64,000 nt of DNA from assembly GCA_006738865.1 (NCBI GenBank), contig AP019701.1, forward strand, positions 310,001 through 374,000. Direction: 5' to 3'. The notes beneath the pieces were generated by a model that ran no database searches, was not told the DNA's origin, and was given only the letters and a program-made list of their open reading frames with translations. Origin of the DNA: Allostella sp. ATCC 35155. GTDB lineage: Bacteria; Pseudomonadota; Alphaproteobacteria; ATCC43930; Allostellaceae. Positions 1 through 64,000 of this stretch are shown here, in pieces; position 1 is the stretch's first letter, and every line of letters begins with the position of its first letter. A program made the position numbers and the translations under genes.

Positions 1-44
1 TGCACTCTCGCCATATAGTCCATCGCGCCTCAGGATCCCGCCCC

Positions 45-1712
45 ATGCCCCGCTCCAACACCCTCTCCCAGATCCATACCCAGATCATGTGGAACCGCCT
101 GATCGCGGTCGTCGAGGAGCAGGCGCAGACCCTGATCCGCACGGCGTTCAGCCCGATCGTGCGCGAGTGCGGCGACCTGTCGGCGGGGGTGTTCGACCTC
201 AGGGGCCGCATGCTGGCGCAGGCGGTGACGGGCACGCCCGGCCACGTCAACTCGATGGCGGAATCGGTGAAACACTTCCTTCGCCACTTCCCGGTCGAGA
301 CGATGGAGGAGGGCGACATCTACATCACCAACGACCCGTGGATGGGCACGGGCCACCTGAATGATTTCGTGCTGACGACGCCCTGCTTCCACCGCGGCAA
401 GCTGGTGGCGCTCCTCTCCTGCACCAGCCACCTCATGGACATCGGCGGCATCGGCTTCGGGCCGGACGGCAGCGACGTCTTCATGGAGGGGCTCTATATC
501 CCCATGCTCAAGCTGGCCGAGCGCGGCCAGATGAACGAGACGCTGCTGGCGATGATCCGCGCCAACACGCGCCTGCCGGTCGACACCGAGGGCGACGTCT
601 ATTCGCTCGCCGCCTGCAACGACGTCGGCTGCAAGCGGCTGGCCGAGATGATGGACGAGTTCGGGCTCGACAGCCTCGACGACCTGGCCGAGCACATCAT
701 CCACCACTCGCGCGAGGCGGTGCTGGCGGAAATCCGCCGCCTGCCCCAGGGCTCCTGGAGCTTCGCCATGACGGTCGACGGGTTCGACCAGCCGATCGAC
801 CTCGCCGCCACCGTCACCGTCTCGGCCACCGGCATCCATGTCGACTACACCGGCACCTCGCCCGCCTCCTCCAAGGGCATCAACGTGCCGATCGCCTATA
901 CGACGGCCTATACCTGCTTCGGCCTCGGCTGCGTCGTCGCCGCCCAGATCCCGAACAATGCCGGCTCGCTGGAGCCGCTGACGGTCTCCGCACCCCCCGG
1001 CACCATCCTGAATGCGCCCTATCCGCTGCCCGTCTCCTCCCGCCACATCACCGGCCAGATGCTGCCCGACATGGTCTTCGGCTGCCTGCGCCAGGTGGTG
1101 CCGGAGCGGGTGCCGGCGGAGGGCACGTCGTGCCTCTACAACATGACCTTCCGCGGCCCCTCGGCCGACCGGCCGGACAGCAAGTACGGCTTTGCCGTCA
1201 CCATCACGTCGAACGGCGGCACCGGCGCGCGGCCGGCCAAGGACGGGCTGTCGGCGACGGCCTATCCGTCGGGCGTGCGCGGCACCCCGGTCGAGATCGC
1301 GGAATCGGTGACGCCCCTCATCTTCTGGCGCAAGGAGCTGCGGCCGGATTCGGGCGGCGCCGGTATGACGCGCGGCGGCCTCGGCCAGGTGATCGAGATC
1401 GAGAGCGCGGACGGCCTGCCGGTCGAGCTGCTCGCCGCCTTCGACCGCATCGACCATCCGCCGCGCGGGCGCGACGGCGGGCGGGACGGGGCGGCCGGTT
1501 CGGTGGCGCTCGCGTCGGGCCAGCGCCTCCGCGGCAAGGGCTCCCAGATGGTGCCGCCGGGCGAGCGGTTGATCATCCAGACGCCGGGGGGTGCGGGCAT
1601 CGGCGACCCGGCCGGCCGGGCGCGCGATGCCCTCGCGGCCGACCTCCGCGACGGGCTGGTGACGGCGGACGCCGCCGCCCGCATCTACGGCGCCGCCGAG
1701 GCGGCCGAGTAG
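45..1712 (+). CDS. Hydantoinase B/oxoprolinase family protein (HyuB-like)
   Basis: This 555-residue protein reads as the B subunit of an ATP-dependent N-methylhydantoinase/oxoprolinase-type enzyme, which opens cyclic imides or lactams such as hydantoins in the cytoplasm. Family landmarks seen are the N-terminal MWNRLIAVVEEQA segment, the RECGDLSAGVFD segment, the ITNDPWMGTGHLNDF block, and a C-terminal glycine-rich TPGGAGIGDP stretch. The length is normal for a separate B subunit. Chosen start: ATG at 45 with AGGA about 8 nt upstream. The partner A subunit (HyuA) is not downstream and would have to lie before the window. The Mo-enzyme gene follows after 19 nt, so the two are probably co-transcribed. 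The substrate cannot be told from sequence. Confidence 0.9.
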   Translation: MPRSNTLSQIHTQIMWNRLIAVVEEQAQTLIRTAFSPIVRECGDLSAGVFDLRGRMLAQAVTGTPGHVNSMAESVKHFLRHFPVETMEEGDIYITNDPWMGTGHLNDFVLTTPCFHRGKLVALLSCTSHLMDIGGIGFGPDGSDVFMEGLYIPMLKLAERGQMNETLLAMIRANTRLPVDTEGDVYSLAACNDVGCKRLAEMMDEFGLDSLDDLAEHIIHHSREAVLAEIRRLPQGSWSFAMTVDGFDQPIDLAATVTVSATGIHVDYTGTSPASSKGINVPIAYTTAYTCFGLGCVVAAQIPNNAGSLEPLTVSAPPGTILNAPYPLPVSSRHITGQMLPDMVFGCLRQVVPERVPAEGTSCLYNMTFRGPSADRPDSKYGFAVTITSNGGTGARPAKDGLSATAYPSGVRGTPVEIAESVTPLIFWRKELRPDSGGAGMTRGGLGQVIEIESADGLPVELLAAFDRIDHPPRGRDGGRDGAAGSVALASGQRLRGKGSQMVPPGERLIIQTPGGAGIGDPAGRARDALAADLRDGLVTADAAARIYGAAEAAE

Positions 1713-1731
1713 GGCAGGGCGGCACCCGACG

Positions 1732-4056
1732 ATGCCCCAGGACCAGGACCCGCGCCGGGCCTTCCCCACCACCGCCACGCACTGGGGCACCTATCGCAGC
1801 GAGGTGCGGGACGGCCGGCTGGTCGCCCTGCATCCGTTCGAACTCGACGGCGACCCCTCGCCGATCGGCCGCTCGCCGCCGCCCGTCATCGACGGGCCGT
1901 TGCGCATCCGCGGGCCGATGGTCCGCCGTTCCTGGCTGGCGCGGCGCGAGCGGGCGGGCGGCGAGGGCCGCGGGGCCGAGCCCTTCGTCGAGGTCGGCTG
2001 GGACGAGGCGCTCGACCTCGTCGCGGGCGAAGTCGCGCGCGTGCGCGCGGAGTTCGGGAACAAGGCGATCTATGCCGGCTCCTACGGCTGGGCCAGCGCC
2101 GGGCGCTTCCACCACGCCCAGAGCCAGATGCGCCGCTGCCTCAACCTGCTGGGCGGCCATACCCGCTCGGTCAACGCCTATTCCTATGCCGCCGCCCAGG
2201 TGATCGTGCCGCGGGTGATCGGCGATCCGCGCGGCCTGCTCGACGACCACACGCAATGGCCCGCCATCGCCGAGGGGCGGGGCCTCGTCGTGATGTTCGG
2301 CGGCATGCCGATGAAGAACGCCCAGGTCCATTCGGGCGGGGTCAGCCGGCACACCGTCCGCGAGGGGCTGCTTCAGTGCAAGGCGGCCGGCGTCGAGTTC
2401 GTGCTGGTCGGCCCGCTGCAGTCGGACGCGGCCGACTTCCTCGGCGCCGAATGGCTGCGGCCCCGGCCCAACACCGACACCGCGATCATGCTCGGCCTCG
2501 CCCACACCCTCGTCGCCGAGGGGCTGCACGACCGAGCCTTCCTCGCCCGCCATGCCGAGGGGTTCGAGCGCTTCCGGCCCTACCTGATGGGCGAAACGGA
2601 CGGCCAGCCCAAGGACGCCGGGTGGGCCGCCGGCATCTCCGGCCTCGATGCCGAGACGATCCGCGGGCTCGCGCGGCGCATGGCGGCCAGGCGCACCATG
2701 ATCTCGGTCGGCTGGTCGGTGCAGCGCGGCGACCATGGCGAGCAGCCCTACTGGATGGCGATCACCTTGGCCGCCATGCTGGGGCAGATCGGCCTCGCCG
2801 GTGGCGGCTTCGGCTTCGGCTATGCCGACATGAACGGCCAGGGCAACCCGGTGCGCGCCTTCCCCTGGCCGTCGGTGCCCCAGGGCATCAACCCGGTCAA
2901 GGACTTCATCCCCGTCGCCCGCATCTCCGACATGCTGCTGAACCCGGGGGCGGCGTTCGACTTCGACGGCGGCCGCTTCGCCTATCCCGACATCCGCATG
3001 GTCTACTGGGTCGGCGGCAACCCCTTCCACCACCACCAGGACCTCAACCGGCTGGTCCGGGCGTGGCGGAAGCCCGAGGCGATCATCGTCCACGAGCAGT
3101 TCTGGAACCCGCTCGCCCGCCATGCCGACATCGTCCTGCCGGCGACCGTCCCGTTCGAGCGCAACGACCTGTCGTGCGCCGGCAATGACGGGCACCTCGT
3201 CGCCATGCACCGGGCGGTGGCGCCCGCCGGCGGCGCGCGCAACGACCACGACGCCTTCGCCGACCTCGCCGACCGCTTCGGCCAGCGCGACGCCTTCACC
3301 GAGGGCCGCGACGAGGAAGGCTGGCTGCGCCACCTCTATGCCGTGATCCGCCAGCGCGGCGCCCGCCTCGACATCGACTTCCCGGAGTTCGACGAATTCT
3401 GGGCGAAGGGCTGGTTCGCCCTGCCGCCGCGGGAGCGCGCCTTCGTCCTGATGGAGGAGTTCCGCGCCGACCCGGTGGCCCACCGCCTGCCGACGCCGTC
3501 CGGCCGCATCGAGATCTTCTCGGCCGCGATCGACGGCTTCGGCTATGACGACTGCCCCGGCCATCCGGTCTGGCTGGAGCCGGCCGAATGGCTGGGCGGC
3601 GCCGGCGCCGCGCGCCATCCGCTCCACCTCATCTCGAACCAGCCGGACCGCAAGCTGCACAGCCAGTACGACCACGGCCCCTGGTCCCGCGAGGGCAAGG
3701 TCGCCGGCCGCGAGGCGATCTGGCTCAACCCGGCCGACGCCGCCCCGCGCGGCATCCGCACGGGCGACCTCGTCCGCGTCTTCAACGACCGCGGCCAGTG
3801 CCTCGCCGGCGCCGTCGTGACCGAGCAGGTGATGCCGCGGGTGGTCCAGCTCCCGACCGGCTCCTGGTACGACCCGGCCGAACCGGGCGTCCCCGGCACG
3901 CTCGACCGCCACGGCAACCCCAACGTCCTCACCCTCGACAAGCCGACCTCCAAGCTCGCCCAGGCCCCGGTCGCCATGACCTGCCTCGTCGAGGTCGAAC
4001 GCTGGGAAGGCCCGGCCCCGGCCGTCGGCGCGTTCGACCCGCCGGCGATCGAATAG
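1732..4056 (+). CDS. Molybdopterin-dependent S/N-oxide reductase (BisC/TorA-like)
   Basis: A 774-residue member of the DMSO reductase family, nearest in look to biotin sulfoxide and TMAO reductases. Such enzymes reduce S- or N-oxides using a bis-pterin guanine dinucleotide Mo cofactor. The segment SYGWASAGRFHH carries the expected Mo-ligand serine (residue 122). A cofactor-binding stretch (VYWVGGNPFHHHQD) and a C-terminal dinucleotide-binding domain (HLISNQPDRKLHSQYD) follow. There is no N-terminal Cys cluster for an Fe-S centre and no Tat signal, so a BisC-like cytoplasmic enzyme is more likely than a periplasmic TorA or DorA. It lies 19 nt after the hydantoinase B gene; why the two are paired is unclear. 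Confidence 0.9.
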   Translation: MPQDQDPRRAFPTTATHWGTYRSEVRDGRLVALHPFELDGDPSPIGRSPPPVIDGPLRIRGPMVRRSWLARRERAGGEGRGAEPFVEVGWDEALDLVAGEVARVRAEFGNKAIYAGSYGWASAGRFHHAQSQMRRCLNLLGGHTRSVNAYSYAAAQVIVPRVIGDPRGLLDDHTQWPAIAEGRGLVVMFGGMPMKNAQVHSGGVSRHTVREGLLQCKAAGVEFVLVGPLQSDAADFLGAEWLRPRPNTDTAIMLGLAHTLVAEGLHDRAFLARHAEGFERFRPYLMGETDGQPKDAGWAAGISGLDAETIRGLARRMAARRTMISVGWSVQRGDHGEQPYWMAITLAAMLGQIGLAGGGFGFGYADMNGQGNPVRAFPWPSVPQGINPVKDFIPVARISDMLLNPGAAFDFDGGRFAYPDIRMVYWVGGNPFHHHQDLNRLVRAWRKPEAIIVHEQFWNPLARHADIVLPATVPFERNDLSCAGNDGHLVAMHRAVAPAGGARNDHDAFADLADRFGQRDAFTEGRDEEGWLRHLYAVIRQRGARLDIDFPEFDEFWAKGWFALPPRERAFVLMEEFRADPVAHRLPTPSGRIEIFSAAIDGFGYDDCPGHPVWLEPAEWLGGAGAARHPLHLISNQPDRKLHSQYDHGPWSREGKVAGREAIWLNPADAAPRGIRTGDLVRVFNDRGQCLAGAVVTEQVMPRVVQLPTGSWYDPAEPGVPGTLDRHGNPNVLTLDKPTSKLAQAPVAMTCLVEVERWEGPAPAVGAFDPPAIE

Positions 4057-4073
4057 GGGGCGAGGCGGCAGCG

Positions 4074-4227
4074 CCCGTGCGTCCTTCGACCGCTTCGCGC
4101 TCAGGACGAGGACCGTCGGAGGAAAGCGAAGGAAGTGCCTTGCAGCGGACGAGGGTCATCCCCGAAAGCGAAGGTTGTACCTCGTCCTGAGCGCGGAGCG
4201 CAGCGGAGCAGTCGAAGGACGCACGGA
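4074..4227. repeat. Imperfect inverted-repeat intergenic element
   Basis: The gap between two convergent genes is filled by a long imperfect palindrome. The left arm (4074-4111, starting CCCGTGCGTCCTTCGAC) is mirrored by the right arm (4180-4227, ending GTCGAAGGACGCACGGA), with roughly 10 extra bases in the right arm. Between the arms GAAAGCGAAGG occurs twice (4122-4132 and 4164-4174). This resembles the dispersed CCTTCGAC/TCAGGACGAG palindromic repeats found between genes in many alphaproteobacteria. It may also act as a two-way terminator. I see only one copy in this window. Confidence 0.7.
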
Positions 4228-4229
4228 CG

Positions 4230-4925
4230 TCAGCCCCCCGCCGCCAGCCGCTGCGCGGCCTCGACGCTGGCGGCCAGCCGCTCCAGCTCCGGGTCGGGGA
4301 TGCCGTGGGCGCGCAGGCCGTCGCGGGTCTGGAAGAGGTATTCGGCCGCGCTGCCCAGCGCGCCGGACGCGGTCGCGAGGCGCTCGACGACGATCTCCCG
4401 CGCCAGCCCGCCGGCATACTGCTCGCCCGCGGCGTCGATCGTGAAGGCGATGGCGCTGCCGAAGCGCCGGCCCTCCCGGTCGAGCGCGTCGACCCAGCGC
4501 GGCACATAGCTGCCGGCGACCATCTCGCGCCGCCAGATCAGGGCCAGTTCCGCCTCCAGTACCTCCTCGGCGATGCGGAAGGCGACGCCCGTGCAGTCCC
4601 CGCCCGCGTCCAGGCCCAGCATCAGCCCCGGCTTCTCGGCCGTGCCGCGGCCGGCGCGGATCGACAGGCAGAAGGCGCGGTGCCAGCCCGCGATGCGGGC
4701 CGTGCGCCGCTCGACGCTGTGGATGGTCGGGTTCCAGATCAGCGAGCCGTAGCCGAACAGCCAGACGTCGCCCGGCGGCCGCTCGGCCAGGGTCGCGCGC
4801 AGCGAGGCCGCGCGCTCCTCCTCGGTCAAGAGGCGCAGGCCGGGCGCGTCGCGCGCGACGATCGCATGGACGCCGCCGGCCTCGATCAGCTCGCGGGTCA
4901 GGAGATGGGGGCGGGTTTCGGGCAT
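4230..4925 (-). CDS. ChaC-type gamma-glutamylcyclotransferase
   Basis: This 231-residue protein contains the family signature FGYGSLIWNP (GYGSL around residues 58-62), which forms the oxyproline-binding loop of ChaC-like cyclotransferases. These enzymes cleave glutathione to 5-oxoproline and Cys-Gly in the cytoplasm. The downstream RRTARIAGWHRAFCL and YVPRWVD segments are also typical of ChaC. Chosen start: ATG at 4925, because the open frame upstream does not resemble the family and overlaps the SDR gene. The SDR stop lies 8 nt upstream, so the two are probably co-transcribed. The product 5-oxoproline is a substrate of oxoprolinases, the family of the first gene in the window, but that link is speculative. 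Confidence 0.9.
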   Translation of the reverse strand: MPETRPHLLTRELIEAGGVHAIVARDAPGLRLLTEEERAASLRATLAERPPGDVWLFGYGSLIWNPTIHSVERRTARIAGWHRAFCLSIRAGRGTAEKPGLMLGLDAGGDCTGVAFRIAEEVLEAELALIWRREMVAGSYVPRWVDALDREGRRFGSAIAFTIDAAGEQYAGGLAREIVVERLATASGALGSAAEYLFQTRDGLRAHGIPDPELERLAASVEAAQRLAAGG

Positions 4926-4933
4926 GGCGCGGC

Positions 4934-5701
4934 CTACCACGCCGTGTAGCCCCCGTCGACCAGCAGGTCGGCGCCGGTCATGAAGCTGGCGGCGTCGCTG
5001 GCGAGGAAGAGGGCGGCCGACGCGATCTCCTCCGGCCGGCCCATGCGGCCGAGGACGTGGCGGCGGTCGTTGTAGGCGTGCATGGCCTCGTCGTCTGGGA
5101 AGCGGGAGCGCACGCGCGCACCCTCGATGGCGCCGGGCGACAGGCTGACGACGCGGATATGATCCTTCGCGTGGTCGATCGCCATCACCCGGGTCAGGTT
5201 GTGGATGGCGGCCTTGCCGGCGGCATAGGCGGCCAGCCCCTCCTGCCCGACATGGCCGAGCTGCGAGGCGATGTTGACGACGACCCCGCCGCCGGTGTCG
5301 CGGATGGCCGGGATCGCATGCTTGCCCATCAGGAACGGGCCGGTGAGGTTGACCGCCATCTGGCGGTGCCATTCCTCCTCCGGCAGGTCGACGACGGTGC
5401 CGCGGACGGTGAAGGCGGCGGCGTTGTTGACCAGCACCGACAGGCCGCCGAACGCCTTGACCGTCGCCTTGACGGCCGCCGCGCAGGACTCCGACCGGGT
5501 CACGTCGAGGGCCAGCGCGATCGCCTCGCCGCCCGCCTCGCGCGCGATCGCCGCGGCCACCTCCGCCCGGTCCGGGTCGAGGTCGCAGGCCGCCAGCTTC
5601 GCCCCGGCGAAGGCGAAGGCGGCCGCCATCGCGCGGCCGATGTCGCCGCCGGCTCCCGTCAGGAGAAGGACGCGGCCGTCGAGGGGGCGGGGAATCGGCA
5701 T
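4934..5701 (-). CDS. SDR family NAD(P)-dependent oxidoreductase
   Basis: A classical short-chain dehydrogenase of 255 residues. The nucleotide-binding motif TGAGGDIG is at 15-22, NNAA at about 92-95, the catalytic Ser at 146 (NIAS), and the YxxxK pair at Tyr159 and Lys163. It probably oxidises or reduces a small hydroxyl/keto substrate in the cytoplasm; the substrate is not predictable. An Asp at the end of the second strand (ACDLDPDRA) favours NAD over NADP. It is the first gene of a two-gene minus-strand unit with the ChaC-like gene, divergent from the flavin reductase gene. Confidence 0.9.
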   Translation of the reverse strand: MPIPRPLDGRVLLLTGAGGDIGRAMAAAFAFAGAKLAACDLDPDRAEVAAAIAREAGGEAIALALDVTRSESCAAAVKATVKAFGGLSVLVNNAAAFTVRGTVVDLPEEEWHRQMAVNLTGPFLMGKHAIPAIRDTGGGVVVNIASQLGHVGQEGLAAYAAGKAAIHNLTRVMAIDHAKDHIRVVSLSPGAIEGARVRSRFPDDEAMHAYNDRRHVLGRMGRPEEIASAALFLASDAASFMTGADLLVDGGYTAW

Positions 5702-5839
5702 CGGTGGCTCCGGCGGCGAGGGGTGCCCGATCCGACCATTTCCGCGGCCGGCCGGTCAATCGCCGGCTGGCGCCGCCCGGCCGGGATGGGCAGGATGGCC
5801 GCCGACCCGACCATCCCACGCGAGCAGGAGCGCCTTCGC

Positions 5840-6475
5840 ATGTTCTATCGCGGCGACCAGCCCCACGGCCTGCGCCACAATCCCTTCAACGCCATCGTCG
5901 TGCCGCGGCCGATCGGCTGGATCTCGACGGTCGACCGCGAGGGGCGGGCGAACCTCGCGCCCTATTCCTTCTTCAACGGCGTCGCCTACACCCCGCCGCA
6001 GGTGATGTTCTCCTCGACCAGCGCCCACGCGCAGGGCGGCGGCTACAAGGACACGGTCGCCAACGCCCGCGACACCGGCGAGTTCGTGGTCAACATCTGC
6101 ACCTGGCCCCTGCGCGAGGCGATGAACATCACCGCCGCGCCCTCGCCGACCGGCGTCGACGAGTTCCAGCTCGCCGGCCTGACGACCGCCCCGTCGGAGC
6201 TGGTGCGCGCGCCGCGCGTCAAGGAGAGCCCGATCCATCTCGAATGCCGCTTCACCGCGACGGTCGAGCTCGCCACCGCCGACCCGCGCCAGCCCAACAC
6301 CGTCGTCTTCGGCGAGGTGATCGGCATCCACATCGACGATTCCGTCATCGTCGACGGGCTGGTCGACTACACGAAGGTCGAGCCGATCGGCCGCCTCGGC
6401 TACATGGATTATGTGAAGGTCGACAACGTCTTCTCGATCATGCGGCCGGGCTGGCCGATCGAGCCCAAGGGGTGA
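5840..6475 (+). CDS. Flavin reductase family protein
   Basis: This 211-residue protein has the FMN-binding split-barrel fold of the flavin reductase-like family. FNAIVVPRPIGWIST near the N terminus, followed by NLAPYSFFNG and FSST, is the characteristic flavin-binding region. Members reduce FMN or FAD for monooxygenases, or act as small flavoproteins. Chosen start: ATG at 5840, which has AGGAG nine bases upstream. In-frame ATGs at 5786 and 5795 would add up to 18 residues unlike the family. No monooxygenase gene is adjacent. A small lipoprotein gene follows after 11 nt. Confidence 0.85.
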   Translation: MFYRGDQPHGLRHNPFNAIVVPRPIGWISTVDREGRANLAPYSFFNGVAYTPPQVMFSSTSAHAQGGGYKDTVANARDTGEFVVNICTWPLREAMNITAAPSPTGVDEFQLAGLTTAPSELVRAPRVKESPIHLECRFTATVELATADPRQPNTVVFGEVIGIHIDDSVIVDGLVDYTKVEPIGRLGYMDYVKVDNVFSIMRPGWPIEPKG

Positions 6476-6486
6476 GGGGGCGGACG

Positions 6487-6834
6487 ATGCGCCGATCGCT
6501 GGTTTCCGCGCTGCTGCTGGCGGCGCTCGCCGCCTGTTCGGGCGACGAGCGGCCGGCGCCGCGCCCCGGTGCCGCTGCCCCCGCCGCTGCCGCCCCCGCG
6601 CCCGGCCTGCCGCAGCGCGAGCCGGTCGGCAGCCGCTGGGACAAGCCGGGCTTCTGGACGCGGGTGGTCGATGGCCGCCTCTGGGTGTTCCGGTCGGGCT
6701 CGCGAGAGCTGGCCGCCTTCCGGCGGGACGGGCCGCCCGCCCGCCAGGTCACGCGGCTCGGCGTCGGCCCGAACGGGATGGCGGTGAAGGCGCCGGACGC
6801 CGGCATCATCGACGCCTACCTGGCGGCGAAGTGA
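6487..6834 (+). CDS. Small predicted lipoprotein, unknown function
   Basis: A 115-residue protein with a short basic N terminus, a hydrophobic stretch and a lipobox (LAAC, Cys17), so it is probably lipidated and attached to a membrane. An Ala/Pro-rich linker of about 30 residues follows. The remaining part (from SRWDKPGFWTRV onward) has alternating charged and hydrophobic residues and looks like a small beta domain. I do not recognise the family. It lies 11 nt after the flavin reductase gene, with a G-rich ribosome-binding stretch before the start. Its 3' end overlaps the convergent MFS gene by 29 bases. Confidence 0.75.
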   Translation: MRRSLVSALLLAALAACSGDERPAPRPGAAAPAAAAPAPGLPQREPVGSRWDKPGFWTRVVDGRLWVFRSGSRELAAFRRDGPPARQVTRLGVGPNGMAVKAPDAGIIDAYLAAK

Positions 6835-7984
6835 GGGCGCGCATCGTCCCCGGCACCATCGCGACGATCGCCGCCGCGGCGACCGCGAGGCCGAGGAGGG
6901 CGAGCCGCAGGCTCGTCCATTCGGCCGCGAAGCCGACGAGGGGCGGCCCGGCCAGCGCCCCGCCATAGCCGAAGACCGCGACCATGGCGACGCCGGCGCC
7001 GGCCGGCACGCCGGGGATGCGCGCGGCCGCGCCGAAGAGCAGCGGCACGACGTTGGCCAGGCCGAGGCCGGCCAGCGCGAAGGCCGCCGGTGCCGCAATC
7101 GGGTGGGGCAGGGCCGCGGCCATGCCCAGCCCCAGGGCGGCGACGGCCGCCGACACGGCCAGCGTGCGGGCCTGGCCATAGCAGTCCGCGATGCGGTCGC
7201 CGGTCAGCCGGCCCGCCGTCATCGCCAGCGAAAAGGCGGCGTATGCCGCAGCACCCGCCGCCGGCCGGGTGCCGACCGTCTCGACCATGTAGACCGCGCA
7301 CCAGTCGACCAGCGAGCCTTCGGCGAGGAAGCCGAGCAGGGCCAGGATGCCGAGCCGCAGCACCGCACCCCGCGGCCGGGCGAGGCCGCCCGCCGTCGCC
7401 GGCTCGGCCACGCTGCGCAGCGGCAGGAAGACGATCGCGGCCGCGGCGGCGGCGGTCAGCAGGATCGCCGCCGCGCCCATGCCGACGGCCGGCGCCGCGC
7501 CGCCGGCGATGGCGAGGCCGGCCGCGCTCGCGCCCGCCAGTCCGCCCAGGCTGTAGAAGGCGTGGAAGGACGACATGATCGGCCGCCGCCACGCCCGCTC
7601 CACCGCCACCGCGTGGGTGTTCATGGCGACGTCGAGCCCGCCATTGGCGGCCCCGAACGCAAGGCAGGCCGCCATCAGCCAGCCGAGCGAGGGGGCATGG
7701 GCCGGCAGGGCCAGCAGCAGGGTGAACGCCACCGCCAGCGCCGAGACGGTCGGCCGGCTGCCGAGGCGGCCGATGCACCGCCCCGTCAGCGGCATCGTCA
7801 CGACGGCACCGGCGGCGAGCGCCAGCAGCGCCAGCCCCAGCTCCGCCTCCGACAGCCCGAGCCCGGCCTTCAGCAGGGGGATGTGCGCCGCCCAGACGCC
7901 GAACCCGGCCCCGTTGGCGAAGAAGACGACGGTCGTGGCGCGCCGCGCGGCGCGGGGGCGGGAGACGGCTGCGGAAGCTGGCAT
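6806..7984 (-). CDS. MFS transporter
   Basis: A 392-residue integral membrane protein with about twelve hydrophobic segments and the loop motif TGRCIGRLGSR between helices 2 and 3, typical of the major facilitator superfamily. It is probably a proton-coupled efflux or uptake carrier; the substrate is unknown. Chosen start: ATG at 7984 (MPASAAVSR), since the open frame upstream to 8026 does not resemble a signal or helix. Its 3' end overlaps the lipoprotein gene on the other strand. Upstream it faces the gene-free region that carries the tandem RNA-like modules. Confidence 0.88.
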   Translation of the reverse strand: MPASAAVSRPRAARRATTVVFFANGAGFGVWAAHIPLLKAGLGLSEAELGLALLALAAGAVVTMPLTGRCIGRLGSRPTVSALAVAFTLLLALPAHAPSLGWLMAACLAFGAANGGLDVAMNTHAVAVERAWRRPIMSSFHAFYSLGGLAGASAAGLAIAGGAAPAVGMGAAAILLTAAAAAAIVFLPLRSVAEPATAGGLARPRGAVLRLGILALLGFLAEGSLVDWCAVYMVETVGTRPAAGAAAYAAFSLAMTAGRLTGDRIADCYGQARTLAVSAAVAALGLGMAAALPHPIAAPAAFALAGLGLANVVPLLFGAAARIPGVPAGAGVAMVAVFGYGGALAGPPLVGFAAEWTSLRLALLGLAVAAAAIVAMVPGTMRALTSPPGRRR

Positions 7985-8060
7985 GGATCGCCGCGAGCCA
8001 TAGCAGCCGCCCGCCCCGCGGCCCATGCCAAGCCGGGATGGACCGCCCAGAAATCACACT

Positions 8061-8110
8061 TTCGCCGCAATCCGACCCAGCGAGTGTCGCATTCCGGCAT
8101 CAGATTGTTA
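8061..8110 (+). promoter_or_regulatory. Conserved upstream block, copy 1 (dyad)
   Basis: This 50-base block matches the block at 8361-8410 at 39 of 50 positions, exactly 300 bases apart. It contains CAATCCGA (8068-8075) and TCAGATTG (8100-8107), a near-perfect inverted repeat, plus the shared core TGTCGCATTCC. Its position just before the putative RNA suggests a promoter/operator region. No standard -35/-10 pair is clear. Confidence 0.5.
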
Positions 8111-8228
8111 TTCGTCGCAGGACACGAACGACCCTTCGGGTTCAGCGACGGTTTCAACGCCTCCTTGGCAGCACGATGCTGTCTTCGGGCGGTCACCGAC
8201 CCCCCCTCGGTGGCCGCCCATCTTTTTT
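8108..8228 (+). ncRNA. Putative small RNA or leader, copy 1
   Basis: The region after the upstream block can fold into a 5' hairpin (GTCGC at 8114-8118 with GCGAC at 8145-8149, enclosing a smaller ACCC/GGGT hairpin). A 30-base segment follows (8145-8174) that is identical to copy 2 except for one base and contains CCTCCTT, the complement of a perfect Shine-Dalgarno sequence. It ends with a strong intrinsic terminator. No convincing protein frame covers it. The 5' end is a guess from the hairpin. Conservation of the unpaired segment between copies argues for a functional RNA. It is not assigned to a known RNA family here. Confidence 0.5.
8187..8228 (+). terminator. Intrinsic terminator, RNA module copy 1
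   Basis: GGGCGGTCACCGA (8187-8199) pairs with TCGGTGGCCGCCC (8207-8219), a 13-bp stem with one wobble and a C-only loop. TCTTTTTT (8221-8228) follows directly after one base. Confidence 0.85.
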
Positions 8229-8360
8229 GTGCGCCATCTTTTTCCGCGGGCCGCCCGTTCGTGCGCTGCCGCAGACTCGTCGCGCAAGCCTCTGGTTCGG
8301 ACGCGCATTTGCCGATCCAGGATCGTGCCAACTCCATTCTGGTGCGATCAATTCCACAAT

Positions 8361-8410
8361 CTTGCCGCAATCTGACCCTGGACCTGTCGCATTCCTGCAT
8401 CAGATTGATT
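8361..8410 (+). promoter_or_regulatory. Conserved upstream block, copy 2 (perfect dyad)
   Basis: Second copy of the 50-base block. Here the dyad is perfect: CAATCTGA (8368-8375) and TCAGATTG (8400-8407), with 24 bases between. TGTCGCATTCC and GCATCAGATTG are unchanged from copy 1. Either a transcription-factor site or part of an unusual promoter; it lies upstream of RNA copy 2 and of ccmA. Confidence 0.5.
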
Positions 8411-8526
8411 GGGTCGACAGGGCCATACAGCGGTCCGCGACGGTTCCAACGCCTCCTTGGCAGCACCACGACCCGCTGCCCCTAGGGCGGTTGCCGGCCC
8501 CCCTCGGCAACCGCCCTTTCTTATTT
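8408..8526 (+). ncRNA. Putative small RNA or ccm leader, copy 2
   Basis: This copy keeps the plan of copy 1 although much of the sequence differs. There is a 5' stem (GTCG at 8413-8416 with CGAC at 8438-8441), the near-identical segment GCGACGGTTCCAACGCC plus TCCTTGGCAGCAC (8437-8466), then a terminator. Stem bases change between copies while pairing is kept. The terminator ends 19 bases before the ccmA start, so this may be either a free small RNA or a transcribed leader controlling read-through into the ccm operon. The exact ends are not determined. Confidence 0.5.
8485..8526 (+). terminator. Intrinsic terminator just upstream of ccmA
   Basis: GGGCGGTTGCCG (8485-8496) and CGGCAACCGCCC (8505-8516) form a perfect 12-bp stem with an eight-base C-rich loop. 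TTTCTTATTT follows. It is a strong Rho-independent terminator pointing towards ccmA. Confidence 0.85.
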
Positions 8527-8545
8527 CGTGCTATCACCCCCGCCG

Positions 8546-9187
8546 ATGAGCGTCTTCGCTGGATCGGGTCTCGGTTGCGTTCGCGGCGAGCGGCCGGTGT
8601 TCCGTCAGCTGTCCTTCGCGGTCGAATCCGGGACCGGCCTGACGCTGGCCGGGCCGAACGGGGCCGGCAAGAGCAGCCTCCTGCGCCTGATGGCCGGGCT
8701 GCTGCAGCCGGCCGCCGGCGGGCTGATCTGGGACGGCGCGGCGGTTACCGACGATCCCGAGGCGCACCGCGCCCGCATCGCCTGGATCGGCCATGGCGAC
8801 GGCGTCAAGCCGGGCCTGACGGCCCTGGAGAATGCGCGCTTCTGGGCCGAGATCGCCGGCGCGACGGCATCTTCGGCCGCCGCCGCGCTCGACCGCTTCG
8901 GCCTCGCCCACCTCGCCGACACCCCCGCCCGCTTCCTCTCCCAGGGTCAGCGCCGGCGCCTCGCGCTGGCCCGCCTCGTCGTCGCCCGGCGCAGCCTGTG
9001 GCTGCTCGACGAACCGACGGTCGGCCTCGATGCCGCCTCGGTCGCCGGCTTCGAGGCCGTGCTGGCCGATCATTGCCGGGCCGGCGGCATGGCCGTGCTG
9101 GCGACGCACATCCGGATCGCCGTGCCCGGCGGCCAGGTGCTCGCGCTGGGCCGGACTCCAGCCCGGGCGGCGGCCGAAGCGCGATGA
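8546..9187 (+). CDS. ccmA: Heme exporter ATPase CcmA
   Basis: The ATPase subunit (213 residues) of the CcmAB complex, which powers release of heme-loaded CcmE during cytochrome c maturation at the inner membrane. It shows Walker A GPNGAGKSS, the ABC signature LSQGQRRRLALARL and Walker B LWLLDEPTVGLD. Chosen start: ATG at 8546, because an earlier in-frame ATG at 8528 lies directly against the terminator tail. It is the first gene of ccmABCDEFGHI and overlaps ccmB by ATGA. There is no room for a normal promoter between the upstream terminator and the start codon. Confidence 0.95.
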   Translation: MSVFAGSGLGCVRGERPVFRQLSFAVESGTGLTLAGPNGAGKSSLLRLMAGLLQPAAGGLIWDGAAVTDDPEAHRARIAWIGHGDGVKPGLTALENARFWAEIAGATASSAAAALDRFGLAHLADTPARFLSQGQRRRLALARLVVARRSLWLLDEPTVGLDAASVAGFEAVLADHCRAGGMAVLATHIRIAVPGGQVLALGRTPARAAAEAR

Positions 9188-9852
9188 TCGGCCCGCTCCG
9201 CGCCATTCTCCTCCGCGACCTGCGGCTGGCCCTGCGCCAGGGCGGCGATGCCGCGACCGTCGTCCTCTTCTTCGTCCTGGCCGCCAGCCTCTTTCCCTTC
9301 GGCGTCGGTCCCGAACCGAACCTCCTGGCGCGCATCGCCGCCGGCGTCATCTGGGTGACGGCGCTGCTGTCGGTCATGCTCGGCATCGACCGGCTCTTCC
9401 TCGCCGACCACGAGGACGGCAGCCTCGAGGGGCTGCTGACCCAGCCCGTGCCGGCTGCCGGCATCGTCGTCGCGAAATGCGCGGCGCAGTGGCTGATGTC
9501 GGGGCTGCCGCTGATCCTGGCGACGCCGATCCTCGCCGTCTTCCTGCAGCTGCCGGCCGAGGGGCTGCCGGCGATGCTGGCGGCGCTCGCGCTCGGCACG
9601 CCGACGCTGGTGCTGGTCGGGGCGATCGGCGCCGCCCTGGTGCTCGGCGCCCGGCGCGGCGGCGTGCTCCTCGCGCTCCTCGTGCTGCCGCTCGCGGTGC
9701 CGGTGCTGGTCTTCGGTGTCGCAGCCGTCGACGCGGCGGTTGCCGGGCTGCCGGCCCGGCCCCATCTCCTGGTTCTGGGCGCGATGCTGCTGGCGGCCCT
9801 GGCACTGGCCCCCATCGCCGCCGCCGCCGCCCTGCGCCAGGCGCTGGAATAG
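9184..9852 (+). CDS. ccmB: Heme exporter permease CcmB
   Basis: Membrane subunit of the CcmAB ABC transporter, 222 residues with about six hydrophobic helices and the N-terminal pattern ILLRDLRLALRQGGDA typical of CcmB. It works with CcmA, CcmC and CcmD to release holo-CcmE in the periplasm. Translation is coupled to ccmA through a four-base ATGA overlap. Position, size and neighbours all agree with the call. A gap of 78 bases to ccmC is the widest inside the cluster. Confidence 0.95.
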   Translation: MIGPLRAILLRDLRLALRQGGDAATVVLFFVLAASLFPFGVGPEPNLLARIAAGVIWVTALLSVMLGIDRLFLADHEDGSLEGLLTQPVPAAGIVVAKCAAQWLMSGLPLILATPILAVFLQLPAEGLPAMLAALALGTPTLVLVGAIGAALVLGARRGGVLLALLVLPLAVPVLVFGVAAVDAAVAGLPARPHLLVLGAMLLAALALAPIAAAAALRQALE

Positions 9853-9930
9853 CCGCATGAGGGCAGCGGGCGTTCGGTCGCATGACTCCCGGCGCCGGCG
9901 GGTGATAGATACGGGGAAACCGGAACCCTG

Positions 9931-10656
9931 ATGCATCGTTTCGCCAACCCTGCCCGCTTCCAGCGCTTCTCGGCCGCGGCGCTGCCATGGTTCGCCGGGG
10001 CGGCGATCCTGTGCCTGGGGGCCGGCCTCTATTTCAGCCTCTTCCGTTCGCCTGCCGACTATCAGCAGGGCGAGACGGTGCGCATCATGTACGTCCATGT
10101 CCCCGCGGCCTGGATGGCGCTCTTCGCCTATCTCGTGGTCGCCGCCGGCAGCGTCTCGGCGCTGGTGTGGAAGCATCCGCTGGGCGAGGTCGTCGCCCGG
10201 GCCGCCGCGCCGATCGGCGCCGGCTTCACCCTCGTCTGCCTCGTCACCGGCTCGCTCTGGGGCAAGCCGATGTGGGGCGCCTGGTGGGTGTGGGATGCGC
10301 GCCTGACCTCGGTGCTGGTCCTGTTCTTCCTCTATCTCGGCTACATGGCGCTGCTCGGCGCCTTCGACGATCCGGTGCGCGGCGGCCGCGCCGCCTCCAT
10401 CCTGGCGATCGTCGGGGTCGTCAACCTGCCGGTCATCAAATGGTCGGTCGACTGGTGGAACACGCTGCACCAGCCGGCCAGCGTCGCCCGCATGGACGGG
10501 CCGACCATCCATCCCTCGATGCTGCTGCCGCTGCTGCTCATGGCGGCCGGGTTCGGGTTCTATTTCGCCGCCGTGCTGCTCCTGCGCGTGCGGGCGGAAC
10601 TGGCCGCCCGCCGCATCCGCGCCCTGCGGCTGGCGGCGATGGAGGTCGAGGCATGA
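9931..10656 (+). CDS. ccmC: Heme-handling protein CcmC
   Basis: A 241-residue polytopic membrane protein carrying the tryptophan-rich heme-binding WWD motif (WGAWWVWDARLTS) in the periplasmic loop between hydrophobic helices. CcmC loads heme onto CcmE. The conserved histidines expected before and after the WWD loop are present (MYVHVPAAWM and the HPSM region). The start has no rival nearby. It overlaps ccmD by ATGA. Confidence 0.96.
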   Translation: MHRFANPARFQRFSAAALPWFAGAAILCLGAGLYFSLFRSPADYQQGETVRIMYVHVPAAWMALFAYLVVAAGSVSALVWKHPLGEVVARAAAPIGAGFTLVCLVTGSLWGKPMWGAWWVWDARLTSVLVLFFLYLGYMALLGAFDDPVRGGRAASILAIVGVVNLPVIKWSVDWWNTLHQPASVARMDGPTIHPSMLLPLLLMAAGFGFYFAAVLLLRVRAELAARRIRALRLAAMEVEA

Positions 10657-10874
10657 CGGACGGCATCGCCGGATTCCTCGCCATGGGCGGCTATGGCGGC
10701 TTCGTCTGGGGCGCCTACGGGGCGGCCGCGATCGTGCTGGTCGCGATCCTGGCGGCGAGCATCGCCCGCGTCGCCCGCGAGGAGCGGGCGCTCGACCGCC
10801 TTTCCGCCGGCGGTCGCCGGCGCGGCCGCGGCGCCCCCGTGGAGGGCCGGGCACCGGCCGAGGGCACGCCATGA
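10653..10874 (+). CDS. ccmD: Heme exporter accessory protein CcmD
   Basis: A 73-residue protein with one hydrophobic helix (about residues 14-36; GGYGGFVWGAYGAAAIVL) followed by a basic cytoplasmic tail, as in CcmD. CcmD joins CcmC and CcmE in the heme-release complex. It is encoded in a different frame from its neighbours and overlaps both ccmC (ATGA) and ccmE (ATGA), which supports it as a real gene. Confidence 0.9.
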   Translation: MTDGIAGFLAMGGYGGFVWGAYGAAAIVLVAILAASIARVAREERALDRLSAGGRRRGRGAPVEGRAPAEGTP

Positions 10875-11347
10875 CGCGCAAGCGCCGCCGCCTTCTCGTG
10901 CTCGCCGTCGCGCTGGGGCTGCTCGGCGCCTCGACCGCGCTGGTGCTGAGCGCCTTCCAGGACAGCCTCGTATTCTTCTACAGCCCGAGCGACGTGGTGG
11001 CGAAGGGGCCGCCGGGCGACCGCTCGTTCCGTCTCGGCGGGCTGGTCGAGCCGGCCAGCGTCGCCCGCTCGGCCGACGGCCGCCAGGTGACCTTCCGGGT
11101 GACGGACGGCGCCAACGCCATCGCCGTCGCCTATCGCGGCATCCTGCCGGACCTCTTCCGCGAGGGGCAGGGCGTGGTGACCGAAGGGCGCATGCTGGCC
11201 GACGGCCGCTTCGAGGCGCGCGAGGTGCTCGCCAAGCACGACGAGACCTACATGCCGCGCGAGGTCGCCGACGCTCTCAAGAAATCGGGCCACTGGAAGG
11301 AAGGCGAGCCGGCACCCGTGGGCGGCCGCCCGGCCGCGCGGCCCTGA
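10871..11347 (+). CDS. ccmE: Heme chaperone CcmE
   Basis: Membrane-anchored periplasmic heme chaperone of 158 residues. It has a basic N terminus, a single helix (about 8-29), an OB-fold domain, and the covalent heme-binding motif KHDETY with His123 and Tyr127. CcmE accepts heme from CcmC and gives it to the CcmFH lyase. The C-terminal Pro/Gly tail is short and flexible. Overlaps ccmD by four bases; ccmF starts 13 bases after the stop. Confidence 0.96.
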   Translation: MTRKRRRLLVLAVALGLLGASTALVLSAFQDSLVFFYSPSDVVAKGPPGDRSFRLGGLVEPASVARSADGRQVTFRVTDGANAIAVAYRGILPDLFREGQGVVTEGRMLADGRFEAREVLAKHDETYMPREVADALKKSGHWKEGEPAPVGGRPAARP

Positions 11348-11360
11348 TGGCGCAGATCCG

Positions 11361-13340
11361 ATGATCGTCGAACTGGGACATTTCGCGCTGGCGCTGGCGC
11401 TGCTGGTCGCGCTCGCCCAGGGCACCCTGCCGCTGTGGGGGGCAGGGCGCGGCGACCGCCGCCTGATGGGGCTGGCGGCGCCCGCCGCCGTCGCCCAGGG
11501 CGCCCTCGTGCTGGCGGCCTTCGCGGCGCTGACCTACGCCTTCGTCGTCTCCGACTTTTCGGTCGCGCTGGTCGCCAACAACAGCCACTCCGCCAAGCCC
11601 ATGCTCTACAAGGTGACGGGCGTCTGGGGGAACCACGAGGGCTCGATGCTGCTCTGGGTGCTCATCCTCGCCGTCTTCGGGGCGGCGGTGGCGCTCTTCG
11701 GCGGCAACTTGCCGCCGCGCCTCAAGGCCCGCGTCCTGGCGATCCAGGGGCTGGTCGGCGTCGGCTTCCTGCTCTTCCTGCTGGCGACCTCCAACCCCTT
11801 CCTGCGCCTCGACCCGGCGCCGGCGGACGGGCGCGACCTCAATCCGCTGCTGCAGGACCCCGGCCTCGCCTTCCATCCGCCGATGCTCTATCTCGGCTAT
11901 GTCGGCTCCTCTGTCGCCTTCTCGTTCGCGGTCGCCGCCCTGATCGAGGGGCGGGTCGATGCCGCCTGGGCGCGCTGGGTCCGGCCTTGGACGCTGGCCG
12001 CCTGGTGCACGCTGACGATGGGCATCGCGCTCGGCAGCTGGTGGGCCTATTACGAACTCGGCTGGGGCGGCTGGTGGTTCTGGGATCCGGTCGAGAACGC
12101 CTCCTTCATGCCGTGGCTGGTGATCACCGCGCTGCTCCACTCGGCGATCGTCGTCGAGAAGCGTGACGCCCTGAAGGGCTGGACGATCCTGCTGGCGATC
12201 ATCGCATTCTCGCTCAGCCTGCTCGGTACATTCCTCGTCCGCTCGGGCGTCTTGACCTCGGTCCATGCCTTCGCCGTCGATCCCGAGCGCGGCGTCTTCA
12301 TCCTGGCGCTCCTCATCGTCGTCATCGGCGGCTCGCTGCTGCTCTATGCCGTGCGCGCGCCGGCGCTGGCGCCGGGCGGCCTCTTCGCGCCGGTCAGCCG
12401 CGAGGGCGCCCTGGTGCTGAACAACCTGCTGCTCTCGACGGCGGCCGCGACCGTGCTGGTCGGCACGCTCTATCCGCTGGTGCTGGAGGCGGTGAACGGC
12501 GCCAAGGTCTCGGTCGGCGCGCCCTATTTCGAGGCGACCTTCGTGCCGCTGATGGTCCCGCTCGTCGTCGCCATGGCCGTCGGTCCGCTGCTCGCCTGGA
12601 AGCGTGCCGACCTCTCGGGGGCCATGGGCCGTCTCTGGATCGCGGCCGCCGCCGGCATCCTCGCCGCGCTGGTCGCCGCGTGGCTCTCGGGCGGGCGGCC
12701 GGTCCTGGCGCTCCTCGGCATCGCGCTCGCCGCCTGGCTGGTGATCGGCGCTGCGGTCGACGTCGCCGAGCGGGTCCGGCTGTTCCGGATCCCCGCCGGC
12801 GCCAGCCTGTCGCGGGCACGGCATCTGCCGCGCTCGGCCTGGGGGGCGGCCATCGCCCATGCCGGCACCGGGATCCTGGTCGCCGGTGCCGTCGCCGCCT
12901 CGGCCTGGAAGGCCGAGTTGGTCGAGGTCGTTCCGGTCGGCGGCGAGGTCCGGCTCGGCGGCTACACCTATCGGCTGGAGCGCGTCGACAGCGTGCCCGG
13001 CCCAAACTGGCGGGCCGAGCAGGCGACCGTGACCATCCGCTCGGGCGAGCGGACGGTGGCGACCGTCCATCCCGAGAAGCGCTTCTACCCCGTGCAGGCG
13101 ATGCCGACGACGGAGGCGGCGATCCACACCCTGTGGGTGCTCGACCTCTACGTCGTCCTCGGCGATCCGGACGGCAAGGGCGCCTGGACCATGCGCATCT
13201 ATCACGAGCCGCTGGTGCCGTGGCTGTGGATCGGCGCCGCGATCATGGCGGCCGGCGGCCTCCTGTCGCTGAGCGACCGCCGGCTGCGGGTCGGTGCGCC
13301 GGCGCGCCGGCGCCTGCCGGCCGGCGCGGCGCGCGCCTGA
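11361..13340 (+). CDS. ccmF: Cytochrome c heme lyase subunit CcmF
   Basis: A 659-residue membrane protein of normal CcmF length with many hydrophobic helices and the WWD-type motif WGGWWFWDPVENASFMPW. CcmF reduces and ligates heme to the CxxCH motif of apocytochromes together with CcmH and CcmI. Conserved elements such as NNSHSAKPMLYKVTG, VTGVWGNHEGS and HPEKRFY agree with the family. The gene lies mid-operon with short gaps on both sides. Confidence 0.96.
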   Translation: MIVELGHFALALALLVALAQGTLPLWGAGRGDRRLMGLAAPAAVAQGALVLAAFAALTYAFVVSDFSVALVANNSHSAKPMLYKVTGVWGNHEGSMLLWVLILAVFGAAVALFGGNLPPRLKARVLAIQGLVGVGFLLFLLATSNPFLRLDPAPADGRDLNPLLQDPGLAFHPPMLYLGYVGSSVAFSFAVAALIEGRVDAAWARWVRPWTLAAWCTLTMGIALGSWWAYYELGWGGWWFWDPVENASFMPWLVITALLHSAIVVEKRDALKGWTILLAIIAFSLSLLGTFLVRSGVLTSVHAFAVDPERGVFILALLIVVIGGSLLLYAVRAPALAPGGLFAPVSREGALVLNNLLLSTAAATVLVGTLYPLVLEAVNGAKVSVGAPYFEATFVPLMVPLVVAMAVGPLLAWKRADLSGAMGRLWIAAAAGILAALVAAWLSGGRPVLALLGIALAAWLVIGAAVDVAERVRLFRIPAGASLSRARHLPRSAWGAAIAHAGTGILVAGAVAASAWKAELVEVVPVGGEVRLGGYTYRLERVDSVPGPNWRAEQATVTIRSGERTVATVHPEKRFYPVQAMPTTEAAIHTLWVLDLYVVLGDPDGKGAWTMRIYHEPLVPWLWIGAAIMAAGGLLSLSDRRLRVGAPARRRLPAGAARA

Positions 13341-13359
13341 CCCGACCGGGAGCAATCGG

Positions 13360-13890
13360 ATGCGCCGTCTCGTCTACATCGTCCCTGCCGTCGTCTTCGC
13401 CCTCATCGCGGCGTGGCTGCTGGCCGGCCTCGGCCTCGATCCGAAGGCCCTGCCCTCGGCGATGATCGACAAGCCGGCGCCCGACTTCGCCCTGCCGGCA
13501 CTCGGCGACGTGGCGCCGCCGCTGGCGACCGCCGACCTCGGGGGGGAGGTGGCGCTGGTCAATGTCTTCGCCTCCTGGTGCGTGCCATGCCGGGCCGAGC
13601 ATCCCCTGCTGATGCGGCTCGCCGGCGAGAAGGGCGTGCCGATCTACGGCATCAACCAGAAGGACAAGCCGGCTGACGCCACGCGCTTCCTGGCGCAGCT
13701 CGGCAATCCCTATCGCCGCATCGGCGTCGACGCCAACGGCCGCGTCAGCATCGAATGGGGCGTCTACGGCGTGCCCGAGACCTTCGTCGTCGATCGCGCC
13801 GGCCGCATTCGCTATCGCCATGTCGGCGCCCTCGGCCCGCAGGATTTCGAGCCGCTCCTCGCGATGATCGAGCGGCTGCGGCGCAGCTGA
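13360..13890 (+). CDS. ccmG: Thiol:disulfide interchange protein CcmG (DsbE)
   Basis: A 176-residue membrane-tethered thioredoxin-fold protein. A single N-terminal helix (about 4-22) anchors a periplasmic domain with the active site WCVPC (Cys74, Cys77) and the cis-Pro region [10 protein letters not shown]. CcmG keeps apocytochrome cysteines reduced in concert with CcmH. The stop overlaps the ccmH start by one base (TGATG), implying coupled translation. Confidence 0.94.
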
Positions 13891-14399
13891 TGCGGGCTTT
13901 CCTCGCCGCATTGCTGCTGCTGGGCGCGGCCGGCGCCGCGGCGGTGGAGCCGGGCGAACGGCTGTCCGACCCGGCCCTGGAGGCCCGCGCCCGCGCCCTG
14001 TCGCAGGAGCTGCGCTGCCTCGTCTGCCAGAACCAGTCGATCGACGATTCCAGCGCCCCGCTCGCCCGCGACCTGCGCCTCCTGGTGCGCGAACGGCTGC
14101 AGGCGGGCGACGGCGATGCCGCGGTCCGAGACTATCTCGTCGCCCGCTATGGCGACTTCGTGCTGCTCCGCCCGCCGGTGAAGGCGGCGACGCTGGCGCT
14201 GTGGCTGGCGCCGCCGATCCTTCTGGCGCTGGGGGCCGCGATCGCGTTCGTGGCCTTCCGCCGTCGCCGGCGGGCGCCGATGGCGGCAGCGGGGCTGAGC
14301 GAGGCCGAGCGGGCACGCTTGGCCGAGTTGCTGGCCGATCGTCCCGACCCGGATGGGTCTCCCCACACGGGCGGGCCGCCCGGCGGGGGCGGGCGATGA
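13890..14399 (+). CDS. ccmH: Cytochrome c-type biogenesis protein CcmH
   Basis: A 169-residue protein with a signal peptide (ending near AAGAAA), the hallmark [11 protein letters not shown] motif (Cys43 and Cys46), and a C-terminal membrane helix followed by an RRRRR stretch. CcmH reduces or presents apocytochrome cysteines for heme attachment. It is the short, non-fused form, with the TPR part encoded separately as ccmI. Overlaps ccmI by ATGA. Confidence 0.95.
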
Positions 14400-15742
14400 T
14401 CCTCTTCTGGCTGGCTGCGGGGCTGGTGGCCGCCCTCGTCGTCGGCCTGCTGGTCCGGCCGCTGCTGCGCGGCGGCGCGGCTGCCGATCGCCTGCCATAC
14501 GATCTTGCCGTCTATCGCGACCAGCTGGCCGAGGTCGAGCGCGCCGCGGCCGCGGGCGAGATCCCGGAGGGCGAGGCGGCCGCATCGCGGCTGGAGATCG
14601 AACGGCGCATCCTCGCCGCCGCCGACCGTGCCGAGATCGACCGTACTCCGCCCGGCCAGCGCAGTGTCGTGGCCGTCCTCGTCGCCGTCGCGGTGCCGCT
14701 CGGCGCGCTGGCCGTCTATGGCTGGCACGGCGCCCCGCGCCTGCCCGGCCAGCCGCTCGCCGAGCGCGGGCCGCCCTCTGCCGCAGCGGATGCGGAAGCC
14801 GGCGAGAAGGCGGTCGCCGCGCTGGTGCGGCGGCTCGAGGAGCGCCCGGACGATCTCGACGGCTGGGAGCGACTCGCCCAGACGCTGGTCCGGTTGCAGC
14901 GCTTCGCCGATGCCGCCGAGGCCTATCGCCACCGCCTCGGCCTTGGCGCCCCCCGTCCCGACCTCCATGCGCGGCACGGCGAGGCGCTGACCCTGGCGGC
15001 GGGCGGCATCGTGACGCCGGCGGCGAAGGCAGCCTTCGAGCAGGCACCGGACGATCCGCGCGCGATGTATTTCCTGGGCGAGGCGGCGGCGCAGGCGGGC
15101 GATCTCGACGAGGCGCTGCGGCGCTGGACGGCGCTGGAGGCCGCCTCGGCCGCCGATGCGCCGTGGCGCCCGGTGGTGCGGCGGCGGATCGAGGAAGCCG
15201 CGCGCGAGCGCGGCGTGCCCGTGCCGCCGGCCGCGCCGGGGACGGCGACCCCCGGAGTGCCCTCGGGCGGGGAGGCGATCATGCGCCTCTCGCCGGAAGA
15301 GCGCATGCAGGCGATCCGCGGCATGGTCGCGGGCCTGGAGGAGCGGCTCGCCCGCGAGCCGCAGGATCGCGAGGGCTGGCGGCGACTGGTGCAGGCGCTG
15401 GACGTCCTGGGCGAGCCGGCGCGCCTGGCCGCCGCGCTGCGGGGCGCCATAACCGCCTATCCCGACGATATCGAGCTGCGGCTGGACCTCGCCAACGCCC
15501 AGCTCGAGCAGGCCGGCGGCGACGCCGTGCTGCCGCCCGCGTTCGTCGAGACGATGCGCGGCGCCGCCCGGATCGCGCCGGATCATCCGCAGGTGCTGTG
15601 GTATCTCGGCCGCATCGCCGCCGACGAAGGGCGCTCCGAGGAGGCGCGGCAGCTCTGGACGCGGCTGCTGGAGCGGCTGCCGGCCAACTCGCCGGCTCGC
15701 GCCGAGGTGGAGTCCCGACGGCAGGCGCTTCCCGAAAAATAA
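14396..15742 (+). CDS. ccmI: Cytochrome c-type biogenesis protein CcmI
   Basis: Apocytochrome c chaperone of 448 residues. It has two membrane helices (about 3-20 and 85-105) with a cytoplasmic loop ([15 protein letters not shown]) and a periplasmic C-terminal TPR domain with repeated motifs such as [22 protein letters not shown] and [13 protein letters not shown]. Last gene of the ccm operon, followed by a structured 3' region and a strong terminator. Confidence 0.93.
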
Positions 15743-15762
15743 TCGACGTTCCGCGTGAACCT

Positions 15763-15885
15763 TTTCGGGGGGTCGAGCGTCTCTACCCATGAGAGCGCGA
15801 TCCCCCTCCCCAATGTCCGCTCTCGACCTCGCTTCCCCGAGCGAAGGGCCCGGCCGATCCCCCCTCCGGCCGGGCCCATCTTATT
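15763..15885 (+). ncRNA. Structured ccmI 3' region, possible 3'UTR RNA
   Basis: After the ccmI stop the sequence can form an outer pairing (GGTCGAG at 15771-15777 with CTCGACC at 15822-15828) around a hairpin (GCG-CTCT at 15777-15784 with AGAG-CGC at 15792-15798) and an unpaired C-rich run (CCCCCTCCCC), then the operon terminator. This plan resembles 3'UTR-derived small RNAs, but no promoter or processing site is demonstrated. It may simply be a structured 3' end. Confidence 0.3.
15846..15885 (+). terminator. ccm operon terminator
   Basis: GGGCCCGGCCG (15846-15856) and CGGCCGGGCCC (15867-15877) form a perfect 11-bp stem, followed by ATCTTATT. It lies between ccmI and the convergent methyltransferase gene. 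Confidence 0.8.
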
Positions 15886-15894
15886 CGGGGGGCG

Positions 15895-17094
15895 TCAATC
15901 CAGCGCGAGCGTCAGGCTCTTGAGGTAGGCGCTCTCGGGCAGCAGCGGGTGGACCGGATGGTCCGGACCGGCGCCGCCCGTGCGCAGGATGCGGCCCGAG
16001 CGGCCGGCATCGGCCAGTCCGCGCGCCACCTGCTCGCTGAACAGCGGCAGGTCGACATTGTGCGAACAGGAAGCGATGAAGAGATAGCCGCCGGGCGCCG
16101 TCACCTGCGCCGACAGCCGCGCCAGCTTGCGGTAGCCGCGCGTGCCGGACGCCAGATCCTTGCGCGACTTCACGAAGGCCGGCGGATCGGCCACCACCAC
16201 CTCCCAGCGCTCGCCCCCCTGCGCGCGCCCCTCCAGTTCGGCGAACACTTCTGCGCGCTTGAAGCTGCAGATCGCCTCGACGCCGCTGCGCGCCGCGGCA
16301 TCGGCGCCGGCGGCGAGCGCCGCCTCGGAACGGTCGAGGGCCAGGACGCTCGTCGCGCCGCCGAGGGCCGCGGCGACGGCGAAGCCGCCGCCGTAGCTGT
16401 AGCAGTCGAGCACCCGCTGCTCGGATGCGAGGCGGGCGACCCAGGCGCGGTTGTCGCGCTGGTCGAAGAACCAGCCCGTCTTCTGCCCGCCCAGCACGTC
16501 GACCGGGAACCGGCCGCCATTCTCCTCGATCTCGACGGGCCCCGTGACCTCGCCCAGCGCGACCTCGACGCCGAGCGGCAGGCCCTCCTGCGTCCGCGCC
16601 GGGCTGTCGCCGCGCAGCACGACGGCGCGTGGCGACAGCAGGCCCTCGAGCGCCTGCAGGACGGACGGCCACAGCATGGCCATGCCGGCGGTGTTCACCT
16701 GCGCGACCAGGACGTCGCCGTAGCGGTCCACGATCAGCCCCGGCAACCCGTCCGCCTCCGCATGGATCAGCCGGTAGAAGGGGCGGGGGAACAGCCGCTC
16801 GCGGATGTCGAGCGCCCGCCGGAGACGCCGGCGGACGAACTCGTCATGGATATGGCTGCCGGCCTCCCGGGTCAGCACCCGGGCCGCGATCAGCGTGTGG
16901 GGATTGAAGGTCGCGGCCGCGATCTGGGTGCCGTCGGCGGTGACCACGGTGACGAGCGTCCCGGGCGGCAATGCCTTGGCGGCCGCGTCCATCTGGATCT
17001 CGTTGGAATAGATCCATGGATGGCCGTGACGGGCGCGTTTCTCGTGGCCGGGCAGCAGGGTGACCCTGGGCCGCGTCTTGGGTTGGTCTTGCAT
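15895..17094 (-). CDS. Class I SAM-dependent rRNA methyltransferase (RlmI-like)
   Basis: This 399-residue protein combines an N-terminal PUA-like domain (LLPGHEKRARHGHPWIYSNEI) with a Rossmann methyltransferase domain. The latter contains VLDCYSYGGGFAV (SAM-binding loop), VVADPPAFVKS (catalytic NPPY-like motif in the form DPPAF) and FIASCSHNVD. The layout fits RlmI-type 23S rRNA m5C methyltransferases. Chosen start: ATG at 17094 (MQDQPKTRP); the 12 extra residues upstream are unlike the family. Alone on this strand, convergent with ccmI. Confidence 0.88.
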   Translation of the reverse strand: MQDQPKTRPRVTLLPGHEKRARHGHPWIYSNEIQMDAAAKALPPGTLVTVVTADGTQIAAATFNPHTLIAARVLTREAGSHIHDEFVRRRLRRALDIRERLFPRPFYRLIHAEADGLPGLIVDRYGDVLVAQVNTAGMAMLWPSVLQALEGLLSPRAVVLRGDSPARTQEGLPLGVEVALGEVTGPVEIEENGGRFPVDVLGGQKTGWFFDQRDNRAWVARLASEQRVLDCYSYGGGFAVAAALGGATSVLALDRSEAALAAGADAAARSGVEAICSFKRAEVFAELEGRAQGGERWEVVVADPPAFVKSRKDLASGTRGYRKLARLSAQVTAPGGYLFIASCSHNVDLPLFSEQVARGLADAGRSGRILRTGGAGPDHPVHPLLPESAYLKSLTLALD

Positions 17095-17137
17095 GGCGGC
17101 GCAGCATAGGGATGCGCCGGACGCTGGCAAGTCCGGC

Positions 17138-18055
17138 TCAGCCCGCTTCCCAGGCTGCGACGATGCGCCGGCGCATCGCGGCGTCGGGCAGCGGCCCGCG
17201 TCCGGCGGCGGCGTTGTCCGCCATGTGCGCCGGCCGGCTGGTGCCCGGTATGACGCAGGTGATGGCGGGATGCCCCAGCAGGAACTTCAGCAGGATCTGG
17301 GCCCAGCTGGTGCAGTCGAGTTCGCCGGCGAAATCGGGCAGGGGGCGGCCCCGCAGGCTGCGCAGCAGGCCGCCGCCGCCGAAGGGCTGGTTGACCAGCA
17401 CGGCCATGCCGCGCTCGGCGGCCAGCGGCAGGATGCGCCGCTCGACCGCCCGGTCGTCGAGCGCGTAGTTGATCTGGACGAAGTCGAGCGGCTCGGCACG
17501 CATCACCGCCTCCAGCGCGTCGTGGGCGGAGGCGGTGTAGTGGGTGACGCCGAGATGGCCGATGCGGCCCGCGGCCTGCCAGTCCCGCAGGGTGCCGAGA
17601 TGGGTCTGCCAGTCGAGGAGGTTGTGCACCTGCATCAGCTCGATGCGGTCGCGGCGCAGCAGCGCCATCGACCGCTCCATCTGGCGGATGCCGGCCTCGC
17701 GTCCCGTCGTCCAGACCTTGGTCGCGAGGAAGGCCCGGGACTGCAGGCCGGTCCGCTCCAGCAGGTCGCCGACCGCATCCTCGGAGCGGCCGTACATCGG
17801 CGAGCTGTCGATCACGCTGCCGCCCGCCGCGAACAGGACCCGCAGCACCTCGGCCAGCCCATCGCGCTCCGCGCCCGGCCCGGCATCGAAGGTGCGCCAG
17901 GTGCCCAGCCCGACGACGGGAAGGGCATGCCCGCTGGACGGGATGCGGCGGGTCAGCATGGCGGCCGATGCGCCGGCCCGGCCGGCCAGCAGCGATGCGG
18001 CGGCGCCGGCGGCAAGGCCCAGGAACTGCGCCCGGGAGAGGTCGGAGGGTGCCAT
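17138..18055 (-). CDS. Aldo/keto reductase
   Basis: A 305-residue (beta/alpha)8-barrel reductase with the full catalytic tetrad: Asp83, Tyr88 (SSPMYGRSED), Lys113 (ATKVW) and His144 (VHNLLDWQ). It reduces aldehydes or ketones with NADPH. The first about 32 residues (SRAQFLGLAAGAAASLLAG) look like an export signal with only one Arg of a Tat-like motif, so a periplasmic location is possible but not certain. It is the last gene of the minus-strand run that begins upstream with the lipoprotein gene; 17 bases separate it from the thioesterase gene. Confidence 0.9.
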   Translation of the reverse strand: MAPSDLSRAQFLGLAAGAAASLLAGRAGASAAMLTRRIPSSGHALPVVGLGTWRTFDAGPGAERDGLAEVLRVLFAAGGSVIDSSPMYGRSEDAVGDLLERTGLQSRAFLATKVWTTGREAGIRQMERSMALLRRDRIELMQVHNLLDWQTHLGTLRDWQAAGRIGHLGVTHYTASAHDALEAVMRAEPLDFVQINYALDDRAVERRILPLAAERGMAVLVNQPFGGGGLLRSLRGRPLPDFAGELDCTSWAQILLKFLLGHPAITCVIPGTSRPAHMADNAAAGRGPLPDAAMRRRIVAAWEAG

Positions 18056-18072
18056 CGCCGCATCGCCCGCCG

Positions 18073-18528
18073 TCAGGTTGCGGGCCCGGCCAGGGCCAGG
18101 GCCCGCGCCTTGAAGGCTTCGGGATAGGGCACCGCTCGGCGCGCCCGGGTGTCGAAGCAGACCGAAACCGCCTCGCTGGTGGCGATGCAGCGCCCGTCCT
18201 GGAACAGGCCCTGGACCAGCCGGCAGGACGACCGGCCGAAGCCCAGGATGCGCGTGCCGATCCGCACCATCCCCGGGAAGTGCGCCTCCGCGCGGAACTC
18301 GATCGTCACCTTGGCGAGCGACAGGCCGAGGTCGGCGTTCTCGCGCTGGAGGTCGCCGCAGCGCTCGAAGGCGACGCGGCCACCCTCGCAGAACTGGGCG
18401 ATCGCGACATTGTTGACGTGGCCGTTGGTGTCCATGTCGCCGTAGCGCAGGATCTCCTCGCGCCACAGGCGGAACAGGCCGGGATCGGTCGGGTCGACGG
18501 AGCCGACCCCCACGGTTGCCGCCGTCAC
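18073..18528 (-). CDS. Acyl-CoA thioesterase family protein (hotdog fold)
   Basis: A 151-residue hotdog-fold protein. The signature RYGDMDTNGHVNNVAIAQF holds the catalytic Asp and conserved N/H residues of 4-hydroxybenzoyl-CoA/YbgC-type thioesterases, which hydrolyse acyl-CoA thioesters. Chosen start: GTG at 18528, which overlaps the stop of the upstream lipoprotein gene (GTGA); no ATG lies in a sensible position. The substrate is unknown. Confidence 0.85.
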   Translation of the reverse strand: MTAATVGVGSVDPTDPGLFRLWREEILRYGDMDTNGHVNNVAIAQFCEGGRVAFERCGDLQRENADLGLSLAKVTIEFRAEAHFPGMVRIGTRILGFGRSSCRLVQGLFQDGRCIATSEAVSVCFDTRARRAVPYPEAFKARALALAGPAT

Positions 18529-18866
18529 TTCGCCGGCGGCGCCTGGTCGGCGGTCATATAGCCGCGGGAGCGCATGCAGGAATAGATCTCGTCGTCCTGG
18601 CGCCCGCTGGTCCGCGCGTCCGCGATGCCGCGGCGCGTCATCATCGAGCCGGAGCGGCGATAATCGTCGCCGCGGGTCGACATGATGTCGCTCTCGATGC
18701 GGGCGTCGCGTTCGACGGCGGGCTGGGCGAGGCGGACGCACTCGCGATAGTCGGCGCGCATCTGCGCCTCGTCGCCGCCGGGCTTGACCCAGCTCTGGGA
18801 AGCGCAGCCGGACAGCAGCAGGCCGAAGCCGGCCAGGGCGGAGAGCGTCGGAAACGGGCGTCGCAT
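18525..18866 (-). CDS. Small predicted lipoprotein, unknown function
   Basis: A 113-residue protein with a short signal peptide and lipobox LLSGC (Cys21), so probably membrane-anchored in the periplasm. The mature part has two further cysteines (YRECVRLAQ and YSCMRSRGY) that could form a disulfide, and a MMTRRG segment. The C-terminal SCMRSRGYM pattern recurs in small alphaproteobacterial lipoproteins, but I cannot name a function. Overlaps the thioesterase gene by four bases. Confidence 0.75.
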   Translation of the reverse strand: MRRPFPTLSALAGFGLLLSGCASQSWVKPGGDEAQMRADYRECVRLAQPAVERDARIESDIMSTRGDDYRRSGSMMTRRGIADARTSGRQDDEIYSCMRSRGYMTADQAPPAK

Positions 18867-18906
18867 GGCAGCCTCGGATCGGGGAAGTCGGAAATGCGCT
18901 GCGAGT

Positions 18907-19125
18907 CTAGCACGGGCCCGGATTCGGATCGCGCCCGCCGTCGGCACGCTGGCGCCGGGCCAGCCGGTCGAGCAGCGCCAGCCGCCCGTCCGCATCCATT
19001 CCCGGCCAGCCGGATATCTCGGCCATGGTCCGCCAGCAGCCCTGGCAGAAGCCGCTGTCCGGGTCGAGCCGGCAGATGCCGACGCAGGGCGAAGGGATGT
19101 CCCAGGCGCGCATGGCGCGCACCAT
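18907..19125 (-). CDS. DUF1289 domain-containing protein
   Basis: A 72-residue cysteine-rich protein matching the DUF1289 pattern: SPCVGICRLDPDSGFCQGCWRT, four cysteines arranged CxxxC-x8-CxxC, which may bind a metal. Such small proteins are common in proteobacteria and have no established function. Two in-frame ATGs exist, at 19125 and 19113; the later one (MRAWDIPSPC) is the more usual family start. It follows the GntR gene by six bases, so it may share its transcript. Confidence 0.85.
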   Translation of the reverse strand: MVRAMRAWDIPSPCVGICRLDPDSGFCQGCWRTMAEISGWPGMDADGRLALLDRLARRQRADGGRDPNPGPC

Positions 19126-19131
19126 AGCGGC

Positions 19132-19890
19132 TCAGGGGCGCAGGTCCATGTCGAGATGGACATAGTCGCCGCGATAGGTGACCTCGGCGAGATAGATGAC
19201 CGTCCCGCCCGGATCGCTGAGGACGCGGCGCACCTCCGCGATGGGTTCGTCGACGGGAATGCCGAGGAGCCCCGCGATCTCCGGATCGGCCTTCGCAATC
19301 TCCAGGGTCTGGCGGGCCCGCGCGATGACGAGGCCGGGAATGGCGACCAGGATCGGCAGGACGACCTCGGTGCGGAACCGCTCCGGCTCGCGCCGGAAGA
19401 CCCGCTCGTCGATGTAGATGGTGATGACGCAGTAGCGCTGGCCGTCGCGCGAATGCACGCGCCGCATGTGGAAATAGGCGGGCGCGGCGGTGCCGTCGCC
19501 TTCGGTCAATGCGGGCGCGGCCTGCGACTCGGCGATCGTCAGCAGTTCGGGGACGTCCCCCCGGTACATCTCGACCAGGTCGTCGAGGGTGGTGTCCACC
19601 TTCAGGCGCCGCTGGGCGCCACCGGCGGCGGTGACGAAGGTGCCGCGGCCGCGCTGGGGCGAGACCAGACCGTCGCGGGCGAGCAGCGCCATCGCCTGGC
19701 GCACCGTCACGCGGGCGACCTGGAACTCGGCCATCAGCTCCTCGATCGACGGCAGCAGGGCGCCCTCGACCCAGGGCGCGCGCCCGATCCGCCGCCGCAG
19801 CACCGCGGCGAGCTGGAGGTAGAGCGGGACCGGACTGGCGCCGAAAAGCGGATGCGGAGCGGAATTGCGGGCTTGTGTCAAAGGTTCCAA
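19132..19890 (-). CDS. GntR family transcriptional regulator (HutC/UTRA type)
   Basis: A 252-residue regulator. The N-terminal winged helix-turn-helix (PLYLQLAAVLRRRIG, LLPSIEELMAEFQVARVTVRQAMALLARDGL, QRGRGTF) binds DNA, and the C-terminal part has UTRA-domain features (EVRRVLSDPGGTVIYLAEVTYR) that bind a small-molecule effector. It is divergent from a TauABC-like importer plus a GMC oxidoreductase, with a clear dyad between the two starts. It probably represses that operon and itself until the imported substrate or a derivative is present. Confidence 0.92.
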   Translation of the reverse strand: MEPLTQARNSAPHPLFGASPVPLYLQLAAVLRRRIGRAPWVEGALLPSIEELMAEFQVARVTVRQAMALLARDGLVSPQRGRGTFVTAAGGAQRRLKVDTTLDDLVEMYRGDVPELLTIAESQAAPALTEGDGTAAPAYFHMRRVHSRDGQRYCVITIYIDERVFRREPERFRTEVVLPILVAIPGLVIARARQTLEIAKADPEIAGLLGIPVDEPIAEVRRVLSDPGGTVIYLAEVTYRGDYVHLDMDLRP

Positions 19891-19899
19891 CTTGCGTAC

Positions 19900-19919
19900 G
19901 TTCGCTGGAACAAGCGAAC
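19900..19919. promoter_or_regulatory. Dyad between gntR and ABC operon (probable GntR operator)
   Basis: GTTCGC (19900-19905) and GCGAAC (19914-19919) form a perfect inverted repeat with eight bases between. It lies 10 bases upstream of the gntR start and 45 bases upstream of the ABC permease start. A TATAGA-like -10 element for the plus strand lies just downstream (around 19928), so binding here would block RNA polymerase. An overlapping weaker dyad TTCCA...TGGAA surrounds it. Confidence 0.6.
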
Positions 19920-19963
19920 AACCGCACTATAGAACATTATGGGGACGGAAAGTTGAGGTACGC

Positions 19964-20713
19964 GTGCAGCGCGCAGCGCTGATCCTGTTGCCCTGGCTGG
20001 CGATCCTGGCCGCCTGGTACGCGGTCCATCACAGCGGGCTCATCAATCCGGCGCTGGTTCCCGCGCCGCACGCCGTCGCGGCGCGCTTCGCCGAACTCGG
20101 CACCGGGCGGCTGCCGCTCGACGTGCTGATGTCGACCCGCCGGGTGCTGACCGGCGTCGCCCTCGGCATCGCGCTCGCCGTTCCGGTGGGCTTCCTGCTC
20201 GGCTGGTACCGGCAGGTCCGGACCTTCGTCGACCCGCTGGTCAACTTCTTCCGCGCGCTGCCGCCGATCGCGCTGATCCCGCTCGTCATCGTCTATTTCG
20301 GCGTCGACGAACTGGCCAAGACGGTGATCCTCTTCTACGCGGCCTTCTTCGCGGGCGTCATCGTCATGTACGAGGGCATCGCGCAGATCAGCCCGATCTA
20401 TCTCCGCGTCGCGCGCACCCTGGGAGCGTCCGACAGCGAGATCTTCCTCAAGGTCGTGGTGCCGATGACGGTGCCGCACATGCTGACCGCGCTGCGGGTG
20501 GCGCTGGGTGTCGCCTGGGCGACGCTCGTGGCATCGGAGCTGATCGCGGCCCAGCAGGGGCTGGGCGCCCTGATCCAGGATGCCGCATCGTTCTTTCAGC
20601 TCGACATCATCTATGTCGGGATCATCTCGATCGGCTTCATCGCGCTCGCCATGGACCTCGTCCTGCGGGCGATCGCCCGCCGCCTGCTCGTCTGGCAGGA
20701 GCGCCTGGCATGA
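19964..20713 (+). CDS. ABC transporter permease (SsuC/TauC-like)
   Basis: A 249-residue membrane subunit with about six helices and the permease-ATPase coupling motif near EGIAQISPIYLRVARTLGAS, as in nitrate/sulfonate/taurine-type importers. Chosen start: GTG at 19964 (GAGG five bases upstream). The frame is open further back to 19865, but that stretch crosses the operator and the gntR start. Overlaps the ATPase gene by ATGA and forms one operon with it, the binding protein and a GMC oxidoreductase. Confidence 0.88.
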   Translation: MQRAALILLPWLAILAAWYAVHHSGLINPALVPAPHAVAARFAELGTGRLPLDVLMSTRRVLTGVALGIALAVPVGFLLGWYRQVRTFVDPLVNFFRALPPIALIPLVIVYFGVDELAKTVILFYAAFFAGVIVMYEGIAQISPIYLRVARTLGASDSEIFLKVVVPMTVPHMLTALRVALGVAWATLVASELIAAQQGLGALIQDAASFFQLDIIYVGIISIGFIALAMDLVLRAIARRLLVWQERLA

Positions 20714-21513
20714 CCGACCGGATCGTCTTCGAGGATGTCTCCGTCGCCTTCGGGCCACCCGAGCGCCGGCTGCAGGTCGTCGACAATGTCAGCTATGCGA
20801 TCGGCGACGGCGAGTTCGTCTCGGTCATCGGCCCGTCCGGCTGCGGCAAGACGACGATGCTGAACATGGTCGCGGGCTTCATGAAGCCGAGCGCCGGACG
20901 CGTGCTGCTCGACGGGCGACCGGTCGCGGGGCCCGGGCCCGACCGCGGCGTGATCTTCCAGGAATACGGCGTCTTTCCCTGGCTGACGGTGCGGCAGAAC
21001 ATCGAGTTCGGCCTGAAGCTGCGCGCCAACCGCCGCGACGCGGCCCGGCGCGCGGAGATCAGCGACCGCTACATGCGCCTGATGGGGCTGGAGGACTTCG
21101 CCGACGCCTGGCCCCGGATGCTGTCGGGCGGCATGCGCCAGCGGCTGGCGCTGGCGCGCGCCTATGCCGTCGAGCCGCAGTTCCTGCTGATGGACGAGCC
21201 GTTCGGCGCCCTCGACGCCCAGACGCGCAGCGCGATGCAGAACCTGCTGCTGGAGGTGCTGCGGACCGAGGGCAAGACGGTGATGCTGATCACCCATTCC
21301 GTCGAGGAGGCGCTCTACCTCTCCGCGCGCGTCGTCGTCATGACCGCGCGACCCACCCGCATCCGCGAGATCGTGGAGGTGCCGTTCGGCTATCCGCGTG
21401 CGGAGGCGCTGCACGAACAGCCGGAGTTCGGCCGGCTGCGCTCGCACCTGCGCGACCTCGTCATGCAGGAATACGCGGCCCAGGCGCGCCAGCGCTTCGC
21501 CGTGACCGACTGA
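20710..21513 (+). CDS. ABC transporter ATP-binding protein (SsuB/TauB-like)
   Basis: ATPase subunit of 267 residues with Walker A GPSGCGKTT, Q-loop FQEYGVFPW, signature LSGGMRQRLALARAY, Walker B FLLMDEPFGALD and the switch His in LITHSVEEA. The sequence pattern is that of nitrate/sulfonate/taurine importers. It overlaps the upstream permease gene by four bases and precedes the binding-protein gene by 42 bases. Confidence 0.93.
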   Translation: MTDRIVFEDVSVAFGPPERRLQVVDNVSYAIGDGEFVSVIGPSGCGKTTMLNMVAGFMKPSAGRVLLDGRPVAGPGPDRGVIFQEYGVFPWLTVRQNIEFGLKLRANRRDAARRAEISDRYMRLMGLEDFADAWPRMLSGGMRQRLALARAYAVEPQFLLMDEPFGALDAQTRSAMQNLLLEVLRTEGKTVMLITHSVEEALYLSARVVVMTARPTRIREIVEVPFGYPRAEALHEQPEFGRLRSHLRDLVMQEYAAQARQRFAVTD

Positions 21514-21555
21514 ACCGCCCGACCAAAGGGCCGACAACTGGGAGGAACCAGAACC

Positions 21556-22557
21556 ATGCAGACCACGCGCCGCCGGCTGCTCGCCGGCTCGGCCGCCGCG
21601 GCCGGCCTTGCCGCCCTCGGCATGCCCGCCATCGCCCAGCAGCGGACGAAGATCCGCATCGGCTATCTGCACACGCTCGCCGTCGACGGCCAGATGTGGC
21701 TGGCCCAGCATCTCGACGCCTGGGGCAAGAACGGCCTGGAGCCCGAGTTCAAGCAGTTCACCACCGGCCTCGAACTCTTCCAGGCGATGGTCGGCGGCAG
21801 CCTCGACATGCTCTCGACCGGCGCGGTCATCTCGAACTTTCCCGCCCGCGGCCAGGGCCGGATGTTCATCGCCAACTGCGTGGAGTTCGCGACCGCCCAG
21901 CTCTGGGTGCGCGAGGACCAGGGGATCAAGAGCTTCGCCGACCTCAAGGGCAAGCGGATCGCCACCACCACCGGCACCACGGCGCACGTCTTCCTCGACA
22001 CCGCGCTGCGCGCCAACGGCATCGGGCGCGGCGACGTCGAGATCCTGAACCAGCGCATGTCGGAGGCCGTGACGTCCTTCATCGCCGGCGCCGTGCCCGC
22101 GGTCGCGCTCTGGGTGCCCTTCAACGTCACCGTCCGCGACAAGGTGCCGGGCGCGAAGAAGCTGGTCGACGCCTCGGCCTACTATCCGCAGGCGGCGATC
22201 GTCTCCGGCTGGGCGGCCGGCAACGACTTCCACGCCAAGAACCGCGAGGTCCTGGCGCGGGTCGTGCGGGCCTGGTCGGCCGGCAACGACATGCTGCTGC
22301 AGCGCACGGGCGAGGCGCTCGAGGTGCTGCAGAAGAAGCACTATCCGCAGGTGCCGCTCGCCGACATCAAGGAACAGTTCGGCGCCCAGAAGGCGTTCCC
22401 CACGGCCGAGTGGAAGAAGCTCTTCTCCGACGGCACGGTCACGAAGTGGCTGCAGCAGGTGACGGACTTCTACGTCGCGGCGGCGAACATCCGGAACGCG
22501 GTGCCGGCCTCGCGCTACTTCGACCCCAGCATCTTCCTCGAGACTGCGAAGGGCTAG
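21556..22557 (+). CDS. ABC transporter substrate-binding protein (NitT/TauT family)
   Basis: Periplasmic binding protein of 333 residues with a Tat-type signal (TTRRRLLAGSAAAAG, cleavage near AIAQQ). The mature part has SsuA/NMT1-like features: IGYLHTLAVDGQMWLAQ at the start, SFADLKGKRIATTTGTTAH at the domain hinge, and VSGWAAGNDFHAKNREVLARVV. It should deliver a small organic substrate to the adjacent permease and ATPase. The ligand is unknown; the GMC oxidoreductase next door hints at an alcohol. Confidence 0.9.
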   Translation: MQTTRRRLLAGSAAAAGLAALGMPAIAQQRTKIRIGYLHTLAVDGQMWLAQHLDAWGKNGLEPEFKQFTTGLELFQAMVGGSLDMLSTGAVISNFPARGQGRMFIANCVEFATAQLWVREDQGIKSFADLKGKRIATTTGTTAHVFLDTALRANGIGRGDVEILNQRMSEAVTSFIAGAVPAVALWVPFNVTVRDKVPGAKKLVDASAYYPQAAIVSGWAAGNDFHAKNREVLARVVRAWSAGNDMLLQRTGEALEVLQKKHYPQVPLADIKEQFGAQKAFPTAEWKKLFSDGTVTKWLQQVTDFYVAAANIRNAVPASRYFDPSIFLETAKG

Positions 22558-22562
22558 GGCGC

Positions 22563-24161
22563 TTGGCCGCTGCGGTCTACGACTACGTCGTCGTCGGGTC
22601 CGGTTCGGCGGGGTCCGTCCTCGCCAACCGGCTCTCGGCGGACCCGGCGGTGCGGGTCCTGCTGCTGGAGGCGGGTGGGTCGGACCGCAACTTCTGGGTC
22701 CGCCTGCCGGTCGGCTATTTCCGCACCATCTATGACGAGCGCTTCTCGCGCCTGTTCCGCACGGAGCCCTCGGAAGGCAGCGGCGGCCGCGCCATCGTCT
22801 GGCCGCGCGGGCGCATCCTCGGCGGGTCGAGCTCGATCAACGGGCTGATCTTCATCCGCGGGCAGCACGAGGATTTCGACGATTGGGCGCGTGCCGGCGC
22901 GACCGGCTGGAGCTACCGCGAGGTCCTGCCCTATTTCCGTCGGCTGGAGCGCTGGCGCGGGTCGGACGACCAGTATCGCGGCGCCCACGGCGAGCTGTCG
23001 GTGTCGGAGCTGCGCAACGACAACCCCGCCTGCCGCGCCTGGGTCGAGGCGGCCCAGCGCATCGGCCTCCCGTACAATCCCGATTTCAACGGCGAGACGA
23101 CCCACGGTGTCGGCGCCTACCAGCTCAGCATCCGCGACGGCTGGCGGGCGAGCGCGGCCGCCGCCTTCCTGCATCCGGTCCGCCGCCGTCCGAACCTGAC
23201 CATCGTCACCGGGGCGCTGGCCTCGCGCGTCCTCTTCGAGGGCCGGACGGCGACGGGCGTCGAGTGGCTGGAGGGCGAGGTCGTCCGCTCGGTGCGGGCC
23301 GAGCGCGAGGTGATCCTTTCCGCGGGCGCGATCCAGTCCCCCCAGCTCCTCCAGCTCTCCGGCATCGGGCCGGCCGACCTGCTGCGCCGGCACGGCATCC
23401 CCGTCGTCGCCGACCTGCCGGGGGTCGGCGCCAACCTCCAGGACCACTACCAGGCGCGCACGATCGTCCGCCTGCGCCAGCCGATCTCCCTCAATGACGA
23501 GGTGCGCAACCCGCTGCGCCTTGCCCGCATGGGCCTCCAGTGGCTGTTCCGGAATGCCGGCCCCCTCACCGTCGGGGCAGGCCAGGTCGGCGGCGCCGCC
23601 TGCACGCCGTTGGCCGAGGGCGGCCGGCCGGATGTGCAGTTCAACGTCATGCCGCTGTCGGTCGACCGCCCGGGAACGCCCCTGCACCGCTATTCCGGCT
23701 TCACCGCCTCGCTGTGGCAGTGCCACCCGCGCTCCCGCGGCATGCTCGCCATCGCCTCGGCCGACCCGCGCGAGCAGCCGCGGATCGAGCCGCGATACTT
23801 CTCCGACCCGCACGACCGGAAGGTCATCGTCGCCGGCGTGCGCATGCTGCGCGAGATCTACGCGCAGTCCCCGTTCCGGGAGTTCTGGGACGAGGAGGTC
23901 ATGCCGGGACCGACCGTGGGGACGGACGAGGAGATCTTCGAGTTCGTCCGCACCACCGGCGGCACCGTCTTCCACTGCGTCGGCACCTGCCGGATGGGCG
24001 AGGACGAGGGCGCCGTGGTCGATCCCGCGCTGCGCGTCCGGGGGGTCGAGGGGCTGCGCGTCATCGACGCCTCGGTCATGCCGACGGTGACGTCGGCCAA
24101 CACCAATGCGGCTTCGCTGATGATCGGCGAGCGCGGCGCGGCCCTCGTCCGAGGGGATTGA
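22563..24161 (+). CDS. GMC family FAD-dependent oxidoreductase (choline dehydrogenase-like)
   Basis: This 532-residue flavoenzyme has the FAD-binding motif VVVGSGSAGSVLANRLS at the N terminus, the GMC signature GRILGGSSSINGL, the second signature AGAIQSPQLLQLSGIGP, and the C-terminal HCVGTCRMG and TSANTNAAS segments. It probably oxidises an alcohol to an aldehyde in the cytoplasm or at the membrane. Chosen start: TTG at 22563, right where the homologous domain begins; no ATG or GTG fits better. It begins five bases after the binding-protein stop, so uptake and first oxidation are likely co-expressed. Confidence 0.9.
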   Translation: MAAAVYDYVVVGSGSAGSVLANRLSADPAVRVLLLEAGGSDRNFWVRLPVGYFRTIYDERFSRLFRTEPSEGSGGRAIVWPRGRILGGSSSINGLIFIRGQHEDFDDWARAGATGWSYREVLPYFRRLERWRGSDDQYRGAHGELSVSELRNDNPACRAWVEAAQRIGLPYNPDFNGETTHGVGAYQLSIRDGWRASAAAAFLHPVRRRPNLTIVTGALASRVLFEGRTATGVEWLEGEVVRSVRAEREVILSAGAIQSPQLLQLSGIGPADLLRRHGIPVVADLPGVGANLQDHYQARTIVRLRQPISLNDEVRNPLRLARMGLQWLFRNAGPLTVGAGQVGGAACTPLAEGGRPDVQFNVMPLSVDRPGTPLHRYSGFTASLWQCHPRSRGMLAIASADPREQPRIEPRYFSDPHDRKVIVAGVRMLREIYAQSPFREFWDEEVMPGPTVGTDEEIFEFVRTTGGTVFHCVGTCRMGEDEGAVVDPALRVRGVEGLRVIDASVMPTVTSANTNAASLMIGERGAALVRGD

Positions 24162-24289
24162 GGGCGGCCGGGGCCGGCGCCGGGCCTGCGGCTGGCACGC
24201 CGTTCGCACGCCGGACGGGATCGCTTGCAGGCTGCGATCGGACGGGGTTCCATCCGCCGTCGATCGTCGGTCGCCATCCGGGGGGTAAC

Positions 24290-24874
24290 ATGAACAAGGT
24301 TTCCATCGCGCTCGGGTCCATTCTCGCCGGCCTGGTGCCGGGCCTCGCCCTGGCGCATACCGGCATCGGCCACGCGGCCGGTTTCGCGCAGGGCTTCGCC
24401 CATCCGCCGGTCGGCCTCGACCATGTCCTCGCCATGGTGCTGGTCGGCGTGCTGGCGTTCCAGATGGGGGGCCGTGCCCGCTGGCTGCTGCCGGCCGGCT
24501 TCCTGGCGGCGATGGCGGCCGGCGGGCTCGCGGGGATGGCCGGGCTGGCCCTGCCGCTGGTCGAGGCCGGCATCGCGCTGTCCGTCGTGGTGCTGGGGCT
24601 GGCCGTCGCGACCCGCCTGCGTCCGCCGACGGTGCTCGCGCTCGGCCTCGTCGGACTCTTCGCGGTGTTTCACGGCCATGCGCACGGCGCGGAGATGCTG
24701 GCCGAGGGCGGCGCGGCGGCCTATGCCGCGGGATTCCTGCTGGCGACCGCGCTGCTGCATGGCGCCGGCCTTGCGCTCGGCGCCGTCGTCGGCCGCGCCG
24801 GAACGATGGCGCTCCGCGGTGCCGGCGCGGCCGCTGCCGTTGCCGGCGTGGCGATCCTCGCCGGGCTGATCTGA
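24290..24874 (+). CDS. HupE/UreJ family protein
   Basis: A 194-residue membrane protein with a signal-like N terminus and about six helices. It carries the HupE signature HPPVGLDHVLAMVLVG and a later FHGHAHG motif; the histidines are thought to bind Ni or Co. Family members are usually Ni2+ or Co2+ permeases next to hydrogenase, urease or cobalamin genes, but none of these is nearby. The start has a GGGGG stretch just upstream. It converges on the gamma-glutamyltransferase gene with a 19-base gap. Confidence 0.88.
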   Translation: MNKVSIALGSILAGLVPGLALAHTGIGHAAGFAQGFAHPPVGLDHVLAMVLVGVLAFQMGGRARWLLPAGFLAAMAAGGLAGMAGLALPLVEAGIALSVVVLGLAVATRLRPPTVLALGLVGLFAVFHGHAHGAEMLAEGGAAAYAAGFLLATALLHGAGLALGAVVGRAGTMALRGAGAAAAVAGVAILAGLI

Positions 24875-24893
24875 GCCCCCGCGGCGCCGACCC

Positions 24894-26570
24894 TCAGTCC
24901 GCGGCGGCGGCGCCGTCGCGGCGGGGGTCGGCGGCACCGACCCAGCCCGCCGGCGTCCGCTGGATGCCGGCCAGCCCGCTCTGCATCGTCGCGGGTTTGA
25001 CTTCGTGGCCGAGCGCGCCCAGCGCCTCCGCCAGTCGCAGCGCCGCCGTGTCGTCCTCCAGTTCGCTCGGTCCGTTGGCGTTGTGCCAGTGCGGCTGGGC
25101 GAGGGCGGTCGCGATGTCCTGCTTCCATGCCAGGATGCCCAGTTCCGCCTGGGCGATGTAGCTGGGGATGCGCACGCCACCGGCCGCCCCGACCGCCAGC
25201 ATCGGGCGACCGTCGGCGGCGAAGACGATGGTCGGCGCCATCGAGGTATAGGGGCGCTTGCCGGGCGCCATGCGGTTGACGGCGGGCTTGCCGCCGCGCT
25301 CGGGCTGGCTGGCGAAATTGATCAGCGCGTTGTTGAGGAAGAAGCCGCCGACCGCGATGCCCGAGCCGAAATAGAGGTTGATCGTCGTCGTCATGGAAAC
25401 GATGCGGCCATCGCCGTCGACGATCGCCAGATGGCTGGTCGTGGCCTCGCCCCATGGCTGCGAGGGGGCGATGTCGGCACGCCGGCCCGGCGGCTCGCCG
25501 GCGGCCGCCCGGCCCATGCTGGCGTCCGGGCGGATGAGCGCGGCGCGGGCGCGGAGATAGACGGGGTCGACCAGCCCGGCCGTCGGCACCGGCTCGAGGT
25601 CGGGATCGCCGACATGCAGGAAGCGGTCGGCATAGGCGAGCCGGCTCGCCTCGAGGAAGAGATGCGCGGCGGCGGGGCTGTCGGCGGCGAGGCCGGCGAT
25701 GCCGAGCCGGTCGGTGATCGACAGGATCTGCTGCGTCACGATCCCGCCATAGGAGGGGGGCGGCATGGTGCAGACGCGATGGCCGAACGCCGGCGCGCAC
25801 AGCGGATCGCGCTCGCGCGGCCGGTAGGCGGCGAGATCGGCTGCGGTCAGGAAGCCCGGGATGTCGTCTGCGGCGACGGCGGCCGCGATCGCCCGGGCGA
25901 GGTCGCCGCGATAGAAGAGCGCCGGACCCTCCGCCGCCAGCCGGCGCAGGGTCGCCGCCTGCTCGGGATTGCGCACGACCGTTCCGACCGGAACGGGCCG
26001 GCCGTCGGCATCCAGCCATTCCGCGCGCAGCGTCGGGTCCGTCACCCGGCCGCCCTGGGCCGTCAGCGCGTGGTGGAGGTAGCGCGGCATGGGAAACCCG
26101 TCCTCGGCCGCGCGGATGGCCGGCGCGAACAGGCTGGCCCATGGCAGCTTGCCCTCGCGCCCATGCAACTCGGCCAGCATGGCCACCACCCCCGGCACGC
26201 CGACCGATCGCCCGGAATGGCGGACGCGGTCGATCGGCAGGCGGCTGCCGTCGGCATCGACGGTCAGCGCAGCGGTCGCCCGGGCCGGCTGCACGGCGAC
26301 GCCGTCGAAGGCGCGGACGGTCCCGGCCGCGGGATCCCACAGGACGAGGAAGGCGCCGCCGCCGACGCCCGAGGCGTGCGGCTCGACGACCGAGAGGGTC
26401 ATCTGGACGGCGACCGCGGCATCGACGGCATTGCCGCCGGCATCGAGCATCGCCTTGCCGGCGGCCGAGGCCAGCGGGTGGGCGGAGGTGACGACCCGGT
26501 TGTCGGCCCGCGCCACCGTCGCCGGCAGCAGCAGGAGGACGGCGATGACGAGCTGGCCGAGGACATGCAT
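24894..26570 (-). CDS. ggt: Gamma-glutamyltransferase
   Basis: An exported Ntn-hydrolase of 558 residues. It has a signal peptide (1-22, ending near ARADN), the substrate-binding HPLAS and SGVGGGAF segments, and the autoprocessing site EATTSHLAIVD, where Thr378 should become the N-terminal nucleophile of the small subunit. It removes gamma-glutamyl groups from glutathione and related peptides in the periplasm. Length is normal. Chosen start: ATG at 26570; the frame stays open upstream through the ABC-2 permease region but without resemblance to a signal. It follows the permease gene by 68 bases. Confidence 0.93.
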   Translation of the reverse strand: MHVLGQLVIAVLLLLPATVARADNRVVTSAHPLASAAGKAMLDAGGNAVDAAVAVQMTLSVVEPHASGVGGGAFLVLWDPAAGTVRAFDGVAVQPARATAALTVDADGSRLPIDRVRHSGRSVGVPGVVAMLAELHGREGKLPWASLFAPAIRAAEDGFPMPRYLHHALTAQGGRVTDPTLRAEWLDADGRPVPVGTVVRNPEQAATLRRLAAEGPALFYRGDLARAIAAAVAADDIPGFLTAADLAAYRPRERDPLCAPAFGHRVCTMPPPSYGGIVTQQILSITDRLGIAGLAADSPAAAHLFLEASRLAYADRFLHVGDPDLEPVPTAGLVDPVYLRARAALIRPDASMGRAAAGEPPGRRADIAPSQPWGEATTSHLAIVDGDGRIVSMTTTINLYFGSGIAVGGFFLNNALINFASQPERGGKPAVNRMAPGKRPYTSMAPTIVFAADGRPMLAVGAAGGVRIPSYIAQAELGILAWKQDIATALAQPHWHNANGPSELEDDTAALRLAEALGALGHEVKPATMQSGLAGIQRTPAGWVGAADPRRDGAAAAD

Positions 26571-26638
26571 GGGCCGCGACTCCGAACTCGGGAGGAACCG
26601 CCGATTCCTCGCATTCCGGGACGGCAGCCGGCAAGCGC

Positions 26639-27448
26639 CTACGGCTTCAACTTGTATCCGGTCCGGAAGAGGTGGTGGCAGGCGGCCCAGAGACCGAGAT
26701 TGGCGGCCGTCAGCACGATATAGCCGATGGTCAGGCTGCCGTCGGCATGGCCGATGAACCCGGCCCGGAAGCCGTCGATCATGTAGAAGAAAGGGTTGAT
26801 GTGGGCGACGAAGACCCATTCCGCGGGCAGGCGCTCGACCGAATAAAAGGTGCCGGAAAGGAACGCCAGCGGCGTCACCAGGAAGTTGGTGAAGGCGGAG
26901 ATATGGTCGTACTTCTCGCACCACAGGCCGGCCAGGATGCCGACCAGCGCCAGCATCAGCGATCCCGCCGCCGCGTGGAAGAGCACGGCGAACGGGTCGG
27001 CGAGCGGCAGTTCGACGAAGAGCGCCATCGCCAGCCCGACGGCGAGGCCGACGACGAGGCCGCGGGTCATGCCGCCGAGCGCGAACCCGGCCGTCAGCAC
27101 CGCCGGGGACAGGGGCGGCATCAGCAGGTCGACGACGTTGCCCTGGACCTTGGCGTTGACCAGGGATGAGGAGGTGTTGGCGAACCCGTTCTGCACGATC
27201 GCCATCATCACCAGCCCCGGGGCCAGGAACTGGACGTAGGGCACGCCGCCGACCGAGCGGTCGGCGCCGCCCAGCGCCAGGGTGAAGACGGCGAGGAAGA
27301 GAAGCGTCGTGACCAGCGGCGCCAGCACCGTCTGCATGCCGACCTTGAAGAACCGCGTCACCTCCTTGCGGTAGAGGGCCCACAGGCCGCGCCGGTTGTG
27401 CCCCGCATAGGGCCGCCACGCGCCGTGGCCGCCGACGATCCCGGTCAT
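26639..27448 (-). CDS. ABC-2 type transporter permease, orphan
   Basis: A 269-residue membrane protein with six predicted helices and the ABC-2 permease layout: LWALYRKEVTRFFKV at the N terminus, FLAPGLVMMAIVQNGFANTSSS, and FLSGTFYSVERLP before the last helices. Such permeases export drugs, lipids or polysaccharides with a separate ATPase. No ATPase gene adjoins it. Its ATG overlaps the stop of the MscS gene (ATGA), so it is translationally coupled to a channel rather than to an ATPase. Confidence 0.85.
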   Translation of the reverse strand: MTGIVGGHGAWRPYAGHNRRGLWALYRKEVTRFFKVGMQTVLAPLVTTLLFLAVFTLALGGADRSVGGVPYVQFLAPGLVMMAIVQNGFANTSSSLVNAKVQGNVVDLLMPPLSPAVLTAGFALGGMTRGLVVGLAVGLAMALFVELPLADPFAVLFHAAAGSLMLALVGILAGLWCEKYDHISAFTNFLVTPLAFLSGTFYSVERLPAEWVFVAHINPFFYMIDGFRAGFIGHADGSLTIGYIVLTAANLGLWAACHHLFRTGYKLKP

Positions 27449-29733
27449 GGCGTGCGGGTTCCTTCTCCGTCGGTCGCGGGCGGCTCCACCGCGGGGAGTG
27501 GTGGCGCACGCCGCAGGCCGACCTCGCCGACCACGACCTGATGCGGGAAGGGAATCTCGATGCCGGCGCGGTCGAAGGCCAGCTTCATGCGGCGATTGTA
27601 CTCGCGGCCGATGGTCCATTGCTTGCCGGGCGGCGTCCGGATGCGGGCCCGCACGACGATGGCGCTGTCGGCGAAGCGCTCGACGCCGAGCATCTCCAGC
27701 GGTGCGGCGATCATCGGCGCGAAGTCCGGGTCGGCGCGCATCTCCGCCTCGACCTGGCGCAGCACGTCCATCGCCAGCGCGAGGTCGGTCGAATAGGCGA
27801 CGCTGGCGTCGATGACCGCGTAGCTGAAGTCGCGGGTCATGTTCTTCACGGACGCCACGTTGGAGAAGGGGATGGTGTGCACGGAACCCGAGAGGTCGCG
27901 CAGCCGGATGGTGCGGATGCTGAGGCCCTCGACGACGCCGGCGCGCCCGTCGACCTCGACCACGTCGCCGATGTTCATCGTGCCTTCGATCAGGATGAAG
28001 AGGCCGGTGATGACGTCCTTGACGAGGGCGTTGGCGCCGAACGCCACGGCGATGCCGATGATCGAGGCGCCGGCCAGCAGGGGTGCGATGTTGACCCCGA
28101 TTTCCGACAGGGCGACCAGCACGAAGATGGTGGCCAGCACCACCATAGCGACGTTGCGCAGCAGCGGCAGGAAGGTCCGCAGCCGTACCGCGCTGCCGGC
28201 CGTCGGCGCCTGCCGGGCCAGGCGCTGCATGGTCCGCTCGATGAGGCGGTCGACGACCTCCCACACGAACAAGGCGAGCAGGCCGACGACCACGATCGAG
28301 ACGAGGCCGCCCGTCAGCCGCTGACCGAAGGAGGAGGACAGCCAATCGAGCGAGCGCAGCCCCCAGGCCTCGAGCAGCAGGATGACGACCATCAGGGTGA
28401 TCGCGGCCGAGGCCACGACCCCGACGATCGCCATGTAGCGGTTCGCCCGCAGCTCGATGTTCGGGAACTCGCGCGCAAGCGCGGGCGACACGGCGAACAG
28501 CCGCCGCAGCAGCCGGCGAACCCCGGCCTGCGCCAGGGCGCCGGCCGCGATGATCGCGAGCGACAGCAGCGAGGCCCGGAGGACGAAGGCGAAGCCGCTC
28601 GGGATCTGCAGCAGCCAGACGATCGCGAGCATGGCGATGTAGAGGAGGGCGATGAGATGCCAGGTTTCGGCGAGCCACGCGCACAGCGCCGCGGCGAAGC
28701 GCGGCCGCGTCGGGTCGGGAGTCGAGCCGTTGCGCAGCCAGTCCGCCACCGCGATGCGGTTCTGCAGCACGAAGACCACCGCGAGTCCGGCCAGGACGAG
28801 GCCGAGCACGCGCTCGACGAGTTGCTGGATCGACACGGGCAGGCCGAGCAGGAACGCGATGTCGAGAATGGCGAAGCCGTAGATGCCGAGGCCGACGAAG
28901 CGCCGCACCCAGATCATGACGTAGTTGGCGCTCTCGTCGCCGAGCGGCACCATGCGCAGGCCGGGCGCGTCGGGCATGAGTACCGCCCGCGCGAGGGCGA
29001 CGACGATGCCGGCGAGGGCGACCGCCCGGACCACGGTCAGGCTGATGAAGCGGGCGGCGAAGTCGGGCGGCAGCAGCGCCAGCGTGCCGTAGGCGATGCC
29101 GACGAAGGCCGCGATCGGCAGCAGTTCGAGAAAGGCCCGCATGAAGCAGAATGGCAGGCGCCGGATCTGTCGCGCCTCGCGCCGTGCGGCCAGGGCCTGG
29201 CGGGGCCGGCGCAGTGCCCACCAGGTCACGACCTCGACCAGGACGGCCGCGCCGAACACGATCGCGAGTTCGCCGAATATGCCGAGCCATCGCCCGCGGC
29301 TTTCCGCATCGTCGAACTGGTCGACCAGCCAGTCCGCGAGGCCGGGAAGGTTGGCGGCGAGCGTGCCGGCGTCGATGATGGCGCGGATCACCGCGTCCGC
29401 AGCCTGGGCGAGCTGCTTCAGCACTGCCTCGCCGCTCGACGTCTCCGGCTCCGCCGCCGGAGCGGTCGACGCGGGCTGTGCAGCCTGTGACAGGAGGCGC
29501 AGTTGCCGGATCAGCTCGTCCCGCCGGGCCGGATCCTCCAGCAGCTTGGCCAGCCGTTCGGCCTCCGCCGCATCGCTGCGGGCCGCCTCCGACTCGGGGG
29601 CCTTGGCCGCCGGCATCAGCAGCGACGGCGGGATCTGGGCCGAAGCGACCGGCGCCCCCGCGAACAGGGCGAGCAGCAGCGCCAGGAGGATCCGGCGAAC
29701 GATCGGCGAGGGCATCGGGAAGGGCTGCGACAT
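27445..29733 (-). CDS. Large MscS family mechanosensitive ion channel
   Basis: A 762-residue MscS-like channel, much longer than the about 290-residue E. coli MscS. It has a signal peptide (APVASA), a periplasmic helical N-terminal region, a series of membrane helices, then the pore and beta domains: VNIAPLLAGASIIGIAVAFGANALVKDVITGLFILIEG, NIGDVVEVDGRAGVVEGLSIRTIRLRD and the C-terminal cytoplasmic domain ending RMKLAFDRAGIEIPFPHQ. It should release solutes on hypo-osmotic shock. It begins 31 bases after the LysE gene stop. Confidence 0.92.
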   Translation of the reverse strand: MSQPFPMPSPIVRRILLALLLALFAGAPVASAQIPPSLLMPAAKAPESEAARSDAAEAERLAKLLEDPARRDELIRQLRLLSQAAQPASTAPAAEPETSSGEAVLKQLAQAADAVIRAIIDAGTLAANLPGLADWLVDQFDDAESRGRWLGIFGELAIVFGAAVLVEVVTWWALRRPRQALAARREARQIRRLPFCFMRAFLELLPIAAFVGIAYGTLALLPPDFAARFISLTVVRAVALAGIVVALARAVLMPDAPGLRMVPLGDESANYVMIWVRRFVGLGIYGFAILDIAFLLGLPVSIQQLVERVLGLVLAGLAVVFVLQNRIAVADWLRNGSTPDPTRPRFAAALCAWLAETWHLIALLYIAMLAIVWLLQIPSGFAFVLRASLLSLAIIAAGALAQAGVRRLLRRLFAVSPALAREFPNIELRANRYMAIVGVVASAAITLMVVILLLEAWGLRSLDWLSSSFGQRLTGGLVSIVVVGLLALFVWEVVDRLIERTMQRLARQAPTAGSAVRLRTFLPLLRNVAMVVLATIFVLVALSEIGVNIAPLLAGASIIGIAVAFGANALVKDVITGLFILIEGTMNIGDVVEVDGRAGVVEGLSIRTIRLRDLSGSVHTIPFSNVASVKNMTRDFSYAVIDASVAYSTDLALAMDVLRQVEAEMRADPDFAPMIAAPLEMLGVERFADSAIVVRARIRTPPGKQWTIGREYNRRMKLAFDRAGIEIPFPHQVVVGEVGLRRAPPLPAVEPPATDGEGTRTP

Positions 29734-29764
29734 CAGGACTTCCGGCTGGCGGAGATCGCCCGGG

Positions 29765-30355
29765 TCAGTCGAGGGGCGACCAGGGCGTCATGGTGAGGAC
29801 GAGAAAGACGGCGAAGCCGACGAGGATGGCGCCCGATGCGCGGGACACCCAGACGAGGTGGATCTCCCGCACCAGGTGCCGGACGCCGCCGGCCACCGCG
29901 CACAGCAGAAACCACCAGGCGAGCGAGCCCGCGAAGACCCCGGCGACGAGCATTCCGGCACCACCCCAGGTCGCCTCGGTGCCGGACAGGCCGGCCGCCG
30001 CGAAGACGCCGGCGAAGGCCAGAATGGTGATGGGGTTGGTGACGGTCAGGACGAAGGTCGAGGCGAAGGCTCCGAGCAGGTTCTCGCCGCTGATCGGCGC
30101 GGGTGTCGCGTCGCGCGCTCCGATGATCGCCCGACCGCCGATGAAGAACAGGAAGGCCGCCCCGACGCCCTTCAGCCAGACCTGATGGCCGATCAGGAAA
30201 TCGGAGATCACGGTCAGGCCGAACGCCGCGACGATCCCGAACAGCGCATCGGCGACCGCCGCGCCGAGGCCGGACACGAAGCCGTAGACCGGGCCTTCGA
30301 AGATCGTGCGGCGCACGCAAAGCACGCCGACCGGCCCCACCGGGGCGGCGATCAC
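29765..30355 (-). CDS. LysE family translocator (start uncertain)
   Basis: A small membrane exporter with about six helices, typical of LysE/RhtB amino-acid or metabolite exporters. APVGPVGVLCVRRT is the conserved first-helix motif and FVLTVTNPITILAF the second half of the signature. From the first usable start, GTG at 30355, the protein has 196 residues but lacks most of helix 1. The frame remains open upstream and encodes LLSLFFLKGVIAGV, which fits the missing helix. No ATG, GTG or TTG lies there, only CTG codons (30397, 30403, 30409). The true start may be one of these. Confidence 0.82.
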   Translation of the reverse strand: MIAAPVGPVGVLCVRRTIFEGPVYGFVSGLGAAVADALFGIVAAFGLTVISDFLIGHQVWLKGVGAAFLFFIGGRAIIGARDATPAPISGENLLGAFASTFVLTVTNPITILAFAGVFAAAGLSGTEATWGGAGMLVAGVFAGSLAWWFLLCAVAGGVRHLVREIHLVWVSRASGAILVGFAVFLVLTMTPWSPLD

Positions 30356-30622
30356 GACCCCGGCGATGACGCCCTTGAGGAAGAAGAGGCTGAGCAGGGA
30401 CAGAGGCAGCTCCCGATGGCTGGGCCGCCTCCTCCCGGTGGGCCGCCGCTGGATCGCAAGGGCACCGCGGCCCGCGGTGCGGCGACGGTGCCCCTACCCC
30501 ATAGATGCGGCGGCGGCGGAACGCAACGTCGGGTCGAGTTCCGGCAGCGGCACATTGACGGCGATCACCGCCCCTCGATAGCTTCCGCCGGCCGCCATGG
30601 CCGGCGTGCAGTGGGAGGTAAC

Positions 30623-31645
30623 ATGGTCGCCCTGAGGCTCGCATCGTCCGGTCTTCTCGCGCTCCTCGCCGTTCTGCTGGCGCCGGTAGTGGCGCGAAGC
30701 GAGGCATTGACGGTCGCCGCGCTCCGCCTCTCCTCGTCGGGGCCGCTGTTCATTGCCCAGGATCGGGGCCATTTTGCGGCAGAGGGCCTGGAAGTCGGTT
30801 TCCGCTTCTTCACCGCCGCCCAGCCCGTGGCGGTCGCCGTGACGACCGGCGATGCCGATTTCGGCGTGACCGGCCTGACGGCGGGCTTCTACAACCTCGC
30901 CGGAAAGGGCGCGCTGAAGATCGTGGCGGCGCAGTCGGCGGATGTCCCCGGCTTCCCGCTCAGCGCCTATCTGGCGACCCCGAAGGCCGCCGACGCCGGC
31001 CTGAAGGGGCTGGGCGACTTTCCGGGCCGCAGCCTGGGCATCACCCAGACGGGCTCGACCTTTCACTACATGATCGGGCTTCTCGCCCGGAAGCAGGGCT
31101 TCGATCTCGCCCGCGTCCGGCTGGTGCCGCTGCAGTCGATCCCCAACATGGTATCGGCCTTCAAGGGCGGGCAGGTCGATGCCCTGATCCTGCCGTCCAG
31201 CGTCGCCCTGCCGATGATCGCGTCCGGCGAGGGGCGCCTGCTCGGCTGGGTCGGCGACGTCACGCCATGGCAGCTCGGCGCCCTCTTCACATCCGGGCGC
31301 AATGCGGCCGAGCGGCGGCCGCTCGTCGCCCGCTTCGTGCGCGCCTATGTCCGCGGCGCGGCCGAGTACCACGCCGCGTTCAACGCCCGCGACGCCGCCG
31401 GTCGGCCCGCCCGCGGGCCCGGTTACGACACCCTCATGCCGATCCTGGAGAAGTATACGCAGCAGCCGGCGGCCCGGCTCGCCACCGGCCTGCCCCATGT
31501 CGACCCCGCCGGCCGCCTCGATGTCGGCGACATCCACGAGCAGGTGGCGTGGTGGCAGGCGCAGAAGATGGTCGACGCGGCGGTCGAGGCCGCCGCCATC
31601 GTCGATCTCGGGTTCGTCGAGGGCCACCGCAACGTGCCGCGCTGA
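30623..31645 (+). CDS. ABC transporter substrate-binding protein (NitT/TauT family)
   Basis: A 340-residue binding protein with a signal peptide (ending VVARSEA). The mature part is of the NMT1/SsuA type: LRLSSSGPLFIAQDRGHFAAEGL, DADFGVTGLTAGFYNLAGKG, SLGITQTGSTFHYMIGLLARKQGFD and IPNMVSAFKGGQVDALI. It begins with ATG at 30623 with GGGAGG upstream. The genes for an ATPase and a permease follow closely, giving a full importer. The ligand is unknown; thiamine precursors, sulfonates and aromatic acids are all bound by relatives. Confidence 0.9.
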   Translation: MVALRLASSGLLALLAVLLAPVVARSEALTVAALRLSSSGPLFIAQDRGHFAAEGLEVGFRFFTAAQPVAVAVTTGDADFGVTGLTAGFYNLAGKGALKIVAAQSADVPGFPLSAYLATPKAADAGLKGLGDFPGRSLGITQTGSTFHYMIGLLARKQGFDLARVRLVPLQSIPNMVSAFKGGQVDALILPSSVALPMIASGEGRLLGWVGDVTPWQLGALFTSGRNAAERRPLVARFVRAYVRGAAEYHAAFNARDAAGRPARGPGYDTLMPILEKYTQQPAARLATGLPHVDPAGRLDVGDIHEQVAWWQAQKMVDAAVEAAAIVDLGFVEGHRNVPR

Positions 31646-31682
31646 TCGCCGCAAGCGCCCGCGCGGACGAGCGCGCCCGAGC

Positions 31683-32459
31683 GTGGAGCTTCTGCTCGAA
31701 GGCGTCAGCCACGCCTATGGCGACCTGCCGGTGCTGGAGGGGATCGACCTCACGGTCCGCGACGGCGAGATCCTCTGCCTGATCGGACCGTCCGGCTCCG
31801 GCAAGTCGACCCTGCTCGCGATCATGGGCGGCCTGCTGCGGCCGTCGGGCGGGCGGGTGGCGACGCGCGGCGCCCCGCCCGACGGCTGTCTCAACCCGCT
31901 CACCTACGTCTTCCAGGATTTCGCCCTGCTGCCGTGGCGGACGGTCGCGGGCAATGTCGCGCTGGCGCTGGAGCATCACCGGCTGCCACGGGGGGAGCGC
32001 CGGTCGCGCGTCGGCAACGCGCTCGCCGCCATGGGGCTCGGCGAGTTCGCGGGCGCTTTTCCGCGGCAACTTTCGGGCGGCATGCGGCAGCGGGTCGGCA
32101 TTGCGCGCGCGCTCGTGGTGCGTCCGGCGGTGCTGCTGCTCGACGAGCCTCTGTCGGCGTTGGATGCCCAGACGCGCGACCTGCTGACCGAGGAGTTCCT
32201 CACGCTCTGGCGGCGCGAGCGCACGACCGCCGTGCTCGTGACTCACAACCTGGCCGAAGCGCTGCGCCTCGGCGACCGGGTGGCGGTGCTGTCCCGGCGG
32301 CCGGGGCGGCTGCGCGAGATCCTGACGGTCGACGTGCCGCGGGACGAGCGCAGCCGGCCGGAGCGGGCGGGGCGGCTGGCGGAGATGTCGGCGCATCTCT
32401 GGTCGCTGCTGCGCACCGAGGCGCAGGCGGCCGACCGCGAACTGGCGGACCGGCGATGA
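31683..32459 (+). CDS. ABC transporter ATP-binding protein (NitT/TauT family)
   Basis: ATPase subunit of 258 residues with Walker [11 protein letters not shown]-loop FQDFALLPWR, signature LSGGMRQRVGIARAL, Walker B VLLLDEPLSALD and VTHNLAEA. Chosen start: GTG at 31683 (VELLLEGVSHAYG), where homology begins; frames open upstream overlap the binding-protein gene. It overlaps the permease start by ATGA. Confidence 0.9.
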   Translation: MELLLEGVSHAYGDLPVLEGIDLTVRDGEILCLIGPSGSGKSTLLAIMGGLLRPSGGRVATRGAPPDGCLNPLTYVFQDFALLPWRTVAGNVALALEHHRLPRGERRSRVGNALAAMGLGEFAGAFPRQLSGGMRQRVGIARALVVRPAVLLLDEPLSALDAQTRDLLTEEFLTLWRRERTTAVLVTHNLAEALRLGDRVAVLSRRPGRLREILTVDVPRDERSRPERAGRLAEMSAHLWSLLRTEAQAADRELADRR

Positions 32460-33250
32460 AGGGCGGCGGGGAGCGGCCGGTTCCCTTCCGCGGCGGCGGC
32501 TTCGAGGCGCGTCGCTCGCGCCTGCTGCCGCCGGCGGCGCTGGCCGGGCTCGTCCTGGTCTGGCACGTCGCCGTCGCCGGCGGGCTCGCCAATCCGCTGT
32601 TCCTGCCGTCGCCGGTCTCGGTCGCGGCCGCGCTGTGGGAACTGGCGCAGTCGGGCGCGCTCGCCGTCCACCTCGCCGCCTCGGTCGGGCGGGTGGTGAC
32701 CGGCTGGGCCATCGGCACGGCGCTGGGCCTCGCCGTCGGCCTGGCGATCGGGATCGTCTCGGCGGCCCGGGCGGTCGGGATGCCGCTCGTCTCGGCGCTC
32801 TTCCCGATCCCGAAGATCGCGATCCTGCCGCTCTTCATCCTGTGGTTCGGCATCGGCGAGCCCTCCAAGGTGGCCACGATCGCCGCCGGCGTCTTCTTTC
32901 CCACGGTGATCGCCGCCGTCGGCGGCGTCGACCAGGTCCCCCGGTCGCTGATCCGGATGGGCCAGAGCTTCGGCATGCCGGTCGCGGCGATCGTGTGGCG
33001 GATCGTCGTCCCGGGCGCCCTGCCGATCGTGCTGTCGGGCTTCCGGATCACCGTCGCGATCGCCGTCATCCTGGTGGTCGCGGCCGAGATGATCGGCGCG
33101 GACGAGGGGCTGGGCGCCTTCGTCCTCATGGCGGGCAACCTGATGCGCACCGACCAGCTGCTGGCCGGTGTCGTCGTGCTGTCGGCGCTGGGGCTCGCCG
33201 GCGCCGGCCTCATCTCGTTCGCCGAACGCCTGCTGTTGCGCTGGCGCTGA
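32456..33250 (+). CDS. ABC transporter permease (NitT/TauT family)
   Basis: A 264-residue permease with about six membrane helices and the coupling region GGVDQVPRSLIRMGQSFGMP, which contacts the ATPase. The pattern FPIPKIAILPLFILWFGIGEPSKV is typical of taurine/nitrate-type permeases. It completes the binding protein-ATPase-permease importer. The stop lies 61 bases before the glutathione peroxidase gene. Confidence 0.92.
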   Translation: MKGGGERPVPFRGGGFEARRSRLLPPAALAGLVLVWHVAVAGGLANPLFLPSPVSVAAALWELAQSGALAVHLAASVGRVVTGWAIGTALGLAVGLAIGIVSAARAVGMPLVSALFPIPKIAILPLFILWFGIGEPSKVATIAAGVFFPTVIAAVGGVDQVPRSLIRMGQSFGMPVAAIVWRIVVPGALPIVLSGFRITVAIAVILVVAAEMIGADEGLGAFVLMAGNLMRTDQLLAGVVVLSALGLAGAGLISFAERLLLRWR

Positions 33251-33311
33251 GGCCGGCGCAGCCTATCTTCCTCGGGGACGGGCAGTCCCTCTCCGACGGA
33301 GTCTCGAGCCG

Positions 33312-33899
33312 ATGCGTCCTTCGCGCCTGTTCACCATGGTCGCCGCGGCGGCGGCGCTCGCATGGTCCTTCACCCCTTTCGCGCTCAGCGGGCGCATCCA
33401 GACCAACGGGAAGACCGGCATGACCGCCTATGACTTCAGCTTTGCGGGTATCGACGGCAGCCCGATCGCGCTCGCCGACTACAGGGGCCGGCCGGTGCTG
33501 GTCGTGAATACGGCATCGCAGTGCGGCTTCACCCCGCAATACGAGGACCTCCAGGCGCTGCACGAGCGCTTCGCCGCACGCGGGCTTGTCGTGCTGGGCG
33601 TGCCGTCGAACGATTTCGGCCAGCAGGAGCCCGGCACCAACCGCGAGATCCAGTCCTTCTGCGAGACCCGGTTCGGCATCGAGTTCGCGATGACCGAGAA
33701 GCAGGTGGTCGCCGGCGGGGACTCGCACCCATTCTTCCGCTGGATCGCGGCGGAAGCGGGGGAAGCCGCCGCCCCACGCTGGAACTTCCACAAATACCTG
33801 ATCGACGGCGCCGGACAGCTGGTCGGTGCCTGGCCCTCGCGAGTCCGGCCGATTGCCCCCGAAATCCTCGGCGAAGTCGAAAAGTTGTTGCCGCGCTGA
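33312..33899 (+). CDS. Glutathione peroxidase, predicted exported
   Basis: Thioredoxin-fold peroxidase with the catalytic triad Cys71 (TASQCGFTPQY), Gln104/105 (NDFGQQEPG) and Trp157 (RWNFHKYL). It is the Cys type rather than selenocysteine. The 195-residue protein has about 36 residues before the usual start of cytosolic family members (MTAYDFSFAGIDG, Met37). The extra part contains a hydrophobic helix (about 7-25), implying export or a membrane anchor. It reduces peroxides with glutathione or thioredoxin. Confidence 0.9.
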   Translation: MRPSRLFTMVAAAAALAWSFTPFALSGRIQTNGKTGMTAYDFSFAGIDGSPIALADYRGRPVLVVNTASQCGFTPQYEDLQALHERFAARGLVVLGVPSNDFGQQEPGTNREIQSFCETRFGIEFAMTEKQVVAGGDSHPFFRWIAAEAGEAAAPRWNFHKYLIDGAGQLVGAWPSRVRPIAPEILGEVEKLLPR

Positions 33900-33943
33900 C
33901 ACTTGCCGAGGGCGCGGGCGCAACCGGGGCGTCAATACGCCTC

Positions 33944-33971
33944 TTGCAAATCCTGGCCGATCCCTTAAATC
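33944..33971 (+). promoter_or_regulatory. Candidate promoter for the Gld-like ABC operon
   Basis: TTGCAA (33944-33949) and TAAATC (33966-33971) are spaced by 16 bases, in an AT-rich spot of a gene-free gap of 227 bases. They lie about 155 bases upstream of the first gene of the cassette. A sequence match only. Confidence 0.4.
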
Positions 33972-34126
33972 GGCTCGCAATCGACGGGCGCCCCGCCCAG
34001 CGGCGGCAGAGGGCGCCGATCGCGTCGCTGCATCCGCCGGCGGCGCTTCCGGGCGAACAAGGGATGGGATGGGCCATGGTCGAGCAGGGGAGTGCGGCCC
34101 CCGCGACGCAATCGGGCGGGGAAGCG

Positions 34127-35065
34127 ATGATCTCGCTTCGCGGCCTGACGAAGCATTTCGGTGCCATCGTCGCCGTCGACGACGTCAGCTTCGCGGTCGG
34201 GCGCGGTGAGGTTCTGGGCTTCCTCGGGCCCAACGGCGCCGGCAAGTCGACGACGATGAAGATGGCGACCGGCTTCCTCGCGCCGACGGCCGGCACCGCC
34301 ACCATCTGCGGCTTCGAAATCCAGGACCGCCCGATCGATGCCAAGCGCCATGTCGGGTACCTGCCGGAGGGTGCGCCCGCCTACCCGGACATGACGGCGG
34401 GCGGATTTCTCGATTTCTGCGCATCGGTCCGCGGCATCTCGGGCGGCGAGAAGAAGCGCCGCATCGCCGCGATCGTCGACCGGATCGAGCTGGGCGAGGT
34501 GTTGCACCAGCCGATCGAGACGCTGTCGAAGGGGTTCAAGCGCCGCGTCGGCCTGGCGCAGGCGCTGGTCCACGATCCCGACGTGCTGATCCTGGACGAG
34601 CCGACCGACGGCCTCGACCCCAACCAGAAGCACGAGGTGCGCGCCCTCATCCAGGAACTGTCGGCGAGCAAGGCCATCATCATCTCGACGCACATCCTGG
34701 AGGAGGTCCACGCGGTGTGCTCGCGGGCGATCGTGATCGCACGCGGCCGCATCGTCGCGGACGACACCCCGCACGGGCTGGAGGCGCGGTCGCGCCACTA
34801 CAACGCCGTCGCCGTCACGATCCCGACGCCGATGCACGACGCCGCCCGGACCGAGCTGCTGCGCCACCCCAAGGTCGCCGCCGTCGAGGTCGGGCCGCTG
34901 GTCAACGGGGCGGTGACGCTGCTGGTGATCCCGAAGAACGGCGTCGACATCGTCGGCGACGTCGGCGGCACATTGCGCGCCCGGCAGTGGCCGTTCGACC
35001 AGATCCGGGTCGAGCAGGGCCGGCTCGACGACGTGTTCCGCATCCTGACCCTGCCGCAAGTCTGA
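34127..35065 (+). CDS. ABC transporter ATP-binding protein (GldA-like)
   Basis: A 312-residue ATPase with Walker A GPNGAGKST, signature LSKGFKRRVGLAQAL, Walker B VLILDEPTDGLD and STHILEEV, then a C-terminal extension (about 225-312) of beta character. This and the next gene order match GldA-GldF-GldG-type exporters, known from gliding bacteria but widespread elsewhere with unknown substrates. Chosen start: ATG at 34127 (MISLRGLTKHFG), where homologs begin. In-frame ATGs at 34064 and 34076 would add 17-21 residues. Confidence 0.88.
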   Translation: MISLRGLTKHFGAIVAVDDVSFAVGRGEVLGFLGPNGAGKSTTMKMATGFLAPTAGTATICGFEIQDRPIDAKRHVGYLPEGAPAYPDMTAGGFLDFCASVRGISGGEKKRRIAAIVDRIELGEVLHQPIETLSKGFKRRVGLAQALVHDPDVLILDEPTDGLDPNQKHEVRALIQELSASKAIIISTHILEEVHAVCSRAIVIARGRIVADDTPHGLEARSRHYNAVAVTIPTPMHDAARTELLRHPKVAAVEVGPLVNGAVTLLVIPKNGVDIVGDVGGTLRARQWPFDQIRVEQGRLDDVFRILTLPQV

Positions 35066-35079
35066 GGAGCCCCGCTGCG

Positions 35080-35814
35080 ATGCGCACGACCTGGGTCGTC
35101 TTCCGACGGGAGCTGGGAAGCTATTTCGCAACCCCCGTCGCCTATGTCTTCATCGTCATCTTCCTGGCGCTGGCAGGCGCGCTGACCTTCTTCCTCGGCA
35201 ACTTCTTCGACCGCGGCCAGGCGGACCTGCAGCCCTTCTTCATGTTCCACCCCTGGCTCTACCTCTTCCTGATCCCGGCCATCGCGATGCGCATGTGGGC
35301 GGAGGAGCGCAAGACCGGGACCATCGAGCTCTTCCTGACGCTGCCGGTGTCGATACCGGCAGCCGTGATCGGCAAGTTCCTCGCCGCCTGGGCCTTCTGC
35401 GGCATCGCGCTGGCCCTGACCTTCCCGATCTGGCTGACCGTGCGCTGGCTGGGCCGGCCGGATGACGGCGTCATCCTGGCGAGCTATGTCGGCAGCTTCC
35501 TGATGGCCGGCGCCTTCCTCGCGATCGGCGCCTGCATGTCGGCGATGACGCGCAACCAGGTGATCGCCTTCGTGCTGGGGGCGGTCGTCTGCTTCCTCTT
35601 CACCGTCTCGGGGTCGCCGATCGTCATCAGCTTCTTCTCGGGCTGGGCGCCGCAGCCGGTGATCGACACCATCGCGTCCTTCAGCTTCCTCACGCATTTC
35701 AGCGCGATCGTGCGCGGCGTCATCGACCTGCGCGACGTGATCTACTTCGGCTCGGCGATCGCCCTCTTCCTGTTCGCCAACGTCGTCCTCGTCGACCTGG
35801 CGAAGAGCCGATAG
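35080..35814 (+). CDS. ABC transporter permease (GldF-like)
   Basis: A 244-residue six-helix permease of the ABC-2 group. The N-terminal VVFRRELGSYFATPVAYVF, the MRMWAEERKTGTIELFLTLPVS loop and the C-terminal FSFLTHFSAIVRGVIDLRD match GldF-like subunits. It starts 14 bases after the ATPase gene with GAGG upstream, and is followed after nine bases by the GldG-like gene. It should form the membrane channel of the cassette. Confidence 0.88.
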   Translation: MRTTWVVFRRELGSYFATPVAYVFIVIFLALAGALTFFLGNFFDRGQADLQPFFMFHPWLYLFLIPAIAMRMWAEERKTGTIELFLTLPVSIPAAVIGKFLAAWAFCGIALALTFPIWLTVRWLGRPDDGVILASYVGSFLMAGAFLAIGACMSAMTRNQVIAFVLGAVVCFLFTVSGSPIVISFFSGWAPQPVIDTIASFSFLTHFSAIVRGVIDLRDVIYFGSAIALFLFANVVLVDLAKSR

Positions 35815-35823
35815 GTGGCCGCC

Positions 35824-37821
35824 ATGAACGCACCCTTCCGCCGCAACCGCACTTTCTTCTCGCTGGTGGCGCTCGCGGCCGCGGCCGTCCTCTTCGTCGC
35901 GGTCAACATCCTGGCCGGGTCGCTGACCAAGCGGCTCGATCTCACCGAACAGCGTCTCTACACGCTGTCGGCCGGCTCGCGCTCGGTCCTGACCCAGATC
36001 GACGAGCCGATCACGATCCGGTTCTACTATTCCGACCGCCTGGGCCGCGAGGTTCCGGCCTATGCCACCTACGCCACGCGCGTCCGCGAAATGCTGGACG
36101 AGTATGTCGCGGTGTCGGGCGGCAAGATCCGCGTCGAGCAGACGAACCCGTTGCCCTTCTCCGACGAGGAGGACCGGGCGGTCGCGTTCGGCCTCCAGGG
36201 CGTGCCGATCACCCAGGGCGGCGAGCAGGTCTATTTCGGGCTGGCGGCGACCAACTCGACCGACGACGACCAGGTCATCCCGTTCCTCCAGCCGGAGCGC
36301 GAACGCTTCCTGGAGTACGACCTGACCAAGCTGGTCTACAACCTCGCCAATCCCAAGAAGAAGGTGGTCGCGCTGATCAGCGACCTGCCGCTCGAGGGCG
36401 ACGTGATGGCGATGCGGATGACCGGCCGGCCGCCGCAGCCCTGGGCGATCATGGAGCAGCTGCGCGCCTTCTTCGAGATGCGCCAGCTGGGCGGCGAGGT
36501 GTCGGAGATCGGCGACGACGTCGCCGTCGCGATGATCGTCCACCCCAAGAACATGAGCGCCCAGACCCAGTACGCGGTCGACCAGTTCGTGCTGAAGGGC
36601 GGCCGGGCGATCGTCTTCGTCGATCCCAATTCCGAGGCCGAGCGCTCGCGCCCCGACCCGAGGCGCGGGCCGGTCCAGGATGCGTCGTCGCACCTCGACA
36701 CCCTGCTCAAGGCCTGGGGCGTGGAGGTGGTGAAGGACAAGGTCCTGGGCGACCGCCTGTCGGCGCGCAAGGTGAACGCCGGCGGCTCCAGCCGGATTCA
36801 GGCGGCGGACTATGTCGCCTGGCTGACGCTGCGTCCGGCCAACTTCGACGCCTCCGACCCGATCACGGCCGACCTCAACATCGTCAACGCCGCAACCACG
36901 GGCATCATCCGCAAGGCGGAGGGCGGCACGACCGAGATCAAGCCGCTGATCCAGTCAAGCGCCGCCTCGATGGAGCTCGACGCGGCCGAGTTCATGGCGC
37001 CCGTGCCCGACGTGCTGGGCCTGCTCAACCGCTTCCAGTCGCAGGACAAGCGCGAGACCATCGCCGCGCGCGTCCAGGGGCCGGTCAAGACGGCTTTCCC
37101 CGACGGTCCGCCGAAGAAGGAGCCGCCCAAGCCCGCCTCCGACAGCGAGGAGGACCGGAAGAAGGCCGAGGAAGAGGCGAAGACGATCGCGACCGAGCAT
37201 GCCAAGGCGATGGAGAAGCACGTCGCCGAATCGAAGCAGCCGGTGAACCTGATCGTCGTGGCCGACACCGACATTCTCGACGACCGCTTCTGGGTGAACA
37301 CGCAGGACTTCTTCGGCCAGCGCATGCAGGTGCCGACCGCGAACAATGCGGACTTCGTCGCCAACGCCATCGAGAACCTGACGGGCTCGAACGACCTGAT
37401 CGGGCTGCGGTCGCGGGGCACGTCGTCGCGGCCCTTCCAGCTGGTCCAGAACCTCCAGCGCGATGCCGAGCAGCAGTTCCGGGCCAAGGAGAAGGAGCTG
37501 CAGGACAAGCTCAAGGATGTCGAGAAGAAGCTGTCCGACATCCGCAACCAGGGCCAGGGACAGGGTGCCCAGGCGATCCTGACGCCGGAACAGCAACGCT
37601 CGATCGAGCAGTTCCGCACCGAGATGGTGGCGACCCGCAAGGAACTGCGCGACGTGCAGCTGGCGCTGCGCAAGGACATCGATCGCCTGCAGTCGGTGGT
37701 GCAGTTCGTCAATATCGGGCTGATCCCGATCGTCGTCGCGCTGTTCGCGATCCTGCTCGGCCTGTGGCGGCGCAGCCGTCGCCGCCGCGGCCGGTCGCGG
37801 ATCGCCGCCGCCCGGAGCTGA
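35824..37821 (+). CDS. GldG-like auxiliary ABC subunit
   Basis: This 665-residue protein has one helix at the N terminus (about 17-38), a large periplasmic-facing region starting with the family motif LYTLSAGSRSVLTQIDEPITIRFYYSDRLG, a highly charged Lys/Glu insertion (about residues 425-480), a coiled-coil-like stretch (about 555-630), and a C-terminal helix followed by a run of arginines. The order matches GldG/DUF4350-type subunits of ABC exporters. Function is unknown in proteobacteria. Start: ATG at 35824; a GTG at 35815 is in frame. Confidence 0.85.
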   Translation: MNAPFRRNRTFFSLVALAAAAVLFVAVNILAGSLTKRLDLTEQRLYTLSAGSRSVLTQIDEPITIRFYYSDRLGREVPAYATYATRVREMLDEYVAVSGGKIRVEQTNPLPFSDEEDRAVAFGLQGVPITQGGEQVYFGLAATNSTDDDQVIPFLQPERERFLEYDLTKLVYNLANPKKKVVALISDLPLEGDVMAMRMTGRPPQPWAIMEQLRAFFEMRQLGGEVSEIGDDVAVAMIVHPKNMSAQTQYAVDQFVLKGGRAIVFVDPNSEAERSRPDPRRGPVQDASSHLDTLLKAWGVEVVKDKVLGDRLSARKVNAGGSSRIQAADYVAWLTLRPANFDASDPITADLNIVNAATTGIIRKAEGGTTEIKPLIQSSAASMELDAAEFMAPVPDVLGLLNRFQSQDKRETIAARVQGPVKTAFPDGPPKKEPPKPASDSEEDRKKAEEEAKTIATEHAKAMEKHVAESKQPVNLIVVADTDILDDRFWVNTQDFFGQRMQVPTANNADFVANAIENLTGSNDLIGLRSRGTSSRPFQLVQNLQRDAEQQFRAKEKELQDKLKDVEKKLSDIRNQGQGQGAQAILTPEQQRSIEQFRTEMVATRKELRDVQLALRKDIDRLQSVVQFVNIGLIPIVVALFAILLGLWRRSRRRRGRSRIAAARS

Positions 37822-37834
37822 GGAGAGCACCGAG

Positions 37835-38863
37835 ATGCGCAAGACGACATTCGTTCTGCTGATCGCCGCCGCCGCCGCCGCCAGTGGTGCGGTGGTGTTC
37901 CAGGCGGTGCGCTCCGACGAGGCCGCGATCGCGGCCCGCAGCGGCGAGCTGTTCCTGCCCGACCTGCAGCGCCGCGCCAACGAGGCCCGCGAGGTGGTCC
38001 TGACCCGCAGCAGCGGCACCGCGACCCTGAAGCAGCAGGGCGACCGCTGGATCTTCGTCGAGAAGGGCGACTACCCGGCCAACGGCGAGCAGGTCCGCCG
38101 CGTTCTCGTCGAGTTGGCGGAACTGCGGCTGGTCGAGGCCAAGACCCGCAAGGCCGAACTCTATCCGCGCCTCCAGGTCGAGGATGTGAGCGAGAAGGAT
38201 GCGCGCTCGACGCAGATGACGGTCAAGGACGGCAAGGGCACGACGATCGTCGACGTGCTGATCGGCCGCCGCCGCATCGATCGGCTGGGGGGCGGCCGGG
38301 ATTCGCTCTACGTCCGTCGCAAGGGCGCCGAACAGGCGTGGCTGGCCGCCGGCAACGTCGACATCACCGGCGAGTTCCAGCGGTTCCTGGTCCGTCCGCT
38401 GCTCGACATCAAGGCCGAGCGGGTCGCCGAGGTCGCGACGATCCAGCCCGACGGGACGCGGCTCGTCATCGGCCGGGCCAAGCCCGAGGATGCGATGGCC
38501 GTCGTCGACCTGCCGGAAGGCAAGGCGGTGAAGGAGGCGGACAAGGTCGCCAAGGCGGCGTCGGCGCTGGCCGGGCTCGACCTCGACGACGTGCGCAAGC
38601 GCGGCGAGGCCGACATTCCCGACAACGCCGTTCGTGCCGAAATCCGCACCTTCGGCGGGCTCGTCGTCAAGGTCGCCACCCACGAGACCAACTACCGCGC
38701 CTGGGCCCGCTTCACGATCGAGACGACGGCCGATGCCTCGGACGCGGTGAAGAAGGAAGCGGCCCAGCTCAAGGCCCGCATCGAGCCCTACGACTTCGAG
38801 CTGCTCGGCTACAAGACCGCCCCCTTCACCACCAAGCTGGCCGACCTGACGGGCGAGAGCTGA
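37835..38863 (+). CDS. DUF4340 domain-containing protein
   Basis: A 342-residue protein with one N-terminal hydrophobic helix (about 5-23), then a repeated alpha/beta region with DUF4340 features such as LTRSSGTATLKQQGDRWIF and VRRVLVELAELRLVEAKT. DUF4340 proteins often accompany GldG-like genes. It is the last gene of the four-gene cassette, 13 bases after the GldG-like gene, with GAGGAGAG upstream. It probably sits in the periplasm, anchored to the inner membrane. Role unknown. Confidence 0.85.
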   Translation: MRKTTFVLLIAAAAAASGAVVFQAVRSDEAAIAARSGELFLPDLQRRANEAREVVLTRSSGTATLKQQGDRWIFVEKGDYPANGEQVRRVLVELAELRLVEAKTRKAELYPRLQVEDVSEKDARSTQMTVKDGKGTTIVDVLIGRRRIDRLGGGRDSLYVRRKGAEQAWLAAGNVDITGEFQRFLVRPLLDIKAERVAEVATIQPDGTRLVIGRAKPEDAMAVVDLPEGKAVKEADKVAKAASALAGLDLDDVRKRGEADIPDNAVRAEIRTFGGLVVKVATHETNYRAWARFTIETTADASDAVKKEAAQLKARIEPYDFELLGYKTAPFTTKLADLTGES

Positions 38864-38883
38864 GGCAACCAGGGGCCCCTGTC

Positions 38884-38913
38884 CCGCGAACTTGTCCCAG
38901 GACAAGTTCGCGG
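38884..38913 (+). terminator. Perfect 14-bp palindrome after DUF4340 gene
   Basis: The two arms CCGCGAACTTGTCC (38884-38897) and GGACAAGTTCGCGG (38900-38913) are exact complements with two bases between, followed by TTTTC. GTCCCG and CGGGAC flank it as an outer pair. It would work as a terminator for the preceding operon, though the near-absence of a loop also fits a protein-binding dyad. Confidence 0.6.
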
Positions 38914-39031
38914 TTTTCGGGACAATCGCCCTCTGATAGCTTCTCGCCACCATGCATTCGGGAACGCATTCCTCGCACTTCGCCTTCGCCGCCGCGACTG
39001 CGGCCGGCCGACGTCGAGGCGGCGCGCTCGA

Positions 39032-39060
39032 TTGACAGAAAACGGCCCAGCCTCGATATT
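39032..39060 (+). promoter_or_regulatory. Probable sigma-70-type promoter of argD
   Basis: TTGACA (39032-39037) is a perfect -35 element, followed after exactly 17 bases by GATATT (39055-39060). The argD start is 78 bases further on, and a good ribosome-binding site (AGGAGG) precedes that ATG. Confidence 0.65.
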
Positions 39061-39138
39061 CTCGAACTTTCCGGGCCGCTCGTGCGGCCCGCTTCGATTT
39101 GGGGCTGGCCGATCTCCGCTCTGCCAGGAGGACCGCCG

Positions 39139-40311
39139 ATGATCTCGCCCGTGATGCCGACCTATGCTCGTGTCGATCTCGCATTCGAGCGGGGCGACGG
39201 CGCCTATCTCTATGCGACCGACGGGCGACGCTTCCTCGATTTCTGCAGCGGCATCGCGGTGACCTGCCTCGGGCACAACCATCCGCACCTGGTGCAGGCC
39301 CTGACGGAACAGGCGCGCAAGGTCTGGCACGTCTCGAACCTGTGGCGGATTCCGGAGGGCGAGCGCCTGGCGGAGCGGCTGGTCGGCCTGACCTTCGCCG
39401 ACACCATGTTCTTCACCAACTCGGGCGCCGAGGCGAACGAGTGCGCGATCAAGCTGGTGCGCAAGTACCATGACGAGACCGGCAATCCCGGGCGCTTCCG
39501 GATCATCACCGCCGAGGCGGCCTTCCACGGCCGCACCATGACGACGATCGCGGCGACCGGCGGCTACAAGTACACCAAGGGCTTCGAGCCGATCCCGGAG
39601 GGTTTCGACCACGTCGCCTTCGCGAACACCAACGAGATGCGCGCGGCGATCCGCGACGACACCGCCGCCATCCTGGTCGAGCCGGTGCAGGGCGAAGGCG
39701 GCATCCGCCCGGCGACGGCGGAGTACCTGCGCGCGCTGCGCGAGATCTGCGACGAGTTCGGCCTGCTGCTGGTCTTCGACGAGGTCCAGTGCGGCGTCGG
39801 CCGCACGGGCAAGCTCTTCGCGCACGAATGGGCCGGCATCACGCCCGACGTCATGACGATCGCCAAGGGCATCGGCGGCGGCTTTCCCATGGGCGCCTGC
39901 CTCGCGACCGAGAAGGCCGCCGTCGGCCTCACCGCCGGAACCCACGGCTCGACCTTCGGCGGCAATCCGCTCGCCATGGCGGTCGGCAACGCGGTTCTCG
40001 ACGTCGTGCTCTCGGACGGCTTCCTGCCGCGGGTGGAGCGCTTGGGCGGCGTCCTGCGCAATCGACTCGCCGATGTCGTCGCCAAGTATCCGAAGGTTCT
40101 CGGCGAAGTGCGCGGCGCCGGGCTGATGCTCGGCCTGCGCTGCGAGGTGCCGAGCGGCGATTTCGGCAACCGGCTGCGCGACAACGGCCTGCTCACGGTC
40201 GGCGCCGGCGAGAACGTGGTGCGGCTCCTGCCGCCACTCATCATCGGAGAGGGGGAAATCGACGAGGCCGTGGGCATCGTCGAGAAGACATGCCAGGAAT
40301 GGACACACTGA
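39139..40311 (+). CDS. argD: Acetylornithine aminotransferase ArgD
   Basis: A class III aminotransferase of 390 residues that makes N-acetylornithine in arginine biosynthesis (and may serve in lysine synthesis). Features are [21 protein letters not shown], the PLP-contact [12 protein letters not shown] and the Schiff-base Lys243 ([12 protein letters not shown]). Start ATG at 39139 has AGGAGG eight bases upstream. argF overlaps its 3' end, so the two are co-translated. A clear promoter lies upstream. Confidence 0.95.
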
Positions 40312-41222
40312 CCGCGGCGCCACCGCGCCATTTCCTCGACCTCGACGGGATCGACGCCGACACGTTGCGCCGGATCCTGAACCGGGGCGCCGCGTACAAG
40401 CGCGGCGATCCCGGCGAGGCGGCCCGGCCGCTGGCCGGCAAGACGCTGGCCATGATCTTCGAGAAGCCGTCGACCCGTACCCGCGTCTCCTTCGAGGTCG
40501 GCATGCGGCAGCTGGGCGGCGACGTCGTCGTGCTGTCCGCGACCGAGATGCAGCTCGGCCGTGGCGAGACGGTCGCCGACACCGCGCGCGTCCTGTCGCG
40601 CTATGTCGACGCGATCATGATCCGGACCAACCGGCCCGAGAAGCTGAAGGAGCTGGCCGCGGCGGCGACTGTGCCGGTCATCAACGGCCTGACGGACGGC
40701 AGCCATCCCTGCCAGATCATGGCCGACGTGATGACCTTCGAGGAGAAGAAGGGGCCGATCCGCGGCCGGGTCATCGCCTGGAGCGGCGACGGCAACAACG
40801 TCGCCGCCTCCTGGATTCACGGGGCGGTGCGCTTCGGCTTCGAGCTGCGCATCGCCTGCCCGAAGGAACTGCAGCCGGCGAACGAGCTCATCGAATGGGC
40901 GCGCCGCTCGGGCGGCCGGGTGACGGTCCTCGACGATCCCTATGCCGCGGTCGACGGGGCGGACTGCGTCGTCACCGACGCGTGGGTCTCGATGGGCGAC
41001 AAGGATGCCGGCAGCCGGCACAACCTGCTCAAGCCGTACCAGGTGGACGAGCGCCTGATGGCCGCCGCCGGGCCGGACGCGATCTTCATGCACTGCCTGC
41101 CGGCCCATCGCGGCGAGGAGGTCACGGACGGGGTCATCGACGGGCCCCGGTCGGTCGTGTTCGACGAGGCCGAGAACCGCCTGCACGCGCAGAAGGGGAT
41201 CCTCGCCTGGTGCCTGGAGTGA
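40299..41222 (+). CDS. argF: Ornithine carbamoyltransferase ArgF
   Basis: Converts ornithine and carbamoyl phosphate to citrulline. The 307-residue protein shows the carbamoyl-phosphate site [12 protein letters not shown], the HPCQ-type motif ([10 protein letters not shown]), the ornithine-binding VSMGDKD and the C-terminal [11 protein letters not shown]. Two in-frame starts exist, ATG at 40290 and 40299; neither has a strong ribosome-binding site. Both overlap the end of argD. The stop overlaps the hslO GTG start. Confidence 0.95.
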
Positions 41223-42145
41223 GTGCGGACGGCAATTCCCGGCCCGGCGTCGCCGACGACCTGGTCCAGCCCTTCCAGGTCGAGCCGCACCGGCTGCGCG
41301 GCCGGCTGGTGCGGCTGGGCGCGGCGCTCGACGCCATCCTCGGCCGGCACGACTATCCGGACGCGGTTGCGGTGCAGCTCGGCGAACTCGTCGTCCTCAC
41401 CGCGACGATCGCCACGATGCTCAAGTTCGACGGCATCCTGACGCTGCAGACGCGCACCGACGGGCCGATCAAGCTGCTGGTCGCGGACTATGTCGCCGCC
41501 GATCGCGCGGTGCGCGGCTATGCGCAGTACGATGGCGAACGCTTGGCGTCGATGATCGCCGCCGGGGCCTCGCCGTCGCGCCTGATCGGCGCCGGACATC
41601 TTGCCTTCACCATCGACCAGGGGCCGGATACCGAACGCTACCAGGGCCTCGTCGAGGTCGTCGGAAGCAGCCTCGTCGACGCGGTGCATCACTATTTTCG
41701 CCAGTCCGAGCAGATCGAGACGGGCATCCGCGTCGCCGTCGCGCGGGAAGGGGGCAGCTGGCGGGGTGGCGCCGTCATGGTCCAGCGCCTGCCCGAGCAG
41801 GACCGCGGCTGGCAGGACGAGGACGCGCGCGACGACCAGTTCCGCCACGTCATGAGCCTCATCGGCACCTGCCGGAACGAGGAGCTGACGAGTTCCGACC
41901 TGGCATCGGAAACGCTGCTCTTTCGCCTCTTCCACGAGGAGGGGGTGCGGGTCTTTCCGCCCGGGCCGATCCGGGACGGCTGCCGCTGCAGCGAGGAGCG
42001 GGTGCTCTCGATCCTGGAAAGCCTGCCGGCCGACGACCGGGGCGACCTCGTGGTCGACGGCCGGATCGAGGTCCGCTGCGAGTTCTGCGCCCGTCTCTAC
42101 CGCATCGAACCGGCGCGGGTCGGCGCCGGGGAAGCGCCGTTCTGA
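41219..42145 (+). CDS. hslO: Redox-regulated chaperone Hsp33
   Basis: A 308-residue Hsp33 that becomes an active holdase on oxidation. The C-terminal redox switch has the expected zinc ligands, CRC in [10 protein letters not shown] and CxxC in CEFCARLY. The N-terminal part ([15 protein letters not shown]) and the [12 protein letters not shown] linker region fit the family. Chosen start: GTG at 41219, overlapping the argF stop (GTGA). The coupling of argD-argF-hslO is compact. Confidence 0.92.
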
Positions 42146-42240
42146 CGGCCGTCGGGGGGCGGCCGGTGCCGCCCTCCCGCGCGCCAGCCGGTTGAGCGCC
42201 TCGGGCGGCCTCCTCCAGCCGACTCGGACCGAGCGCCGCG

Positions 42241-43404
42241 TCAGGCCGCGGCGCGGTCGGCGAGGCGGCGCTGGAACGCCTCTCCCGCCTGCATCTGCTG
42301 GCGGCTGATGAACTCGTTCGGCTGGTGCGCCTCGAGGATGCTGCCGGGACCGCACACCACCGTCGGCAGGCCCGCGCGCTGGAAATGTCCGGCCTCGGTT
42401 CCGAAGGAGACGACGACGGTGCCGTTGTTGCCCGTCAGCGACTTGGCCATCTCCTCCGCCGGGGAGGCCTGCTCGGGCGCCAGCGCCGGCAGGACGTTGA
42501 TGTCCGTCGTCTCCACCTGGGCGTCGGCGAACTCGCGGCGCATCCGCGGCAGGATCTCGTTGGCGACGAAATCGTCGAAGCGCGCCTTGATCGCCGCCGG
42601 GTCGTCCGTCGGCAGGCCGCGGAAGTTCCAGCCGAAGCGGCACTGGCGCGGGATGATGTTGCCGGCCGTGCCGCCGGAGATCGTGCCGATGTTGAAGGTC
42701 GTGTAGGGCGGGACGAAGAGGCAGGCCGGATCGGCGTTGTCCCGCATCTCCTTGGCCATGGCGTAGATGAAGCGCACGATCTCCGCGCCGTACTCGATGG
42801 CCGAGCAGGCGATCTGCGGCTGGCTCGAATGCGCATCCTTCCCGGTCACCGTGGTGACGAAGGAATGGACGCCCTTATGGGCGTTGGCGACCTTCATCTC
42901 GGTCGGCTCGCCGACGATCACGAGCTGTGGCTTCGGCAGCAGTTCCTTGATCTGCGGGATGAGGCGCCGCACGCCGTAGCAGCCGACCTCCTCGTCATAG
43001 GTGAGGGCGAGATGGATCGGCCGCTTGGTCGCCTTGGCCTTGAATTCGGGCACGAGCGCCAGCGCGATCGCGATGAAGCCCTTCATGTCGCAGGTGCCGC
43101 GGGCGTAGAGCTTGCCGTCGCGCTCCGTCAGTTCGAACGGATCGCTGGTCCAGGGCTGGCCCTCGACCGGGACCACGTCGGTGTGGCCGGAGAGTACATA
43201 GCCGCCCTCGACCGCAGGCCCGATCGTCGCCAGCAGGTTCGCCTTCTTGCCCTCGTCGTCGAAGGTCAGGTGCGAGGCGATGCCGTGCCCTTCGAGATAC
43301 TCCCGGACATAGTCGATCAGGGCCATGTTCGACAGCGACGAGGTGGTGTCGAAGGCGATCAGGCGGCGCAGCATCTCTTCGGGGGAAACGACCTCGGCGG
43401 GCAT
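42241..43404 (-). CDS. argE: Acetylornithine deacetylase ArgE
   Basis: A 387-residue M20-family metallopeptidase that removes the acetyl group from N-acetylornithine. Metal-binding and catalytic motifs are SGHTDVVPVEG, ARGTCDMKGF, TYDEEVGCYG and a dimerisation domain with GKDAHSSQP. The C-terminal metal ligand is in GPGSILEAHQPNEF. Chosen start: ATG at 43404 (MPAEVVSPEEML); upstream frame lacks similarity. It is convergent with hslO, so arginine genes of both strands meet here. Confidence 0.92.
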   Translation of the reverse strand: MPAEVVSPEEMLRRLIAFDTTSSLSNMALIDYVREYLEGHGIASHLTFDDEGKKANLLATIGPAVEGGYVLSGHTDVVPVEGQPWTSDPFELTERDGKLYARGTCDMKGFIAIALALVPEFKAKATKRPIHLALTYDEEVGCYGVRRLIPQIKELLPKPQLVIVGEPTEMKVANAHKGVHSFVTTVTGKDAHSSQPQIACSAIEYGAEIVRFIYAMAKEMRDNADPACLFVPPYTTFNIGTISGGTAGNIIPRQCRFGWNFRGLPTDDPAAIKARFDDFVANEILPRMRREFADAQVETTDINVLPALAPEQASPAEEMAKSLTGNNGTVVVSFGTEAGHFQRAGLPTVVCGPGSILEAHQPNEFISRQQMQAGEAFQRRLADRAAA

Positions 43405-43471
43405 ATCGGCAACTCCAGTGGACGGGCGGCGTGCGGCCAGTAAGGCCGGGAAGGCGCGGCGGCGCAAGCGG

Positions 43472-44923
43472 TCAGTCGCGCCAGAAGGCCGGGGTGAAGA
43501 GGACGAAGACGGTCAGCAGCTCAAGGCGCCCGAGGAGCATGCCGAAGGACAGGATCCACAGCGCGCCCTCGGGAATGCTGGCGAAATTGCCGGCGGGACC
43601 GATCATCTCGCCGAGGCCGGGGCCGACATTGCCGAGGGCGGTGGCGGCGCCCGAGAGGGCCGTCACGAGGTCGAGCCCGAAGAGGGCGAGCCCCAGCGCG
43701 ATGAGGCCGAACGACATGCCGTAGAGGGTGAGGAAGGCCAGCACCGAGAAGACGATCGGCTCGGCCACGACCCTGCCGTTGAAGAGCGGCAGGATGACGC
43801 GGTGCGGCTGCATCAGTCGATCGATCTGCACCTTCGCGACGCTGTAGAAGACCTGCAGGCGGAAGATCTTGATGCCGCCGGAGGTCGATCCGGTCATCCC
43901 GCCGAGGAAGGTCAGGAAGAAGATGCAGGCGATGGGGAACGCGCCCCACAGGCTGTAGTCCTCGGTCGCGAAGCCCGTCGTCGTCAGGATCGAGGCGACC
44001 GTGAAGGCCGCCGCGCGGATCGCGTAGAGGGGGGCGGCATCGTTCACCAGCCCGTGCCACAGGGCGATGGCTCCGGCGAAGGCCGCGAAGATGCCGAGGT
44101 ACCAGTGCAGCTGGCTGTCGTGCCGGAGCGGCCGGAAATCGCCGCGGCCGAGGCGGATGAACAGCGGCAGCGTCATCCCGCCCAGCAGCATGAAGATGGT
44201 GATGACGATCTCCACCGACGGGTTTCGGAACTGCCCGATGGAGGCGTCGTAGTTGGCGAAGCCGCCGGTCGAGATCGTCGACAGCGCGTGGCACAGCGCA
44301 TCGAAGAAGCCGAGGCCGAGCGCCCAGAGGGTCGCCAGGCAGGTGCCCATGAGCACGAAATAGACGACGACGATGGCGTTTGCCATCTGCGAGACGCGGG
44401 GCAGCAACTTGTCGGAGCGGTCGGAGGATTCGGTGCGGAAGAGTTGCATTCCGCCGATGCGCAGGAACGGCAGGATGGCCACCGCCATCACGATGATGCC
44501 GATGCCGCCCAGCATGTGCAGGAGGGATCGCCAGAGCAGGATGCCCCGCGGCATCTGGTCGAGGCCCGTCAGGACCGTCGAACCCGTCGTGGTCAGGCCG
44601 GACATGGCCTCGAAATAGGCCTTCGCGTAGCTGAGGTCGGTGCTGCCGAAGACGAAAGGCAGGGCCGCGAAGGCGCAGATCAGCACCCAGGACGCGCCGG
44701 TCAGCACGAAGGTCTGCCGCACTGTCAGGTCGATGCGCCGCGACGGCTGGCACGCCAGCACGAGGCCGCCCCCGATGAAGAGCGTCGCCGCGGCGGAGGC
44801 GGCAAAGGCCCGCCACCCGTCGTTGCCGTCCGCCCAGTCGAGGACGGCCGGCAGCATCATCGCCAATGCGACGACACCGAGCAGCAATCCGATGACGTGC
44901 AGGACCGGGCGCAGCGCCGGCAT
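43472..44923 (-). CDS. trkH: Potassium uptake protein TrkH/KtrB-type
   Basis: Membrane subunit of a Trk-type K+ uptake system, 483 residues. It has repeated helix-P-loop-helix units whose selectivity filter signatures include SGLTTTGST, STISTGGFA, ILTTTGFAT and GMTGSTSGG. It imports K+ together with a cytoplasmic TrkA, which is not in the window. Chosen start: ATG at 44923 (MPALRPVLHVIG). It follows folE by 34 bases. Confidence 0.93.
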   Translation of the reverse strand: MPALRPVLHVIGLLLGVVALAMMLPAVLDWADGNDGWRAFAASAAATLFIGGGLVLACQPSRRIDLTVRQTFVLTGASWVLICAFAALPFVFGSTDLSYAKAYFEAMSGLTTTGSTVLTGLDQMPRGILLWRSLLHMLGGIGIIVMAVAILPFLRIGGMQLFRTESSDRSDKLLPRVSQMANAIVVVYFVLMGTCLATLWALGLGFFDALCHALSTISTGGFANYDASIGQFRNPSVEIVITIFMLLGGMTLPLFIRLGRGDFRPLRHDSQLHWYLGIFAAFAGAIALWHGLVNDAAPLYAIRAAAFTVASILTTTGFATEDYSLWGAFPIACIFFLTFLGGMTGSTSGGIKIFRLQVFYSVAKVQIDRLMQPHRVILPLFNGRVVAEPIVFSVLAFLTLYGMSFGLIALGLALFGLDLVTALSGAATALGNVGPGLGEMIGPAGNFASIPEGALWILSFGMLLGRLELLTVFVLFTPAFWRD

Positions 44924-44957
44924 CGGCTGGAGTTTCCGCTCAACCTTCGGGCGGCGA

Positions 44958-45584
44958 TCAGACGTTGCCCGTGCCGGCGGGGCCTCCGACGCCGACGAAG
45001 GCCAGGAATTCGCGCCGCGTCGCGGCGTCGTCGCGGAATGCGCCCAGCATCCGGCTCGTGACCATGCTGGTGCCGGGCTTGTGGACACCGCGGGTGGTCA
45101 TGCATTGGTGCGAGGCCTCGATGACGACGGCCACGCCGTGCGGCTGCAGCACCTCCTCGATCGCATTCGCGATCTGCGCCGTCATCTTCTCCTGGATCTG
45201 GAGGCGGCGGGCATAGATGTCGACGACGCGAGCCAGCTTGCTGATGCCGACGACCCGGGTCTTCGGCAGGTAGGCGACGTGCGCCTTGCCGATGATCGGC
45301 GCCAGATGGTGCTCGCAGTGGCTCTCGAACCGGATGTCGCGGAGTACGACCATCTCGTCGTAGCCCTCGACCTCCTCGAAAGTCCGCTGCAGCACCTCCA
45401 CCGGGTCGAGCGCATAGCCGGCGAAGAACTCTGCGAAGGAACGGGCGACGCGAGCCGGGGTGTCCTTGAGGCCCTCCCGCTCGGGACGGTCCCCGGCCCA
45501 GCGGATCAACGTGCGGACGGCGGACTCCGCCTCCGCCTGCGTCGGCCGGTCGGTGGCGGCGTCCTGGCGATCCTCGGTCTTCAT
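44958..45584 (-). CDS. folE: GTP cyclohydrolase I
   Basis: First enzyme of the folate/tetrahydropterin pathway, converting GTP to dihydroneopterin triphosphate. The 208-residue protein has the zinc ligands Cys90 and His93 ([20 protein letters not shown]) and Cys161 ([10 protein letters not shown]). The [15 protein letters not shown] and RLQIQEKMT stretches also match FolE. Start ATG at 45584. It lies 34 bases downstream of apaG and the same distance from trkH. Confidence 0.96.
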
Positions 45585-45618
45585 CTTGCCTCGTTGTCGT
45601 TGTTTCTGGCCGGATCGC

Positions 45619-46011
45619 CTAGTTGAGGCGCACCGGCTGGTGGGGGCTGTCGAGAGAGAAGGCGGGAATACGGACGTCGAACAGGGCGCCGCCCGGCCAC
45701 TCCATCTGATACGTTCCGACCATGATCCCGGATGGGGTCGGCAACGGGGTGCCGCTCGTATACTCGAACGACTGGCCCGGCTCCAGGATCGGCTGCTCGC
45801 CGACGACGCCGGGGCCACGCACCTCCTGCATCCGGCCGAGGGCGTCCGTGATGCGCCAGTGGCGGTTGCGCAGCTGCACCTTCTCGGCCCCGACGTTCTC
45901 GATCTTCACGTGATAGGCCCAGACATAGTGGTTCTCGGCCGGTGACGACTGGTCCTCGAGGTAGAAGGGCTTCACCGTCACGCGGATGTCGCGGGTGATT
46001 TCGCTGTACAT
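45619..46011 (-). CDS. apaG: ApaG domain protein
   Basis: A 130-residue immunoglobulin-like beta protein matching Apa[59 protein letters not shown] and [10 protein letters not shown]. ApaG is linked to Co2+/Mg2+ resistance and is often found beside diadenosine tetraphosphatase or folate genes. The length is standard. Its 3' end is followed by folE in the same direction. Confidence 0.93.
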
Positions 46012-46160
46012 GGCTGGAGCCGCGGAAGTCCGATCGTGCAGGTTGAGTGGGGCCGGCCGTCGGGCGGGCCGGCGAATGTTCGGCGCCGACTATCGGACGA
46101 GCGGCAGGGCTTGTCCAGCCGATGCCCGCGGATGGCGTACGACCACCCTCCGGGGCGCAC

Positions 46161-46195
46161 AAACGAAAACGGCGCCGGCCGAAGCCGACGCCGTT
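46161..46195 (-). terminator. Terminator after the OmpA-family gene
   Basis: On the minus strand AACGGCGTCGGC, a TTCG tetraloop and GCCGGCGCCGTT form a 12-bp stem with one wobble pair (plus-strand 46168-46195), followed by TTCGTTTG. It ends the OmpA-family transcript before apaG. Confidence 0.8.
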
Positions 46196-46216
46196 CCCGA
46201 TTGGCGTTCGAGATCG

Positions 46217-47062
46217 CTACTGGATGCGGATCTCGGCGCGCCGGTTCTGCGGCTCGCGCACGCCGTCCGGCGTCGGAACCCGCGGCTCGGACTCACCGCG
46301 ACCGGCGGTGGAGACCTGGCCGGAGGCGATGCCGCCACGGACCAGCGCGGCCTTGACCGAGTTGGCGCGACGGACCGAGAGGCCCTGGTTGTACTGCGGC
46401 GTGCCCGAGCGGTCGGTATGGCCGACGACGCTGACCGGACCCGCCTTCTGACGGTAGGAAGCGATCACCTGCTGGATGACGCGAGCGCCCTCGGCGGTGA
46501 TGTTCGAACGGTCGAAGTCGAAGAAGACGATGAACTGACGCGGCGCGGGCGGAGCCGCCGGGGCCGGAGCCGCGGCCGGGGCCGGGCGGGCCTCGAGCTG
46601 GGCGAGCAGGGCATAGAAGTCCCGCTTGCACTTCTCGATGCAGTCGATCTGCCAGCCTTCTTCCTGCTCCTCGACCCAGCAGTCATAGGCGAGCTGGGCG
46701 CCCGCTGCGACGCGGGGCAGACGCTGGCGGCCGCCGGCATCCATCGCCGCGATCAGGCGGGCACGGGCCGACTGGAACTCCGGCATCATGGAAGCGGGCA
46801 GCGCGTAGTTGGCCGGATCCTCCGGCATCACCACCTGACCCTGCCCGGCGGAAAGGCCCTTGCGCGCATACATGTATGCGTCGGACCAGTCGCGGAGACC
46901 TTCCTCCTGGATGGCGAGCGCGCGGTAACCGCTGGCGAGCGCCTGGGTGAATTCCGTACCGCCGGTCTGCGTCATGCCGCGGACCTGGGCGATCTCGGTC
47001 GTGCCGCAAGCGGCCGCCATGAGGCCGACAGCGAACACTGCCCCTAGCTTCATCGATCGCAT
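46217..47062 (-). CDS. OmpA family peptidoglycan-binding lipoprotein
   Basis: A 281-residue outer-membrane lipoprotein with a lipobox (LMAAAC, Cys19). The middle part (about 20-165) is helical with cysteines in YDCWVEEQ and DCIEKCKRD; an Ala/Pro linker follows. The C-terminal OmpA-like domain starts at FIVFFDFDRSNITAEG and contains GHTDRSG and the peptidoglycan-binding YNQGLSVRRANSVKAAL. It likely ties the outer membrane to the wall. Start ATG at 47062 has a perfect AAGGAGG nine bases upstream. The promoter-to-start distance predicts a leader of about 130 nt. Confidence 0.9.
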   Translation of the reverse strand: MRSMKLGAVFAVGLMAAACGTTEIAQVRGMTQTGGTEFTQALASGYRALAIQEEGLRDWSDAYMYARKGLSAGQGQVVMPEDPANYALPASMMPEFQSARARLIAAMDAGGRQRLPRVAAGAQLAYDCWVEEQEEGWQIDCIEKCKRDFYALLAQLEARPAPAAAPAPAAPPAPRQFIVFFDFDRSNITAEGARVIQQVIASYRQKAGPVSVVGHTDRSGTPQYNQGLSVRRANSVKAALVRGGIASGQVSTAGRGESEPRVPTPDGVREPQNRRAEIRIQ

Positions 47063-47198
47063 GAAGAAAAACCTCCTTGTCGTTTCAGCCCACGTCGCGG
47101 TTCGAACTGTGACCACCGCGACGCCGGGCGCGCCCCACGAACCACCGATGCTGCGACCACCGGAAGGCGAAACGCCTGCCGATACCCCTCGACCATGA

Positions 47199-47226
47199 AT
47201 TCTAGGGTCACGCCAGACCCTGGCAA
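47199..47226 (-). promoter_or_regulatory. Candidate promoter of the OmpA-family gene
   Basis: On the minus strand TTGCCA (plus 47221-47226) is followed after 16 bases by TAGAAT (plus 47199-47204). It predicts a transcript start near 47191, about 130 nt before the start codon. Confidence 0.5.
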
Positions 47227-47467
47227 CCTTTAAATCCACGACCCCCGCCGGCGGTAACCGCGTGCGCACCCCCCGTGAGAACAGCCACACGCTCCGGCGC
47301 GGCGGCGCGCCACGCCGACAGCATCGTGGCATCTATAGTCGAATCTTCCGCAACCCGGCAGTCCCCTCGACCAGTTGCCCCGGTTCCGCGCGGACTCCCG
47401 CCGCCGATGTGGCGTCGCTGCAACAGCTGCGGCTTCGGAATCACGCTCCTCCGGAACATCGTCGCTC
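47227..47467. other. Gene-free stretch, nothing recognised
   Basis: Together with the OmpA-gene leader this makes 405 bases between two minus-strand genes. Open frames here are short and lack family features or good start sites. No tRNA, strong terminator or long repeat is visible. A weak TATAGA-like element on the minus strand lies around 47336. Confidence 0.5.
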
Positions 47468-48718
47468 TCAACGCCGACGGGTGCCGGTGCGATCCATCGC
47501 CCCCGACGATTTTTCGGCAAACTCGACTCGACCGGCGATGCTGGTCGCTGCGACCGCGATGCCGACGGCCGCCAGCCACCAGCTCTGCCACGCCCCGTAG
47601 CTCAGCATTGCGATGACGAGGCCCGCCGCGATCTGGCCGAGCGCGGCGGCGGGCGCGGCCCGGCCGGGCAGGCGGAGGGCGGCGGCGGCGAAGAGCACGA
47701 CCGCGACGGCACCGGCGGCGGCGCCGGGCAGACCCAGCTCCAGCCACCATTGGAGGGCTGCGTTGTGCGGGTGCAGCGGCATCTGCATCGCACCCGACGC
47801 CGGGTCGAGGATGCGCTCCCCGCCCGGAAAGACGCGCGCGACGTTGAGCCCCCAGCCGGCGAACGGGCGCTCCAGGATGCGCTCGGCCGCGAAGCGCCAG
47901 ATCTCGAGCCGGTGCTGGCCCGAGAAGGGCAGGACGGCATCGTCTGCCGCGAAGCCCCCGAACAGGGGATAGACGAGATGGAGCACGAGAAACGGGGCGG
48001 CCAGGATGCCGATGGCGGCCGTCGCCGCGAGCAGCACGGCGGTCGTCCGTCGCGCGGCGAGGGCGAGAAGGAACGCCGCCCCGCCCGTGACGGCCGCGAG
48101 CAGGGCGGCGCGCCCGTCGAGAAACGCCAGCGGCAGGACGATGGCTGCGGCCAGCACCGCGGCAGCCAGCCGGCGGTCCGAGTCGGCGAGGATCGCCAGC
48201 GCGGGCCACAGCAGCATGACGAGGATCGTCGAGCCGGCCTTGAGGGCCATCACCGGGTCGCTCTTGTTGCCGACCAGCGCCTTGACCGCGCCGCCGGTTG
48301 CGGTTTCGACGACGACCAGGATGGCGGCCAGCGCCATACCCGCGACGAGGGCGCGGCCGGCGAGCGCCTTGTCCGCCGGCGGCAGGGCCGTGGCCGTGGT
48401 CGCGAGCAGCGTGGCCGCCGCCAGCAGGTAGACGGTGCGCAGCCACTGGTCGAGCGTGGCAGCGGGGTCGAGCGACCAGGCGAGGCCCAGGAGCGCCCAG
48501 CCCATCAGGATGGCGAACAGAAGGACGAAGGCCGGCACCGGCCGTGGCCGGCTGCCGCCGAGCCAGGCCAGCATCGGCACTGCCAGCCCCGCGACGGCCA
48601 GGATCGGCGCGGCGATGCGGTGGGCATGGAGCGCCAGCACCGCCATCAGGAAGAAGGCGGCCGCCAGCGTCAGGGCCGGCAGGTGGCCGCGGACCGCGTT
48701 CCGCAACGCCGGCATCAT
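47468..48718 (-). CDS. O-antigen ligase family membrane protein
   Basis: A 416-residue protein with ten or more hydrophobic helices and a periplasmic loop carrying the Wzy_C/WaaL-type motif GWGLNVARVFPGG...HPHNAALQWWLELGLPG, where the HPHN histidines are characteristic. Relatives ligate O-antigen to lipid A core or polymerise surface polysaccharide. No glycosyltransferase gene adjoins it. Start ATG at 48718 overlaps the stop of the upstream AmpG-like gene (ATGA). Confidence 0.85.
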   Translation of the reverse strand: MMPALRNAVRGHLPALTLAAAFFLMAVLALHAHRIAAPILAVAGLAVPMLAWLGGSRPRPVPAFVLLFAILMGWALLGLAWSLDPAATLDQWLRTVYLLAAATLLATTATALPPADKALAGRALVAGMALAAILVVVETATGGAVKALVGNKSDPVMALKAGSTILVMLLWPALAILADSDRRLAAAVLAAAIVLPLAFLDGRAALLAAVTGGAAFLLALAARRTTAVLLAATAAIGILAAPFLVLHLVYPLFGGFAADDAVLPFSGQHRLEIWRFAAERILERPFAGWGLNVARVFPGGERILDPASGAMQMPLHPHNAALQWWLELGLPGAAAGAVAVVLFAAAALRLPGRAAPAAALGQIAAGLVIAMLSYGAWQSWWLAAVGIAVAATSIAGRVEFAEKSSGAMDRTGTRRR

Positions 48719-50025
48719 GACGGCGCGCGCTGCGGCGCGGGCTCGGGAAAGCGGCGGCCGAGCCAGAGGAGGATGAGGAGCGCGGGCAGCGCCGCCGCCG
48801 TGGTCGCGAGGAAGAAGGGAACCCAGCCGAGCACCTCGGAGAGCCAGCCGCCGGACGCCGCCAGATAGCTGCGGCCGACGCCGGCGAGGGCCGAGAGCAG
48901 CGCGTACTGGGTCGCCGCGAACTGGCGCGAGCAGAGGTTCGATATGTAGGCGACGAACGCCGCCGTGCCCATGGCGCCGGTGAAGTTCTCGATCAGGGTC
49001 GTGACCATCAGCATCGCCACGTCGTGCCCGGCCCACACCTGGACGACGTAGGTCAGGTTCGACACGGCCTGCAGCAGGCCGCAGACGAGGAGGCTGCGGA
49101 ACACCCCCCAGCGGTAGACGACGACCCCTGCCGCCGCGAGGCCGGCGAGGGTCGCGCCGACGCCGAACACCTTGGCGACGTTGGCGACTTCGATCTTGGA
49201 GAATCCGAGTTCGACATAGAGCGGGTTCGACATGATCCCGGCCAGCGCGTCGCCCAGCTTGTAGAGGACGACGAAGAGCAGCACCGCGAGCCAGCCGGGG
49301 CGCCGGGTGAAATCCGCGAAGGGGGCGATGACCGCCGCGCGCACCCAGGCGGCGATGCGGACGCCCGCCCCGGCCGTCGCCGGCGGGCGTTCGACCGCCT
49401 CCCGCTCGACCGCCTCCGGTTCCGGCGACAGCAGCACCGTCGCGACGCCGACCAGCATCAGCGCGGCCATCACGGCGTAGGCGACCGCCCAGCCGCCGAA
49501 CGCGGCCGCGTAGAGCGCCCCCGCTCCGCCGGCCAGCATGCCGCCGCGATAGCCCCACTGCACCGCCGCCGCGCCCATTCCCTGTTCCTCGGGGGACAGC
49601 AGCTCGATGCGATAGGCGTCGATGACGATGTCCTGCGTCGCCGACAGGAACGCGACGGCGAGGGCGGCGGCCGCCGTCGGCCAGGCGTTGGCGGCGGGAT
49701 CGGTGAGGCCGAGCGCGACGATGGCCAGGATGAGGGCCGCCTGAATGCCCAGCGTCCAACCGCGGCGCCGGCCGAACCAGCTCGTCAGCGGCGGCAGCGG
49801 CAGCCCGTCGACGAGGGGGGCCCAGAGGAACTTCAGGCTGTAGGCGGTGCCGACGAGGGCGAAGAGCCCGATCGCGGTGCGCGAGACGCCCGATTCCGCG
49901 AGCCAGAAGGAAAGGGTGCCGAAGGTCAGCGGCAGCGGCAGGCCGCTGGCAAATCCCAGCCCGAGAACGGTGGCGAAGCGCGGCTCCCGCCAGAGGGCGG
50001 CAAGGCCGCGCCCCGCCTCGCTCAC
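48715..50025 (-). CDS. AmpG-like MFS permease
   Basis: A 436-residue MFS protein with about twelve helices and AmpG-type segments: FASGLPLPLTFGTLSFWLAESGVSRTAIGLFALVGTAYSLKFLWAP, then FLSATQDIVIDAYRIELL and NLCSRQFAATQYALLSALAG. AmpG brings cell-wall anhydromuropeptides into the cytoplasm for recycling. The start is 26 bases downstream of the cyclophilin stop, and it is coupled to the O-antigen ligase-like gene, so both deal with the envelope. Confidence 0.88.
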   Translation of the reverse strand: MSEAGRGLAALWREPRFATVLGLGFASGLPLPLTFGTLSFWLAESGVSRTAIGLFALVGTAYSLKFLWAPLVDGLPLPPLTSWFGRRRGWTLGIQAALILAIVALGLTDPAANAWPTAAAALAVAFLSATQDIVIDAYRIELLSPEEQGMGAAAVQWGYRGGMLAGGAGALYAAAFGGWAVAYAVMAALMLVGVATVLLSPEPEAVEREAVERPPATAGAGVRIAAWVRAAVIAPFADFTRRPGWLAVLLFVVLYKLGDALAGIMSNPLYVELGFSKIEVANVAKVFGVGATLAGLAAAGVVVYRWGVFRSLLVCGLLQAVSNLTYVVQVWAGHDVAMLMVTTLIENFTGAMGTAAFVAYISNLCSRQFAATQYALLSALAGVGRSYLAASGGWLSEVLGWVPFFLATTAAALPALLILLWLGRRFPEPAPQRAPS

Positions 50026-50051
50026 GGATCGTCCGCCTGCTCTGGAACGGC

Positions 50052-50597
50052 CTACTTCGCGTCCGCGGCGACCTGCATCTTGATGATGCGGTCGGGGTTG
50101 CTGACGGCGCCGTTCTGGACCGACGAGCCCTTCTTGATCTGGTCGACGAACTCCATGCCCTGGGTCACCTTGCCCCAGACCGTGTACTGGCCGTCGAGGT
50201 GCGTCGAGGGCGCGAACATGATGAAGAACTGGCTGTCGGCGCTGTTCGGGTTCTGCGCGCGGGCCATCGAGGTGGTGCCGCGGACATGCCGCTCGCGCGA
50301 GAATTCGGCGTCGAGCTTCTGGCCCGAGCCGCCGGTGCCGTCGCCGCGCGGGTCGCCCGTCTGGGCCATGAACCCGTCGATGACGCGGTGGAAGACGACG
50401 CCGTCATAGAAGCCCTGGCGCGTCAGCTCCTTGATGCGGGCGACATGCTTGGGCGCGAGGTCGGGGCGCATCTCGATGACGACGCGGCCGTCCTTCAGGT
50501 CGAGATAGAGGGTGTTTTCGAGATCGGCTGCTTGCACGGGCGCCTCCAGCAGGAGAAGGCAGCCGACGACAGCGAGGAGAGCGCGGATCATCCGCAT
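50052..50597 (-). CDS. Exported cyclophilin-type peptidylprolyl isomerase
   Basis: A 181-residue cyclophilin with a signal peptide (about 1-24, ending APVQAAD). Core features are LYLDLKDGRVVIEMRPDLAPKHVARIKEL, FYDGVVFHRVIDGFMAQTGDP and the NSADSQFFIMFA segment; the catalytic Arg lies in FHRV. It speeds proline isomerisation of periplasmic proteins. In-frame Met3 (MIRALL) is an alternative start. It begins the run followed by the AmpG-like gene. Confidence 0.92.
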   Translation of the reverse strand: MRMIRALLAVVGCLLLLEAPVQAADLENTLYLDLKDGRVVIEMRPDLAPKHVARIKELTRQGFYDGVVFHRVIDGFMAQTGDPRGDGTGGSGQKLDAEFSRERHVRGTTSMARAQNPNSADSQFFIMFAPSTHLDGQYTVWGKVTQGMEFVDQIKKGSSVQNGAVSNPDRIIKMQVAADAK

Positions 50598-50675
50598 GGG
50601 CGGCCTCTCGGAAAAGGTTGGTGGGATTGCGATTCGCCGGCCGGACCATAGACGATCGGCGGCCAGGGGGTAAAC

Positions 50676-50700
50676 GCGGGCCGCCCGTTGGCCGGCCCGC
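50676..50700 (-). terminator. Possible terminator after typA
   Basis: GCGGGCCG and CGGCCCGC (plus 50676-50683 and 50693-50700) form an eight-bp stem with a nine-base loop, with GTTTA after it on the minus strand. The T tract is weak. Confidence 0.4.
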
Positions 50701-50708
50701 GCGCGGCG

Positions 50709-52529
<1,821 letters not shown>

Positions 52530-52583
52530 GGGAACTCGATATGGCTGCGCAGCAAGGTTCGTGCCAGGGAGGGTCCGGGCGCG

Positions 52584-53570
52584 TCAGATGCCGTGGATGA
52601 GCGAGGCGAGCGGCGTCTCCGGACGGGCGCCGAAATGCGAGATCACTTCGGCCGCGGCAATCGAGCCGAGCCGGGCGCAGGTCGCGAGATCGCGGCCGGC
52701 CGTGAGGCCGAAGAGGAAGCCGGCGGCGTAGAGATCGCCGGCGCCGGTGGTGTCGGCAACCCGGGCGACCGGGGCGGCGGCGACCTCGTGCACCGCGTCG
52801 GCGGTGGCGACGGCGCTGCCGGCGGCACTGCGGGTCAGCGCGGCGATCGGCACCGTGCCCCGGATCATGTCGAGCGCGCCCTGGAAGTCGTCCGCCCCGG
52901 TCAGCGACAGGATCTCCACCTCGTTGGCGAAGAGGATGTCGACATGTTCGCGCGCGAAGAGGCGCAGCGCGTCGCGGTGGCGGTCGACGCAGAACGGGTC
53001 GGACAGGCTGAGGGCGACACGGCGGCCGTTGCGCCGGGCGATCTCGGCCGCCTTCACGAAGGCTTCGCGCGCCCGCGGCGGATCGAAGAGATAGCCTTCG
53101 AGATAGGTCACCGCGGACGCCGCGACCGTGTCCTCGTCGACGTCCTCGGGGCCGAGGTCGACGCAGGCGCCGAGATAGGTCGACATCGTCCGCTGCGCGT
53201 CCGGCGTCACCAGGATGAGGCAGCGCGCGGTGCCTGGCCCGGACGTCGCCGGCGCGGTCGGGAAATGGACGCCGGTCGCCCGGATATCGTGGGCGAAGAT
53301 GCGGCCGAGTTCGTCGTCGCGGACCTTGCCGAAATAGGCGGCCCGGCCGCCCAGCGAGGCGACGCCGGCCAGCGTGTTGGCGGCCGATCCGCCGGAAACC
53401 TCGATGCCGGGCCCCATGCGGCCGTACAGCGCATCGGCGCGCTCGGCATCGATCAGGGCCATGGTGCCCTTGGCGAGGCCCTCGCGTTCGAGGAAGGCGT
53501 CGTCGGCATGGGCTAGGACATCGACGATGGCATTGCCGATGCCGACGACATCGTGGCGCGTCTCGGCCAT
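52584..53570 (-). CDS. PfkB-family sugar/nucleoside kinase (adenosine kinase-like)
   Basis: A 328-residue ribokinase-fold kinase. [17 protein letters not shown] at the N terminus and [30 protein letters not shown] are typical of the adenosine kinase-like branch, and [17 protein letters not shown] is the PfkB signature 2 with the catalytic Asp. It phosphorylates a nucleoside or sugar with ATP. An upstream in-frame ATG at 53582 would add four residues; neither has a clear ribosome-binding site. Confidence 0.9.
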
Positions 53571-53664
53571 TTCGGGACACATTTCGTTGGAGGATGGGGC
53601 GGGGTTCTATCGGATCGCGAGCGTCCGGGCAAGGCGGACGCAAGAACGGTAGCGACAGTGTCAC

Positions 53665-55641
53665 ATGGCGATGACAGGATTTGTGGCGACGAATCCTGTC
53701 CGTGGTCTGCCCAAGTCTGGGCGGCCCCGGGTGTCCGGAGACCCTCCGACCGTGCATGACCCCGATTCCGGCGACTGGCCGCACACCGACGATCCGAGGA
53801 GCAACCGCTCCGGCGCGCCCTCGATCGGCGTCGTCATCTCCCGCCGCGCGCTGTTGGCAGGGTTGGCCGCGGGGGCCGTGGTTCCGCTGCTGCGGCCGGC
53901 TGCGGCCGGAGCGGCGGGTTTTCCGCCGGTGCCTGCCGGCGTCGACGGCCAGGACCATGTCGCCGCCGGACATCGGCGGCAGGTGCTGCTGCGCTGGGGG
54001 GATCCGCTGTTCGACGATGCCCCGGCCTTCGCGGTCGACCGGCAGACGGCCGCGGCCCAGGCGCGCCAGTTCGGCTACAATTGCGACTATGTCGCTTATT
54101 TTCCGCTGCCGGCGGGAAGCCGGTCGGGCGAGCACGGCCTGCTGGTCGTCAACCACGAGTACGCCATTCCCGCCCTGATGTTCCCGGGCGTTGCGCCCGG
54201 GCGGGAGGCGACGCAGGCGCTGGGGCCTGCCGAGGCGGCGGTCGAGATGGCCGCGCTCGGTGCCAGCGTGGTCGAGGTTCGCCGCGCGGCGGGGCGGTGG
54301 TCGGTGGTGCCCGGTCGCTACACGCGGCGGATCACCGCGACCACGCCCATGGCGCTGAGCGGCCCCGCGGCCGGCCATCCGCGCCTGCGCACGACCGCCG
54401 ATCCGGAGGGACGGACCGTGGCCGGCACCTTCGCCAACTGCGCCGGCGGCGAGACCCCGTGGGGTACGGTCCTGACGGCGGAAGAGAACTTCCACGCCTT
54501 CTTCGGCGGTGCGCCGGGCGACGACCCTGCGTCGAAACGCTACGGCTTGGACGGCCGCGGCTGGTACTCCTGGTGGCGGCACGACCCGCGCTTCGACCTC
54601 GCGAAAGAGCCGAACGAGCCCAACCGCTTCGGCTGGATCGTCGAATTCGACCCCTACGACCCGACCTCGGTCCCGGTGAAGCGGACGGCGCTCGGGCGTT
54701 TCAAGCACGAGGGTGCCACCTGCGCCGTCAGCCATGATGGCCGGATCGCCCTCTACCAGGGCGACGACGAGCGCTTCGAGTACGTCTACAAGTTCGTGAC
54801 GGCACGCGCCCGGACGCCCGGCGATCGCGCTGCCGACCGGGATCTCCTCGACGCGGGAACGCTCTACGTCGCGCGCTTCCATCCCGATGGCCGGCTCGAA
54901 TGGCTGCCGCTGGTCCATGGCCGGGGGCCGCTGACGGCGGAGAACGGCTTTCCCGACCAGGCGACCGTGGTGATCGAGGCGCGGCGGGCGGCCGACCGGC
55001 TCGAAGCCACTCCGATGGACCGTCCCGAGGACGTGGCGGTGAGCGCCACGACGGGCCGGGTCTATGTCGCCATGACCAACAACAGCCGGCGCACGGCAGC
55101 CCAGGTGGATGCCGCCAATCCGCGCGCGGACAACCGGCACGGACACGTCATCGAGATCATCCCGCCGATGGCCGGCGACGGCGTCGACCATGCCGCGACG
55201 GAGGCACGTTGGGAACTGTTCCTCGTCGCCGGCCGCCCGGCGGTCGATCCGGGCACCGCCTACGGGCGCGGGTCCGGGCCGGAGGACTGGCTGTCCTGCC
55301 CCGACAATCTGGAATTCGATCCGGCCGGCCGGCTGTGGATCGCAACCGACAGCGGGCTCGCGGCGGGCGCTGCCGACGGGCTTTACCTCGCAGTGGCCGA
55401 GGGGGCGGAGCGGGGGCGCGTGCGCCGGCTCTTCCGGGCGCCGGTCGGGGCGGAGGTGACCGGCCCTGCCTTCACGCCGGACGGCCGCGCGCTGTTCGTC
55501 TCCGTCCAGCATCCGGGGGCGTCCCGCGGCTCGAGCTTCGAGAGGCCGTCGACCCGCTGGCCCGACTTCGCCGACGGTGTGCCGCCGCGCCCCTCGGTGG
55601 TCGCCATCACCCGCGACGACGGCGGGCCGGTCGGGGGCTGA
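53665..55641 (+). CDS. PhoX-like Tat-exported phosphatase
   Basis: A 658-residue protein with an unusually long N-terminal region (about 58 residues) before a twin-arginine signal (ISRRALLAGLAAGAVVP, Arg60-Arg61). The mature part matches the PhoX/DUF839 beta-propeller family: NHEYAIP, GGETPWGTVLTAEENFHAFF, GRFKHEGATCAVSHDGRIALYQGDDERFEYVYKFV and RPEDVAVSATTGRVYVAMTNNS. PhoX phosphatases use Ca and Fe cofactors to release phosphate from esters. Start ATG at 53665; a second ATG at 53671 is equally possible. Confidence 0.87.
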   Translation: MAMTGFVATNPVRGLPKSGRPRVSGDPPTVHDPDSGDWPHTDDPRSNRSGAPSIGVVISRRALLAGLAAGAVVPLLRPAAAGAAGFPPVPAGVDGQDHVAAGHRRQVLLRWGDPLFDDAPAFAVDRQTAAAQARQFGYNCDYVAYFPLPAGSRSGEHGLLVVNHEYAIPALMFPGVAPGREATQALGPAEAAVEMAALGASVVEVRRAAGRWSVVPGRYTRRITATTPMALSGPAAGHPRLRTTADPEGRTVAGTFANCAGGETPWGTVLTAEENFHAFFGGAPGDDPASKRYGLDGRGWYSWWRHDPRFDLAKEPNEPNRFGWIVEFDPYDPTSVPVKRTALGRFKHEGATCAVSHDGRIALYQGDDERFEYVYKFVTARARTPGDRAADRDLLDAGTLYVARFHPDGRLEWLPLVHGRGPLTAENGFPDQATVVIEARRAADRLEATPMDRPEDVAVSATTGRVYVAMTNNSRRTAAQVDAANPRADNRHGHVIEIIPPMAGDGVDHAATEARWELFLVAGRPAVDPGTAYGRGSGPEDWLSCPDNLEFDPAGRLWIATDSGLAAGAADGLYLAVAEGAERGRVRRLFRAPVGAEVTGPAFTPDGRALFVSVQHPGASRGSSFERPSTRWPDFADGVPPRPSVVAITRDDGGPVGG

Positions 55642-55661
55642 GGCGTTTTTGTGTTGCGCGG

Positions 55662-55677
55662 TGGCCGTCATCTTGCA
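55662..55677 (+). promoter_or_regulatory. Sigma-54-type -24/-12 element upstream of aapJ
   Basis: TGGCCGTCATCTTGCA matches the RpoN consensus TGGCAC-N5-TTGCA closely: the GG and GC doublets are exactly ten bases apart. It lies 44 bases before the aapJ start. RpoN control would link the operon to nitrogen limitation, as for many amino-acid uptake systems. No enhancer site was identified. Confidence 0.5.
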
Positions 55678-55721
55678 GAGTGGGGGCCTCTCCGCCCGCC
55701 CGTCCGAAAGGATCGACCGCG

Positions 55722-56771
55722 ATGCCACTCGCTATTGCCCGCTACCTGCTGCCGGCGCTGCTGCCGGCCGCCATGGCGCTTGCCGCCGTATCCGCCCCGC
55801 GAGAGGCCCTGGCCGGCCCGACGCTCGATGCCGTCAAGGCGCGCGGCCAGCTCGTCTGCGCGATGAACGGCAGCCGCCCGGGCTTCTCCGTCGTCGACAG
55901 CAAGGGGGAATGGACGGGCCTCGAGGTCGATGTCTGCCGGGCCATCGCCGCCGCGGTGCTCGGTGATGCCAGCAAGGTGCAGTACGTCAAGAGCACGACC
56001 CAGACGCGCCTGACCGTGCTGCAGACGGGCGAGGTCGACGTCACCCTGTCCAACGTCACCTGGACCTACGGCCGGGACGCCGATCTCGGCCTCGATTTCG
56101 TGACCCCGACCTTCTATGACGGCCAGGGCTTCATGGTGCCGAAGAAGCTCGGCGTGAAGTCGGTGAAGGAACTGGACGGCGCGGCCGTGTGCGTGCGCCC
56201 CGGCTCCACCTCCGAGCGCATCGTCGCCGATGCCCAGGCGCAGTACGGCATGAAGGTGACGCTGGTCGTGATCGAGGACCAGAAGGAGTTGAACACGGCC
56301 TTCTTCGGCGGGCGCTGTGACGTCTTCGTGCAGACGACCTCCGGCCTCTCGGCGATCCGCGCCGCCGTCGCCCCCAACCCCGAGGATTTCGTGATCCTGC
56401 CCGAGATCTTCGGCAAGGATCCCATGGGGCCGGTGGTCCGCCAGGGCGACCCGCAGTGGCGCGACATCGTGCAGTGGGTGGTCTTCGCGCTGTTCGAGGC
56501 CGAGGAGCGCGGGATCACCTCCAAGACGGTGGACGCGGTGCGCAAGGACAGCAAGCAGCCGGAGGTCCGCCGCCTGCTGGGCACCGCCGGCAGTGCCGCC
56601 GGCAAGGGTCTCGGCCTCGATCCCGACTGGGCCTACCGGGTGATCAAGCAAGTCGGCAACTATGCGGAAATCTACGACCGCGGCCTCGGCAACGGCTCCA
56701 AGCTGAAGCTGGCGCGCGGCGTGAACCAGCAATGGACCAACGGCGGCCTGTTCTACGCCCCGCCGTTCTGA
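55722..56771 (+). CDS. aapJ: Amino-acid ABC transporter binding protein AapJ-like
   Basis: A 349-residue periplasmic binding protein with a signal peptide (about 1-31, ending ALAG). The mature start TLDAVKARGQLVCAMNGSRPGFSVVDSKGEWTGLEVDVCRAIAAAVLG and DVTLSNVTWTYGRDADLGLDF fit the general L-amino-acid binding proteins AapJ/BztA. First gene of a six-gene unit; two permeases and an ATPase follow. Confidence 0.92.
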   Translation: MPLAIARYLLPALLPAAMALAAVSAPREALAGPTLDAVKARGQLVCAMNGSRPGFSVVDSKGEWTGLEVDVCRAIAAAVLGDASKVQYVKSTTQTRLTVLQTGEVDVTLSNVTWTYGRDADLGLDFVTPTFYDGQGFMVPKKLGVKSVKELDGAAVCVRPGSTSERIVADAQAQYGMKVTLVVIEDQKELNTAFFGGRCDVFVQTTSGLSAIRAAVAPNPEDFVILPEIFGKDPMGPVVRQGDPQWRDIVQWVVFALFEAEERGITSKTVDAVRKDSKQPEVRRLLGTAGSAAGKGLGLDPDWAYRVIKQVGNYAEIYDRGLGNGSKLKLARGVNQQWTNGGLFYAPPF

Positions 56772-56772
56772 C

Positions 56773-57939
56773 ATGCCGTCCGATGCCGGGCGGCCCGCCG
56801 GACGGCGGGCCGCCGGCCTTCGCGCGACCCTCTACCAGATCCTGGTGGTCCTGCTCCTGGTGGGGTTGGCCGCCTGGATGACGGAGACGGCGCGCCGCGC
56901 CATGCAGCAGCGCGGCATCGCGTCCGGCTTCGACTTCCTGCTCGACCGCGCCGGCTTTGCGATCGGGCACGCCTTCTTCGCCTTCTCGCCCGACGACACC
57001 TACCTCCAGGCCTTCGTCGTCGGACTCGGCAACACGCTGGTCGTCGCCGCGGCCGGGCTCGTCACGGCCTCGCTGCTGGGGACGGTGCTCGGGCTGTCCC
57101 GGCTGTCGGGGAACTGGCTGCTGGCGCGCGCGGCCGGCGCCTATGTCGAGCTTTTCCGCAACACCCCGCAGCTCGTCCAGATCGTCTTCTGGTACGCGCT
57201 CTTCACCCTGCTTCCCGGACCGCGGCAGGCGATGAGCCTGGGCGACCTCGCCTTCTTCTCGAACCGGGGGCTGCTGGTGCCATGGCCGGCCGAGCCGGTC
57301 GTCCTGGCTGTGGCGCTGCTGCTGCTGGTCCCGGGCGCCGCGCTCGGATTCTGGGTGCTGCGCTGGTCGGACCGCCGTCGCCGGCGCGGCCGGGCGACGC
57401 CGGCGCCGTTGGCGCTGGCGGGGCTGGCCGCGCTCGCACTCCCGCTGGCATTCTGGCTCGCCGTCGGCGCGCCCGCGGGCTGGAGCGTGCCCGTGCTGCG
57501 CGGCTTCAACTTCGCCGGCGGCCTCGCGCTCTCGCCCGAGTTCCTCGCCCTCTATTTCGGCCTGTCCTTCTACATCGCGGCCTTCGTCGCCGAGATCGTC
57601 CGCGCCGGCATCCTGTCGGTGGGGCGGGGCCAGATCGAGGCGGCCCAGGCGGTCGGCCTGCCGCGCACCGAGCTCTATCGCCGCATCGTCTTTCCGCAGG
57701 CGCTGCGTGTCATCGTCCCGCCGCTCGCGGCCCAGTACATCAGCCTCGTCAAGAACAGCTCGCTCGGCGTCGCGATCGGATATCCCGACCTCTTCAGCAT
57801 CACCAACACCGTCTTGACGCTGAGCGGCCACACGATCGAGGCCATCGCGATCATGGCGCTGGTCTATCTGTCGCTGGCGCTGACGATCGGGGCGCTGGCC
57901 GACATCGTCAACCGCGCCGTCCGCATCCGGGAGCGGTGA
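56773..57939 (+). CDS. aapQ: Amino-acid ABC transporter permease AapQ-like
   Basis: A 388-residue permease with about eight helices. It has the coupling motif GRGQIEAAQAVGLPRTELYRRIVFPQALR and a large insertion (about 160-250), which is the normal long form of AapQ/BztB. LFRNTPQLVQIVFWYALFTLLP is characteristic. The start is two bases after the aapJ stop. Confidence 0.93.
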   Translation: MPSDAGRPAGRRAAGLRATLYQILVVLLLVGLAAWMTETARRAMQQRGIASGFDFLLDRAGFAIGHAFFAFSPDDTYLQAFVVGLGNTLVVAAAGLVTASLLGTVLGLSRLSGNWLLARAAGAYVELFRNTPQLVQIVFWYALFTLLPGPRQAMSLGDLAFFSNRGLLVPWPAEPVVLAVALLLLVPGAALGFWVLRWSDRRRRRGRATPAPLALAGLAALALPLAFWLAVGAPAGWSVPVLRGFNFAGGLALSPEFLALYFGLSFYIAAFVAEIVRAGILSVGRGQIEAAQAVGLPRTELYRRIVFPQALRVIVPPLAAQYISLVKNSSLGVAIGYPDLFSITNTVLTLSGHTIEAIAIMALVYLSLALTIGALADIVNRAVRIRER

Positions 57940-57941
57940 GG

Positions 57942-59060
57942 ATGGCGACCCTGTCCTGTCGATCCTTCGCCAAGACCAGCGACGGCGCCCCGCCGCGGCT
58001 GCCGCCGCCCGTCGCGCGCGGCCCGGTCGGGTGGCTGCGGCGTAACCTCCTCGCCTCGCCCTTCGACGCGGCGGTGACGCTGCTCCTGGCCTTGGCGATC
58101 GCCTGGTTCGTGCCGCGCGCATTCGCCTGGGCGCTGACGGATGCGGTCTTCTGGGCGCCGGACGGCGCGGCCTGCCGCGGCGCGGCCGGCGCCTGCTGGG
58201 CAGTGATCGGCGAGAAGTACCGGCTGATCCTCTTCGGCACCTATCCCTACGAGGAGCAGTGGCGGGGCGCCGTCGTCGTCGCGATCTTCGTCGCCATGAT
58301 CGGCTTCTCGGCCATCGGCGGCATCAGCGTGCGCGTCAAGCTTGCCGCCTGGGCGCTGGCGTCGGTGGCGACGCTGGTGCTCCTGCTGGGCGGCGTCTTC
58401 GGCCTCAGCCCGGTCCGCACGCACCTCTGGGGCGGCCTGCCGCTGACGATCGTCATCTTCGTCTCGACGGTGGCCGGCGGCCTGCCCCTGGCGGTGCTGC
58501 TGGCGCTCGGGCGGCAGTCGACGATGCCCGCGATCCGCGCCATCTCGGTCGGCGTCATCGAGGTCGTCCGCGGCCTGCCGCTCATCGCGGTGCTCTTCGT
58601 CGCCTCGCTGGTGTTCCCGCTCTTCGTGCCGCCGGAGCTGCAAGTCGACAAGCTGATCCGCGCCATCATCGGCATGATCATCTTCTTCGGCGCCTACGCG
58701 GCGGAGATCGTGCGCGGCGGACTGCAGGCGATCCCGGCCGGCCAGCACGAGGCGGCGAAGGCGCTCGGCCTGGGCTACGGGCTGCGCATGCGGCTCGTGG
58801 TCCTGCCCCAGGCGCTGGCGCTCGTCGTGCCGGCCCTGCTCAACGACATCATCCGCGCCTTCAAGAACACGACCTTCGTCGCGATCCTCGGCCTCTTCGA
58901 CGTGCTGGGCGCCGCCAAGGTGGCGCTGGAGGACCCGGTCTGGGTGCGCTACGCGCCGGAGGTCTACATCTTCGTCTTCATCCTCTACCTGCTCTTCTGC
59001 CTCGCCTTCTCGCGCCAGGGGATGGCGGTCGAGCGGCGGCTCGCGGTGCGCCGGCGATGA
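57942..59060 (+). CDS. aapM: Amino-acid ABC transporter permease AapM-like
   Basis: Second permease, 372 residues, with the coupling segment [34 protein letters not shown] and family motifs [25 protein letters not shown]. Pairs with AapQ in the membrane. Chosen start: ATG at 57942, two bases after aapQ; a GTG at 57936 overlaps the aapQ stop and would add two residues. Its end overlaps aapP by ATGA. Confidence 0.93.
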
Positions 59061-59815
59061 CCGCGGGGGACCGGGGCGGCGACTGGGTCGTCGAGTTTCG
59101 TGACGTCGACAAGTGGTACGGGGCCCACCATGCCCTGCGCGGCGTCACGCTGGGGGTCGCGCGCGGCGAGCGGGTGGCCGTCTGCGGCCCGTCCGGCTCC
59201 GGCAAGTCGACGCTGATCCGCTGCGTCAACGGCCTCGAACGCCACCAGGCGGGCATCATCCGCGTCGACGGCATCGAGCTCGATGCCGCCGGCCGGGCGC
59301 TGGCGACGGTGCGCCGGCGCACCGGCATGGTCTTCCAGTCCTTCAATCTGTTTCCGCACCTGACCGTGCTCGACAACCTGACGGTCGGTCCGATCTTCGC
59401 CGCGGGCGAGCCGGCAGCGTCGGCCGAGGCGCGGGCGCGGATGCTGCTCGACCGGGTCGGCATCGCCGACCAGCAGGCGAAGTATCCGGGCCAGCTGTCG
59501 GGCGGCCAGCAGCAGCGCGTCGCGATCGCGCGCGCCCTCATGGCCGAGCCGACCGTGATGCTGTTCGACGAGCCGACCTCCTCCCTCGACCCGGAGCGGG
59601 TGCAGGAGGTGCTGACGGTGATGGAAGAACTGGCCCACGGCGGCATGACGATGATCGTCGTCACCCACGAGATGGCCTTCATGCGCCGGGTCGCCGACCT
59701 CGTCGTCTTCATGGACCAGGGCGAGATCGTCGAGGCGGCCCCGCCTGAGCTATTCTTCACCCGACCCGGCACCGACCGCGCCCGTGCCTTCCTCGGGCAG
59801 GTCATGCATCTCTGA
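59057..59815 (+). CDS. aapP: Amino-acid ABC transporter ATPase AapP-like
   Basis: A 252-residue ATPase with Walker [11 protein letters not shown]-loop [10 protein letters not shown], signature [15 protein letters not shown], Walker [13 protein letters not shown] and VTHEMAFMR, a classical polar amino-acid transporter ATPase. It completes AapJQMP and lies 13 bases before the PLP-enzyme gene. Confidence 0.95.
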
Positions 59816-59828
59816 GGGAGCCCTGCCC

Positions 59829-61016
59829 ATGACCCCGTCGCCCGCGCCGCCCGAACCGGACTGGGCCGGCGTGCGCCGCCGCTTCGCGGCCGCCTCGCGC
59901 TTTGCCTATCTCGACCTCGCCCGCAAGGCGCTGCTGCCCGACCGGGTGGCGACGGCGACCGCCGAATGGCTGGCCGACGTCGACCAGACGGGTGGCCGCC
60001 TGGCCTTCTCGATGGCCGAGATCGAGGCCGCCCGCGGCGACGTCGCGCGCGTCTGGGGCGCGCCCGCCGATCGCCTCGCCTTCGTCAAGAACACCTCGGA
60101 GGGCATCAACATCGTCGCCCTCGGGCTCGACTGGCAGCCGGGTGACAACCTCGTCATCTCGACCGAGGAGCACGAGAACAACACTTTCCCCTGGCGTCCG
60201 CTGGTCGAGCGCGGGGTCGAACTGCGGATCGCCCAGGCCGGGCCGGACGGCTCGGTCTCGGTCGACGCCTACCGTGCCCTGGTCGACGGCCGGACGCGGG
60301 TGGTCGCGGTCGCCTGGGTCACCTACGGCATCGGCCAGCGCGCCGATCTCGCCGCATTCGCCGATCTCTGCCGTGCCAAGGACATCCTGCTCGTCGTCGA
60401 TGCGGTCCAGGGCCTGGGTATTCTCGCCGATCCGATCGCCGGGCTCGGCGCCGACGTCGTGGCCGCCGGTGGCCACAAGGCGCAGTTCAGCCTTGCCGGC
60501 GCCGGCATTTTCCACGTATCGGACCGCGCGCTCGACCGGCTGCGGCCGCCCTACGCCGCCAAGTTCTCCTTCGCCACCCTCGACCGCGCCGATCCTGCGC
60601 CAGCGCGCGCGCCCGACGCGCATCGCTACGAGTACGGCAACCCCAACTTTCTCGGCATCTGGGTGCAGCGCCGATCGGCGCTGATGATCGAAGAGTGGGG
60701 CCGTCAGCATGTCGAGGCCCGCATCCGTGCGCTGACCGACCGCCTGTTCGAAGGCGCCCGCCGCCTCGGGCTCGCGGTGGCGACGCCGGCCGACTGGCCG
60801 CGCCGCGCCGGCATCGTCAGCTTCGATATCGGGGGGCGCGATGCCGACGCCGTCGAGGCGCAGCTCGCCGCCGACGGCATCCGCGCCGCCGCCAAGGACG
60901 GGCGCATCCGCGCGGCACCCCACGTCTACAACGACGCGGACGACGTCGACCGCTTCCTCGATCGGCTCGCCTTCCATCTCCGCAGCAACTCCGGCGCGGC
61001 GGAGGCCGCCCAATGA
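59829..61016 (+). CDS. Class V-fold PLP-dependent enzyme
   Basis: A 395-residue fold-type I enzyme of the aminotransferase class V group (cysteine desulfurase-like). PLP-binding residues are visible: His115 ([12 protein letters not shown]), Asp191 and Gln194 (VVDAVQGLG), and Schiff-base Lys217 ([12 protein letters not shown]). No catalytic Cys loop of an Fe-S-type desulfurase is evident, so a racemase/epimerase, lyase or transaminase role is as likely. It sits between the amino-acid importer and a threonine aldolase and overlaps the latter by ATGA, suggesting a role in using an imported amino acid. Confidence 0.88.
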
Positions 61017-62065
61017 CCGCCGTTCCCGTTGCCATCGACCTCGTCAGCGATACCGCGACCCGCCCGACCGCCGCCATGCTGGCGGCGATGACCCGCGCGC
61101 CCGTCGGCGACGAGCAGCTCGGCGAGGATCCGACCACGGCCGCGCTCGAGGCGCGCGTGGCGGACCTCCTCGGCAAGGAGGCGGCGCTGTTCCTGCCGTC
61201 GGGCACCATGTGCAACCAGATCGCCCTGGTGCTGCACACGCGCCCCGGCGACGAAGTCATCTGCGCCGCCAGCGCCCATGTCTACGGCTCGGAAGGGGCG
61301 GGCGTGGCGGTGCTGGGCGGCGCGCTGATCCAGCCCATCGCCTGTCCGCGGGGCATCTTCGGCCCGGACGAACTCTCCGCGGCGGTGCGCCGGCCGAAGA
61401 TGCGGGCGCCGCGCTCGCGTCTCGTCGTCATGGAGCAGACCTCGAACCGCGGTGGCGGCGCGGTCTGGCCGCTGGCGACGATCCGCGCCGTCGCCGGGCG
61501 GGCGCGCGAGCACGGGCTGGCCGTGCATATGGACGGGGCGCGGCTGCTCAATGCCTGCGTCGCATCCGGCGTCGCGGCGGGCGAGTTCGCGCAGCCGTTC
61601 GACACCGCCTGGCTCGATTTCTCCAAGGGCCTCGGCTGTCCCGTCGGCGCCGTCCTGGCCGGGCCGAAGGACTTCATCCAGGAGGCGTGGGTGTGGAAGC
61701 ACCGGCTCGGCGGCGCCTTGCGCCAGTCGGGCGTGCTCGCCGCGGCCTGCCTGCACGCGCTCGACCATCACGTCGACCGGCTGGCCGAAGATCATGCGAA
61801 TGCCCGGCTCTTCGCCGACCGTGCGGCGGCGATCCCGGGCGTGCGCCTCGATCCGCCGGAGATCGAGACCAACATCGTCTTCCTCGACCTCTCCTCAGCC
61901 GGGGTCGATGCCGGCACGGTCTCGGCCCGGCTGCGCCGGTCCGGTATCCGGATCATGGTCGAGGGCCCGACTCGGATGCGCGCGGTCACCCATCTCGACG
62001 TGTCCCGCGCCGACGTCGAACGGGCGGCCGAGGGCCTCGCGCAGGCGCTGGCGGGCGCCGACTGA
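61013..62065 (+). CDS. Threonine aldolase family protein
   Basis: A 350-residue fold-type I PLP enzyme of the low-specificity L-threonine aldolase family, which splits beta-hydroxy amino acids into glycine and an aldehyde. Visible features are IDLVSDTATRPTAAMLAAM, VGDEQLGEDPTT, FLPSGTMCNQIAL, VHMDGARLLNA and the Schiff-base Lys205 (LDFSKGLGCPVG). Translationally coupled to the class V enzyme gene (ATGA). The operon seems to end here; a 13-bp dyad lies 22 bases after the stop. Confidence 0.92.
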   Translation: MTAVPVAIDLVSDTATRPTAAMLAAMTRAPVGDEQLGEDPTTAALEARVADLLGKEAALFLPSGTMCNQIALVLHTRPGDEVICAASAHVYGSEGAGVAVLGGALIQPIACPRGIFGPDELSAAVRRPKMRAPRSRLVVMEQTSNRGGGAVWPLATIRAVAGRAREHGLAVHMDGARLLNACVASGVAAGEFAQPFDTAWLDFSKGLGCPVGAVLAGPKDFIQEAWVWKHRLGGALRQSGVLAAACLHALDHHVDRLAEDHANARLFADRAAAIPGVRLDPPEIETNIVFLDLSSAGVDAGTVSARLRRSGIRIMVEGPTRMRAVTHLDVSRADVERAAEGLAQALAGAD

Positions 62066-62087
62066 CCTCCCCGTCCAGCCAAGATCA

Positions 62088-62125
62088 AGTAATAGTAGGT
62101 TCAATGGGTTGGACCTACTATTACT
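62088..62125. repeat. Perfect 13-bp AT-rich inverted repeat
   Basis: AGTAATAGTAGGT (62088-62100) and ACCTACTATTACT (62113-62125) are exact complements separated by 12 bases. The stem is mostly A/T, unlike its surroundings, and no T run follows, so it is a poor intrinsic terminator. It could be an operator, a recombination site remnant or an RNA hairpin. Confidence 0.7.
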
Positions 62126-62301
62126 GCGGCGCCAGGGGGGTCCGCAGTGCCGTCGGATAATTTTCGTTCAATTTCAACTGCCAAGGCGATATTCTTCGTG
62201 TCCAAGATCGGGAAGCATCGATGAATCGCGTCGGCATCCGGGTTCGCGGCCGGTAAGCCGACGAAAGGTTGAAACCGTATCTGACGAAAGGTCCATAGAC
62301 C

Positions 62302-62958
62302 ATGTTCCGCCGACGCAAGGATGACGACGATACGACCGGCACCGGCCCGACCGAGCTCGAGGACACCTCGCCGTCGGCCGCCGCGAAGCCGTTCACGCGT
62401 CCGGTGACGCCGCCGCAGCCGGCGATGTCGTCGTCGGGGCTGGGAACTTCGCCCGGCGTTCCGCCGATCGGGCGCTCGGTGCCGACGCCGCCCGTGACCC
62501 GCCCGCTCGATCCGGCCGGCCGTCGGCCGGAAGCGCCGGCGCCGCGGCGCGGCGGCGAGAACGAGAGCAAGACGCTGATCGTCGGCCATGGCATCTGCCT
62601 GACCGGCGAGATCACCGCCTGCGACAAGCTGGTGGTCGAGGGCCGCGTCGAGGCGACGCTGACCAGCCGCGTCATCGAGATTTCCGACACCGGCCTCTTC
62701 AAGGGCAGCGCGGAGATCGACGAGGCGGAAGTGCGTGGCCGCTTCGAAGGCGACCTCATCGTCCGCAAGCGTCTCTTCATCGGCGCCACCGGCCGCGTCT
62801 CCGGCAAGGTGCGCTACGGCCAGCTCGAGGTCGAGGCCGGCGGCCAGCTCTCGGGCGACATCCGTTCGACCTCCGACGAGGATGACATGTCGCGCTCGAT
62901 GGGTGGCCGGATGGTGTCCGACACCGCCGACATGCGCTTCGAGTCCGGCGGCCGCTAA
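62302..62958 (+). CDS. Bactofilin family cytoskeletal protein
   Basis: A 218-residue polymer-forming protein. The central bactofilin (DUF583) beta-helix spans about residues 88-190: TLIVGHGICLTGEITACDKLVVEGRVEATLTS, LFKGSAEIDEAEVRGRFEGDLIVRKRLFIGATGRVSGKVRYGQLEVEAGGQLSGDI. The N-terminal part (1-87) is long, Pro/Ala-rich and disordered; the C-terminal tail is short. Bactofilins shape cells, stalks or wall synthesis sites. The 236-base gap before it is AT-richer than average and contains a repeated GACGAAAGGT (62260-62269 and 62283-62292) just upstream. Confidence 0.92.
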   Translation: MFRRRKDDDDTTGTGPTELEDTSPSAAAKPFTRPVTPPQPAMSSSGLGTSPGVPPIGRSVPTPPVTRPLDPAGRRPEAPAPRRGGENESKTLIVGHGICLTGEITACDKLVVEGRVEATLTSRVIEISDTGLFKGSAEIDEAEVRGRFEGDLIVRKRLFIGATGRVSGKVRYGQLEVEAGGQLSGDIRSTSDEDDMSRSMGGRMVSDTADMRFESGGR

Positions 62959-62969
62959 GTCCCCGAATC

Positions 62970-63004
62970 CCGGGACCGGCACCCGCGCCGGTCCCGGTTC
63001 CTAT
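62970..63004 (+). terminator. Terminator after the bactofilin gene
   Basis: CCGGGACCGGC (62970-62980) and GCCGGTCCCGG (62987-62997) form a perfect 11-bp stem with a six-base loop, followed by TTCCTAT. It separates the bactofilin gene from convergent nth, overlapping the nth stop region. Confidence 0.65.
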
Positions 63005-63633
63005 ACCGTCTTCGCCTTGTAGGCGCAGAGATCGCGGACCGTGCAGTCCGGGCAGCGCGGCTTGCGCGCCTGGCAGACATAGCGGCCATGCAGGATCAGC
63101 CAGTGGTGCGCATGCAGGCGCCACCTGGCCGGGACGGCCCGTTCCAGTTTTTCCTCGACCGCCAGCGGGGTCTTGCCGGCCGCCAGGCCGGTACGGTTGG
63201 CGACGCGGAAGATATGGGTGTCGACCGCGATGGTCGGCTGCCCGAACGCGACGTTCATCACCACGTTCGCCGTCTTGCGGCCGACGCCCGGCAGGGTTTC
63301 CAGAACATCGCGGTCCGCCGGGACCTGGCCGCCATACTGCTCCACCAGGATGCGGCTCAGCGCGATCACGTTCTTGGCCTTGGTGTTGAAGAGGCCGATC
63401 GTCTTGATGAACTCCCGCAGCCGCTCCTCGCCGAGGTCGAGCATCTTCTGCGGCGTGTCCACCAGCCGGAAGAGCGGGCCGGTCGCGCGGTTGACGCCAA
63501 CGTCGGTCGCCTGGGCCGACAGGACCACCGCCACCAGCAGCGTGTAGGGATTGCCGTATTCGAGTTCCGTCTTCGGCTCGGGATCGGCGGCGGCGAGGCG
63601 GCCGAAGAACTCGTCGACCTTGCGCTTCTGCAT
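63001..63633 (-). CDS. nth: Endonuclease III
   Basis: A 210-residue base-excision glycosylase/AP lyase for oxidised pyrimidines. It has the helix-hairpin-helix motif LPGVGRKTANVV with the catalytic Lys, the catalytic Asp in VDTHIFRVANR, and the 4Fe-4S cysteine pattern C-x6-C-x2-C-x5-C (CQARKPRCPDCTVRDLC) at the C terminus. Length is normal. The divergent DUF2244 gene starts 98 bases upstream. Confidence 0.96.
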   Translation of the reverse strand: MQKRKVDEFFGRLAAADPEPKTELEYGNPYTLLVAVVLSAQATDVGVNRATGPLFRLVDTPQKMLDLGEERLREFIKTIGLFNTKAKNVIALSRILVEQYGGQVPADRDVLETLPGVGRKTANVVMNVAFGQPTIAVDTHIFRVANRTGLAAGKTPLAVEEKLERAVPARWRLHAHHWLILHGRYVCQARKPRCPDCTVRDLCAYKAKTV

Positions 63634-63731
63634 GTCGGGAAACCAGGCGGGGAGGGGGCGCCAATCTATCGCGTCCGCCGGTGGAACGCCCCCTTTTCCC
63701 GTCCGGCACGGCAGCCATATGATTGCCGGAA

Positions 63732-64000
63732 ATGGCTGCCATCGCCACCGTCGACCCGTCGCCGCTGCTCGATCTCGAGCTGCGACCGCACCGTAGCCTG
63801 CCGCCGGCAGGCTTCACGCTGCTGATGCTGGCGCTGGGCGGCGTCGGCTTCGTGACGGGTGTGCTCTTCCTGGCGATCGGGGCCTGGCCGGTGTTCGGCT
63901 TCCTCGGGCTCGACGTCCTCGGCGTCTACATCGCGTTCCGCATCAGCTATGCCCGCGCCCGCACCACCGCCGACCGCGTCCGACTGGCCGGCGACGCCCT
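63732..64000 (+). CDS. DUF2244 membrane protein, cut by window end
   Basis: The first 89 codons of a gene that runs past the window edge. The product begins MAAIATVDPSPLLDLELRPHR and has two hydrophobic helices (about 28-48 and 52-70) followed by FRISYARARTTADRV. The layout of an N-terminal RPHRSL segment and paired helices fits DUF2244 proteins, commonly found beside nth in alphaproteobacteria. Function unknown. Start ATG at 63732. Confidence 0.8.
   Translation, partial: MAAIATVDPSPLLDLELRPHRSLPPAGFTLLMLALGGVGFVTGVLFLAIGAWPVFGFLGLDVLGVYIAFRISYARARTTADRVRLAGDA

Follow-up and report, generated by a model that had tools for sequence, protein, structure and literature searches.

Small RNAs (sRNAs) that carry C-rich loops or anti-Shine–Dalgarno (aSD) motifs and repress through Shine–Dalgarno (SD) regions are established (PMC3771888, PMC10746234, PMC12559287). 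In Xanthomonadaceae, sX13 is roughly 115 nt long, has stems with C-rich (4C or 5C) loops, keeps a single conserved place beside one gene, polA, and pairs with G-rich motifs near start codons (PMC3771888). NfeR1 (alpha-r14) of the Rhizobiales carries unpaired C-rich aSD motifs, present as three CCUCCUCCC, together with variable stems and a conserved upstream promoter motif, the LsrB box (TGCA-N6-GCAT), and occurs in multiple copies (PMC10746234). The Sis RNAs, MmgR and suhB (alpha-r8) are alphaproteobacterial siblings with a weak 5′ hairpin, a single-stranded aSD core (UUUCCUCCCU), a terminator and, usually, a link to an FGase gene (PMC12559287). AbcR1/2 (alpha-r15), which have aSD motifs, and NmsRA/B of Neisseria (PMC5362039) are tandem siblings, and the C-rich loop of GsrN in Caulobacter pairs with a run of G in the leader of an mRNA, this RNA having a sigma-EcfG promoter (GGAAC...CGTT) and usually lying beside the general stress locus (PMC5869019).

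Here we analyse a stretch of 64,000 nucleotides from Allostella sp. ATCC 35155 (AP019701.1, positions 310,001 to 374,000; hereafter the window), in which a sequence-only reading had described two tandem sRNA-like modules and had assigned them to no known family. Their link to ccmA, which that reading did not mention, emerged here. The pair shares with sX13 its length, C-rich loops, fixed place beside one gene and, by prediction, pairing with G-rich motifs near start codons; with NfeR1 the unpaired C-rich aSD motifs, variable stems, a conserved upstream promoter motif and multiple copies; with the alpha-r8 siblings the weak 5′ hairpin, single-stranded aSD core and terminator; with AbcR1/2 and NmsRA/B the tandem arrangement, and with AbcR also aSD motifs; and with GsrN the C-rich loop, predicted to pair with G-rich mRNA sequence. 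It differs from all of them. Whereas sX13 belongs to Gammaproteobacteria, is Hfq-independent and has another sequence, the pair lies at ccmA, not polA; it carries one CCUCCUU per RNA plus C6 loops and a different box, not the three CCUCCUCCC and LsrB box of alpha-r14; it has neither the core nor the usual neighbour of the alpha-r8 RNAs; and AbcR1/2 and NmsRA/B differ from it in sequence and locus. GsrN was rejected because the upstream block has no sigma-EcfG promoter and the pair is surrounded by an MFS-like gene and ccm genes, with no general stress locus. The Rfam covariance search that the earlier reading had proposed agrees with its view, as no family in Rfam 15, including those of alpha-r14, AbcR and sX13, matches the pair or any of 20 related loci; the weak hits by E value, to ctRNA_pGA1, Xoo2 and ncS035, fall far below the gathering scores. 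Nor does anything in the window reach the covariance model cut-off of suhB/alpha-r8 (RF00519), whose true member in the genus lies elsewhere: each of the four Stella genomes has a suhB/MmgR RNA that scores above the Rfam cut-off, for example at 3454362–3454436 in G000. A search of open papers returned no description of a ccmA-linked sRNA.

Two tandem modules upstream of ccmA

The modules, each about 115 nt long (about 8113–8227 and 8412–8526, + strand), are confirmed as real and far from chance, aligning over 186 bp with 72% identity (E = 7.6 × 10−17 at window scale). The reported likeness of their upstream blocks (8061–8110 and 8361–8410) holds at 39 of 50 identical positions, compared to 29 of 50 for the runner-up match on either strand of the window, and recomputation gave the same 29 of 30 identities between the segments at 8145–8174 and 8437–8466. 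Both modules run in the same order: a promoter-like block of roughly 55 bp, a 5′ hairpin, a segment with CCTCCTT, then a second hairpin, and last a strong intrinsic terminator with a C6–C7 loop.

The promoter block of copy 1 (8052–8107, +) consists of the box ATCACACTTTCGCC (8053–8066), a 19-nt spacer, a second motif, GTCGCATTC (8086–8094), and a −10-like CAGATT (8101–8106), and is common to copy 2 (8352–8407, +), the congeners and, at fixed spacing, 51 ccmA upstream regions. The two boxes score 42.8 and 33.6, the latter, of copy 2, being the second in the window. Judged from CAGATT, the 5′ ends are likely to lie near 8113 and 8412, which would give RNAs of about 115 nt. The 5′ hairpin of copy 1 spans 8113–8150 and its CCTCCTT lies at 8160–8166. 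The terminators with C-rich loops noted earlier are both there: that of copy 1 (8187–8227, +) has a 13-bp stem, a C7 loop (hairpin at 8187–8219) and a T-run, and that of copy 2 (8484–8526, +) a 14-bp stem and a C6 loop (hairpin at 8484–8517). On one side the pair is flanked by the MFS-like gene, and downstream lie ccmA (8546–9187, +; heme exporter ATPase, TIGR01189, 216 bits), which serves as the synteny anchor, and ccmB and ccmC (TIGR01190, TIGR01191).

Structure and conservation in Stella

Both predicted transcripts fold far better than shuffled sequences (z-scores of −4.6 for copy 1 and −3.8 for copy 2). Across six Stella copies the 5′ hairpin keeps an outer stem in which GTCG(C) pairs with (G)CGAC or GCGGC, while its inner stem varies in sequence and still pairs, just as the sequence-only reading had it from two copies, although the genomes of the genus are too few for strong covariation. 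The same reading took the conserved segment, CCTCCTT included, to be unpaired, and this stands in part: in the predicted folds UCCUU is mostly open, but four of the six copies have the first two C largely paired and the terminal GGCAGC forms part of the second hairpin. The C6 loop is fully open; in Stella the C-rich loop is that of the terminator, and the other C-rich stretch is the linker.

The organism belongs to the genus Stella, now Allostella, of the Rhodospirillales. In G001 and G003 both copies lie between the MFS-like gene and ccmA, immediately upstream of ccmABC as in the window, while G002 has one visible copy, inside which its contig ends. Every species has recognisable copy-1 and copy-2 types, which makes the duplication older than the species. 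A plain DNA search returned clear matches in congeners only, and with the exact core pattern, mismatches allowed, paired and syntenic matches were likewise confined to the genus, the remainder being chance-like. Scanning named genomes with the upstream-plus-core pattern returned Stella (the congener there being Stella vacuolata ATCC 43931, AP019702.1), one alphaproteobacterial MAG contig matching that of G002, and 16 others, mostly from unrelated phyla. The search of relatives by covariance model, which had also been proposed, succeeded within the genus, where a six-copy Stella model gives matches of 96–114 bits, and returned nothing significant in the sister family, whose RNAs it missed because they have diverged and which were found by synteny instead. 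Hfq is encoded in three of the four Stella genomes (113 bits); in the single-contig genome, G001, none was found, and the gene may be frameshifted, masked or truly lost.

A ccmA-linked unit across Alphaproteobacteria

At the level of the class the six-copy model gives weak matches, and five of the best distant ones lie upstream of ccmA. There, in the sister family and in the class, a common layout recurs: the box AAATCACAnTTTCGCC, 19 nt, GTCRCATTC, a −10-like TA-rich hexamer (judged by eye), hairpins bearing C-rich loops and, last, an intrinsic terminator. The window copies carry the same AAATCACAnTTTCGCC-N19-GTCRCATT arrangement, with a terminator and C-rich-loop hairpins on the ccmA strand. 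Across Alphaproteobacteria the box occurs in 51 of 133 ccmA upstream regions and in none on the reverse strand, and is mostly followed by an RNA of roughly 110–120 nt that has C-rich hairpin loops and ends in an intrinsic terminator, the automatic trimming of RNA ends being approximate in a few of the 51. These counts are lowered by draft genomes and incomplete regions, and the ccmA regions of related genomes cannot be counted as independent.

Because the first box model had been scored on its own training regions, we retrained it on the order of the window alone; outside that order, 20 of 102 regions then score at least 12, compared to none on the reverse strand and 0.2 in Markov shuffles. 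Terminators with loops of C4 or longer number 37 on the ccmA strand and zero on the reverse in 138 ccmA upstream regions, and the 51 RNAs hold 89 C-rich hairpin loops versus 15 ± 4.5 in shuffles. Unpaired aSD-like words are only modestly enriched class-wide (36 RNAs versus 24 in shuffles), which counts against the aSD reading. An order-level alignment of ten members supports two stems with 6 pairs changed on both sides. What is most conserved across the class is the promoter box and the C-rich hairpin loops, the exact CCTCCTT segment being the Stella version. Two boxes occur in Stella only among the 51 regions, a count in which the upstream copy of G003 fell outside the stretch scored and was seen separately at the locus. 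Followed by synteny, the tandem pair proves to be a duplication, specific to the genus, of a unit that is far more widespread. One genus has a C-rich RNA-like element (a ACCTCCCCTCTC hairpin and a C-loop terminator) with no ccmA in the fetched flanks, and this may be a relocated member of the family.

A strict box pattern matches 15 times across 43 genomes of the order, 10 of them at ccmA and 5 in unrelated sequence, which marks the box as dedicated to the ccmA-linked unit; a wider regulon was rejected for this order on the same counts. The conserved block has no clear −35 hexamer, and no sigma-70 site was found in it; the missing hexamer suggests a promoter of the activator type, so that an activator may be needed at the block.

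Mode of action and alternative readings

That the modules are sibling sRNA genes is well supported by the conservation of both copies in congeners, their structure, the dedicated promoter block, the terminators and the homologous unit across the class. We consider it probable that they are two tandem members of a family that is linked to ccmA, occurs widely in Alphaproteobacteria, is duplicated in Stella and acts in trans, with the aSD segment as the best reading of how they would do so. Each sRNA would be transcribed from its own activator-type promoter, with its conserved box and weak −10, and would end at its own C-loop terminator; the exposed CCUCCUU linker and the CCCCCC loops would then pair with G-rich SD regions of target mRNAs and block their translation, possibly with Hfq. 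No conserved target stood out convincingly: exact complements of the core (GCCAAGGAGG) before an ATG are few, and across the genus only one gene recurs, which we take from its sequence to be accB (two of four species); the sole complement site present in all four Stella species lies inside a coding sequence. In two Stella species the ribosome-binding site of the accB-like gene, GCCAAGGAGGACGCATG, has 10 bases fully complementary to the sRNA core.

The main rival reads the modules as cis-acting leaders, that is, attenuators of ccmABC whose terminators abort transcription that would otherwise reach ccmA. Throughout the class the unit does sit immediately before ccmA and in the same orientation, terminator 2 stops about 20 nt short of the ccmA ATG, and such tight synteny could equally mean a role in cis. 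Attenuation explains the synteny but not why Stella has two complete promoter–terminator units in series; many ccmA genes, moreover, lack the unit, and in the folds inspected nothing is more stable than the terminator stems, and no anti-terminator pairing was conspicuous. It also leaves unexplained a −10-like TGCTAT between terminator 2 and the ATG (8528–8545, +; present in the window and both congeners), possibly a separate, near-leaderless ccmA promoter, which is also found upstream of ccmA in some genomes without the RNA. This last argument is suggestive, since the element is not general, being common in only some of the regions (9 of the 51 box-bearing ones and 5 of the 81 that lack the box). 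We therefore disfavour attenuation and regard it as unlikely. Some sister-family genomes without the RNA at ccmA keep a TGCTAT- or TGGTAT-like element just before the start codon.

A sponge or decoy, in which the C-rich RNA would titrate away a G-rich RNA or an RNA-binding protein instead of silencing mRNAs, would fit the exposed C-rich loops and has a parallel in Caulobacter, where an RNA sponge is paired to aSD sRNAs (PMC12559287), but no partner was identified and we hold it to be quite improbable. Least credible is that the modules are a small open reading frame or another non-RNA repeat, such as duplicated, functionless intergenic DNA: reading frames do run mechanically through the region, but the hairpin length changes are not multiples of three, and the conserved pairing, the promoter–terminator layout and the recurrence across the class likewise speak against it.

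Implications

On the best reading, the pair and the class-wide unit form a new sRNA family that would work like the C-rich-loop and aSD sRNAs, adding to these a class-wide family absent from Rfam 15 and from the literature searched. The family is detectable by synteny and its promoter box, whereas the RNA itself changes in sequence too quickly to be traced by ordinary homology searching, and a promoter box combined with a neighbouring gene can thus reveal fast-evolving sRNAs. Linkage to ccmA points to, without establishing, a role in respiratory economy or in that of heme and cytochrome c. More tentatively, and with the balance of probability somewhat against it, an ancient alphaproteobacterial sRNA family with a dedicated promoter may couple cytochrome c maturation or heme export to the translation of respiratory or transport mRNAs, and Stella would then carry it as a duplicated pair. 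Its fixed place by ccmA turns riboregulation tied to cytochrome c biogenesis into a testable hypothesis.
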